Assembly: GCA_963681505.1 (NCBI GenBank)
Contig: OY811977.1
Span: 6,278,970 to 6,342,969 of the forward strand
Source: Eunapius fragilis
Taxonomy: Eukaryota > Porifera > Demospongiae > Spongillida > Spongillidae
Length of the DNA stretch: 64,000 bases
Reading direction: 5' to 3'
Shown here: positions 1 to 64,000 of the stretch, piece by piece
Position numbering within the stretch: the stretch's first letter is position 1
Layout of the letters: each line of letters starts with the position of its first letter
Translations under genes and position numbers: made by a program
Notes under the pieces: generated by a model
What the model was told of the DNA's origin: nothing
What the model saw: only the letters and a program-made list of their open reading frames with translations
The model's database searches: none

Positions 1-369
1 GCTCGGTCGGGCCCGAGAAAGAACTTAGTAAAAATTTAATGGCCGGTTTGGATAGAACTACCTTATCACGTCAATATTTGTATGCGGTTGTAGCTTGCCT
101 CCAGATGTGCTATGAAATTCCTCATCTCCGCAATAATATATGCATGCTCTATAATATTTCGTGCAGCATATATATTAGCTGTTTTGGTCTATACAGGACC
201 ACAGAAACTAGCTGTTTGGCCCACCGGACCAAAATAAGCCTGTTAGGCACTGTTTTATACTGTGCATAGAGAGAGCAGGTTATTGCGCGCATGTTGACGT
301 GCAAATTTGCCTGCTGACATAACTATAGTTGCCTCACATTGTTTTAATAAGTTTATTAATACTCCACAG
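1..369. other. Upstream intron/flank, nothing recognised
   Basis: This stretch precedes the first visible exon of the thymidylate synthase homologue and ends in a good acceptor (ccacag). It is probably intron. I see no coding block or repeat in it. Confidence 0.4.
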
Positions 370-3300
370 GTGACCTTGGACCTTTGTATGGGTTCCAATG
401 GAAGCATTTTGGGGCTGAATATACGGACATGAATGCAGACTACCGTGGCAAGGGCATAGACCAACTTTCAAGGGTCATTGATACTATAAAGAAAAATCCA
501 AATGACCGCAGAATGATCATTACAGTCTGGAACCCAGCTGGTACGTACAGTGCATGCACATAGATAGCACCATTGAGGGCTGTTTGATAGAGAATTTGCT
601 CAAAGGCGATCCAATGTATCAGTTACTAATATAAGTTATAAAAATTATTTCTATTTCATTAACAGGCCCAAATTATTGTTTTCTAAAACATGATTGCTTA
701 GCGGACTATATTACTGAATTGAAATTACCGAAAAACATGTGCTCCATCAAGATGATACTTGCCTGACGATGTCAGATAACGGAGTGGTACAGAACACATG
801 GACATTCACTTGCATACAACATGCATGGACCTACTTTTCTCAAGTACCTTCTAAATATAGATTACATAACAATAATACACTAACTAAACCCCTAAAACAA
901 AACAACCACACTAAGAGTCGGTAGTGGTGTGAGTTGAAAATAAGTTTTCCTAAGATGGAGGCTGCATTTCCCCTTTGTACTGCCACTGAAAGGCGCTGTA
1001 TCAGGTACCTTTTGGTGTCACCAGTTGTGGCTGAGAGCCTGCGACCTAGCTCTCTGAGAAAGATCATGGAAAAAGGACCAAGCACTCCTGATGTTTCAAT
1101 ATGTCTGGATGTTTTCCAAGAGTATTTGGCCTTTTTCAGGTCCTCTGCCTGACTAGTGACAGCCATAATGGACTGTTGCCAGGTGAGAAGGCACCACTTG
1201 TTGATTTAAAAAGTGTGGGCTACATAGAGCTACTCCAAGGAGATGACCAACTACCACTCTAATCGTCTCATTGTCCATTCCTAGGCCCAGTGAAGAGTTA
1301 GGGATGGCATGAAGCCAGGCACCAGACACCTTCCAGGACAGCATAGACGAGCCCTAGTGATAACATCAGAGGATTGGTCTAACAAAGCTGCAGAGATTGC
1401 CTTTGACCCTTGGAGTGTCCTATGCCTTCTGCATGGCAATAGGATGTTGTGTCATAAACAATTCAAATAAGAATAAATCACAGTAGGTAGCCCCTGCTAC
1501 TTGTCATCTAAGATCGAAGACCCAGCTCAAAGATTCTCTTTGACCTTTTTTCATTACCGGCTAACCGTGGTCTGCTCCTCTCTGTGTCTTCTTCCCATGC
1601 CCCGGCTTGGCTTTTGGTCATGCCAACTCCCCAGACCTGAATTTCAATTTCAGGTGGCGCTAGTAATATGACTTGGAATTGAAACTACACAAAACTCCTG
1701 CTGTTCATCCTGTCTTTCGACACCCCCCCCCTCCCCCCCCCCCCCCCCCCCTTCCCCCCCCCCCCCCCCCTTCCACCCCCCCCCCCCCCCGGGGGGGGGC
1801 ACCACGCTCTTACATGTAAAAGTGGAGGTGACTTAATTGTCAGCCGCAATTTGTTGCGGGACACCGTGGAATCGTGTAAGCTGGCAGGTCAAATAGAAGC
1901 AAGCAGTGGCCTAAATGCAGAGTACTCGCCCCGTAGACGTCTTGGTAAGCCGACAGCACTGGATTTCACCATTACATCACCGCTAAATCTTTCTATAGAA
2001 ATTTATTAAATTTTATTAAATTTTATTAAAAGGGGGGCGAGCCCACCATATAAGGATATTTTGCCAACAATTACAATTTCGGATCTAATTACAGCTACGA
2101 GCTACCACTCTTTTAATAATTCGCCGAAATCATCTATACTTCGAACGATCGAAGTGAGTGTGGTCGGTTGCTAACCTCCGCAAACATGCCACCAATGACA
2201 ATCGTTTGTCATGGGCTGGGTTTGTAACCTTGGAGACGTATGGTTGCTGGGGAGAACTGAGAAACCAACAGATATTTCCCAACAAATTAAACTCGTTACA
2301 AGGATCGCCACATAGGTTCATTAGGTTGTCCCAAGCCTTCAGCAGTTGCTGGGCTGTATGGAAGGTTAAGCGTTCTATGGGAAAATCGGTCTTGTTGATT
2401 TATATATAGCATAAAAATCCAATCAACATATCTCCCGAAATATTAACGCTATCAGGTTCCTATGATTGCCACAACATACTACACCATTACTATATGTGAA
2501 AATCCATTTCGAATTCGGTTATGTACTCATGTGGAGTACCAACGTTATAAGGTCCGATACTCCATAGGGTTCGAAACAGCCATATCTTCAGGTATATAGG
2601 AGGGTTTAAATCGGTACAAATTCGGTACGTACGTAAAACGGTCCTGTCGCTATTGATTTGTTCTGTTCGTTAATTACTACTTTATCCGTTACGGAGCCGC
2701 GCAAAGTGCGTGCACGGTTTCTCGCTCGATTCGCGCCAATGATTTAGGCGCTCGCCTCCCATACATTGACTATCTAATTCACTGGCGCAAATCGAACGGG
2801 AAACCGTGCACGCACTTTGCACTATGTAAAGGATAAAGTAAAATTTAACGAATTAACAGGACAAATCAATAGCTACAGAACCCTTCTACGTACATACCGA
2901 ATTTGAACCGTTTCTGGCGATCTAACAGGTGGCCGTTTTGAACCCTATGGGCCGGGGTATCGGACCTTGAAACGTGGTACTCCGCATGAGTAAGACACCA
3001 AAATGGATTTTCAGGTATGGTAATGGTGTGGAATGTTGTTTTAACAATAGGAACCCGATAGCGTTAATACTTTGGTAGATAAATATTGATTTCCTTTTAA
3101 TCGGAAGTCTCGCTAGAGACTTCCATATAGGTTTTGACCCCGACTATGAATTTAATTAAAATCCCGCGACCCTACCGTAGCTTCGTTCCCGACGATCGGA
3201 TCGTCTAACTTGTTGCGGCAATCGATCTAGAAGTCAAAACTGAGTAGTTTCGTTTTTGTTTCACGTCGTAGAACCGCGTGGTTGTCGAGAACGAAAAATA

Positions 3301-6300
3301 CTGCTGTCCTCGTTCCCCTTCCAAAAATAATGGGCGGGTCGGGTCGTCTGCTTCTTCTGCTTCTTGAGAACTCATAACTCTGGACAGGAACACTTTTAAG
3401 CCATGAAAATTGCACCAATAGCTTTAGAATTTGCTGGAGGACTCGCTTTTAGGCTTTGATACACAAAAGCCTAAAAGCCTACATACGGTCTTATCAAGTC
3501 TAATTAACCGATTACCGGCCAATTTAATTATCCGTAGATAAGTACGGTCACTGCCGTAGAAGATTTTCGTAGCTGCCTCGAAATTGCGTTAGAAATAGGT
3601 ATCGTTTTAAATATGCGAACAATAGCAGAATGAAGCAAAATATGTATAGGCAAGTTTCTTTCTACCGTTAGTAAAGTCTCTATTGCATATTATAAAACCT
3701 ACGCTTTGTTGCGATCGTTTCTTTCTCCGTCGAGGCGCTCGTGTTCAATATACATAAGGCAGTGAAATCGGTTCTTATTCGGCAATGACACGAATGTTCG
3801 CATTTTCAGTCGAAATACCAAGTAAGAGGACTATTATGGGTTCTTGTGAAGATCTCCCCCCCCCCCCCCCCCCCCCCTCGCACCTATACTTTTACGGTAC
3901 AGATATTCAATCAACATCTTATTGGCACCTCAATGACATAATACATTCCGCATCTCAAACTATAACAATTAAATCAGATATTCTTCATTCCGCGACGCGA
4001 GCAAATGCTATTCTATTGTGAGCTTTATTTCTAACATGCACAAACAGTAGTGAACACTTACAGTAATGAGCGTTTCATTTTTCGCCGGTACTGGTCCACA
4101 CCCCTCTTGTAAATTCTCGTTCCAGCTGGGCCTAGTTTAGGTTCAGTGTAAAGGGGATAAGTACATTGGCTTCACTCCCCTATCCTAGCATGGCACACCC
4201 ATTCTAACCCCCCCCCCCCCCCCCCCATTTTCTAACCCTTAGTGAAGCCAATGTATTTATCCCCTTTACACTGAACCTAAACTAGGCCCAGCTAGAACGA
4301 GAATTTACAAGAGGGGTGTGGACCAGTACCGGCGAAAAATGAAACGCTCATTACTGTAAGTGCTCATTACTGTTTGTGTTAGAGAATATATTTGAAACCT
4401 GATGGACCGTCTGTATCTGTATTTGAGAGATAGATGCGGAATTAATGCATAGTCATTGAGGTGCCAATAAGATGTTAATTGAATATCTGTGCCGTAAAAG
4501 TATAGGTGCGAGGGGGGGGGGGGGGGGGGGGGGGGGAGATCTTCACAAGAACCCTATTATGTATTTTCTTTAAAATGTTGTCTTACGCAAAAGTTCGAAA
4601 TATGATGGGCAGCAGCTAACCCATGTTGAAGTGAGTTCTAATTATTGCGCGCATGCTATGCTCTGTTTGAATACCCCTCTTTCTATAGGAACTGTGCAAG
4701 CCTAGCTGATTTTTAACCCATTTACCTTTGAAGGCCACTAATGGCACAATGTAAAGCTTTACTGCGTTTGAAGATATGTTTGTTCACACAAGCTTCCCAC
4801 ACATGTGGTGGAGAGGTGCAATGGTGATATGGGGGTGTAGTGGTGATGTGGAAGTGTAGTAGTGATGTAGTTGTGCAGTGGTGATGTGGGGTGTAGGTTG
4901 GATGTGTTCAGTACTGATGTGGGGTGAAGTGCGGATATGGGGTGATGTGGGCTGAAGGGGTGATGTGGGGGGAAGTGGTGATGTGGGCTGAAGTGGGGAT
5001 GTGGGTTGAAGTGGTGATGTGGGATTCAGTGGTGATGTGTGGGGCACTGGGGATGTACGGGTTCAGTGGTGTGGGAGTTCAGTGGAAATGTGGGTGATGT
5101 GGGTACCCGGAAGCAGTGATGATGTGGGGTGCTTTGGTGATGTGGGGTGCAGTGGTGATGTGGGGGTACAGTGGTGACGTGGGGCGATGTGTGGGTGCAG
5201 TGATGTGTGAAGCAATGGTGATGTGGGTGCAGAGGTGATGTGGGTGTAGTGGTGATGTGGGTGCAGTGGTGATGTGGGTGCAGTGGTGATGTGGTGATGT
5301 GGGTGCAGTGGTGATGTGGGTGAGTGCAGTGGTGATGTGGGATGATGGGTGGGTTCAGTGGTGATGTGAGAGTGTAGTGGTAATGTGGGGTTCAGTGGTG
5401 ATGTGGGAGTGTAGTGGTAATGTGGGGTGCAGTGGTGATGTGGCTGAGTGCAGTGGTGATGTGGGGTGCAGTGGTGATGTGGGGTGCAGTGGTGATGTGG
5501 GGTGCAGTGGTGATGTGGAGTGCAGTGGTGATGTGGGGTGCAGTGGTGATGTGGGAGTGGTGGTGATGTGTGGTGATGTGGGTGCAGTGGTGATGTGGGT
5601 GCAGTGGTGATGTGGGGTGATGTGTTGGTGCAGTGGTGATGTGGGGTGATGTGTCGGTGCAGTGATGATGTGGGGTGATGTGGGGTTCAGTGGTGATGTA
5701 GGATTGTAGTCTGCTTCATTCTCGTCCTCTTCCACTTCTACCCCTCTGTCCTCATCACTTCCAGCTGCCCCATCCATGTTATCATCACTACTGGCATTGT
5801 TGAAGTCGATATTTACAACACAGAAGTCTTCATCCCTGTTCATGGAGTCAAAGACCTCTCCCAGTTTCGTCATATCTAATGCCATTCATTGATTGTGTTT
5901 TGTGGGTGATGGTATCTACAGCAATTACCTCACGCTTGGTACGGGCATATACACTGCAAGAAAAGTATGGTTATCCTAAGTTATCTGGGCTGGAGAAACT
6001 TGGTATAAACTCACAAAAGTTACCCTAAATCCAGTATAACTCTGCACAACTACCACAAAATTACATTCATAGATCAGATAACTGTAGTTGTGCAGAGTTA
6101 TACTAGATTTAGGGTAACTTTTGGGAGTTTATCCCAAATTTCTCCGGCCCAGATAACTTAGGATAACCATACTTTTCTTGCAGTGATACTACGACCCACC
6201 TCTTGACTTTTTAATAATTATAATACAAACTAGCGTGTCCCGTGTTACGCGGACGTACGTTGGAAATTAGATACGGCGCTTTCATTGTCTTTTCTAACAG

Positions 6301-9300
6301 CTGGACAACTGAGTTGTGATTTTATGTGTCGATGGTGAGCGTACGACATACGCGATTCAGACGTTAGGTTATTGCATTTGGACGAGAGTATGTGGTTGAG
6401 TCGTCTACGGCCGTTAAACATCCTTAATTACGAGATGCATTTATGCGCCTACGGCCGGTAATCGATTAAGCAAAAGTACCTATTTGGGTGTTAAAAAAAT
6501 TAAGGAAACAAGTAAATAAAAACATTCTCACCGAGAAAGTTGGTGGGATATAGGTTTTGCAGGCAAATAGTATACTAGTATACTGGTGTAAAAAGCAAGG
6601 AAACAAGTTTTATCAGAAGGGAAAATGTAATAGTCCTATATTTAGCACAGAAACAGCATATGCCTTAGTCGAAGTGTGCTAAATATAGGACTATTACATT
6701 TTCCCTTCTGATAAAACTTGTTTCCTTGCTTTTTACACCAGTATACTAGTATACTATTTACCTGCAAAACCTATATCCCACGAACTTTCTCAGTGAGAAT
6801 GTTTTAATTTACTTGTATATATAAATCTACAATACAAGACCCATGCATTTTCGTTCCATATCAGATTTTCCAGGACAAGCAGAAGAAAAGCAGCGCTTCG
6901 CTCGCATTGAAATGTATGGCTAATTATAAATTCAGTGCCTAATAACTTTAAAACTATTAGGATCACCCCCCACCCCCCCTTTGCGTGATGGAATTCAAAA
7001 TACACATTTAAAATGTTTCATACAGAAATGGAGTCTCCTTATGAAAGGAAAATAGAAAATAGATTGTCCAAGCATTCGGAAGATTCAGTGATTTTAAATG
7101 AACCATCGTTGCGTGAACTGTCCCAAATACCTGTATCGTTGCAGCCAAAAGGGCCCTAATGCTGCATGGTTATGAACTATTTGATATTCAAAGAGACAAC
7201 TACGTCCTCTCCAGCTTCTTTCTAATGCACTGGAAATTAGCCTGTCCATCATGGAGTTTACAGGGTCCTGAATTTTTTATTACACGCGTGGCTCCTTCCT
7301 GGAAATTTTTATAATATGCGCTAGGTCCCTTTTCGCTGCCTCGACCCCATATGGGATCGTGGCGGCGAAAAGCATGTCATCATGTGTAGTTACAGTACCT
7401 GAATTTTTCATATTAAAATTGTACTTGTCAATTTGGTGTTCCTTGTTTATAATATCACTTTGGGTCCCTTAAAGATACAACGATCCCAATTTGTAGTGTA
7501 CAAAATTAATTATAACGTATTCGACTATACTACCGTTGTTTTCCAGACACTCACAAGATGGTAATTCCCTCGTGCATCACACAACTTCAGTTCTACGTTG
7601 TCAACGGAGAAGTCTCGTGCATGCTGCATCAAAGATCAGCCGATATGGTTGGTATCATTGTACGTGTTTACTTTTATATGGTTGTGGAAAACATGCAAAG
7701 TTACAAACAAAATATTTCTCGGACTACCATAGAGGTCAGGGGGCCGGGTCTAGTGACTTTGCCTCGTTTACCTACCCATACCCACACCCACACACTCACA
7801 TCTTGACAAATATGCGCACAATGAATTTAAGTAATCAATATAGAGCTTTATCATCCTTGAGAGTAGTTTTTCAAGTTTTTTATTCTCCGAAAACTGCAAG
7901 TAGCTGCTAAACTTCAAAAAGACACTAATCAAATGCCCCCAAAATGGACTATTCATAGGGCTATTCGTGTATAAGGCATTGGTATTATAATTAGCATACA
8001 TTTCAAAGCGAGCGTTAGTTACTTTTCTTTTGCTTGTCCAAGGGTTATTTTGCTAGAAGCGTACATAATTATTGTTGCTATAGTATCTAAAAGCATATTT
8101 TAAAACATAAAAATAAATTTACATAAAAATAAATTTACGGTGTGCAAGCATTAATGTAACGCTAATTCATAAGATAAACGTTTGAGACCCAACTTTCAAA
8201 TTGCCCAAACTTTACGAATTGATGACTTTTACAAGTGCAATATTATATTGTTCTCACAGGCCCTTGGCGTTCCTACGGATGTAGCATCGTATGCTCTGCT
8301 CACTTATATGATAGCGCACGTCTGCTCTCTAAAGGTATGCCCATGCAATAGACCTGTTCGAATCATTTTATTCAATGTAATGTTCTCTTCCCTGGCTACT
8401 CAACGTTGATACTGATGTTTTGAATAGCCAGGAGATCTGGTACACTCAATAGGAGATGCCCATGTATATTCAAACCACATTCAAGGTGTCGAATCACAGG
8501 TAATGAGTGCGTCCATTTAATTAACCCATGCACGTACGAAATTGTATCAAGTAACCCTAAAGCTATACAAATACAAATAACTGTGTTTACTGTATATAAT
8601 TGCATTTATTAGTGTGTCCTGCATATTGCGCATTATTAAAATATCTATAGCTATACATGCACAATTTATGCATAGGCCAAGTTAAAACTGAGCTAGCTAT
8701 ACATTGTAGAGAAAGTAAGCTCAACTGTACACATCAGCTTTCAGGAAGTAAAATTCATTTTAAAAACGGGAACACAGCCGACGAACGGATGGCCCTAGCG
8801 TATCGTGGTTGAAATCAAACAAAAAGTAACGTATGGCTTTGCGCTAGTCGGACTCCATGCAGTTTTAGAGAATATATAAGTAGTTCACGCTCGTAGCCAG
8901 TCGTATTGTTCTCCCTATTCCTAATATCGAGTGCAAAAGCAGTTTCGGCAGACCAAAATTTTCGTGACAGGTCTGTAGGTCCCAAAACAATAGCGACTTA
9001 GAGACGAGGTCCGTAGACCTCTCTTATGTACCGATGTCATAGCGGATTATGCCCCCCCCCCCCCCCCCCCCCCCCAAAAAAATAAAAATAAAAATTGTCC
9101 CCCCGGATAGATAAAATTCGCTAACCCTAACCCTAACCCTAACCCTAACCCTAAACCCTGACACGTTCTGCTAGCTGCTTGTGTCCCCCCAGGATCTGTC
9201 CCACCCCCACCCCCTCTCCCCTCCAACATTAGTGTTTATTTACTTAGCGAGCTTGCATGCAGGCAGCTTCGTTTGGTCTGACCTACTATAAATTTGGTCC

Positions 9301-10058
9301 TAAATAAGGTTACGGTATATACGCTCTCATGTTGGTCTGTTCGCACGGCTTTGTCCTATAAATATATTATCAGGAGGCCCCCCCCCGCCCCCTTTCAGCG
9401 ACATCTATTGTTTTATATATGTTGAAAGCGATAGCTTCTAGGGCTCCGCCCTAAACCCGGACAGGGAAGCTTACTGCGTTCCCCATACCTACCTGTAGTG
9501 AATGAGACACTCCCTCTATATCATATAACTTTTGTAATCCTGTATCCGCCTTGTGTTTGAACAACTCCTGCCTAAACCCACACATATTTGTAACACAACA
9601 CGTATAGATCTTGGAGGGTGGAGGGGGAAGGGCTGCGGAAGGGCGCGGGGCATCACACGCTCATTGTGCCTCCATTTCACAAATAGAACCTCTTTAATTT
9701 AATCTCGGCACTTTCCTTCATGAAGGCCAGCGAAAAGTGTTCCCAGATCTTGAGAGTAAGGGGGACAATTTCTGCTAGTGGATTATGTCCGGGGAGACAA
9801 ATTCCACGCGGGTGACAGAATCTGCTCGGACACCGTATTAATTCTAAATGAGCACGGTAAATGTATTGTCGTATGGTAAATGTATCGTCGCAACCCAATT
9901 GCTATATGCTACTTCTATTCCAGATAACTAGAGAACCACGTCCATTTCCCACTCTGGAAATTAAAAGGACGGTGGAGTCCATTGAAGCTTTCACGCGGGA
10001 AGATTTCAATCTCATAAACTACAATCCCCACCCTAAAATTCAATATCCAGTGAATTAA
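370..10058 (+). CDS. TYMS: Thymidylate synthase-family enzyme, 5' end outside window
   Basis: Enzyme family that methylates a pyrimidine nucleotide monophosphate (normally dUMP to dTMP) with methylene-tetrahydrofolate. Five exons fit in frame: 370-540, 7547-7647, 8260-8334, 8428-8499 and 9924-10058 (stop TAA). The N-terminal exon(s) lie upstream. Visible family motifs: [11 protein letters not shown], the phosphate-binding NDRR, catalytic Cys in [36 protein letters not shown], and a C-terminal REPRPFP...YNPHP block. Two key positions are unusual. The human Asn226 of PFN, which selects dUMP, is Asp (PTD), and the His after the catalytic Cys is Ile. Both lie inside exons, so splicing errors do not explain them. 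The third exon may end at 7647 (donor gttggt) or run to 7665 with a better donor (gtacgt), adding six residues. AATAAA at 10057-10062 overlaps the stop. The family assignment is certain; the substrate is open. Confidence 0.93.
930..1440 (-). mobile_element. LINE fragment, reverse-transcriptase C-terminal region
   Basis: Reverse-strand translation gives the block [19 protein letters not shown] followed, after frame breaks, by [15 protein letters not shown] and [14 protein letters not shown]-like text. These are conserved blocks of the C-terminal region of a LINE family common in sponges and cnidarians. Several frameshifts show it is dead. It sits inside the first long intron of the thymidylate synthase homologue. 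Confidence 0.7.
1722..1797 (+). repeat. Poly-C tract with short interruptions and a G run
   Basis: About 75 bases almost entirely C, broken by tt/tcca, ending in ten G. Similar long C or G runs occur at about 3857, 4208, 4513, 9051, 26731, 35262 and 42366. Exact lengths are unreliable in any assembly. Confidence 0.9.
1798..2300 (+). mobile_element. LINE fragment, forward orientation
   Basis: The forward strand encodes [19 protein letters not shown], then [15 protein letters not shown], then after about 190 bases [16 protein letters not shown]. These match the same C-terminal LINE blocks seen on the reverse strand at 14750-15465. Reading frames are broken. It faces the fragment at 930-1440, so two dead copies converge around the poly-C tract. 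Confidence 0.65.
2417..3092. mobile_element. Foldback (MITE-like) element, about 0.67 kb
   Basis: The two halves are near reverse complements over roughly 310 bases each. Outer arms include attaacgctatcaggttcc (left) and ggaacccgatagcgttaat (right). The inner arms share gtgcgtgcacggtttc and gaaaccgtgcacgcac, and the centre is at about 2756. No coding capacity is seen. This is the form expected of a non-autonomous foldback DNA element. Confidence 0.8.
3093..3832. other. Intronic, nothing recognised
   Basis: No convincing coding block or tandem repeat. The text near 3500 (taaccgattaccggcc) recurs inverted near 6455, so this may be part of an old interrupted element. Confidence 0.3.
3833..4563. 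mobile_element. Near-perfect 0.73 kb palindrome with internal poly-C
   Basis: The left arm runs from ggttcttgtgaagatctc plus a C tract and ctcgcacctatacttt. The right arm mirrors it with a G tract and gagatcttcacaagaacc at 4536-4555. The mirror continues through gggcctagtttaggttcag to a centre near 4200-4215, itself a C run. Such a long, well-matched inverted repeat points to a recent foldback insertion or inverted duplication. Confidence 0.8.
4797..5705. repeat. Minisatellite, gtggtgatgtgggtgca units of about 17-21 bp
   Basis: Irregular tandem units of the form cagtggtgatgtggggtg cover about 0.9 kb. Open frames across it (repeated TSPLHP on the reverse strand) arise because the unit lacks stops. 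Confidence 0.88.
5700..5885 (-). CDS. Short acidic ORF running into the minisatellite
   Basis: The reverse strand starts at ATG 5885 and encodes about 62 non-repetitive residues rich in Asp, Glu and Asn (for example [14 protein letters not shown]) before reading into the minisatellite. The composition looks like the acidic N-terminus of a transposase or a small host exon. I do not recognise the family, and no splice site or partner exon is obvious. It may be the relic of an element interrupted by repeat growth. Confidence 0.2.
5952..6185. mobile_element. MITE, 234 bp, perfect-ended
   Basis: The ends are cactgcaagaaaagtatgg and its complement ccatacttttcttgcagtg. Arms of about 100 bases flank a loop of about 30. 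No coding capacity. The termini are fully complementary, suggesting a recent insertion. Confidence 0.88.
6509..6815. mobile_element. MITE family A, copy 1
   Basis: The ends are caagtaaataaaaacattctc and the complementary gagaatgttttaatttacttg. The arms extend inward to cctatatttagcaca. A diverged relative with the same termini and core lies at 15611-15892. Confidence 0.85.
6908..6960 (-). repeat. Dispersed repeat B, inverted partial copy
   Basis: aaattcagtgcctaataact recurs inverted at about 24540 and 17300. The three copies differ by scattered substitutions, as expected for an interspersed repeat. Confidence 0.6.
7185..7380. mobile_element. Dispersed element C, copy 1
   Basis: Contains gcactggaaattagcctgtc, ggagtttacagggtcctgaa, aatatgcgctaggtcc and cgctgcctcgaccccatat, all found in the same order at 47978-48215. 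It lies just before the third-exon acceptor of the thymidylate synthase homologue. Confidence 0.75.
9051..9160 (+). repeat. Poly-C, A-rich run, then (CCCTAA)n interstitial telomeric repeat
   Basis: About 25 C, an A-rich stretch, then ctaaccctaaccctaaccct continuing for about six copies of the vertebrate-type animal telomere unit from 9121. It is in the last intron of the thymidylate synthase homologue. A short internal array like this usually marks repaired breaks or telomerase insertion. Confidence 0.9.
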
Positions 10059-11340
10059 TAAAAACTCCATCGAATTTGACTGTGAATGATGGATTGTGAA
10101 ATAGACATGCACATGTTTTGTGTTAGCGGTGTTATACGTTACTGTATATAGCTAGCTAGTGTAGCGAATGCTATTATTTTGTGCATACAATTCTTATGTT
10201 TAGCCAGCGCTGGCATAGATGTACTTATATCCGTGAAAATCGAATACTTTTTTGGTCTATTTTGTCGAACTCCCGTTTTGGAAAAGTAGTCGAAAAGGCT
10301 CTAATTTTAAATAATACAGGTGTAACATAGACGCTGTTTAAACCTATTCCCGGCCTTGGAACTAAATCTAATGAGGACCTGTAAGTGGAGAAAGTAAGAC
10401 CGTTACCCAAAGCGGTACACTTTTTTCTGATTTCGGAAACAGTACAGATATGCTCACGTTAATCAAAGGAGTAAGTTACATAATACAAATCCTTACAATA
10501 GCCTATCGTGTAACACGAACCAAATTTACCCAGGTCTCGTCTCCAGGCTCAAATATTGGTCGTGCCCAGGCCAATGTTTGGGTCAGGAGTGACGTCATTA
10601 CCCTTTGACATACTAACATAATAAAGCAGTGCATCCAAATAGTGGACTACCTAGTGCTAGCTTAGTTTTGCAAATCTCGAAGTTTTAGCCAAATTTTGGT
10701 AAAGTTTGGGGGGAAAAAAACTGATTCAACCATACATCTTGTCAAGACGTTATAAATCCAATGAGGAACGCGTACTGTCAAAGGTAGACCAAAGTTACGC
10801 GTTATGTCTTCTAGTTTTTTGGGTTATATTCATTTAACCGTCCGCTGACCGATATATGTTTCGGTACCTCTTGTGCACGGAAAAGACAAGCTAGATAGCA
10901 TTTAGACATCTACGCAGTTACAATCTACGCAGTTACAATGATCAGTTGAAGGGAACGCACGTACAATACATGTATAAAGTTACGTTGTATCTAAGGTATT
11001 GATACTTTCGGCCTTGGTATCGCTAACACCATATGTGTCACGCGGATCATTTCTAATTATCTCTGCATGCGTTTCATATCAAGTTATTCTTCTATCTATG
11101 GATAAAGTTCGAACCGCGTCACTTAGAATGCATAAAACTTAGGGTCCAGTACAGATACGAGGCAGGAAACAACGCCAAGCTTCTTGGCGATAATTGAACT
11201 CTCTAAAAATATACTTTATCCTGCAAATGACGCTTTTCCGACTAATTTTCACAAAATTTGGTTCGACAAAAAAGGGTACATGGATCCGGTGTTAAACGCT
11301 GTATCGCCTTTTTAGGCCAGTCTGTTTGTAATCTTATATT
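10059..11340. other. Intergenic, nothing recognised
   Basis: Follows the stop of the thymidylate synthase homologue. No coding block, tandem repeat or long inverted repeat stands out. Confidence 0.4.
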
Positions 11341-11559
11341 ACAGTGATTTGCTATAGACTCTCGGAAATAGCACTGCATGTGGCGTAGTCGGCAGGATGG
11401 CGAGTTGGAACCACTCGGGCAACTCAGCCCGAAATGACGTTGGCGCTAGTCGTTCTCTCGTTTCGCCTGATTCTTTCTCAGGTCTGTCAAATTAGGCTGA
11501 GCCGGTGCGATAGACCATTTCGAAGCCGGCCGTTGCTTTGGTGAATGGTTGGGACGACG

Positions 11560-11885
11560 AAAAGAAGCGGTTATGACTTCTGGAAAAGCACAGACTCATC
11601 AAAGAGGACTACGAAACAGCGCTACAAAAACGTTTCGAGCCAGACAGTAAAGCGATTGTTGAATTTCAGGCCAGGAGACACCCCAAGTGAGATGACTCTT
11701 GGAGTGATTTCATAGTACGAGCTACGGGTCCTGGCTGAAAAGGCTTTACCATAGCTGGACGATAAAGTAAACGAATTGCTTGCTCTCGAAAGATACCTAG
11801 GTGAGCTTGATAACCCTCAGGTTGAATTTGCTGTTAGAGAGAAGGAGCTTCGACAAAGCGATGCTGGATCATGGAGATACATATG
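11560..11885 (+). mobile_element. Ty3/gypsy-type gag remnant
   Basis: The forward strand reads YELRVLAEKALP, stop, LDDKVNELLALERYLGELDN, then PQVEFAVREKELRQ. This is the classic end of the retrotransposon Gag capsid-like domain (LA..A.P...D......ERF..GL..P.V...VRE). In-frame stops show decay. The protease remnant 0.5 kb downstream on the same strand belongs to the same element. Confidence 0.7.
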
Positions 11886-12379
11886 CTATCTCATCAAATA
11901 TCAATATCTCACACGACAAAATCACATACAATCACGTGCTACACTTAATATACCCAACAATACATCACAATACTAATGTTTTACTGAAAATATAATTGAA
12001 TTCATTGAGTTACACGCAACATTATTGTTGCCTGGTTTTATGGTCGCCTTAAAATAGACTAACTGTCAACTATACATTTAACTATCTTGCCAGTTTTTAC
12101 AGTCTATTATACAATATTGTTAAGCTATAACGGACCATTGTATATTAAGTCCCTCATGCACTGGTCCTCAGTAGTGGTGAAGGGGTTCTAGTTTCCTGCA
12201 TAATTCGAACATTTGTCCTGTTCGCTATCACTGGATGACGTGACGGAAATACTGTTGGCCTCTGCTTCCTCTTCGACCGCTGATGCATTGAGCTCTTGTC
12301 GCATGCACTCCCGGGCGGAGATAGGACTGTAGTTTACTAGTATTTTATAGTGCTGCGCGCAACATGTTGCCTAGTGTAT

Positions 12380-12610
12380 GGTCGCCTATTAAGAAGGCGG
12401 TTTGGAGCCAGCTAAAAGAAGTCAACTGCTGTAGCCTAGCACCGTGGGATGGATACAAATTGGTTGGTGTGAAAGGTAGCCCTCTTTCAGAATGTGCTAT
12501 ATCAACATTGCAATTGGATATTGCTGGTACAACTTTTGTCAAGTGTCTGATTTTGTCATTGTTGATATAGATTGCATCGTTGGATCATACTTTTCTATAG
12601 AGGTGTCATT
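12380..12610 (+). mobile_element. Ty3/gypsy-type aspartic protease remnant
   Basis: Forward translation gives GYKLVGVKGSPLSECAIS, LQLDIAGTTF and, after a +1 shift, VSDFVIVDIDCIVGSYF. This resembles the flap to DxILG portion of a retropepsin. The catalytic DTGA block is not seen, so the copy is broken. Confidence 0.55.
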
Positions 12611-13361
12611 GACTTGTCAAAGAACACCTCCAATTCAGAAATGTTATAGTACCACTGAGCGAGGTGCCAGGAAAGATCACCTCGAACCACACCGACAGAT
12701 GCAGCCATGAACTCCAGATAGACTTGGCTGAAACCTTTGCTATTGTGAGGTACAAGCGGTAAAGCTACTTTCCGCCATTTTTACGTTTATTTACGAATAG
12801 TTCATAACTGTACATTAATAGAGTACAATATATACAAACAACCATGCTCAAAACTGCTCCCAAATCTTCAAGCAGGTTCTATGTTGTGGCTTCTGAGTAG
12901 TACCGTACGTGCGATGAAAGCACGTCAAACTACTGAAGAGGAAACTTATCTTGCATAAATGGTATTCTGAATCAGCATGGTGGCCTTAACACGTTCATTA
13001 CAGTTTATAACAGAGATTAACGAAGGACTCCACTGATAGGGGTGAGTTATATTATAACATAGACTTTAAAGGCCATAACCTAGACCTGAGGATCATTACA
13101 GATAAATCCTTTTAATAATACTGAGCAACGGCTGAAGCCTTTATAGCAAATGACAACTCTGAGACATCAATTTAGGTTGGTCGGATTCTTTATAATACCC
13201 AATTCTGCTGGTCCAATCCTCAGTGACATTCCCACGGACTTCCATTTAGCAGCCATATCCACCACTGCATCCATTAAATCTGAAAGATTATCATCATCTG
13301 TATGTACAGGGGGTGACAATGGTAAGACACAAAACACATTACATTCTACTGAATGTACCAA

Positions 13362-13530
13362 ATGTCTCCGCGTAATCAAAAGAAGAGATCTAAGCAAAAA
13401 GCGGAATACCTCCAAAAGCAAGACGAGAACAAAGCTAAAGCCCGAGCGCTCTACAAGGCCAATCCCGAAAATAAGAAGGCCTCTGTACGCGACAGCTACA
13501 AGGCCGATCCCGAAAAAGAATTAAGAAGGG
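13362..13530 (+). mobile_element. Helitron-type basic repeat protein fragment
   Basis: MSPRNQKKRSKQKAEYLQK opens a basic stretch with imperfect repeats of the type YKANPENKKASVRDSYKADP. From memory, such (S)YKADPEKKKASVRD repeats occur in sponge proteins linked to Helitron/PIF1-helicase elements; this link is an inference. The frame ends soon after, so it is a fragment. Confidence 0.5.
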
Positions 13531-13602
13531 ACAACGCGGTACCACAGGGGTCACACACCACTACCACGCAAAGGTACGTTATGGCATGTTGGCTGTGCAT
13601 GC

Positions 13603-13707
13603 AATATTTGTACAGCATAGTCGGGGCGGCCCTACTACCGCGTTTGGTCGGGCTTGTCACCCTACTACCTGACCAAACGCGGTAGGAGGGCCCGCCCGAC
13701 TATGTAC
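13603..13707. repeat. Compact inverted repeat
   Basis: tacagcatagtcggggcggc...ccgcgtttggtcggg is mirrored by ctgaccaaacgcggtag...gcccgactatgtaca, with a loop of about 15 bases. Probably a small foldback element. Confidence 0.75.
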
Positions 13708-13709
13708 AG

Positions 13710-14640
13710 CACGGATCTGCACAAAACCATTCACTTCACATGTAAAGCATGCTTGGTGACTCAACTGTGTGTACAGTAGTGTCTATTGTTTTATTCTGAT
13801 GTATAAAAAGGCTACCTTATCTTTAAAACTCCCCTTGTCTAGCTATGTACTATGTATGTTGCAATTGTATGAATATAATTGCAGTTGCAAGGGCTGAGAA
13901 CTAGGTGAAATGAAAATAACTGCAACCATATCCTTCTACCATATAACTCCTTGTATGAACCCAAATCTCATGCACTAATATAATGGTGGTCTTAAAAAAG
14001 CTACTCTTAGGGATAGTGAGCTGTAAATGATGCCTTTTGTAAGTCTCATCCATTGCTAGCTCAAAATGTTGTTACTTGATCTGCCCATGCAGCAGTAAGT
14101 AAGATTGGGGCAAAGGCATTGGTTTCTAAAGCAATAAGTGTACAAAGAGCAAAAGCAGGGTCATTGCTAAAAATTATCTGTGAAATAAATGCAATGAAAT
14201 TAGGAGAAAATGATATGTATACCTCAATGGTAGGTGTGTAGTGTCAGAGGAGATAGGGGACAGAGATAAGGTTACCATGCGCCCCTTGAAATGGAAACGT
14301 ACAAATGAATGTCGCAACCTCACTAGTGAAGAAGTAGTAATAGTGTTGAGGACAAAGTCACTGTTCCAAATGTCCATTGAAGGCTTGATAAACTTGATTC
14401 AGGGTGTGGACATGTTCATACTTTGAAATTTAATTCTGGGATTATTGAACAGCTTGGGCATCCTATTAATTGTGAGCTTCCAGAATGCTCTAGTCCATTG
14501 TGGGTTATTAGGGTAGCTCCACCTCACTTTCCTGTATTAAGGGCTTTCACTAGGCTACTTTATAAAGCTCGCAAATGCCACATGAACGTTTGAGGACGTC
14601 CCTGCAGAAGAAGAGGGTGCGGGCAAGGACAAATGATTAT
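13710..14640. other. Nothing recognised
   Basis: Open frames are short and give no family match I recognise. An ATA/ATT trinucleotide run follows at about 14660-14697. Confidence 0.3.
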
Positions 14641-14749
14641 AAATACAACAAATTTGTACATCATAATAATAATAATAATAATTATTATTATTATTAAATG
14701 ACATGAATATACAGAAACAACACTGATTAAATACAAAGTACAGCTCTAC

Positions 14750-15465
14750 AGTACACGAGCTATCCTAGAGAGGATAGCTGTAGCATTAGCCCTGACCAGG
14801 TGGAGATTCAGTCGGCCATAGATCTCATTAAGTACGATGGACTTTGGCCGACACATGGAAGTGGCAAGTCTAGAGGCTACAGAGGAGATAATGGCAGTGG
14901 CTTCTTTTCCCCAAGCTCCATATGTTTCAACTACCATAGGGACACATACCCATCCTAGATCTGAGCATTTGGGGTCATTGGCTTGGTGTTTCCTAGACTC
15001 AGTGGCGCGGGCAGCAGCTGTGGCCGACACTCCCGCTTCCAACAAATTAACAGGGTTTAGCGGTGAGGTGATGGACACATCTAATGCTGCTGTTCTGCCC
15101 AAAAAACCAGTTAGGAAGAAGTATGTCAGCTGGACGGGTCTTACTGTGGTCTCTACTTAGGTTGTTGCCGACTTCCACCTTAACACCTATGTGAGCCCGA
15201 CGACATGTCTCCACCAGGATGTCCCTAATCATGTTATGCCGAGTTACCACATCACCACCATACTTGCAGGTAACTGCATGGTGGCCAAGGTGGTCAAGTG
15301 TACTACCTGGGCATAGTGCACATGGTGAGCCCTCTGAAACATCAAGGCCAAGCCACCATTTGATGGTTACCTGGAAAACAGGAGGATCCATGTGAAGCCC
15401 TAAGCTCTCGGAGGGCACAACTGAAAGCCAGGATGCTGCATGGGGAGAGGAAACTGACAAAAGAC
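14750..15465 (-). mobile_element. LINE fragment, best-preserved RT C-terminal region
   Basis: The reverse strand encodes PHAASWLSVVPSESLGLHMD, then a CxLC...DHLGHHAVTCKYGGD zinc-like block, RHNMIRDILVETCRRAHIGV and TRPADILLPNW. After a frameshift near 15050-15100 come SITSPLNPVNLLEAG, VETYGAWGKEA and RLNLHLVRANATAILSRI. This is the C-terminal region of a non-LTR retrotransposon polyprotein. It serves as the reference for the other LINE fragments in the window. Confidence 0.85.
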
Positions 15466-15610
15466 GTGCTTTGTCTGCTACTGAAGATGAGTTCAGCAGT
15501 AAGTTATTTTTTATTGCATTAAGAGATAAAGGGGATCATCCAAATTCTATACACTCTTCCAACATTTGATTATTGACTACGATACTGCTATGACAGCTAG
15601 GGTGAAAGAA

Positions 15611-15892
15611 ACTTATGTAAAAACATTCTCTAACGAGATAGTTGTTTGTATATAGGATTGACCAATGGTGGTGTTAAAAGCACAGAAACAAGAGTGACAG
15701 AAATTTTACTGGAAATTTGAAATAGGCCTATATTTAGCACACTTACAATAAAACACCACATGCCTGAGTAATGGGCCTATTTCAATTTTCCTGTAAAATT
15801 TCTGTCACTCTTGTTTCTGTGCTTTTTACACCACCATTGGTCAATCCTATATACCAACAACTCTCTCATTAGAGAATGTTTTTATTTACTTG
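15611..15892. mobile_element. MITE family A, copy 2
   Basis: The ends gtaaaaacattctctaacg and agagaatgtttttatttac pair. The arms run inward over about 120 bases and share the core cctatatttagcacac with the copy at 6509-6815. Confidence 0.85.
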
Positions 15893-16119
15893 TTAAATAA
15901 TTGTGCACCCAAAACCAGTTTGTCCAGTGCAGAAACCAGTTTGGACCTATAATACTAATACCTGTGGAAGACAAGTACAACCTGAAATGCCAGACTACCG
16001 TCTCATCTACAGAAACACAGTACAAATTAAGGTTACCTACTACCATTGTCAAATAGACCCTACACTACACTCCCCCTCACTTAGACCTTGTCTCATCATA
16101 ATCAGGCAGGGAACAGTGA

Positions 16120-16690
16120 CGTAATGATCGGTGGAGTGCTGGTACAAGAGGAACCATTGGTGGTTCGGGTACTTCAGGTGCTTGTGGTTCTTCCGTCTGT
16201 TCTGGATCATCCCCAGCTGGCTCCTTGACTATAATGGGAACCTTTGGTACCTGGTCATTGTCATTTTCTGCTTCTCCAGCGAAGGGGTCTTCCCCATCTT
16301 CAACAGTGCCCCTTGTAGCCTAAGCCTTAACATGATCGACATGATAACGGGCCTCGCGTCCATGTGGAAACTTCACCACCAATGACAGGGGGCCTGAACA
16401 CTTTGCCACCACTGCTGAAATTCATTTAGGTGAACCCCTGTGGTTTAGTACATACACTGTATCTCCAACATTGAATAAGTGATATCGAGCATGCTGGTCA
16501 TGTCCTGTCTTCTGGCGTTCTTGGATTTTTTCTTACATGTGACTCCAGGTCTGTGTTCTTGCATTCTTTGTTCTGCCTTTCAGGAACCATGAAATCAAGG
16601 TGTGATCATCATCTTGGTTGACGACCAAAAAGCAGCTTTGCTGGAGATCAACACGTTGTTGAGTGTGGGGCTAGTCTGTATTGAAAAAGG
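16120..16690 (-). mobile_element. Ty3/gypsy-type integrase C-terminus remnant
   Basis: Reverse-strand reading gives HARYHLFNVGDTVYVLNHRG, then VAKCSGPLSLVVKFPHGREA and RYHVDHVKA, followed by an acidic, proline-rich tail (GDDPEQTEEPQAPEVPEPP). This is the GDxVYV and GPxxYxV part after the integrase core. Stops and shifts break it. Its orientation is opposite to the gag/protease remnant, so it is a second element. Confidence 0.75.
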
Positions 16691-16699
16691 AAACGTATT

Positions 16700-17990
16700 A
16701 AGTAAGCATAACAATTAAGCAAAAAAATAAGAGTATTACTTACTACCTGACGCATGCATATTACACTTTGCACATAGCGCCAGAGATATTATTATGTACA
16801 TGTTGTGCCTATGATGGTAGAAAGTGAATTGATTGGTCGTTAAAACTGTACTCCAGTGCATGTAGGAACATATTCACATGTGGAATTGATATCCTGTACA
16901 TGTACATGTAGGTTTGGTTGTCAGAATTATGCGACATGAATAAAAGGCACAGCTGTAATAGGTTTTGCTGCGATTTGTTCTTTATATTCCACTGGCTGTG
17001 TACATGTATGTCTGTATTTACTAAGAATGTATATGTACTGAAAAGTCTCCAGGCATTTCTCAATGGTAACAGGTTTCAAGTATGTGCCTAGACCAATGGA
17101 ATATTACAAGCATGCCTTTTTATGAACTGTTGATAGATGTACATGTAGGTGGCAGACAGTCATGATTTATGTACATGCATGTCATCAGACTAATTATATA
17201 AGTGGGACAAATCTCCCTTCCAGTTAGTATTATGTGAACTGCAAAGAGCCTCTATCAAATGGTCATTACACTTGGACTACCCATCATAAAGTTATAAGGC
17301 ACTGAATTTTAAAATAGCTACACATTTCAATGCAACTGCTACTATACTTTTTCTATTGCTTGTGTTTGAGGTGTCCCTCTACTCAGAAATGAAATAGCTG
17401 AATGATTACATAGTATAATTTCATCTCCTACATTTTTACTAACCCCACAATGGCACTATGAAGATTTATTCTGAATGGATTGTTACTATTGGTAACTGTT
17501 CCTAGCACGACCTGATAGGAAGGCTAAGACAACAACAACCAAAGCATGAGAATTTTTTCTCTCTAAAAGCACATGACGTTATGACATAGCGTACAGTAAT
17601 AGGGTAAGGCTTAAAACATGGTCGTTCAGAATAACAAACATGATATGTTATTTACATACGACCAATCAATTTCCAATATGCTGATAAGTGGGGCTACCTC
17701 CCGCTGCTCTTCTGACTTTATTACAGCATATCTGCTTTATTTAGGTGGTTCCCAGCATTTAGATCAATCTGTCGAACTCCCACAGTGAAATAAAGCGTCC
17801 AATCATTTAGAAATCATTGCGTGCACGTAACTGAACAGAAAAAATTAAAATACAGCGCGTGATTTTTGGTTCAATCAATGGTTTTAAATTAATGCACGAA
17901 ATTTTTCCCTGTGTCCTTGGCAGCACTATGTTGTGCTGTACATGATGCTCAGACTACCATGTAACTAACACAAACTTGGGCTTTTACTAC
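16700..17990. other. Intergenic with one dispersed repeat B copy
   Basis: At about 17240-17342 a copy of dispersed repeat B is present (ctgcaaagagc...ggcactgaatttt...acatttcaatg). A near relative lies at 24475-24600. I see nothing else. Confidence 0.5.
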
Positions 17991-18129
17991 ATGGAAAGAA
18001 AGATTTTCTGCGTACACAGACTTCTTCCCTTCATCATTCCCTCTCATCCACTTATTGTATTCTCGTGTCCACTGTGTATGGCAACAATACACGTGATGTA
18101 AGACTCGTGTGTTGCCACTTGCAACTTGT
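17991..18129 (-). CDS. Exon-like ORF of unknown family
   Basis: On the reverse strand a good acceptor (ttattcccttcag) opens a frame of about 46 residues with VLHHVYCCHTQWTREYNKWM and EGKKSVYAENLSFH, ending at a possible donor (gtagta). The aromatic spacing faintly recalls an MRG-type chromo barrel. I found no partner exon, so it may be an isolated or relic exon. Confidence 0.22.
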
Positions 18130-18381
18130 CTGAAGGGAATAAAATTAATGATCAAATATTTAAATTTACAAAGGAACCAAGCACAGATTAATGAATCTAT
18201 ACATTTATGCGTGGATAACATCACTTCCTGCGTGTAGTCATTACTCGAACTTTCAAAGATTGTTTTAAACGAATGTCAACTATGTCTCCGTAGTACTCAT
18301 TATTCACGTAGGAAGAGTACAATCACGTGATAAATGTGGTGCATAGATAATAATCTATTATGTAAGTGTGTGCTTACGACA

Positions 18382-21287
18382 ATGAAGATCGTTCCGATGG
18401 TTAGCCCTTCAAAGCCAGCAAAGACTGTGCACATTGCTATAGGCTTCTTCTTCTTCGTGAATTACATCGTGGGCGTGGGGTTTCTCGGTATCCCCAAAAC
18501 CTTCGACAAGGCTGGGTTCTTTCCTTCACTCTTCACGCTCGTGGCTATATCGTTTTTCGCCTGGACGACGGCAACATGGCTGATCGAAGTTGTTTCCCGG
18601 GCACAGGTTAGCGAAAGAGGCTTCCGTGGTGGGCCGAGGGGGCGTGTAGGGAGGGGGTGGGGTTTGCCGTTGACAAGAGAACGTATGGAGTATTGCAGCT
18701 TCACATTATCATGTTTGTTTACAGTTACCTATAATAAGAAAAGAGGGGGGTAGCGCTAAAGTTCTCTTTCTGGAGAAGAGTGCATGACATACAACCTAGC
18801 TGACAGAAGTCTGCAGAAGTGTACAGTGATGAAGTAATAACCCATCTTTATGATATTCCCTCCGCCCACCCTCTTCCTCCTCCTCCCCCTCATCCTCCTC
18901 CTCCCCCTCTTCCTCCTCCTCCCCCTCTTCCTCCTCCTCCCCCTCCTCCTCCTCCTCCCCCTCCTCCTCCTCCTGATTCATTATTGCGCTTACCCACCCT
19001 CCATTCTCATCCCCCACCAGGCTCTTGAAGACGTATCAGCATTCACTCCCCACCCTCCCCGCCCCTCCCCCGTGCTGACCCCACCTCGTCCCGACTTCAG
19101 GCTGGACGCTGACAGGAAGTTCGAACAGACGGAGCTCTGTGAGCTCTTTGTGGGCCGCTGGCTCAAGTACCTCTACACCATCGTCCTCTCCATATCCATC
19201 TTCTCTGCCCTGTGGGCGTATGGCACTGTGGCTGGCTCCGCCTGGTCCACAAACCTGCCGCTCAAGTTTGGTCCGTTCAATATGTGCAACGAGTCCGACT
19301 TCAACGAGCTCCCCACGCCAGGCCACGCCCCATGCCTCGCCTCCTACCGCTTCTGCGTGTTCCTCTTCTCCGTGATAGTGGTCCCCCTGTCTCTCCTGGA
19401 CCTCAGGGAACAGAGCGTCGTCCAGACTGCTCTGGGTGTGGCCAGGTTCACCCTCATAGGCTCCATAGTGCTCTACTGTGTGGTCAGGCTGATACAAGAC
19501 GGCAGTGGGCGGAGCTCCCTGGCCCAGAATGGTACTGCTAGGGACGATGCACGGGAGTTCAGCACCGTCAGCTTCACAGGTTGGATGGGGTCCATCCCGA
19601 TATTCCTGCTGGCCCAGACCTTACACCCAGGCCTGGTGGCCCTGGCCCACCCCATCAAGCAGAAGGCACACATGCACTGGCTGCTGATGGCCGTCTTCGT
19701 TGTCAGCAGCACGTTTTACATCACCATGGGAATGGTGGTGTCCTTGTGGTTTGGGGATGAAACGTTGGACACAGCGACGTTGAACTGGGTGAGTTACTTT
19801 TTTTGGAAGCGTTTTGCTTTCCTAACTAACTGGGTGGACCTCTTTACTAACTAAGTGGACCTATTTACTAACTAGGTGGACCTCTTTACTAACTAGGTGG
19901 ACCTATTTACTAACTAGGTGGACCTCTTTACTAACTAGGTGGACCTATTTACTAACTAGGTGGACCTCGTTACTAACTAGGTGGACCTCTTTACTAACTA
20001 GGTGGACCTCTTTACTAACTAGGTGGACCACTTTACTAACTAGGTGGACCTCTTTGTTATCTAGATAGCAGTACCATGTGGGTGGAATAAGTATTGTGTG
20101 ATCGTTGTGCTCAAGAACCCAAAAATGGAAGGGGTGATGGGATTGTGTACTGAAGGTGATAACCCCTCCCACTTTTATATATCTTGCAATTTGGGCTATT
20201 TGAGGCCTTACTTTGCAGGAGGCACACTTACAGCCTTGTTTATCACTTGTGGCCTTGTTACTTGCACTGTACAGTACCGGCTCGGTCATAGAGAAATTTC
20301 GCAGCTTGCTCATAAGAGAAAATAAAGTGTACACATTGGGACTAAACCAACTATTAGCTTTCATAGCGGTTGCTATGAACACTGATGGTTTCTTTAGTTA
20401 CCAATGTATACGCTTTATTTTCTCTATGATCGAGCTGCGAATTTTCTCTATGATTGAGCCGGTACTATAATTCAGAATATATCTTGATGATGCTAAACAT
20501 TTACCTACCAAAAACTCCCCTTCCCCTCCCTCCTCCCCTTCCCCTCCCTCCTCCCCTTCCCCTACCTCCTCCCCTTCCCCTCCCTCCTCCCTTCCCCTCC
20601 CTCCTCCCCTTCCCCTACCTCCTCCCCTTCCCCTCCCTCCTCCCCTTCCCCTATTAGGTGCCACTCACGACCTCGGCACACTCATTGCAGCTTCGCATCC
20701 TCTCCTATCTCATTGTCCTCTTCCCCTCCCTTGACGTCTGCACCACCTACCCCCTCCTGGTCTGCACCCTGGCCAACAACTTCTTCCTCATCTTTACGGG
20801 GAGGGACACCTCCCAGTCCAGGACCACCCGCGACGTGTGCGTCCGTCTCGCCCTGAGGGCCGTCATCGCCACCCTCCCCATCATCTGTGCTTTACTGCTC
20901 TCCAACCTCATCTACGTGCTCACCTACAGCGGTCTCGCCACCTTCTTCAACTTCTTCTTCTTCCCCGCGGCCCTCCAGCTGCTCTCCCAGAGAAAGTGCC
21001 TCAGCGTGTTCGCCGCCAGGAAGGTCACCTTTGTCGATGCGCAACCCGCAGAGGGTGACTCGGAGACAATGCCTTTGGTTCAGAAGACTCCTTCGCTTGC
21101 TGCTACAGCTCCCTGTGCCACCTGGACCAACAAGGCTGCCTACTGGACGCCGTACTCGTTTTCGGTCATCAGCCATCCGGTCACTGTTGTCGTGGTTACG
21201 GTGGTGGGAGTGGTTTTGTTCCTGTTCAGCTTGGCAGGGACTGTGCTAAACACAGTACGGAATGATTTGAATCCTCCTGCAGAGTGA
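18382..21287 (+). CDS. Multipass transporter, amino acid/auxin permease (Aa_trans) type
   Basis: Three exons join in phase 0: 18382-18606, 19021-19788 and 20658-21287, giving about 540 residues. About eleven membrane segments are visible: two in exon 1 (including FFFFVNYIVGVGFLGIPKTF, the typical first helix with a G-G-IP bend), five in exon 2 and four in exon 3. A hydrophilic loop with NxS/T sites follows helices 3 and 5. The first-helix pattern and order recall SLC36/SLC38 and TMEM104-like members of the APC fold; the substrate cannot be read. An upstream in-frame ATG at 18334 exists, but 18382 gives a cleaner N-terminus. Both introns hold pyrimidine-rich or tandem repeats directly before the acceptors. 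A polyA-like aataaa lies near 21456. Confidence 0.85.
18866..18975 (+). repeat. CCT-rich simple repeat in intron
   Basis: Runs of cctcctcccc units precede the transporter exon 2 acceptor (cccccaccag). It may act as an enlarged polypyrimidine tract. Confidence 0.85.
19824..20062 (+). repeat. 21-bp minisatellite carrying TACTAAC in each unit
   Basis: About eleven units of ctttactaactaggtggacct start about 35 bases after the transporter exon 2 donor. Ten contain TACTAAC, the ideal branch-site sequence, followed at once by TAG. Confidence 0.93.
20511..20656 (+). repeat. Pyrimidine minisatellite abutting an acceptor
   Basis: Units of cccttcccctccctcctc run to within a base of ctattag, the acceptor of transporter exon 3. 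It forms the intron's polypyrimidine tract. Confidence 0.88.
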
Positions 21288-21599
21288 TAGCCACTTTATC
21301 TTAGCGGTATCTAAATATTGAACTAAATGGTTTTGTATATTTGATGGAATTGGAATATCCATTGCAGAAATCATTTGCATCGAACACTCCTCCATGCATG
21401 AGTAGAATTACACTGATAATATTATCTCTGGTTAATAATTAAAGTTAGTGATCCGTAATAAAACCTTAGGTGTACAAATATGACTGCAGTGAGTTATGCA
21501 AATTTAGAAAATATATTTGTCATGGTACCAACACCATTTAATCATTACAAGCTATTTATACATATTACATAATCATACACCCACAAATAAAGTCAAGTC

Positions 21600-21930
21600 A
21601 CGAGGGCAGGAACTCCCTTGCCAAGATGGCTCTGGCATGGACCTGACCAAGGTGAAGTTCAGCCTACTGTAATGTCCGCAAAGACAGAAGGTTTGGTAGA
21701 GGACATGCTGATGGCAAGGTGGGAGATGTTACAGTGATATCAAAAGCTGCATGCTTCCCACCCAGCAATGAGCACATCTGCAGGTCTGGTGTGGCTGTGA
21801 TCTCTCGTAAGACCATGACCCTTCTCCACACTCACACTCAGATGAGCTCGCCAACAGAAGTCCACAAAGACATCACGCAAGTGATTGTGCCTTACCACCA
21901 TGCCTGCAGGTTACACCATGGTGACACAGG
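21600..21930 (-). mobile_element. LINE fragment
   Basis: The reverse strand gives GVTCRHGGKA, GLTRDHSHTRPADVLIAGW and DITV-like text. These are the same blocks as at 14750-15465, with frameshifts. Confidence 0.6.
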
Positions 21931-21959
21931 GGATCAAGAGCCACATCCTAGCTGGCAAA

Positions 21960-22800
21960 AGGGGCACAGCTTAAAAGCGTGCCTTTGGAACTAATACGTT
22001 GTATACGCGCGCATGCACATCAAAGAACCACAAAAGCGCGCGTGACGTGCAACGCTCACATAATGATTAATTTGCACCAACACTATCAGAGAGCACGAAT
22101 TATAGCGCCCCAGTTCAACATTTGTGGCTATCTACTTCTTAATTATATAGCGTCGACTTCTTATCGGGTTTAATTGTGGTGACGGCAAGATTCCAGCGTT
22201 TAAGATACAAAAGATTGTACCAAAGGAATTGTACGGCTCGCTACCTTCGAGCACAAATAAATATCTCTGCTACTGTGAATATAGAAATGGCATTCCAGTT
22301 GATTTTAAGCACAGCTATACATGTGAATTAATGCAATAACAATAGACACAAACATATTTGATCAACAGAAAAATCAGCCTATAATACTCATATACTGCTA
22401 GGGGTGGTGGAAAGAGATAGCACTGCACAGCATAGCAAAACACAGCCAACACCCTCAACCAGCCCATGAGAGAATATGCCCTGCCTTTCAGATAGACCAG
22501 CTTCTCTTCCCTGGAATAAACAAGGGTGTAAAGACGCCAACGCCATGTTCAACATCTCGAATGCGTTGTCATATTCCCTTCCGTGGGAGCGAAAGGTTTG
22601 GAAACCTAGCTAGAGGTATTTCGGTAGTCAAAATATGCATCCTGGAACTGTTAGTCGACCACGCCTAATATACGTATTGCCAAGTGCCTTATATATGAAA
22701 ACTCGATCGTAACGCTGTTTAGAAATGCAAACGGCGCGGCGCACATTAAATCAATTTGCTCATCACGTGCAGATATGATCATACAAGAAGAACACAAAGT
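21960..22800. other. Intergenic, nothing recognised
   Basis: Lies between the LINE remnant and the 3' end of RPS14. No coding block, RNA gene or tandem repeat is evident. Confidence 0.35.
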
Positions 22801-22805
22801 ACTGT

Positions 22806-26255
<3,450 letters not shown>

Positions 26256-26606
26256 GCCTATGGAACGAGAGCGACGGAAATGTAAAAGAACCACCAACTA
26301 TACGCTTCGACGTAGTCAACCTGTGTTTCTATGCAAGAAGTATACCGATGTACACGGAATTCGATGTACCGGTGGCTAGCAACGTGGAGACACCAAAGAG
26401 AAATTTCCGCGCATGCGCAGCCTCCTATGTCGTAAATTCGCGGCCGTTTACGGAGACGTGCTGTTTTGCAGTCCAGTTGCCATCACTTCGCAAGTTCAAA
26501 ATACTGTTACGTATATACCAAACGTACAAAGTGTACTATGCACTTGACATATCCAGGATTTGGACCTCAAGACCTGGGTGGCGCTGCAGGAACCTCATTG
26601 GTCAAG

Positions 26607-26671
26607 CTTAGTCTGGGGACACGACTGATGGTTTTTACTATTAGTCGGGTCCCCAGGCTAGGTAAAGCTAT
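26607..26671. repeat. Small inverted repeat, gtctggggac type
   Basis: agcttagtctggggacacgac pairs with gtcgggtccccaggctaggt across a 20-base loop. The related text tagtctggggaccctag is seen at 52833 and in TIR-like form at 55330, suggesting a common transposon end. Confidence 0.6.
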
Positions 26672-26679
26672 CCCCAATT

Positions 26680-27660
26680 CATCATGCTCGAGCAAGGACA
26701 GATCCAGAAAGAGGGTTATAGCATTTTCGCCCCCCCCCCCCCCCCCCCCCGTACATCCACAACTACCATATATAGACCACTGTGCTTAACGATAAATGAA
26801 ATTAAAGGCTGCATTCATGTAGAGTCACGCCGGGCTGTTAGACGATTTTGTTCACAAGGACGGGGAGGGGGAGGGGGGGGTGTGTACTTTGGGGGTCTAA
26901 AGATCGCCTGGGCCTAAGATTTCTGCATGTCGCATGTTGTTCTTACGAAAGGTCCATGCACACCACGTGCACTGAAGGGTCATGTATAGAGACTTCTTTT
27001 CAAAACGGTATGGTCTTGTGCGCGGCTAGGGTTTCAACTCCGACCCCTTCCAGGGACACGCCCCCACAGTAAATGTCATTTTTAGACCACACTGATTAAT
27101 AACCCATATTGGAACTTCACACCTGTACTTTGGCTTAGGACATCAGAAGCCGAAGATCTTGGTAGAGATGTATGGAAAGCTAAACATAGCCATGGTGGGT
27201 ACAATGCCATGCAGAGCTCTCTTAAGTAGAGAGAGTAATTTGGTTTAGTTACTCTATATGTTCAGTGTAGTAGTTAGAATGTGTGTGCATGTATTATGTT
27301 TAATTACAATACTAAAATGATGTATTATTCACACTCATTATGTCCTGCGTTAAATCCGCCACGTTATTCAAGCTACATACTTGAGTCTTGCTTCATTGTG
27401 TATTTACGAAGTGTACTTAAAAAATAATAGTAATTTATACGCACTGTGTTCTAGGTGGCAAGTGACTGCTTTGTTAGGGTCCCCAGGCCTCTCTCACTAT
27501 GCAGCACTGGTAGGCACCTGATGAAGACGAACAACGTTATCAAACAAGCACATCACAAAAATGACCTATCCCTTCTCCCATACTACCTCCACCTAGCCTC
27601 TGCCCAGGTCACAAAGTCCTCCTCCACTGATCTGATGGTATAGGGAAGGTGTACGGCTAC
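26680..27660. other. Intergenic, only a poly-C tract
   Basis: Contains a run of about 20 C at 26731-26750 and a G-rich stretch near 26863-26885. No coding block is recognised. Confidence 0.35.
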
Positions 27661-27664
27661 CTGC

Positions 27665-27925
27665 TAAGTGATATGGCCATAGGAGGCTTTATACTATGGC
27701 CATGGTGAGGCTTTATACTATGGCCATATGGTGGGGCTTTATACTATGGCCGTAGTGAGGCTTTATTTTATACTATTCCCATGGTGAGGTTTTATACTAT
27801 GGCCATATGGTGAGGTTTTATACTATGGCCATATGGTGAGGTTTTATACTATGGCCATATGGTGAGGCTTTATACTATGGCCATATGGTGAGGTTTTATA
27901 CTATGGCCATATGGTGAGGCTTTAT
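27665..27925. repeat. 26-bp minisatellite
   Basis: About ten units of ggtgaggctttatactatgg plus ccatat, with c/t and spacing variants. It lies 3' of the CABIT gene on the reverse strand. Confidence 0.9.
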
Positions 27926-28046
27926 ACATGATCACAGTCCTAAGGTTAGGAGTGGTATTCCCTGCTACTGTACAGTAGTTAGACAGCTAAGGGAAGTGAG
28001 GCTTTACACAACTGCAAACTGTATTCACCCACAAACACACTTGCAC

Positions 28047-29657
28047 CTGGATGGACCCTTTCAGGCTGTGGACTGTCAACTGTATGCCTAAGATGGCTTC
28101 TCTGAGTTCCCTCATCTCCCTCTCCAGACCATCCAGGGCATTCTGCATGGTGGGATTTGCTCCCTTGTCCCTCCCCAGACCATCCAGGGCATTCGGCATG
28201 GTGGGCGTTGCCCCCTTGTCCCTCCCCAGAGGCAGCGTGTCATCCCGCGCATAGTCGTAAATATCCTGGGGACCGTCGCCATCACGCTTGGAAACGACAT
28301 AGCTGGGTGAGCCACTCACCACCCCATCTTCGCCGGGGAGGGGTAATGGAGGCCGCTGTGGAGGGATGGGGAGGGGGTGTGACACCTTTGGTGACGAGAC
28401 AGATGGGCGTGGCAGCTTAGGCGACAGGAGGAGGGGAGGGGGCGGACGCTTCTGCGATGACGGCGGCGGCGGGGAGACGTGCTGACCCCTCTGGGGGTCG
28501 TCGTCGTCATTATCGTAGAAGTCTTCCTCAGGGGGAGGGGAGGGGGGAGGGGCACCGCTGCCCATCCTGTCGAAGGCACGACCGCTCGAGCTTCTCGCCA
28601 GGTCTGCACTCGCATGGCTGCCAACACTCCCTGTCCTGTCCATACTGTTGCTGCCTGACCTCGAGGACGAAGAACTCGCCACGCCCACCTTGTCACCGGA
28701 CCCGGACACGTCCGCACGCTTGGAACCGGCCTCGGACTTGGACACCCTCACGGGCGTGTCGACGGGGAGTTCGAAGGTCGCGTCCCCGGTGCCTTCGGTC
28801 GCCGCGACGACCAGCACGGCCCTGGATACGACCCTCTCCAGCACGAGGACCTTGGATGTGAGGAGGGGGTGGTGCCTGGGGAGCCCCGCCCCCTGGTTGG
28901 GCTGCACAAAGGGGACGACCATGGTGGGAAAGGGGTGAGGGACGTGGGTAACAACGTCGGCCAACGTCATCTTCACCCGCTCGGGAAGAGTGGTGAAGCC
29001 GCAGTCGCAGTGCCTCCCCACGCTCTTGGTGCAGCGACGGGTGACGCTGTACGCCTGGAACGCCGGGCCCTTCCGGAGGGACCCTTTGGACTTGAGCTCC
29101 CTCATGACCAGGACCTCGTTCTCCTCCAGGCAGCCGTCGGGGAACCTGCTCTTGTAGCCCCCCAGGGTGCACACGGCCGCCGGGGTCATGTGCTGCTTCA
29201 TGATGTCTTCGGCCGATGCGTATTGGACCCCCGCGAGGGCCTGCGGGAGGGTCAAGGCGGGGGTGTGGTGGACTACGCCGAAGAGGATGGGGGAGTCTAG
29301 GGGGAGGAGGTGGTGGGAGGAGGAGGAGGAGGAGGACAATGGTGGTTGTGGTGGTGGTGGTGTTGTGTTCTGTTGCTCCGAGGGGTCTCTCAGGGACGCA
29401 CACTTCTGTTCCAGCACTGCCCGCACCACGTACTGCTGCCCCTGGCAGAGGCTGACCCCGCCCACGTTGTAGGAGGTGCAGGCGGTCATGGTGGTGGGGA
29501 GGGTGGAGGCGTGTTGGGTGACAAAGGAGGCGAGGGTCATGGAGGTGGAGGTGTCGTAGCCGGCCGTGCTCAGCTTGGCGAGGGGTTTGGGGCCCAGTGG
29601 GGGGGCGTCACCCAGCTTGTCGCTGTGGACATAGTCGTACATCTCTTCTGGTTCCAT
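28047..29657 (-). CDS. CABIT-domain signalling adaptor (THEMIS/GAREM type), partial
   Basis: One large reverse-strand exon codes about 537 residues from ATG 29657 to a likely donor at 28047 (CAG|GTGCAA). Unspliced, the frame runs to 27987. Residues about 40-265 form a CABIT domain (start SMTLASFVTQHASTLP, end FTTLPERVKMTLADV), interrupted by a low-complexity PPPPQPPLSSSSSS loop. The rest is Ser- and Pro-rich, with tyrosines in acidic settings (EEMYDYV, EEDFYDNDDDD, QDIYDYARDD) and proline tracts. It ends in a short coiled-coil-like stretch (LEREMRELREAI). Animal CABIT proteins couple receptors to GRB2 through phosphotyrosines and proline motifs; the same role is inferred here. The start may instead be an upstream exon, since cacag at about 29676-29680 could be an acceptor after the CATA repeat. 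GC content is above that of neighbours. No SAM domain is seen. Confidence 0.75.
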
Positions 29658-29688
29658 AGGAGGAGGTGGGGTAGAGTGCTGTGTATGC

Positions 29689-29910
29689 ATGTATGTATGT
29701 ATATATGTATGTATGTATATGTGTGTATGTATGTATGTATGTATGTATGTGTGTATGTATGTATGTATGTATGTATGTATGTATGTATGTATGTATGTAT
29801 GTGTGTATGTATGAGTGTATGTATGTATGTATGTATGTATGTATGTATGTATGTATGTATGTATGTATGTATGTATATATGTTTGTATGTATGTATGTAT
29901 GTGTGTAGGT
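29689..29910 (+). repeat. (TATG)n microsatellite
   Basis: About 220 bases of tatg/tgtg units immediately 5' of the CABIT gene's first coding block. It stays open as repeated YIHT or VCMY text, which is not credible protein. Confidence 0.97.
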
Positions 29911-29939
29911 AAATAAGTATAGTGTATACAGTGCACGTG

Positions 29940-31160
29940 TGGGTGTGTGCATAATTCCTACGCGATCAATCTGATCGCAACATAACCAATTGAATGTATA
30001 CGCCCCCTTAGTACGTCCAGGTAGGTTTTTCTTTCCCTTAGCGGCACAGGTCCAGCAGCGCGCACCAACCGCTCGCGGAACGATGGGGAAGGGGGGTGGG
30101 GCCCTCTCACCTTCCTAAAGTTTGGTCGCGCAGGCTAGCCAATCCTACTCACTGAGGTGCGTCCACAAAAGAGTTCATACTGCTAAATGTTATTCATGAA
30201 GCTCCGGCAAAGGCAATTCAAGCGTAATCACGCAGAGCGCTGGCAGTGGAGCGCTAGTCATGCCCCGCATCTGCTGCGGCGGCTGGTCTAAAGTGTATAG
30301 CTTCACATATTAGTACCCGGTAAATCAAATTAATATGTGCGTCAAATAGAATTAGAAGCGTGTAATTTTAACTTATACACTTACATATTTAAATCCAAAG
30401 ATATTGATAATAGTAAATCTACAGGCGTGGTGGGTAAATTCCCACCCACCATCAGGACACGTACACCACGATACAGTTTGTACGTTAAAATTTGGCTGTG
30501 TAGATCAATTTGGTTTAAACCAGGGGCTAATTGTAAGTACTTACTGAGCTTAATTCTCAGTGATTTAAATCAAGTGATTTTATAGTAGTATCGTATAGCC
30601 ATGTCATTGATCATGGCTTTTCAGTGAGGAATGCACGAAAGGTTGTCTGGTCACTTCATCTACAGTGTGCAGGTCATGGCACACATACCGGACAGGCTGT
30701 TTGCTGATCCATTGTCCTCAAATATGGGGTGGATGGTTTTACACCCTCCCTCCAGCTACTGAGGCAGCAGTTTGATTTGCGTGGTCATTTTATTCCACGC
30801 TCTTTATTACGCAGGTAGACCTGGGGACCAGATGATCGTCATTGCATGTCTCTCAATTTGTCCCTAAGCTGCATGAGCCCTAAGCAGCACTTTGTCTTCT
30901 TGAATCTGGAGAGGAGATGGGGGGGGGAACTACTGGGAATTCCCCCACCCCCCCTCCCAGACTGGGCTGACCTAAATAATATTCATTCAGGGCATACATA
31001 CGGCAGCATAGTAATAACATGTAGATAGAACCAGTTAATATTATATTTCTCCCTCTCCCCCACCCCACACCACCCCACACCTCCCCCCCTCGCTGTGTAC
31101 TGTTGTAACTTCCGTTGCCTTTCAATCTATGAACATGGTGTTGTACAACGGTGCCTCTTG
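29940..31160. other. Intergenic, nothing firm
   Basis: Covers the region 5' of the CABIT gene. No promoter element, RNA gene or coding block is convincing. Confidence 0.3.
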
Positions 31161-31169
31161 CTGCTCTCA

Positions 31170-31510
31170 GAGGGGACCTCCCCTATGGAGGGGACCTCCC
31201 CCAACACATCTTCACACTGCATCTGTGGGAAACCATTTACCATAGGACATGCACACTTCGGAGGTTGTCCAACTCTACACACAAATGAAATACGGAATAT
31301 CTCTGCTAATCTATTGTCTCAAGTTTGCCTCAATGTGAACCAACCCCACAACCAGTTACTGGAGAAAGCCAGCTTAAACCTAACCTAGTCGCTGCCATCA
31401 CTGACACAGGAGCAAGATTCGATATCACAGCTGACGGTTTCTGGGGGTGACCATTAAAAAAAAAATTTTTTTTTTTTTGATGTCAAGAGTTCTTAATCCA
31501 CTTTTCCCAT
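31170..31510 (+). mobile_element. LINE fragment, RT C-terminal region (second subfamily)
   Basis: The forward strand gives SHCICGKPFTIGHAHFGGCP, TNEIRNISANLLSQVCLNV, then in another frame TDTGARFDITADGFWG and FFDVK. These match the CPCGK...EHALSC...RHNE and DI.ARGFWG...FFDVRV blocks of a non-LTR element common in sponges. A 20-base A/T run splits the last block. Confidence 0.7.
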
Positions 31511-32810
31511 CCAACACCCACACCTATTGATTTCCACTTCTCCTACTCTCACCTCCGCTCATCCATCCTATGCATCCGAGGGACTCGTTCATCAAAGGGG
31601 CATGTACCGTGCAGTGTCCCTCTCTCAGTAGAGCTAGTGCATAGTGAATCTAGGTTCACTTTGGCCTAGAAATCAGTCGATCAGAATTTGCTGCTGATAA
31701 ATGCCATTTAGTCAAATTATAGAACACGTGTTAATACGGTGATGTAATACATCCGCAAAAAAATACTATTTCCATTATTCCAGGCCTCACCTTCCACCCT
31801 CCCCCCTCCCTTCTCTCCTCCTTCTTCCTACCTCATAATCCCTGGATACAAGGCTGTAGATAAGGGCCCCCCACTCCCCAAAATTTCTGCATTTATTAAA
31901 ATTGTAATGGCATAATTATTAAAGTTGTATAAACGAATAATGACATTCAGACCTATTCTGCCCCCCTTCCCCCCCAAAGCTATAAAAGTTATCTATGATC
32001 CTGGGATATCCCTGGTGATTCTAGGATTTTTCCAGTAATGAATTAGATTATGGACAAAATGCAGGAATCGCCAGCAATACTGTAGACCGTGTGTGCCAGA
32101 CCTTAATACAGTAAATCATATTCATTTCAGATCGACTCTTAAATGTCCTCACAGCACAAAAGCAAAACCGATTGATTCCAATAATAGCACCCACAGATCA
32201 GGTTAAAAGGTTAACAGCCGTGCAATCTAACCAGCCCACCCTGCATGCTATTACCACTCTGATATATCACCCATCACACTCTACCGTATAGCCATGATAC
32301 TACCTACTTAGACCTACAGATTAGGTTACCATGTAAAAAAGCATTTTCAGACTACAATAGGAAGACTACATGAAACCATCCTAAAGGAGGCAGGATTCCC
32401 TCATTCTCTTGCCTTGACAATGGATTCTAGGTATGCTAGACTATCAGAAAGCAATAAATGCCTAGGCAGGTAGGTGCTGACTGGAATGGGCAAACTAGGC
32501 TTTGAACTATGCAGGGCTGGGATGGTGGAAGGCCATCTATAGGTCTTGCAGGAAGGCATTTTGTTACATGGTATAGCAATATGGTTGGTTTGTTTGCATC
32601 CTTATTTGGTGAAAATTATCACATACATGTAACTTACGGTAGGGGGGGGGGGGAGGGAGATGCACCCCTTACTATATATGGGAATAGATGGTTACGTACT
32701 ACATCGATCACTGTGCCATTTGTAAAAGATGACAAGGACAAGCGAAAATGGAACAGCTTATGTAAACATACACCCTTTACATACCTCTGAGATCCCAAGT
32801 ACACCTCCAT
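31510..32810. other. Intergenic, nothing recognised
   Basis: A CT-rich stretch at 31785-31830 and a G run at 32642 only. Open frames are short and unmatched. Confidence 0.3.
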
Positions 32811-32811
32811 C

Positions 32812-32945
32812 CCTCATCTAACCCTCACCTCACACACCCTCCACTCCTCACCTCCCACACCCTCCACCCCTCACCTCCCACACCCTCCACCCCTCACCTC
32901 CCACACCCTCCACCCCTCACTTCACACACCCTCCACCCCTCACCT
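32812..32945. repeat. 24-bp minisatellite
   Basis: About five units of cacaccctccacccctcacct plus ccc. Confidence 0.85.
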
Positions 32946-33274
32946 AACTCTCACTCCACATCTCAGTCTCTTAGTGGCCACCTCACTTTAACGGCCATTT
33001 CTTGTGTGTCTTGGGTAGGTTATAGCTCTGCAACATTATTCTCCGAATTAGCCCGGGCTTATAGCGGGAAAAGCAGGCATCCCTGGAACCAAGCTCATGG
33101 CAAATCTCAATTTTAACTGAAGCCATTCCCCAACCATGTGTTATGACCAACTATCGTCAAATTGAAGCCAATAGACGACACATACCAACAACAAAATACA
33201 CAGTCCACAGCGCTAACAACAGCACCAATGCAGGCTAGCTTTGGCAACAAGGTAGGTCATGGCCGTGGGCGTGG

Positions 33275-33370
33275 CTATTGATTCCATGCAAACTTCCTCA
33301 GTTGCTTGTTCACGTCTTCAGTGGCCCACTTGTATCCACTGTCAGGAGCAGAGGATTTGGGGTCTTGTCT
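33275..33370 (-). CDS. Putative terminal exon, unknown gene
   Basis: On the reverse strand the acceptor tttgcag is followed by 31 residues, RQDPKSSAPDSGYKWATEDV then NKQLRKFAWNQ, and a stop at 33275-33277. The text is non-repetitive and looks like protein. The rest of the gene should lie upstream on the reverse strand (33.4-35.3 kb). Exon-like islands at about 34430-34555 and 35043-35215 are candidates, but I could not join them. No family is recognised. Confidence 0.35.
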   Translation of the reverse strand, partial: RQDPKSSAPDSGYKWATEDVNKQLRKFAWNQ

Positions 33371-33959
33371 CTGCAAAGGGAATGAATAAACTGTATTACA
33401 AGTCCCCACCGTAAAATTAAGCAATTGCATCTGTGAACGTTTCATGAGCTTTTTCAACATCTTGAGACATAAAAAGGTATGACAATTGTATTTTAAAGGT
33501 ACTCAGAAACTTTCACTGGCGTGGAGTTATAGAGGCAGGGGTGTGTGGCAGGGGGGTGTGGCAGGGGTGTGTGGCAGGGGTGTGTGGCTTATACATCCAT
33601 TGTACATGTAGTACTGTTAACTCTACATAGGAGGACAACGTAACAGGAGGGCAGGGTAGAAATAACTGTCCGACATTGGACAGCAATTCCACTTTTGTCT
33701 TTGCAATGTCTGGACAGTTTGACTGAACAAATTTTTAATTAAATTCAGTAATGTGTACTGTTGTCTTTATATGGCCACAGCAAGTATTCATTTAAACTCA
33801 ATGTGCAAGTACTACATTTGTACACAGGCATGTTCATTAAATTTACACACCTCATGTATTCACAAACCTCTAATCCTTCTCCTCTCTCTCACACTTACCT
33901 TTTTACAGTCACATAACCTTTTACTAACTGACAAACTCATTTACATACCCCCCCCTCAA

Positions 33960-34320
33960 TTGGAACACCCCCCCAAGGGAACACATACACCTGTCCCTCC
34001 CCCAAGGGCACACATACACTCTCTCCCCTCCCCCAAGGGCACACATACACCTCTCCCCTCCCTCCAAGGGCACACATACACCTCTCCCCTCCCCCAAGGG
34101 CACACATACACCTCTCCCCTCCCCCAAGGGCACACATACACCTCTCCCCTCCCCCAAGGGCACACGTACACCTCTTCCCTCCCCCAAGGGAACACATACA
34201 CCTCTCCTGTCCCCCAAGGGCACACATACACCTCTCCCCTCCCCCAAGGGCACACATACACCTCTCCCCTCCCTCAAGGGCACACATACACCTCTCCCCT
34301 CCCCCAAAGGCCATACTTAC
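33960..34320. repeat. 30-bp minisatellite
   Basis: Twelve units of the form cccaagggcacacatacacc plus tctcccctcc. Both strands read open across it because the unit length is a multiple of three and lacks stops in some frames. CA-rich microsatellites follow at 34370-34410 and 34688-34712. Confidence 0.93.
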
Positions 34321-34854
34321 ACTTCTCACACCTACTGCATTGACGGAGCCTGTGTCCCACCCACCTGCACACACACACACATACACATGCACACACACAC
34401 ACACACACTTTAACTCCAGAACATATTGCCAGCCAAAGTATGAAGCTACATGTAGTGGTAGTGCCCAATGTGATTGTGGGCGTACTCTTTCCTCTATTGC
34501 CATGGTTACGAGGTATGCAATGTTGATGAACTGCATACCACTACAAAGTTTACATGTAAGCAATAAAAATAAATACTGATGGTCACCCACGGCAACTGTA
34601 CCAAAGATATCGTTGTGTGCCCATGACAATACACATAACACAAAGTCACATACCCACACATAAATACACCCACCCACCCACAAACACAAACACACACACA
34701 CACACACACACAGCTGTGGGCATAATTCTTCTGATGCTTAAAACCTGAACACTTTATGGTGATGCAATCAGGAGGTTGTGACTACACCAGCGGCTTTAAG
34801 GGTATGCCATTACAGGATGTGGCCTAAGCTGTGAGGGCTTACCTCACCGCAGGG

Positions 34855-35010
34855 TGGGTGGAGGGGACATGTGTGGAGGGGATATGTGTGGTGAGGAGAT
34901 ATGTGTGAAGGGGACATGTGTGGAGGGGACATGTGTGGTGAGGAGATATGTGTGAAGGGGACATGTGTGGAGGGGAGATGTGTGGTGAGATATGTGTGAA
35001 GGGTGTGGAA
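34855..35010. repeat. Degenerate minisatellite
   Basis: Repeated gtgtggaggggacatgtgtg and gtgaggagatatgtgtgaag units. Confidence 0.85.
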
Positions 35011-35042
35011 CCACTTGCTATTCACATCATAGAATATCTGCT

Positions 35043-35215
35043 CGGGGTGGTGACCTGTCCACACAGCTGTACCCCCTGCCCCTCTGCAGGTTGGGTCAGG
35101 GGCAGGAATGCTCCCTTGCATATTTCCAGGTGGTCGTGTTGCACAAGAACCAGTAACACTACAAATGTATACTGATACCTCCACACAAAGGTCAGGGGCA
35201 CTCCACATGTAGGGT
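35043..35215 (-). CDS. Exon-like ORF, unknown
   Basis: The reverse strand after ttggtag reads DPTCGVPLTFVWRYQYTFVV, then HDHLEICKGAFLPL and GQGVQLCGQ, with a possible donor (CAG|GTCACC). A second frame is also open, with CVEVSVYICSVTGSCATRPP. The cysteine pattern hints at an extracellular domain, but no family is clear. It may belong with the terminal exon at 33275-33370. Confidence 0.2.
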
Positions 35216-35279
35216 CAGCTACCAACACACTACTGACAAGGGTTCACGCAACACTACATGAGGGGGGGGGGGGGGGGGC

Positions 35280-35465
35280 CTGTGGAGGAGGGATGGATGG
35301 AGGAATAAGGATGGGGAGGAGGGATGGACAGAGGCATAGATAGAGGCATAAGGATGGGGAGGAGGGATGGATAGAGGCATACGTATGGGAGGAGGGATGG
35401 ACGGAGGCATAAGGATGGGGAGGAGGGATGGATGGAGGCATAAGGATGGGGAGGAGGGATGGACA
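35280..35465. repeat. G-rich minisatellite, about 31 bp
   Basis: Units of ggaggagggatggacagagg plus cataaggatgg, preceded by a G run of about 17 at 35262-35278. Confidence 0.85.
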
Positions 35466-35741
35466 GATGGGGAGGATGCTTAAGCCTCTGGTGTGCATGT
35501 CCCAGAATTCAGAAAACCTCTCTCCATGACACCCTTGTTCCTCCCTCCCTCCCTCCCTCCTCCCCACCCACCACTGGGCAGCGATGTGGCAATGACACAA
35601 AAAATCCACACCAAACAACCATTCAACCCCCACATCCCCCACCCTGCCAAGATTGGGGAATGGTAAACATTGAAAGTAAATATGCATGACACACATAACA
35701 GTCACACAGTCATGTGTGTTCCCTCCGCTACACACAGAAGC

Positions 35742-35970
35742 ACAACTCAGAGGGATGGGGAGGAGGCCAAACACAGGGATGGGGAGGAGGCAAAACATAG
35801 GGATGGGGAGGAGGCCAAACACAGGGATGGGGAGGAGGCCAAACACAGAGATGGGGTTGAGGCCAAACACAGGGATGGGGAGGAGGCCAAACACAGGGAT
35901 GGGGAGGAGGCCAAACACAGGGGTGGGGTTGAGGCCAAACACAGGGATGGGGAGGAGGCCAAACACGAGG
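35742..35970. repeat. 24-bp minisatellite
   Basis: About nine and a half units of cacagggatggggaggaggc plus caaa. Open on both strands without being credible protein. Confidence 0.93.
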
Positions 35971-36042
35971 CCCCCACTGTCCACACAATGGTGCTAAAAA
36001 AAGAAGGGACGTGGTACATGTATGTATTAAGTAAGGCTCCAC

Positions 36043-38783
36043 GCGCTCACATGCGTATGAGGGCACACTACATACCGCTGAGCTCACACGCGTATGAGGG
36101 CACACTACATACCGCTGAGCTCACACGCGTATGAGGGCACACTACATACCGCTGAGCTCACATGCGTATGAGGGCACACTACATACCGCTGAGCTCACAC
36201 GCGTATGAGGGCACACTACATACCGCTGAGCTCACACGCGTATGAGGGCACACTACATACCGCTGAGCTCACACGCGTATGAGGGCACACTACATACTGC
36301 TGAGCTCACATGCGTATGAGGGCACACTACATACCGCTGAGCTCACACGCGTATGAGGGCACACTACATACCGCTGAGCTCACACGCGTATGAGGGCACA
36401 CTACATACCGCTGAGCTCACATGCGTATGAGGGCACACTACATACCGCTGAGCTCACACGCGTATGAGGGCACACTACATACCGCTGAGCTCACATGCGT
36501 ATGAGGGCACACTACATACCGCTGAGCTCACACGCGTATGAGGGCACACTACATACCGCTGAGCTCACACGCGTATGAGGGCACACTACATACCGCTGAG
36601 CTCACATGCGTATGAGGGCACACTACATACCGCTGAGCTCACACGCGTATGAGGGCACACTACATACCGCTGAGCTCACACGCGTATGAGGGCACACTAC
36701 ATACCGCTGAGCTCACACGCGTATGAGGGCACACTACATACCGCTGAGCTCACACGCGTATGAGGGCACACTACATACTGCTGAGCTCACACGCGTATGA
36801 GGGCACACTACATACCGCTGAGCTCACATGCGTATGAGGGCACACTACATACCGCTGAGCTCACACGCGTATGAGGGCACACTACATACCGCTGAGCTCA
36901 CACGCGTATGAGGGCACACTACATACCGCTGAGCTCACACGCGTATGAGGGCACACTACATACCGCTGAGCTCACATGCGTATGAGGGCACACTACATAC
37001 CGCTGAGCTCACACGCGTATGAGGGCACACTACATACCGCTGAGCTCACACACGTATGAGGGCACACTACATACCGCTGAGCTCACACACGTATGAGGGC
37101 ACACTACATACCGCTGCGCTCACACACGTATGAGGGCACACTACATACCGCTGAGCTCACACGCGTATGAGGGCACACTACATACCGCTGAGCTCACACA
37201 CGTATGAGGGCACACTACATACCGCTGAGCTCACATGCGTATGAGGGCACACTACATACCGCTGAGCTCACACACGTATGAGGGCACACTACATACCGCT
37301 GAGCTCACATGCGTATGAGGGCACACTACATACCGCTGCGCTCACACACGTATGAGGGCACACTACATACCGCTGAGCTCACATGCGTATGAGGGCACAC
37401 TACATACCGCTGAGCTCACACGCGTATGAGGGCACACTACATACCGCTGAGCTCACACGCGTATGAGGGCACACTACATACCGCTGAGCTCACATGCGTA
37501 TGAGGGCACACTACATACCGCTGAGCTCACACACGTATGAGGGCACACTACATACCGCTGCGCTCACATGCGTATGAGGGCACACTACATACCGCTGAGC
37601 TCACACGCGTATGAGGGCACACTACATACCGCTGAGCTCACATGCGTATGAGGGCACACTACATACCGCTGAGCTCACACACGTATGAGGGCACACTACA
37701 TACCGCTGAGCTCACACGCGTATGAGGGCACACTACATACCGCTGAGCTCACACGCGTATGAGGGCACACTACATACCGCTGAGCTCACACACGTATGAG
37801 GGCACACTACATACTGCTGAGCTCACACACGTATGAGGGCACACTACATACCGCTGAGCTCACACGCGTATGAGGGCACACTACATACCGCTGAGCTCAC
37901 ACACGTATGAGGGCACACTACATACCGCTGCGCTCACACGCGTATGAGGGCACACTACATACCGCTGAGCTCACACGCGTATGAGGGCACACTACATACC
38001 GCTGAGCTCACACACGTATGAGGGCACACTACATACCGCTGCGCTCACACACGTATGAGGGCACACTACATACCGCTGAGCTCACACACGTATGAGGGCA
38101 CACTACATACCGCTGAGCTCACACACGTATGAGGGCACACTACATACCGCTGAGCTCACACGCGTATGAGGGCACACTACATACCGCTGAGCTCACATGC
38201 GTATGAGGGCACACTACATACCGCTGAGCTCACACACGTATGAGGGCACACTACATACCGCTGAGCTCACACGCGTATGAGGGCACACTACATACCGCTG
38301 AGCTCACATGCGTATGAGGGCACACTACATACCGCTGAGCTCACACGCGTATGAGGGCACACTACATACCGCTGCGCTCACATGCGTATGAGGGCACACT
38401 ACATACCGCTGAGCTCACACGCGTATGAGGGCACACTACATACCGCTGCGCTCACATGCGTATGAGGGCACACTACATACCGCTGAGCTCACACACGTAT
38501 GAGGGCACACTACATACCGCTGAGCTCACACACGTATGAGGGCACACTACATACTGCTGAGCTCACACACGTATGAGGGCACACTACATACCGCTGAGCT
38601 CACACGCGTATGAGGGCACACTACATACCGCTGAGCTCACATGTGTATGAGGGCACACTACATACCGCTGAGCTCACATGCGTATGAGGGCACACTACAT
38701 ACCGCTGAGCTCACATGTGTATGAGGGCACACTACATACCGCTGAGCTCACATGCGTATGAGGGCACACTACATACCGCTGCG
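36043..38783. repeat. 37-bp satellite array, about 74 copies
   Basis: Head-to-tail units of gctgagctcacacgcgtatg plus agggcacactacatacc, nearly identical over 2.74 kb. Variation is confined to few positions: acgcg, atgcg or acacg after the ctcac, and gagctc or gcgctc. There are no spacers, so it is not a CRISPR array. The first 27 units use only acgcg and atgcg; the other types begin at about 37042. Confidence 0.97.
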
Positions 38784-39354
38784 CGCAACCAAATTTTTTA
38801 AGGCTCTGGAATGCCAATAACACACTCCCACCCTATCATTCCTGGGGTTATATAACTGCACACCTTGGGTGCACAGTGCACAACAAAATTCCGTTCGGTC
38901 ATTGAAGGAACGTAGATACATGTAACGGTACTGGCACATAAACCCTCTTTGCAATGGGTCTAGAGGTAAGTACCCGAAGGCTTAAATCTTATTAGTACAA
39001 TGTACATGTAAAACAAACGGTGCTAGCATAGCTATCCATTATGCTCCGAACGCAGCAAACTGAAGTACAGCTCTACCAGTACCGCTTGTTTTACACACAT
39101 CAACAGGGTCAGGGTTCAGATGTTACTAATCCCTGCACCATCCTAAAAGGACTTGTACCATATATACCAGTACCAATAAATCTAACTTTACTTCACCCCA
39201 GGGGATGACAAACTTCAAAGGACGTGGGAACACTGCCATCACATGTCCCCTCCTACCAACCACCTGAAGTGATGATTGCTCAAAGTGATGGTGCGAAGAT
39301 GACAGCTGTGAAGGTGATGATTAGGACAGTGAGGTGTGAAGCATGTGCTTGAGA

Positions 39355-39450
39355 AGTGAAGGAGGAACATGAAGGTATGGACCCACATGAAGGTATGGAC
39401 CCACATGAAGGTATGGACCCACATGAAGGTATGGGCCTACATGAAGGCAT
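39355..39450. repeat. 18-bp minisatellite
   Basis: Four to five units of gaaggtatggacccacat. A (CA)n run follows at 39583-39650. Confidence 0.85.
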
Positions 39451-39818
39451 ACTTCCCACTCAGGTGGGAAACCACACATTTAGCTTGTGGGTTGACTGTA
39501 CAATAGGTCATGCAAACCTTATGAGTAATCAACAATCACATCATTTACAGGTATATTTACACACATCTGAAGCAGACCATACACACACACACACACATAC
39601 ACACACACCCACACACACATACACACACATACACACACACACACACCATGTCGCCAGCATGCCTTTGGTAGCAATATGAAATCAAGCTGCTACAAGAACT
39701 TGTGTGGTATTGTGTACAGGGTGGGGTCGTACAGGGTGTTGTGCACAGGGGTGTGATCGTACAGGGTGTGGCCGCAATGTTTGTGGCCACAAGGATAAGC
39801 AACAGGGAGTGCTTTACA

Positions 39819-40029
39819 GGTGTGGTACTGAGGATGGCGCCAAGTGAACATGGCCAACGAGTTTCCACACAACAGCAAATCAAAGTCACTGTAGCTGACT
39901 TAATTCCCTGTGGTATCCAACTGTATCCGGCCGGAACCAGGCACGTAATTTTAGTCTTCACGGTTGAACCAACTCCTGGGGCGGCATGTAGCCATGCCCC
40001 ACACAGTTTGAAGGACCAAATGGCCAGGG
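39819..40029 (+). CDS. Putative internal exon, unknown secreted-like protein
   Basis: The forward strand after the acceptor gctttacag reads VVLRMAPSEHGQRVSTQQQI, KVTVADLIPCGIQLYPAGTR and VEPTPGAACSHAPHSLKDQM, ending at a good donor (agg|gtaaga). An upstream block at 39472-39550 (FSLWVDCTIGHANLMSNQQS) also sits between an acceptor and a donor. The pattern of beta-strand-like text with two cysteines loosely resembles an NTR-type fold, but I cannot assign it. Confidence 0.28.
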
Positions 40030-40372
40030 TAAGAGGGGGCTGGTCACGTACGTGTCCATGGGAACAAGGAGAGTGGGGAGGAGCATGTTTCCATGGAAAC
40101 AAGGGGGCGCTTTCATTATACATGAGGTTAATGCTAACAGATGTCATCAATTTCTTGGGATCCATACCCTTTGCTTGCTATACTAATTTTATTTATTAAT
40201 TCGGACAAGTTATGTGCAATTCATGCAGGAGTGGCTTCTATTGACATATTTAAGCATTATTCATCAACAGTACATCTCCAAGAAAATGACATGGGCTCCA
40301 ATAAGAATAGTTATCACCTGTACAGACCCGATGAACACTCTGATTGTGTTGAGCAGAGAAAGAGTGTGCGTG

Positions 40373-40563
<191 letters not shown>

Positions 40564-41038
40564 AGGGGGGTGGGGGGGAGAGGGTGAGAGAGAGAGGTAG
40601 GGAAAGGAGGGAATGTTGACTTTTGATACATTAATCAATCCCTGGTTTTTCCGTGTTTACTACAATCACAGCACTGCAGAGAATGGCTGGGACTATTGAT
40701 GGGATACATATCAGGCAAATAAAAATTGATACTCATGAGACAAATAGATTGATACACATTCCAGAAATGCTATATGTTTGAGGATAAAACAAACTATGCA
40801 TTGCATACCATTTGGTTCCCACCACTGATTATAACTTACCCATAGCAAAGGAGAAAAAGAACAAGTACAATACATGTACGTTACTGCTCCAAGGCATAGT
40901 GCTATTAGAACCTCATAATCTCTCCACCACCACCACCTCACCTTATCACACCATTACTTCACTCCATCCTCCTCCCTCCCTCCCTCCATCCTCCTCCCTC
41001 CTTCCCTCCCTCCTCCTCCATCCCTCCATACAACTCAC

Positions 41039-41488
41039 CATTCTCTCTGAGCACTTGACAAACTCCTCCACTTCCTTCTTGCATGGTACGTCATCAAAGC
41101 TGTTAGCCTTCCAGCACGTCATCACAGCTGTCATTTCCCCCATGCAAGGCCGGCCTAGGTAGAAGGTGAGAGGGAGGGAGGGAGGGAGGGAGGGAGGGAG
41201 GGAGGGAGGGAGGGAGGGAGGGAGGGAGGGGAAAAGGATGATACATACTCCGTATACTCTGCCCATGTTAACCCAAGCGACATAGACGATGACGTCATCA
41301 GTGGAGGCGCTCAACGTACCATTCGCAGTATCATAGATAGGCCTAGTGCATCAACAAAACAGATGTACCAATATCATATGCTTACTTCCGGCTGCCTTCC
41401 TGGATACGCGGACACTGGACTTTAGCTGCATTGGCCTCATTAGGCCATGGAAGTTCCTTTTAAACAGAGCTACTGATCCCTGAACCAT
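41039..41488 (-). CDS. CHCHD1: Mitochondrial small-ribosomal-subunit protein mS37 (CHCHD1-like), partial
   Basis: Two reverse-strand exons fit: 41386-41488 (ATG at 41488) and 41039-41154, with a phase 1 GT-AG junction, giving 73 residues. The second exon holds a twin CX9C motif, CMGEMTAVMTC and CKKEVEEFVKC, with the CWKANSFDD linker typical of CHCHD1/mS37. Such proteins are imported by the MIA40 disulphide relay and join the mitoribosome. The N-terminus is basic (FKRNFHG, RVSRKAAG). A donor after ATG at 41039 shows that a third exon must follow; I could not find it with confidence (a short one near 40650 is possible). The intron's polypyrimidine tract is a (TCCC)n repeat at 41169-41230. Confidence 0.75.
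41169..41230 (+). repeat. (GGGA)n microsatellite
   Basis: About sixteen units. On the reverse strand it is (TCCC)n, sitting just before the mS37 exon 2 acceptor. Confidence 0.95.
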
Positions 41489-42284
41489 CCCCGCGTAGTT
41501 AATTAACGCTAACGGGCACTGAAAATTATTAATTCTCGTTTCACTTACTATCAATGTTCAGCACGTATTGCTTTGGCGTACCATCCCGCGCCACATTAAG
41601 CGCAGACGGGGTAGCTCTTGTAATAAGAGGAAAAGTTGGCCACGACAAACTTAATGATTTGTTGGATGCAAAGGTTGTGCAGACTTGAATTGCTCGTACA
41701 GTCATTATATGCTAGAAGTTATTCATATGTTTGTTTAATCTCCTTTAACGTGACCAGTAGGTACCGACTGATGCATGAGTTTTAGAATTACACCTAACGA
41801 GCGGGCGATTAAATGTATATTATCTATGCTATTACTACAGCAACTATCCCAGCTTCCCAGCTGAGCTAAGCGATAAAACAGCGATCTAAAACTTACGGCG
41901 TTATGGGTTCTATTGGCAACCTAAAACCTTTGAAATCGACAAATGCATCTCTTATGTCGTGTTGAAGAGCTAAGGTACCGTTGCCATAGAAACACGGCCA
42001 AATATAATCTTCGAAATGTGGAAACGTAATTAGCGCATGCACTTCTCACATTTGTGTCATTATTATGTTGTCACACTACACATCACCACATCATCACCAC
42101 CAAAGAAATATACGCCCATCCCCAATGCGCGCACACACATACACACACGTGCGCACACATAATCGTCTACTTCCAATTTTGTTGTATTTTGTCCTCGCTA
42201 CCTAAGGCGTATTTTAAGTATGCGCGTCATGCCGCTATTCACAAGCGCCTAAAATATAATATTAGTTTATTCACGTGACCATTG

Positions 42285-42294
42285 TATATATAAA
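42285..42294 (+). promoter_or_regulatory. TATA box of the Ig-EGF-galectin gene
   Basis: tatatataaa lies about 150 bases before the first coding ATG, or about 48 before an alternative upstream ATG at 42342. Position and sequence fit a core promoter. Confidence 0.5.
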
Positions 42295-42365
42295 TGCATA
42301 TTTTCCCAATATTCCGCATTATTTAGCAAACAATATAACGACATGTTTTTAGGTGAGTTTGTACT

Positions 42366-42397
<32 letters not shown>

Positions 42398-42439
42398 ACA
42401 CGTAAGATTTATCTACTCCTTTCAATTGCAGACAAGTGC

Positions 42440-45400
42440 ATGTCATCAGTGAGGTATCGCTGTCTGCAGGTGTTTCTTTTGTCTGCCTTGTTTGTCTGTG
42501 CGCCGACGCAGGTGGTTGGAAAGTGCGCTGATGGTGAGATTTATTATAAAAGCTTTCTTGAATACTCTATATCCGTCCATATACTATCTTTGAGCATCAG
42601 CGCACGCATGCGTGTGTAGCATATATACAGCGTCAACATATTTAAAAATAGTCCTGCATGGTGTTTGGTAAAAATATATATATTTATTATTTTGAATGAC
42701 CATCTAGAATCGATTGCATCGTACGTAATACAAGATGGTGTAGACTATTACAAGGAAAAAAAAAAAAATGCTACGTTAAAAATTACTATTAAATGATGTA
42801 TAACATGATTTTGTAACACAGGGACATCTTTCACTGCCGTCGCTACCGGCGCTTCTCCAGCGATAGGTGCAAGCAATGTAAAAATAGACTGCGCTATGAA
42901 CCCACCAAACCAAACTCAATGCTACTGGAATTGGCAGTACAAGGTCAACAACATGTGGAGCGTGGTCAGCAGCAACAGCACCGGGACTGAAACGTACGCT
43001 GATTGATACGCATGTAATATACGTGACAAAAAAAACACACGCCTGCTTCCCCCCCCCTCCAGTGGGTACTATTTTCTACCTACGGGCAGCCTTCTTATAT
43101 CATCGGTGAAGCAGGCTCACGGCACATTGTACATGTGCAAAAACCCCAGCGTTAACCTGGGTAGTTCAGTTCCAGTAGCGCTCTATCTGCAAGGTGAGCC
43201 ACGTGCGATCGTATTTCATTACCCCCCCCCCCCCCCCACACACACACACACACACTCTTCCCCTCTCCAACTCTGGCTTAATTATATAATCTTTTATAGC
43301 TCAGCTAAGCAACGTGGGTACGAAGGACGTTTGTGTGGAGATAGGTTCAAACGCCACATTTTCCTTCCTTGCAGCCGGTACGCCAAAACCCGTCTTCATG
43401 CATGAGTAGGCTAAATTCTCATTCAATTTCATTCAGGCTATCCTACTCCATCCGTGGCTTTGTACAGACAAGTTCAGAGCACGTGGAACGTTGTAACGGA
43501 CAGGCGCTTTGTACTAAACCAGTCATCTCTATCGATCATATCCGCTCAACTCTCTGACTCGGGCGTTTATGCTGTTAGGGCGAACGTCTCTATTATTTCC
43601 TCGTTCGCCGAGCTACCATTCACTATTACAGTTTCAGGTAATAGGATATGGGGGAAGTGGTGCAATGTGTACACGTTTTAGCTTGTGTGTGGGCTATAGC
43701 ATCGATATGAGCTCTGTGTTGATGAGTACTTAAACTTTATTGCGGTTGATATTAATGAAGTGGATTTTTGTCAATGCATTCCGCATTCTTTCACACATTC
43801 CCGTCATTGCTTCCTCAATGCACTTGTGCTGTCTCCATTCCATGCAGGTAACGGTGCTCCGAGACCGGCGCTGCTGCCTAACGCAAGCACGATAGTGGCA
43901 AGGGAGTCCGAGTCTCTGTCGATCCAGTGCTACATACAAGCGAGCGCTTTTCGTGGTGTTGGTTGCACCGGATACCCTGCTCCACAACCAACAATAATTC
44001 GATGGATGAAGAACGTACGTTAGCATACATGTTAACTAACTGCGACACCGAGCAAATTTCTTTACGTATATTTTTGTACTGTAATTTTCCGCGCTGGTGT
44101 CATAGTCGCCAATGACTCCCCTAAATTTTGCCCAGTCATTCTCGTCTAGGCATATACAGGTATGACTCCCGGTCATATATGCCAGGCATATATGACTCCC
44201 CAGTCATTCACGCCTAAGCATATATGACTCCCCCCTGATAAAAGTGACTCCCGGGAGTTATTACAGCCTTAGGCATAATTATCTCCCCGTCGATCTTGCC
44301 AAGGCGTACATGTACAAGCATGTATATGATTTCCCTGTTATCTGCCTAGAAAAATTGACTCCTGCCTTGGGAAGGTTGAAGTTGGAGCTAATGTATATTG
44401 AACACTGACAAAGACAAATAATATCACAGTCTGCTTGCTACTTATAGAGATCGACAATTCATGCACAACCATGATGCAGGAACACTTTTATGTTCATGCA
44501 GCGGAAATGGTACGAATGTTGGTATTGATTACACTGAATTACATTGTAATCAGATGATTCTGGCAGCCTACATGTGCATATCAAATGTATCCTGAAATGC
44601 TTCGTTTATAGAGCACTCCACAGTCGAAGTTGAAGTTTTTGCATTTGCGCCTTAGATTGGCCTTATCTCCCTTCGAAATTCCCTCGGGATATTGATTCCT
44701 ACGCAGGTAATCCTCGACAACACTGAATTCGTCCTTGTCCATGCGAGCGAGCTTTCTCACTTCAACAAATACACATAGCTTATGGAATTCACGTGGGGAG
44801 TCATATATGCCTAGGAGGAGACATTTACACCTTAGGCGTAAATGACCGGGGGAGTCATTTATGCCTCTGACACTGGCATGGCATATGGATATATTAATTC
44901 GTTTCTGAATAATAATCTTATATTAATTTTTTAAAAATGTTATCGTAAATGATACTTCATGATAAATAATGCCCCATGCACACACTTTACTGCTGCCGTA
45001 GTTATTTGATTTGTTAAGTGACCATTGACCAGTAAACACGCGTGTCTCTAATGGATCTGTCCTCCCACGTCGTCTAGGGAGTAGCCATACAGGATAACAA
45101 GCCAATGTTGTACACAACGACAAACTTCTCTGCTGGAGTTTCCATCCTGAGGAGCGATTACCTTCTTAGTGAACTCTCGGGACAGTACACTTGCGAATCC
45201 AGCAATGCACAAGGTTTCGGCGTTGTGTCCACAACTCTGCAAGGTACAGAATAAACCACAGAGAGTACTTTCTTTTCACTCTCATTTCTCTTTCTCTTAT
45301 GTAGTATACAAAGTGTGTGAAATTAACCCTTGCCTTAATGGAGGAACTTGTATACCAAACAAATCAGGCGATGTGCTTTGTTTGTGCTCAGAACAAAACA

Positions 45401-46624
45401 CTGGAGACTACTGTCAGAATTGTGAGTCCATGGTCTGTAATGTTCATGTCATATTTAGGGGAAAGGCTTACAATTCATATGCATGGACAAGAGACTCAAG
45501 TTGAAGTGCTAAGAACATTATCCACACAACAGGATTAAGTTTCATACTAGCATACTAGCCCCGCCTCCTCCGCTGAATTCTGTTATGCATGCAGTAATCA
45601 TTCTGGGCTCTGGGTGTAGCTAATCTGAGTCACTTTCCACTGCTGTACTACTTACATTGCTGTGCATGTATTCATGGGTTACCTGAATCACAAAAATAGG
45701 TCTAATGGACCCCAGCTTAGTTCTGGTTTTAAAAACCTGCTAATTATATGTGTGCATCATGAACATCTCGATTTTTTTCCCCTTACAGTCATCATCAAAT
45801 CTGTTCACTTGGGAGAATTTCAGATTGGCACAGTCCTTAAGTGGGAACTTAATGGATCCCGGATGGAATCAAAACAACTGAAGATATCCAATGCATCGGG
45901 AGACTTGTTTCAAATAAGTGTGCAGTATGACATAAAGTCAGTGTCATTCAGCAGCCCATCTCGGGATAGGTGGAGCTACGAGGAGCAGACAGCAGACTTT
46001 CCCTTTGCCTCCCCCGATGCCTCCATTATTGTTGTGATGGAAGAGGGTGGCTTTGCGATAAGTTGCAATGGGACATCCCCTGCTTACCTCTACGCATACA
46101 GAGGGGTGGCCTCTGGAAGCATCATGGTATCGATCACTTCTGGAACTGTTGCTATTGGCAAAGTAAGTTCAATTAATTCACCTGATATTAATATTGATGT
46201 CTGATTTTCATTACTGCAGAAGTTACTCATACCGTCATATCAACCTGGAGCTGTCATTTACATCCAAGGAGTTGCTCCTGCCAGCGGAGACTTTGCCATC
46301 CAACTGTACCCAGCAGATCCACAGATGTTGATGGCACCCTCTTCAACAGACATTGCCCTCTCTGTGAAGCCTCTCTTTAGCGAGTCCAGTGTGGTCCTCA
46401 ACTCACTGATAGCTGGTCGCTGGGGGCAGGCCCAGAAGGAGAAGGGATTTCCCCTGGAGGCCTCAAAACCATTCATACTTGCCATTACATGGCAGCTGTA
46501 TGGCTTTGAGGTCGCCATAAATGGTGTGCATTTTGCCACGTACAGTCACCGTCTCCCTTTCGCCATGAGTACCACGGTAATGACATCATCACTGGACTAC
46601 GTATACAGAATAAGGTTATACTGA
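42440..46624 (+). CDS. Secreted Ig-EGF-galectin protein
   Basis: Nine exons join in frame to about 608 residues: 42440-42533, 42822-42993, 43063-43193, 43437-43637, 43848-44014, 45078-45243, 45305-45421, 45789-46162, 46220-46624. Order: signal peptide (VFLLSALFVCAPTQVVG); an Ig-like domain over exons 2-3 (VKIDCAM, CYWNWQY, LYMCKNP); a second over exon 4 (LSDSGVYAVRA); a third over exons 5-6 (LSIQCYI, TIIRWMKN, LSGQYTCESSNAQG); an EGF module in exon 7 (CEINPCLNGGTC...CLCSEQNTGDYC); then two galectin folds. The first galectin is degenerate; the second is clear (PGAVIYIQGVAPASGDFAIQ, VVLNSLIAGRWG, FEVAINGVHFATYSHRLPF). No membrane anchor follows, so it is probably secreted for recognition or adhesion. 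An alternative start (ATG 42342, MFLDK...) spliced over a poly-C intron also fits. Intron 5 holds a transposon. Confidence 0.85.
44097..44880. mobile_element. Non-autonomous element in intron 5, TIR with tgactcccc
   Basis: The left end gtgtcatagtcgccaatgac and repeats of gcatatatgactccc are mirrored at the right by ggggagtcatatatgcc and gtcatttatgcctctgacac. Sub-terminal ctcccc/ggggag motifs repeat several times at each end, as in many DNA transposons. No ORF is seen. Confidence 0.65.
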
Positions 46625-46989
46625 ATTTTTGTTGCACCTGCATATTTATCATTGTATGTGAATCATATTATACTCTGCACTTGAAGTTTATTTATGTTAT
46701 CAAGTATGCTTGAATTTCATTGATTTCCTTGAATTATTAATATTGATGCTAATACTTTCATGCTGTGCTCCATCTACTATACCAGCTGTATTTATTCATC
46801 TGGCTATATGCTCTCACATTGAGGACAAGTTCTGTACTATTTAATACACACCCAGTTTCCAGAGTAGTAAATCTGGTCTTGCTTGGGGTCTAACAAATAT
46901 CTGTAGAGGAGGTTACGCTCAGCATAAAAAATTAAAAATATCTATCTGCCAAGCTACTCCGTGATGTTTGGAATAGAAGAAAAATTAGT

Positions 46990-47216
46990 CCTCTATAGTT
47001 CTAGCTACCTATCCAGCTATAGCAGCTACCCATCCAGTTATAGTGCTCAGCTACCCATCCAGCTATAGCAGCTACCCATCCAGCTATAGCAGCTACCCAT
47101 CCAGTTATAGCAGCTACCCATCCAGCTATAGCAGCTACCCATCCAGCTATAGCAGCTACCCATCCAGCTATAGCAGCTACCCATCCAGCTATAGCAGCTA
47201 CCCATCCAGCTGTAGC
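46990..47216. repeat. 21-bp minisatellite
   Basis: About ten units of agctacccatccagctatag plus c, 370 bases after the galectin gene's stop. Confidence 0.93.
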
Positions 47217-47975
47217 TTGATTTAGGAAGGACAGGAGTGCAAGAACGGACCCTACAAAAGAGGTCAGTGTTTTAGGACATGTGAAGTTTAGTTGCGCCAG
47301 TTGCATTAGGATTTGATGCAGTCAAGCTGATGGATTGATGGATGCCCGTCATTTGAAACTACTATACACTGTCCTAAAGATCAAGTTGATGAATATTGCT
47401 TCTTCTTCACTCACTAAGCATTCTTTTAATGTCACCAATACTTGTGCTGTTCTTGTATTGACAGAAATATTAATGTGACATCTCACTTCACAAAATACAA
47501 CCTAGCAACCAATGCTATGATGGACATATGTGCCATGAAATTGTCACAACAATCTGGACAGATCCGTTCGGCACTCATTTCCGCACCAGGTTGTTAAGAC
47601 TTGGCTATTACCGTAGGTACATAAACTATATAGACTCAGTCGGCGTTGCACTTGTGGGTTTGTTATATAAATAGCAAGCGTACCTAGCAACCAATAGTAA
47701 AGACTGCCTGCCACCACCAATGTATACACGATACGGCGTCTATTCTTATCGCACATTCCTCCTAGAACACATGTAGTTCCTTTTGACAACAATAAATTAC
47801 ACAGCAAAAAAAGACCGCGAATCAATGTTTTGATTTCACAAATGATTTTAAAATCACTTGTAAAATCATCGCATGATTGAATACAGGTGTGCTCAATCAT
47901 CTGTAAAATCAAAAATTGATTTGACGCGTTTTTTCCCTGTGTTAATGTACAACATGTAGTGTTTATATATGATCA
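47217..47975. other. Intergenic, nothing recognised
   Basis: AT-rich, with a short internal mirror of aaaatcatttg/caaatgattttaaaat near 47838-47910. No gene is seen. Confidence 0.35.
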
Positions 47976-47977
47976 AG

Positions 47978-48215
47978 GAAAAGGGACCTAGCGCATATTT
48001 CTTCTTATTTCATTTTCAAAGAGACACCTATGACCTCTATAACATATTTCTTACGCACTGGAAATTAGTCTGTCCATCATGGAGTTACAGGGTCCTGAAT
48101 TTTTAATTATGCGTACATTTTTATTGCACGCGTGGACTTTGATGCCAAATTTTTACAATATGCGCTAGGTCCATTTTCGCTGCCTCGACCCCATATATTG
48201 TATGGGCGTGTTATA
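47978..48215. mobile_element. Dispersed element C, copy 2
   Basis: The ends gggacctagcgcatatt and aatatgcgctaggtcc are complementary, and the inside matches 7185-7380 block for block (cactggaaattag, catggagttacagggtcctg, gctgcctcgaccccatat). Confidence 0.78.
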
Positions 48216-48219
48216 TATA

Positions 48220-49390
48220 GCGGTCAGTGTATATATTATTATTGTAATAATAATTTGAATGGTAAAACAGCATTATGGCGGTGATAAAGAATAGATGAAA
48301 ACTTTATTTTAAAATCAACCTTATTTAATCGTCTTATACTTGGATAGGCGAGGCAGCAAACTAGCCGCGACTTGGTGCAGATGGTCGTGAATTTCTTCAA
48401 GTGCAAAGGACTGAGGCCGAAGCTGCATTTGTAAAAGAAAAAAAATAGTGGCTTCTTATAATATAATCAGCCTGTGATTTATCACGGGCGTAGGCTAGTT
48501 ATTGTATAAATTACAATTTAGTGATTTTTCCGCTCAAGATTCCTGCTTTAATGCTGCTCAAGGATACATTAGCTATTTAGATCGTCCTGCATACGGTTGC
48601 AGCACATTTGACGCACAACGTTCATAACTACAGAGTAGGCTACCTTGAAATACTCTTTGTATGACCCTGTTGTACTACCAATTAAATCATGTGCTCTACA
48701 TAACGAAGCTGTGTTTTGATCGACTTATTGACAATTTGAATTATATTCTTGCAACAGCAACACGGTGGTGTACTGATGCACCTTCTAGCTTATCATAATT
48801 TATTTGTAGGGACGGCGCATTCATAAGATTATTCTGTTTCTAAATGTCTAGCTGCACAAGTAAGATAACTAAAATGTATGGTTTATAATTTGTGAAGATA
48901 TTCTTCATACTACCACATATTTGAGAGCACAGCCAGAATGTCAAAGCTGATGATGGGTGAATGCAAATGCAGCGTTTTTGAGCCTTAAGAGTTCTGTTTC
49001 AGTTTATATCAGTTCACAAATAAAGCAGTTGGAAAAAGAGGAATAATTTTGCGATTGTTGTAGCTGCAGTACGTAAGTAAGAATATCAAACTTCACTCAC
49101 CTTGTCCATTTCCATGCCATACCAGATGATGCAGTCAACTTATATTATGGTCTAGGCATACTACAAGCTTCTTCTACTCTCCTTTATTCCTAAAGGAAAG
49201 AAGTTAGCTGCTGTTTGAAATATCATTTTGTTCATTCCAATCTAACAGCACATATGGATGTTGAAGCAGTACGTGGTATTATAACGTTTGTAATGAACTA
49301 TTTTGTAATCCAGTAGATCACTGATTAAGCTTGCAATTGGACATGATAATTGGACATGCTCTATTGATCTAGCTGATAGAATTTGTAAGG
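48220..49390. other. Intergenic, nothing recognised
   Basis: No coding block, tandem repeat or long inverted repeat is evident. Confidence 0.35.
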
Positions 49391-49393
49391 CTG

Positions 49394-49840
49394 CTATAAG
49401 TTTGCTGCTATGACCTTAAAGAAGCACATATTGCAAGATGGAGAGAGCAAATGGGAGAATGTGATGTGTGCCTCTATGCCCCAGTTGCCATAAATTTCGA
49501 AGGCCAGGGGAACACACAAGCACTCTAGCTCACGACACATGGGGATCATTTGTTGCATGGTTTTGACCTCAGCAGCAACCCCAGCACCTGAATTCATCCC
49601 TGCTCTGTTAAGCATAGCAGGCGTAAGGGGTGACATAATACCAACATCATCACACTCAACTGGCCTTCCTTCTCCAATTCATTTATCCTGAACATTAGCT
49701 TGAATTGGTGTGATGTATCCAGACACAGAGGGGCATAAAGAAACCCTGGACAAATCATTGCTAAGGCACCACTCCAGGGCTACCAAAAACCTATTAGGCT
49801 TCAAATGGATAGTCTGTATTACCATCCACCAGGAATCAGA
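49394..49840 (-). mobile_element. LINE fragment
   Basis: The reverse strand gives IHLKPNRFLVALEWCLSNDL then IMSPLTPAMLNRAGMNSGAG, CVPLAFEIYGNWGIEAH and a degraded tail. These are the same blocks as at 14750-15465, in the same order, with much of the middle deleted. Confidence 0.65.
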
Positions 49841-51000
49841 ATGAGCAGTAGACAATAAAGAGCTTTGTAACTACTGAAGAAGACTATAAAAAATCATGGA
49901 ACTGAAATAATATCCTTGCGTTTCCATAATTCACTGACTGGTAGGAGACAGCAGAATAGCAGAAATGGCATCCGAAGGGTGAACATATATATGACTGTTG
50001 AAAAGAGCAATTGCCTTGATCGTCCCTGTCACCAAAGATGGAGGAACACCAGAAGCAATAAAGGTTGCACACGTTTAGTGAAAGGGATCACAAGCCATGG
50101 TCACCCTAGAGTAGACTGAGCTGAGCGAGCTGCCAAGAGGAATCAGAGGTGTCGAACACAAAGCAATCTTTAAAGCACTGTCTGACATCATTATCAGAAG
50201 AATCAGAGGCCAGACAGGCTGTGATTGGGCTCTTGCACAAACCCCACATAATCCCTGCAACCTCAACAAACCTGCACAACAACTTCAGGGCTTAATAACA
50301 TTTTAGGCAATTAAATAAGGTAATCACCTATGGAAGTTCTCGCAATGTCCAGGTGAGGTAGGTGTGATGTCTTCATTGCGGCTGGAAGTAACGAAAATCA
50401 AGTCATTCTGCTGAAGTGTTCACTTTTGGAGTGTAGCATGTGCTAGATGAATAAGCATGCAGGAACCTCCAAATATACAGAGCGTTATTAGAATAACGTG
50501 AGTCATGTATTTGTCTTTCTACGATTCTAGGTGCTGTCATGTGAAACTCTTTGATTTGACATCACTTCTTTGACATCATCTATTGTTCAAGTTGTTCTAA
50601 TAATACTCCATTTATGGAGAGGCTTCAGCAGCTCATTCATCTAGCATGTGCTACACTCCATCACTGTCCTGTGCAGCTCTTAGTCTATTTGATCAGGTTT
50701 TTGAAGGTGTTTATCTCATGCACAGCTGCTGACACATCCGATGCATTCGGGAGTCAGACATAACTTAGCCTCAGTACTGCAATCCCTGTACCAATACACA
50801 CCTTCAGCCTTCATATAGCCTCTGTCTACTCCTATTGATTTGATTCTCAGTGAAATGACCATCTCTTGTCTGCTGTTGCATATGTTAATTCAATCATGCC
50901 ACCTAATGAGTCAGTGTAATTTTGTCTGTTTCCCAAAAGATGCTTTTGTGCAAATCGAACATGTTTATTGATCTGCTTGAAGTAAATTCTCTGCTGCTGA
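49841..51000. other. Intergenic with a spaced inverted repeat
   Basis: gagtgtagcatgtgctagat (about 50431) pairs with atctagcatgtgctacact (about 50639), so a small foldback element of about 230 bases is likely. I see no gene. Confidence 0.45.
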
Positions 51001-51002
51001 TA

Positions 51003-52209
51003 GTGCATGTTAGCTCTCTTACCTCACCTCAGTGGTCATGTTTGCTCTCTTACCTCACCTGGTCATGTTTGCTCTCTTACCTCACCTCAGTGGTCATGTT
51101 TGCTCTCTTACCTCACCTGGTCATGTTTGCTCTCTTACCTCACCTGGTCATGTTTGCTCTCTTACCTCACCTCAGTGGTCATGTTTGCTCTCTTACCTCA
51201 CCTGGTCATGTTTGCTCTCTTACCTCACCTGGTCATGTTTGCTCTCTTACCTCACCTGGTCATGTTTGCTCTCTTACCTCACCTCAGTGGTCATGTTTGC
51301 TCTCTTACCTCACCTGGTCATGTTTGCTCTCTTACCTCACCTCAGTGGTCATGTTTGCTCTCTTACCTCACCTCAGTGGTCATGTTTGCTCTCTTACCTC
51401 ACCTGTTCATGTTAGCTCTCTTACCTCACCTGGTCATGTTTGCTCTCTTACCTCACCTGGTCATGTTTGCTCTCTTACCTCACCTGGTCATGTTTGCTCT
51501 CTTACCTCACCTGGTCATGTTTGCTCTCTTACCTCACCTCAGTGGTCATGTTTGCTCTGTTACCTCACCTGGCCATGTTTGCTCTCTTACCTCACCTGGT
51601 CATGTTTGCTCTCTTACCTCACCTGGTCATGTTTGCTCTCTTACCTCACCTGGTCATGTTTGCTCTCTTACCTCACCTCAGTGGTCATGTTTGCTCTCTT
51701 ACCTCACCTGGTCATGTTTGCTCTCTTACCTCACCTGGTCATGTTTGCTCTCTTACCTCACCTGGTCATGTTTGCTCTCTTACCTCACCTGGTCATGTTT
51801 GCTCTCTTACCTCACCTGGTCATGTTTGCTCTCTTACCTCACCTGGTCATGTTTGCTCTCTTACCTCACCTGGTCACGTTTGCTCTCTTACCTCACCTGG
51901 TCATGTTTGCTCTCTTACCTCACCTCAGTGGTCATGTTTGCTCTCTTACCTCACCTGGTCATGTTTGCTCTCTTACCTCACCTGGTCATGTTTGCTCTCT
52001 TACCTCACCTGGTCATGTTTGCTCTCTTACCTCACCTGGTCACGTTTGCTCTCTTACCTCACCTGGTCATGTTTGCTCTCTTACCTCACCTCAGTGGTCA
52101 TGTTTGCTCTCTTACCTCACCTGGTCATGTTTGCTCTCTTACCTCACCTGGTCATGTTTGCTCTCTTACCTCACCTGGTCATGTTTGCTCTCTTACCTCA
52201 CCTGGTCAT
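51003..52209. repeat. 27/31-bp minisatellite, about 43 copies
   Basis: Units of ggtcatgtttgctctcttac plus ctcacct, about a quarter of which carry an extra cagt before ggtcatg. No stop occurs in any forward frame of the unit, so long forward ORFs arise by chance. On the reverse strand every unit reads aggtgaggtaagag. Confidence 0.96.
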
Positions 52210-52830
52210 TTAAAAGGTGATAATCTATTTTGTGCAAATTTCAATGCTCAAAATGTGATTCAGTCATTAGGTCCATTATTCTTTGCATTGGTCTTCTAGC
52301 TCCATAAATTTATTTCCATCATTGATGCTGATGACAATTGCTTTGATCTACTTTTCCAACCATGGTTCTTGGATATGGAATACTGGCTTTTAGCAAGTCA
52401 AACCATCCTCTTCAAGTGCTTCAGACTGCCGCATTGTGCCTCATGATCAGATTGAATTCAGCCTAGCAACATTCCCGTCTATGGGGGAGCCATGGTTATC
52501 CAAGTTATAGGCCTGCTAGACTGATTGATTGCATGCAGTTGGAAGTATCAAAAGAACTGTGACTGAACACCGGACATTTAGTGCATGGAGGTCTGAGCCC
52601 AACTCTTGGAGCATAAGGCATTTTCATGGAAAAGTTGTCTAAGTACCAGGCATACGAAGGGCAAATAGAAACCATGGAGATAGCACTGAAAATATGACTG
52701 ACTGCTGGGCTGTGTAATTTCATGTACAAAGTGATAATAATATTTTCTCTGCTACCAAAGCCAGAAAAACACCGGGAGGTAATGAATGCTGCATATTAGT
52801 TAAAGGCAGGGTACTTTGATCAGATATGCT
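52210..52830. other. Intergenic, nothing recognised
   Basis: Short unmatched open frames only. Confidence 0.35.
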
Positions 52831-52832
52831 TT

Positions 52833-53000
52833 AGTCTGGGGACCCTAGCATTATGTAGGGTTTAGAACCACAAACTTTTTTTTGCGTATGTTTATATGAT
52901 ATTCATGTTCCGCAAAACCACACTCTCACGTGAACTAATCAACATCAATCCGTGGCCCTTGTTGATTAGTTCACGTGGGAGTGTGGTTTTGCGGACATGC
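52833..53000. mobile_element. Foldback element, gtctggggaccctag type
   Basis: tagtctggggaccctagcat opens a unit that holds a near-perfect hairpin (52915-52997: ccgcaaaaccacactctcac paired with gtgggagtgtggttttgcgg). The opening block recurs at 53090 (gaccctagcatgatgtaggg), suggesting a tandem or nested pair. Confidence 0.65.
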
Positions 53001-53149
53001 AGCAGAATACTGAATTCAGTGTTGGTTGCCAAGCAAACACTTTCCATTGTTTAAACGTGCGGCCTTTGTTGTTCATAAAAAGTTGTCTAGGACCCTAGCA
53101 TGATGTAGGGTCTGAAACCACGCGTATACCAAACTTGTTCTGATTACTT

Positions 53150-54660
53150 TTTGTTATTTGTGTATGCTTATATGATTTCATGCTGAAGAGCAGGTTCATA
53201 TGTATGAGGGACCCTAACCAATATTTCTTAAAGTGGGGGGTGGGGGGTGGGGTGGGGGGTTGCCCATTTTGCTGCACACAAGGGTGGTCACTTCGATAGA
53301 AATGACAAACCCTTAACATGCATGTCTCGCGGGCTTACACAAAACACGTGTATCCCATCATGGCGACCGTGTACGACACACGCTTCAAATAAGTATTAAA
53401 TACTTATAGCGCTATCACGTGATTGATAACCACGCCTCTTCATTACCCGTAAATGGCATTTTTAGGAATCTGAGCCCGATCTTCAACCAATCATTTTTTG
53501 GGGCGCTCATTACGAACACCGGATCAGTTCTTGTCTGACCAATCAGGTTTAGTAGTTGAAAGAGACATCCACAAGCCTTGAATAGCAAGATGTGCACGAC
53601 TTATAACAATGTCATGAAAACAGATTGTCATGCATATAATTATGCCCTTGGCCTTTAAAGGGTTAAGGGTTGCTGTGGTTATGCGCGGTTACATACATTT
53701 CCATACGGTTGGTTGGTTAAGGGCTAACAGTCCATAAATTATGTAACCCCGCGGCAATCCTACGTCAGACACTTTAAAAGAAAACATTACTCTAAGAGGA
53801 TTGAGTGACTTAATAATTGTAACACATCATAACGCAAGGTCTTATTGAGGCCAAATAAAAAACAAAATCTTTGGAAATATATGATAAAACAATTTTGAAG
53901 TCACAATCTGATTAAAATTCGTCATAATTAATACTCGGTTCGTCACAATAACCTGTTTATAATAGTCATAATCCAGGGCGCTTTTGGCTTTTGTCAATTG
54001 AATCCGCGTCAACAAAAGAATAGAGCCTAATGAAGAACTGAGTACCTCAAGATCAGCCAGTAAATATCGAAAGATGGGTTATCAGGAGCGTGCAAAACAA
54101 AAGCCCGCGATCGTTACGACGCGCGAGCTGCTTTACGCAATAGGCACGGTGCATGCGGATCGAGAAATACAACGAGCTTCAAAAGAGGCTACGCTATCAC
54201 CTATGCAGTCTAACGATCATTTGCCTACACTTATCAGTATTTTGTTACGGTGCACATTGTTACCATCGATAATTAATGGAAACTAGATTCTCCAATGAGA
54301 GTGGTCGGATATATCCGACCAACTTTCTCATTGTTTCCTCGAGGATTCCGACTAGTGCGAAACGATACGTTTTTAACTCCTCGTTCGATTTGAAATGCCC
54401 AGACCTAAGATATGCAATGCAGATGGATAAATAAGAAAAAACAATGATGAAATAAATATCTTAATTATTTTTTTTTACATTTGAACCAATTCGCTGTATG
54501 ATAGTTTGGTATATTTACTACTGATCAAATATGGTGCAAATGTGTTAGTAAATATTTGCACCACATTGAACAGTAGTAAACATGCAGTACAAGCCAACAA
54601 ACCAGAGAGCTCTTGATAGATCATCTCAACGGGCTTGTGGGATTATTATTTTGTTTTATA
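53150..54660. other. Intergenic, nothing recognised
   Basis: A G-rich stretch at 53236-53262 and several ATTGG/CCAAT motifs at 53490-53545. Open frames are short and unmatched. Confidence 0.3.
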
Positions 54661-54662
54661 CT

Positions 54663-54712
54663 GATCAACCTCCATCTAATGAGGGCCAATGCCACTGCCA
54701 TCCTCACCAGAT
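54663..54712 (+). mobile_element. LINE 3' tail fragment
   Basis: The forward strand encodes NLHLMRANATAILTRC, matching RLNLHLVRANATAILSR at the end of the LINE copy at 14750. This is the very C-terminus of the element. Confidence 0.55.
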
Positions 54713-54755
54713 GTATTTTGAATTAACATTAACTATAGGCTTTGTTTAAGATTGT

Positions 54756-55356
54756 ACTAGCCTCTTCCCCGGGCCGTGAATTAAAGTTTAGGAAAAAAAG
54801 ACGGCCTGGTCTCCATTGCAACTATGTTAGTGCGCATGCGCTGGCCATTACCTGAAAAATGCGTAATCGTATACTTAGCTTGTAAACCTTTCCGTAAACC
54901 GTTCCGCGCGAAGCAATGGCGAAGCAATCCTGACATAAGTTTGTTTTTGCAAGGTATGCAAATGAACCTGGACAAACCATCCTCAGAAGCCACTGGGACA
55001 TCGGCAACCTTTCTGAGCCTGTTTGCAAGATCTGATGCCAAAGATTCCCTTGAAAAAAGTGCGACATAATGTGTACGAGACAAAATACTGTCACAATTCC
55101 TACAAGACTTTGACATCGTATATATACGCGTAGCGTGTATGAATTACATCACGTGAGTGATGTTTTTAATTTTATTCATAAACAAAAACTTTACGAGGCA
55201 GACCGGATATGAGTTAGTTTATGGAAAGGTTTACAAGCTAAGTATACGATTACGCGTTGTTCAGGTAATGGCCAGCGCATGCGCACTAACATAGTTGCAA
55301 TAGAGACCAGGCCGTCTTATTTCCTAAACTTTAATTGACGGCTTGGGGACGAGGCT
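54756..55356. mobile_element. Foldback element with captured ORF
   Basis: The left arm (54756-54905) and right arm (55215-55356) are reverse complements. Outer blocks: tagcctcttccccgggccgt and gacggcttggggacgaggcta. Inner blocks: ggccattacctgaa and ttcaggtaatggcc. The 310-base loop is single-copy and codes on the reverse strand. Confidence 0.82.
54781..55116 (-). CDS. Zinc-motif ORF inside a foldback element
   Basis: A 111-residue reverse-strand ORF starts in the loop of the foldback element and ends in its left arm. The first 67 residues hold CRNC, about 46 residues later CIPC, between them LASDLANRLRKVADVPV. The C-x2-C ... C-x2-C spacing resembles a ZAD-like zinc-binding domain. The remaining residues come from transposon arm. 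Either a captured host first exon or the N-terminus of the element's own transposase. Confidence 0.45.
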   Translation of the reverse strand: MSKSCRNCDSILSRTHYVALFSRESLASDLANRLRKVADVPVASEDGLSRFICIPCKNKLMSGLLRHCFARNGLRKGLQAKYTITHFSGNGQRMRTNIVAMETRPSFFPKL

Positions 55357-55709
55357 ACGATTGTACCCATGTGTATGTATTGAAGGTGGAGTTTAACTTT
55401 GTTTTTCAAGTGGTGCATGTATGTACTTGTACATGTATTAATAATTATTACTATATATATATATATGGGGTACACATTAAACAATAATACGTAAACAACA
55501 CATTACATAGAAAAATTCAAACGATATTTTTTTGTTACCATATTATAATATTAACAATAAGAGAATACATAAAACTACTACTAACAGCTACATAATACAT
55601 ACATGCCACTAAGCTTATATAAAGTGCCACTAAGTTTTATTAAATAAATCAACCATTATAAACATGTACGTAATCAAAACTGAATCAAAACTGAAACTAA
55701 GAACCCAGA

Positions 55710-56742
55710 TCATTCTGGATCAAACTTCCGATCTAGGACAAGACCCGACCTAGCTAGAATGGCTCTTGTATTTGACTGGATCAGGATAAAACTCAGCCTG
55801 TCATTAAGATCGCAAAGTACTGTAGACTTTGGAGAGTTGGTTGTGATGGCTTCACGCCTTGCCAAAAAAGAGAAAGCATTACATGCTTCGACACCCCAAG
55901 CCCCGTAAAATTCAACAGCAAGGGAGACACACATCCAGCCAAGAATATATCATAATCAGGCTGATTTTGGTGAATACTATAAACATTTAGCATCATTTTC
56001 CTTTTGCATCCTAACTCCCGCTTCAGATACGTTATTTATACATTACTGGAAAATTACCGTGACATCAAATGCTGCTGAGCCTTTAATACCCCAGGTGGTC
56101 ACGTGTATCAGCCGGACAGTTAATAAATAAATGGTTCGGACTGTCTCAATGCACGATCGAGTAAAAAGGGGCCCCATCGTCGAAGCCCCTCCACTCCTCC
56201 GCTTTACTCTGGAACTGGCTGCTCTGATGATGGCAAACGAAAGCCTTGCTCTGATGTAGCCACACATGTGTGCATAAGACTTTTTGCAACACATGTAGCC
56301 AGCTTCCGGCTGCAGAAGTCCATCTACTGAAGTCACAAAGGGTGTAAAAGTACCTCTACAATCTTCCACTGCTTGTTTGTACATCCTCTTTTTGTCCAGA
56401 GCAAGAACAGATTCTGGTGTACGATTACTGTCGGATGTGGCATCTATATCAAAAACCCGGCTTGAAGTCAAATAGTGCCTCTGCTTGAGGTTGCCAAACA
56501 CCACGTACTCCCAAATCAAGCCGCAGTCGTGAGTCACCTACATTTTTTTCTGCCTCCCTCACAATGCGTCCACACCTTTGCAGCAATATCGCCAATGCAA
56601 GCTCATTATGTCTCTGGATTACTAGGCCACCAACCATACAGTCAAGAGCATGTTGCATTATTAGTGAGGGCTCCACAACCATAAGACTTTGAAGGTAAGT
56701 TTGTCGGGTCGCGCATACAGCGAACCGCCAAACCGATTTCAA
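55710..56742 (-). mobile_element. LINE fragment(s), RT C-terminal region
   Basis: Reverse strand in three broken frames: GLVIQRHNELALAILLQ and RGVWQPQAEALFDF (56742-56455); then FDIDATSDSNRTPESVLALD, DCRGTFTPFVTSVDGLL and YIRARLSFAIIRAASSRVKR (56460-56180); then VSLAVEFYGAWGVEACNAFS and a degraded tail (55934-55710). The first two belong to one subfamily. The last resembles the copy at 14750, so two elements may be joined here. Confidence 0.72.
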
Positions 56743-56744
56743 CC

Positions 56745-58045
56745 ATTATCTACGCTATCCGTTCGTTGGGAGTCGACGTTTTCTTAACGATTTCACGATC
56801 CGGTCAACTCCTACGAACGTATGTTTTGTTATAGGGTAGAATGTTACGGTTATATTTACCTAGCGGTACAATGTGCTAGTTGGGGCCAGAGTTGAATAAT
56901 TGTATTCAGATATGGTACTAGGATGTGTTCAGCAATATCGTTTATATATTAAAACATTCAAGCCACGATACTGAAGGCAAGCCTCAATTAATAAAATTCG
57001 ACCTTCGCATTTGAAGGATGGCATCAAATGTTATGCTTGAATGACAACAAGGATGTGTGCATGTATAGTGGTACAACGCGCAGAACGTATATAAATATTA
57101 GCTTCATTATCATTGATCAAATCAGTAACTGCTTCAGATTCAGTTTGATGTACTTTTGCGTTTGAAAATAGGCATGTAATCAGTAATCTCTCCTAGTGAG
57201 TGACTACCACACTTTGCCATTGTGAACAAGAGCATATATTACATTCACAAAACCTAACGAACACTTATTGTGAAACAGTATGTTGCCCAATAAACATAGA
57301 AAAGTTTGTCACAATACGACAGCATGGAAAGATGTTCTAGTGGCTTGCTAGTTATTATTAACTCTTATTATAAAAATTGCGTTCTTGTTTCTCACAGATG
57401 TGTCTCACCAAACACTTACTTTGACTTTTAGTTATTTGTAGTGCTTATGTTTTAAATTAATGTATTCTGACTTGTGTTTAGTTAATTTGATTATTGACTA
57501 TAAAATATCAACTATTATTACTATTAATGTTTCTCACAGAGAACTATGCAAGACCACTAGATGTGTAATACGTTAGACTGTCAGTGCACGGGCTCCAGTC
57601 ACATGCAGCAGCAGTGTAGCATCATTAAATGCATGTATCCCAGATCTTTTCACACCTATCAAGCTTTTTCCAATTTAGCCTAAGTCAGTAAATCTTGTAT
57701 TTGATGCACTACATTAGTTAGTTGTCCGTTTCCCTACATCATCAAACCAATGATATATCATATAGCATGCTGCATTCCTATCCCTTTGTGCAGCATTACA
57801 TACATTTCATTTATAAAAATTTAATGGTAGTAAAGGTTATTAAATGTTCAACACTTCAAATATACTATAGCAAAGAGGTCACGCACACGTACACATGCAA
57901 TGTAGTGTATGCATCTCTCAGAAGAAGCTCGGGACCTTGCATCACCCCACCATATGGTAATAATCAGCATGCTCCGCTTTCACCACCAATGTGCTGTGCT
58001 TCACACTGTGGAATGTAAACCTATGCACAGTGATGAAATAGATTC
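56745..58045. other. Intergenic, nothing recognised
   Basis: AT-rich sequence without a coding block, tandem repeat or clear inverted repeat. Confidence 0.35.
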
Positions 58046-58049
58046 AGGC

Positions 58050-58145
58050 AACACTGAATGAGCAGTACTGGCAGCCCTTTTCCAACATCGCCAAAGAGTA
58101 CAATTCCTACATAGCATGCACATCTTGTGAGGTGAACTGCACATT
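58050..58145 (+). mobile_element. Possible retroelement integrase zinc-finger remnant
   Basis: The forward strand reads LNEQYWQPFSNIAKEYNSYI then ACTSCEVNC. This faintly matches the YWP....D...Y...C..C end of a retrotransposon integrase HHCC region. It is isolated and short. Confidence 0.3.
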
Positions 58146-58662
58146 CTCTCTTCCTGAGTACTACCTCAAAATATCTTGATTCATTTAGATGATGTGTTGA
58201 TCAGTCGGATTGAATGATAGCACCTAGACAAGAGACATCAACAAACGTTTTTGAAATGCGAGGATGTATTGGGATTTTTAATCCTAGACAAGATACCTCA
58301 TTTAGCGCCTCTTCAAAGCATGGACTATCAAACAATCCATGTCAGTGAGGATCTATGAGCATCGACGATCACAGTTATGCTCAAGTGCACAATGAATGCA
58401 AGCACTGGGTAGCATGGTTAAATTAGAGCTGTGTGTTGTACAGGGTACGTTTAAAGATAGTACCTAAGTTATCTGTTGGGTCAATTAATGGTCTTTTATG
58501 GTTACCTTTCAGTTCAGTATACCCATACCCCATATGTTGAAAGGTTGCGTATTTTTAAACCTAATTTACTGCTGTGAAGGTTTGTAGTGGTTTCTAGGAC
58601 AAGGAAAGTATAATTTACCCGAAAAAATATCTTTTTGTCATTACCACTTTTTAGAAACCACA

Positions 58663-58854
58663 TTAAAAAGGACAAATGATGGTGTTATTTTATGGTGAAA
58701 TATACTGCACTGTGTATAGATGATATAGAATGTGAGGGATGGGAGGAAGGAAATGAATTAAAAAGGACAAATGCTGGTGTTATTTTATGGTGAAATATAC
58801 TGCACTGTGTATAGATGATGTAGAATGTGAGGGATGGGAGGTAGGAAATGAATG
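58663..58854. repeat. 94-bp tandem duplication before the CABIT-SAM start
   Basis: ttaaaaaggacaaatgatgg to gggaggaaggaaatgaa is repeated once with few changes. The second copy ends on the sequence containing the proposed start ATG at 58848. Confidence 0.9.
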
Positions 58855-61800
58855 AAATATCAGAGAATGTGAGCAACTGCACTGTTGTGTATTTCCAACA
58901 GAAACGTTGTGAAGTGACTGCCAGTAGATTTAAACCAGTTATTCTGTCTACATCTCAAACGTTACCTGAATTCGTCAAAGCACATGCTAACACTTTCCCA
59001 GTTACTGCACTTGTCACCTCGGGATACCAAAGTGACGATGGTGATGTGGAGATCAGTTGCAATGAGGTACTGTGCATACATTCACTGCATATCACCCCAG
59101 TGATACTGGCTATGCATGAGAACAGGCCAATCCCACCCATCCCCCTGACAACAGAGACACCATTCTCTGTTATTTACAATCCCAACAATGACAGGAAAGA
59201 AGCAATGCAAGGATTTGTATTTGGTGATGTTTCCAGTCTGCTGTCAATAGCACACCCACCCAAGGTTGTATGTGTAACAAAGGAGTGGACTGGGGACTCC
59301 ACTACTATCAGCAAAGGAGAAATCCTGGTTATCAAAAAACAAATTGTGCATGGACCTCATGTTGCAGCTGGAATTGTTGCATTCAGCATAAGTAAGATGG
59401 TAGAAAAGTTCTTACCTGAAGAATGTGCTGGACAATTCAACACAGATCCATCATTGATTGCAATGTCACTGGAAAATATCTTTGCATACATTTCAAACCC
59501 ATTCGAAATGGAAGTTTATACCCGAAAGTTCTTGAAGCAGTGTAATAATGGTTTCTTGTATCTAATAGGTCGTGATGTTATTCAATATTTGGTTTACTCC
59601 AGCAAAGGAGGAGAAATTGCATCAGGTCATTTACCAGTCCATGTACCGGATGTAAAGCTATGTCTGATAATGGACTCCACTTTACCTAAAACGAGGAGAT
59701 TTAGGGATATGAAACAAGACGCATTAAATGATGATGAAAATATGAACCATCAGTCTCCAACACAACCCCCCCTCCTTCATTCTAAAAATGTCCTTAGGAC
59801 TTGTTCATTAACAATGCCCATGGAGGATCCTTCAGCTATGATCACACTGCATAGTGCCATTCAGCCAGCAATGGACAATCAACCACCTCCTCTTCCTCCT
59901 GAACACAAGTGTAAGCTTCACTATCCTAGTGATGCTCCTAACATTGTCAAAACAACCTGCAGTACGAAGCAAGTAAATGTGGCATCTTATTGTGGTGTAC
60001 AAGAATGTCGGGATTTCAGAGTTTCAACGACATGCGACGTAATGAAGAGACCAATAACATCAAAGCAATTTCATAGCCCTCATGGTAGTGGAGAGATCTT
60101 TGTTGAACATCCATTATGTGCACACGATGCAATCCTGCCAGAATCATCTGCTAACTTCAACCATTCTTGCCCTCATGTGCGGAAAGATGTACAACGAGAT
60201 ATCTCAGATGGAGAAGCTGAACCTGTTGTTGAACCTGGAACAGACCACCAGTGGCAAGGTCCTCAGACATCACCTGTGCATATCGTTGCCAGGGATGATA
60301 TAGCCCTAGCTTCTTCATCAGGTAGGCAATCACATAATTGTAAAGTAAAATCTCAGACATTTCGTCATCTGCCTTCACCTAATCTCACTTCCATATTATC
60401 ATCTCCAACCAATATTGGTGGTCACCTTCAACCTGCTCTCATCCCCAAGACAGGTGCTTTTAATGCGCGCATGCACAATTCTCTAATGCAAACATCAGCA
60501 CCACAAACAACTACACATGATGGGACTAAAACATTACAAACATCAGCAAGTATAGGTAACATAATGGTAATGCAAGAAATGTATGATGAGCCTATGTCTT
60601 GTCCAATGTTTGATGTCTGTCCAACTCTTCCTCCTCCTTACATCCCTGATGTCGAAATGTCGGCATTGAAACTACAAGGCGAGTCTCTTAAATACCCCCA
60701 AGGTGGAGGAATGAATGCACAGCCAAGCATGATAGAAGGATATTGTCAGGCATCAAAGCCACTAACGCTTAACCAGTTTGCGTCACAGTATTCAGACCAG
60801 CTACCTGTTTCCATCCATGTCACCGCAGCAGCTGATTTGATATCTGGTCCAAAATATTTAAATGTCACTGCATTAAAGGTCAAAGAAGTTGTAATAGCTG
60901 AAGACTATACTGGAAAGCAAATCGAGATACTGCTGATGTCTCCTAAACGGTTCTCCATCCTGTATGGCCAAACCAATATTGAGGACATCAAAGGTACCTT
61001 GCAAGGGCAAACAATATATGGTGTTTCTGACTTTCTCAAGCTCAAGGATGCCCCAATGGTTGTGTGTGCAACAAAAACTTGGAAAACCAGTGTTATGTCT
61101 GTTGATGAGAATGAGATCCTTATTTTGCAAAGTATTCAAAGAGAAGGAGCTAAAAATGGCATTGTTGTGTTCAGTGTACACACACGGTCAATGAAATTCC
61201 TTCCACGTCGGTGCACTGCCCACTTCAGTACAAATGCTGCTCTGCTGGGGTTGCCTATGATTGATCTGATTGGCTATGTTCCTAAACTGTTTCCTTGCAA
61301 TGTGTGTAGTGTTGTATATGGTAAAGAGCCAAAGTGTTACCCCGTTGATGTTATCACTTTAAAAGAGGTAGTTACCACAACTGCGCTGGAGTGTGTGCCG
61401 ATGCACAAAGATTTGTATAGCACATATGGGTCATCTCTTCTTAGCATTCCTGTTGGATTATCCACTGTTGAAGTAGTGGTACTTGAGAAATTGAGAGATT
61501 CAAATGCAGGCCTGACAGAAGAGAACAATTATGTCACTATTTATTCGGTAAGCTAATCTAGCACGATGATAGTCTTTTCATAACACATATTTCCTTTTAA
61601 GGCTGAAAGAAAAACAGATAACGATGAACTATATGAGACAACATATTCAACAAAATGTGAATTCAATGAAACTGATTCAAATGAAGATGGACAGTACATT
61701 TGTATAAGGAATCCAAAGCATGATGTGGTATGTGTGATATTTGGCCTGCAGGCTAACTTAAAGGTTGTTCTAGAATTTCCATTGCACTTCATAATTGGTA

Positions 61801-63707
61801 CGGAATTATGATTATAGAACATGTGAACACTGAGAAAATTTTTAGATGATATTTTACAATGCTATTTCTTGTAAATTATACCAAGGATGCTTTTAGTGCA
61901 TAGGCAGTATTATGTGCACCCAAAAATATGTTAATGCATTAGAGGGGATTAAAATTGTAACAGCAATATACTGTTTACATTGCAGGATACCTTTAATCCT
62001 AGTCAGATGTACAAGCTATTGGAAGCTGACCTAATGGATAGGGTGGCATGTTATGCCTCCCTGACACCTCACAACATTGAAATCTCACATCATCCAAATG
62101 GTGGTTGCAATATTGATTTGCCATCATTGGAGGTGAGGGCCAAGCATGAAGATGTGAGCATGCCAGTCCACCATCATGAGAAGGTACATTTTAATATTGC
62201 ATATGTGCATATGAGAATAAATTTAGTTGGCAATGTTATTATATCAAAACTAAAGTGCAAGGATGTAATAATTTACAATCCAAACTCAAAGGTCTCAGAA
62301 GTAGTGTCAGTGAAGCGAAAGATCCTGTATCCAGTGTTTTGAAACATATCCATATTTATTCAAGTTCTCAAGGATATGGCCTATAATTATTTTAAACAAA
62401 TGCACCAACTGCAGTGTCTCACCATGCATTTATATAGTATAGCCATCTATTTGTTTAATCAAAATTAAAGTTTGCAATAGATAAACAGAGTTTTGGCAAG
62501 TTGTGCAAATTAAAACTGAGGGTAAGATGCAATTATGTTCGAAGTGAAAAATACTTATCAGATCGATAATATTGATTTAACTACATAACGAAAACGCAAT
62601 TGATTTTACGGTGAAATGATAAGTTGATATACGATAGATGGACGATATCACAATAATTCATACGCTGTGACGTGGCTACTAAAATACTGCCTAAAATTAT
62701 AATGTTGATTTATTATAAAAATTCTCATCCATTTATGGTGTAACGTAGTAATATTAATTTGGATGAAATTGCAGTTACATTAATTGGGATGATTTGCAAA
62801 ATATTTTGCATCTGCTTTCGATTACAAAGTGCGCAGTATATAATAATTAAAATGTACAAGTAAATAAAAGCCAAATAATCTTTTTCTGTGAGATACTTTA
62901 AATAAGGTTTAATTCAAATTGCACATTGTGTGCATTATACATGTATGGTGTGCATTTAATTTAACATAGGAGAAGCAAAGAATTATGATAGAAAAGACTA
63001 TCAGATACAAATACAGATGTGTAACGGTCATCACTATTGAAAGTACCAATGCTGTGTGGGTTAGCATAAAAAATGGACATTTCAGATTTACACGACGTTG
63101 CAAACCAAATTGATGGATAGGGAGCCACCCTGTTATGCCTCCCTGACACATCAAAAGATGGGAATCTCACATCAAAGTGGTGATCACCATTGTTATGAGC
63201 CTAAACCTGATATGATGGCCAACTACAAAGATGTGAGCATGCCAGCTAACCAACTGGAGGAGGTATGGAAAGTCACACATTAGATGACTGTATATGATAA
63301 TTAAATTAATCTATATACCGAAATTTTATCCAGACAAAAATGGAAGAAAGCGACATATTTAAAGGGGAAACTAATGAATCCTTGGAAGTGTTGTTAGCTG
63401 AACAGAAAAAGAAGAACAGTCATACCATTAGCAAGATGAAACTTAAACAGGTATTGTATAATTAAAGCAGATATGCTCAGTATTGTAGTCTCTTATGTAA
63501 ATTCGTTCTAAGGTTCTTCACGTCCTCGAAGCTATAGGATTGGGCAAATACAAGGATACATTCCAGAATGAGCAGATAACTGGGGATATTTTATGCATTC
63601 TGACAAAGCAAATGATGCAGGAGGACCTTCACATGCATCCTGATGACTGCAATCTATTGCTGAACGTAGTTGCCGGAAACATTAATGTTTGTACTTTGTT
63701 TCCGTAG
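58848..63707 (+). CDS. Two-CABIT plus SAM adaptor (THEMIS/GAREM family)
   Basis: Six phase-0 exons: 58848-61547, 61602-61727, 61986-62183, 63086-63262, 63334-63450, 63513-63707 (TAG), about 1170 residues. CABIT 1 is near residues 38-280 (LPEFVKAHANTFPV, PKVVCVTKEW, VEKFLPEECAGQF). CABIT 2 is near 635-900 (LNQFASQYSDQLPV, APMVVCATKTW, MKFLPRRCTAHF). The linker is disordered, with PPPLPPEHKCK and LPPPYIP proline motifs and EMYDEPMS. Later exons add acidic tyrosines (DELYETTYS, DGQYICI). Exons 3 and 4 are related and share CYASLT and DVSMP. A SAM domain closes the protein (VLHVLEAIGLGKYKDTF, DILCILTKQMMQEDL). THEMIS has tandem CABITs and GAREM has CABIT plus SAM; both recruit GRB2. A cytoplasmic receptor-signalling role is inferred. 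The start is uncertain: exon 1 may open at 58902 after ttccaacag. Confidence 0.85.
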
Positions 63708-63839
63708 CTCAGCTCAACAAAGCATTAATTTCATGCTCCACGTGCAATATATAGAAGGCCTATGCTAATTAATGTGCACATAAATTTTGTACTGTGGAGA
63801 TTTGAATTGTGTATTTATGTTTATCCAATCCTGTACGAT

Positions 63840-63965
63840 AAGGCAGTCTGGATTGGCCAGCAGGCAGCAGCCAATGACTTCATCAATACTGCTATTGCAT
63901 TTTCTTGTACGAGTGGCAGCTCTCCACTAAAAATACGTCACGGCTGCGGGACCCTTAAACGAAAA
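63840..63965. promoter_or_regulatory. CCAAT/CRE-rich segment, possible promoter
   Basis: attggcc (63851), gccaatgac (63870) and tacgtca (63934) cluster within 90 bases, 150 bases after the SAM gene's stop. The cluster suggests a promoter for a gene beyond the window. Confidence 0.3.
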
Positions 63966-64000
63966 CAGCTCTGTTACTTCTATTTGAATATTGAGGATCG

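Follow-up and report, generated by a model that had tools for sequence, protein, structure and literature searches.

The DNA analyzed here (the window, a stretch of 64,000 nucleotides from Eunapius fragilis that starts at position 6278970 of contig C7) contains five exons of a thymidylate synthase (TS) gene; two further exons and a single-exon kinase-like gene lie just upstream of it. Exons are numbered as in this report, and residues carry EcTS numbering unless another enzyme is named.

L007 1014-1700 (C7:6270513-6271199), same strand as the TS gene: single-exon gene of the dNMP-kinase/phosphomevalonate-kinase group
L007 3329-3446 and 4995-5188: two further TS exons, upstream of the window
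Window 370-540, + strand: TS exon 3, with the two Arg residues that bind phosphate and the Tyr corresponding to EcTS Tyr94
Window 7547-7647, + strand: TS exon 4, with the catalytic Cys and an Ile next to it
Window 7570-7572, + strand: Ser codon TCG of the PSCI motif (codon read)
Window 7573-7575, + strand: catalytic Cys codon TGC, EcTS C146 (codon read)
Window 7576-7578, + strand: Ile codon ATC replacing the conserved His, EcTS H147 (codon read, homologue alignment)
Window 8260-8334, + strand: TS exon 5
Window 8275-8277, + strand: Thr codon ACG replacing the conserved Phe, EcTS F176, a folate contact
Window 8278-8280, + strand: Asp codon GAT replacing the dUMP-selecting Asn (EcTS N177, L. casei N229, human N226)
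Window 8428-8499, + strand: TS exon 6, with the ribose-binding His and Tyr
Window 9924-10058, + strand: last TS exon, ITREPRPF...HPKIQYPVN, followed by a stop

An earlier, sequence-only reading of this DNA had described a TS homologue of five in-frame exons with the motifs PSCI and LGVPTD. The codons at 7570-7578 and 8275-8280 bear out both motifs, and the five exons join to the two upstream exons in a frame that is open over 287 codons, with AG/GT at every internal junction. Two of the later exon lengths (101+75 and 72) presumably equal those of human TYMS exons. The spliced protein matches positions 1-264 of the 266 in the PF00303 model (Pfam, E 3.9e-105, 351 bits), and this match over the model length, together with the catalytic Cys, places it in that family. 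The Cys and the motifs NDRR, HQRSADM, and GDAHVYSNH are all present, as that reading had listed them; the changed motifs are IPSCI and LGVPTD. The search for a start codon and a first coding exon gave neither. At the other end, the tail HPKIQYPVN falls one residue short of the animal tails aligned with it, which are mostly MEMAV, and has no terminal Val. One TS intron contains two near-perfect hairpin repeats that resemble foldback elements or MITEs, at 5952-6185 (102-base arms, 95%) and 6508-6816 (142-base arms, 97%), and the last intron has a short, telomere-repeat-like CCCTAA run at 9125-9154, near a long poly-C tract. Animal-type domains encoded near the TS gene include an amino-acid transporter and a galectin; the window carries, at 45629-46621, two galactoside-binding lectin domains in neighboring frames (Pfam E 4.9e-5 and 3e-23).

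The altered motifs are exceptional within the family. Of the 6360 proteins matched in a search of 5.8 billion, 120 were listed, and all 120 have PPCH and PFN (the earlier reading had called LGVPFN near-invariant); the highest identity to the Eunapius protein among the 120 is 63%, and none is near-identical. In an alignment of 116 of these homologues (P0001, P0079, P0084, and P0120, all four canonical, were left out), the Pro, His, Phe, and Asn of the altered sites are each found in 116 of 116, and neither Asp177 nor Ile147 occurs in any. The canonical dUMP-specific pair, Asn177 with His147, is thus Asp with Ile here. In the 118 columns with a conservation of 98% or more, the protein deviates at 21, compared with a median of 0 and at most 3 for the other 116 homologues; it also deviates at 56 of the 85 variable columns (less than 70% conserved). 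Its branch length in a phylogenetic tree is 4.15, compared with a median of 0.64, and the tree gives it no reliable placement.

Two other origins of this divergence were considered. A single sequencing error cannot produce the pattern, because neither His-to-Ile nor Phe-to-Thr is possible with fewer than two base changes; with 21 of 118 conserved columns differing, we reject sequencing error. Insertion of a viral TS is unsupported, given at least seven exons and 58 to 62% identity to the aligned animal and other eukaryotic TS proteins (P0001 apart).

Residues that contact substrate or cofactor, taken from the papers cited here and compiled by us, are altered more often than the remainder: 8 of 24 contact columns versus 13 of 94 other invariant columns (Fisher p 0.036), a modest enrichment. 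None of the 11 catalytic, phosphate, and ribose residues is altered. Relative to the animal TYMS proteins of Ephydatia, Halichondria, and Sycon, which the protein resembles over its whole length (58 to 62% identity in the aligned set without P0001), the catalytic Cys, the phosphate and ribose residues, and the equivalents of Glu58, Trp80, Tyr94, and Asp169 are common to both. The contacts that differ are Lys48 (Arg here), the animal Asn at EcTS 83 (Phe), Leu143 (Ile), His147 (Ile), Phe176 (Thr), Asn177 (Asp), and two tail positions; the altered tail has no terminal Val. The proteins of these three sponges, named by their sources, are canonical PFN/PPCH enzymes. The sequence-only reading had set such orthologues beforehand as evidence against itself; we instead read Asp177 and Ile147 as probably derived within the Eunapius lineage, given that changes are commoner among residues of the base and folate pocket and that the gene keeps an open frame.

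The altered folate contacts and the lack of the C-terminal residue that helps TS to close mean that the protein may be weak or inactive. According to passages of PMC7962005, the canonical mouse and E. coli enzymes become less active when the active-site His next to the Cys is lost. One explanation is a TS whose activity is lost or fading in an animal that lives on thymidine salvage via TK1 and dTMP kinase, exons of which were located on contigs C11 and C15, respectively. Accelerated evolution, the lack of a terminal Val, a first exon that was not located, and a best identity of 63% among the 120 listed of 6360 matches are in keeping with such a loss; however, the residues for catalysis and for phosphate and ribose binding are all retained, the conserved columns are altered less than the variable ones, and the frame is open with intact junctions. 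In a neutral-drift simulation to 18% amino-acid change, which used simple rates and ignored frameshifts, the frame stayed free of stops in only 12 of 400 runs (mean, 3.3 stops), which disfavors a recent pseudogene. Taken together, we regard loss of activity as unlikely.

The replacement of Asn by Asp at the equivalent position has a bench precedent. The engineered L. casei TS N229D of Liu and Santi (1992) reportedly became a deoxycytidylate methylase through this same single change; in that bench mutant, the other pocket residues are wild type. The viral world offers a wider comparison: in the passages of PMC8670742 drawn on here, positions 177 and 147 are the best two for separating the TS homologues of viruses with cytosine-modified DNA from those of viruses with unmodified DNA, and replacing Asn with Asp at 177 can turn a preference for dUMP into one for dCMP, so that 5-methyl-dCMP is formed. 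We compared 131 viral loci, which were read in tblastn frames and are mutually related rather than 131 independent cases. The T4-type loci fetched (the best 80 of 170) all have Asp177/Thr147/Asp143/Ser92, and 50 of the 51 TS-type loci have Asn177/His147, the remaining one having Asn177 and ending before position 147. The Eunapius protein has the dCMP-type combination of Asp177 with a residue other than His at 147, as defined from the same passages (PMC8670742), although the Ile itself was seen in 0 of the 131 loci. A dCMP preference of the putative enzyme is therefore supported by these residues.

Which modification would be made is a separate matter. In the portions of PMC6400193 used here, hydroxymethylation has a signature of its own, an acidic residue (Asp or Glu) three positions before the Cys and a Ser (or Thr) two positions before the Tyr that corresponds to T4 Tyr96; the Eunapius protein has Ile and Pro at these sites. 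The CMP hydroxymethylase MilA of mildiomycin biosynthesis also has Asp at the 177 position, but selects ribose with Ala176 and Lys133 (PMC5175136, in part); here, the residues are Ser191 and Arg150, the deoxyribose pair. Since both the hydroxymethylase signature and MilA-type ribose selection are absent, methylation of the deoxy form appears to be the better guess. The interpretation put forward in the sequence-only reading, an enzyme that methylates or hydroxymethylates dCMP, is thus partly supported: the predicted dCMP preference agrees with the 177/147 signature, and hydroxymethylation is disfavored.

In phage T4, gp42 and gp1 make 5-hydroxymethyl-dCMP and then phosphorylate it toward hm-dCTP. 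The kinase-like gene makes a comparable arrangement worth weighing here, in which a T4-type dCMP hydroxymethylase would supply 5-hydroxymethyl-dCMP and the neighboring kinase would phosphorylate it toward hm-dCTP for DNA. The gene is unique, shares its strand with the TS gene, whose first located exon follows 1.6 kb farther on, and matches phrog_139 (E 2e-18). Like T4 gp42, the Eunapius protein has Asp177, no His147, and no full C-terminal closure; T4 dCH is described as being without the TS C-terminal tail (PMC6400193, in part), and here the last residue is lost. In contrast, the T4 dCH residues Asp145 and Ser94, which the same passages report to be needed for the addition of water (PMC6400193), are Ile and Pro here, so that the Asp143 and Ser92 equivalents are missing; T4 gp42 shares only 23% identity with this TS over 149 residues, and the model of the kinase resembles phosphomevalonate kinases somewhat more than it does T4 dNMP kinase. 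On balance, we consider a T4-type hydroxymethylase quite unlikely.

The kinase itself has few relatives, 12 in the search of 5.8 billion proteins; relatives at 74% and 58% (P0122 and P0123) are encoded on two ENA contigs. It had no match among phages and nothing better than E 0.16 in a sequence search of the PDB. No phosphomevalonate kinase was found in the genome, but the control genomes gave none either. A splice joining the kinase to the first TS exon would be in phase, but its donor is weak. In viral contigs, none of 14 loci with related kinases (4 to 16 kb each) had a TS beside the kinase. The two whose ORFs were read, L012 and L014, look phage-like by eye, so that an origin of the kinase from a giant virus is not supported.

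The assembly searched comprises 219 Mb in 24 contigs, no completeness figure is given for it, and some stretches read N. The sequence-only reading had proposed a search for a second, canonical TS, and none was found: all six matches of the TS profile fall in this one gene (C7 6272845-6289021), as do all seven matches of the canonical Halichondria TS used as a genome query. Searching with a single exon alone gave no candidate, and a profile search for ThyX gave no match in the genome. Exons of the rest of the pathway are present. An ordinary-looking dCMP-deaminase (DCTD-type) exon, named by eye from its motif, lies on C6 (VCHAELNAILNKN...FPCNECAKL), and a DHFR exon occurs in two copies on C4, at 201987 (L163) and 577160 (L162). 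Three collinear dUTPase exons on C4 were detected at a relaxed threshold only, with none at the default threshold. A second deaminase-like exon at C6:2644570 (L160) has HAE and PCxxC motifs, was also named by eye, and is a candidate for acting on a modified substrate. The two DHFR exon copies are 375 kb apart in opposite orientation, and their main matching pieces are 88 to 100% identical over about 2.5 kb.

These searches bear on two further explanations. It can be envisioned that the gene is a side paralogue and that the true, canonical TS is absent from the assembly or falls in a stretch that reads N, as the lack of a completeness figure would allow; however, both TS queries led to this gene only, in an assembly of few contigs that carries exons of the remaining pathway, and we find this explanation highly improbable. 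Alternatively, dTMP may still be made from dUMP, with other changes compensating for Asp177. The failure to find any other TS, in a genome where exons of DCTD, DHFR, and dUTPase persist, is consistent with such compensation, as are the conservative replacement of Leu143 by Ile and the retention of Trp80, Tyr94, and Asp169. Against it, Asn177 is present in all 116 aligned homologues and in the four left out, and Asn-to-Asp changes described in the literature shift the preference to dCMP (PMC8670742, in the passages used). Retention of dUMP activity is, in our judgment, very unlikely.

The explanation that we tentatively prefer, at somewhat less than an even chance, is that this gene is a native, intron-bearing animal TS in which alteration of the base and folate pocket has produced a dCMP-preferring C5-methyltransferase whose product, 5-methyl-dCMP, is deaminated to dTMP. 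The one-carbon unit of methylene-tetrahydrofolate would be passed to dCMP with a TS-type hydride transfer, yielding 5-methyl-dCMP and dihydrofolate, and dCMP deaminase would then convert 5-methyl-dCMP to dTMP, so that methylation precedes deamination. A sole intact TS would stay useful for thymidylate because the deaminase could turn 5-methyl-dCMP into dTMP; since no other TS was located, the purpose of its product may be to supply thymidylate and not a modified base in DNA. As stated in the parts of PMC12088426 consulted, DCTD accepts 5-methyl-dCMP, and phage XP-12 obtains dTTP by deaminating 5-methyl-dCTP. The proposed logic therefore resembles that of the XP-12 dCMP methylase, in which a cytosine nucleotide is methylated and then deaminated to a thymine nucleotide (PMC12088426); unlike the proposed animal route, XP-12 is a phage system that deaminates at the triphosphate level, and it was compared by description rather than by sequence. 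The window is depleted in CpG (observed/expected, 0.58), like genomes with CpG methylation; it is therefore likely that this animal already handles 5-methyl-dCMP released by DNA turnover.

Some of the 5-methyl-dCMP could, instead of being deaminated, serve as a substrate for the neighboring kinase. In its fullest form, the hypothesis is that this animal has replaced the dUMP-to-dTMP step, its sole TS being a dCMP methylase that works with a deaminase to give dTMP, and that the kinase may channel 5-methyl-dCMP to 5-methyl-dCTP as a replication-coupled source of methylated cytosine; in this extended form, we consider it somewhat doubtful. Full-text literature searches, judged by titles and the starts of abstracts, gave no report of an animal-encoded dCMP methylase or hydroxymethylase and, for sponge TS, no report of such an enzyme. 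One of the papers found, PMC3222630, names TS and dCMP-hydroxymethylase homologues for an insect virus.

All animals are generally taken to make thymidylate from dUMP, and this route is a main target of drugs. If our preferred explanation is correct, the thymidylate pathway of animals can be rerouted, and Eunapius would provide a natural test of an XP-12-like order of events, in which methylation comes first and deamination second. It would also test whether animals make modified cytosine at the nucleotide level.
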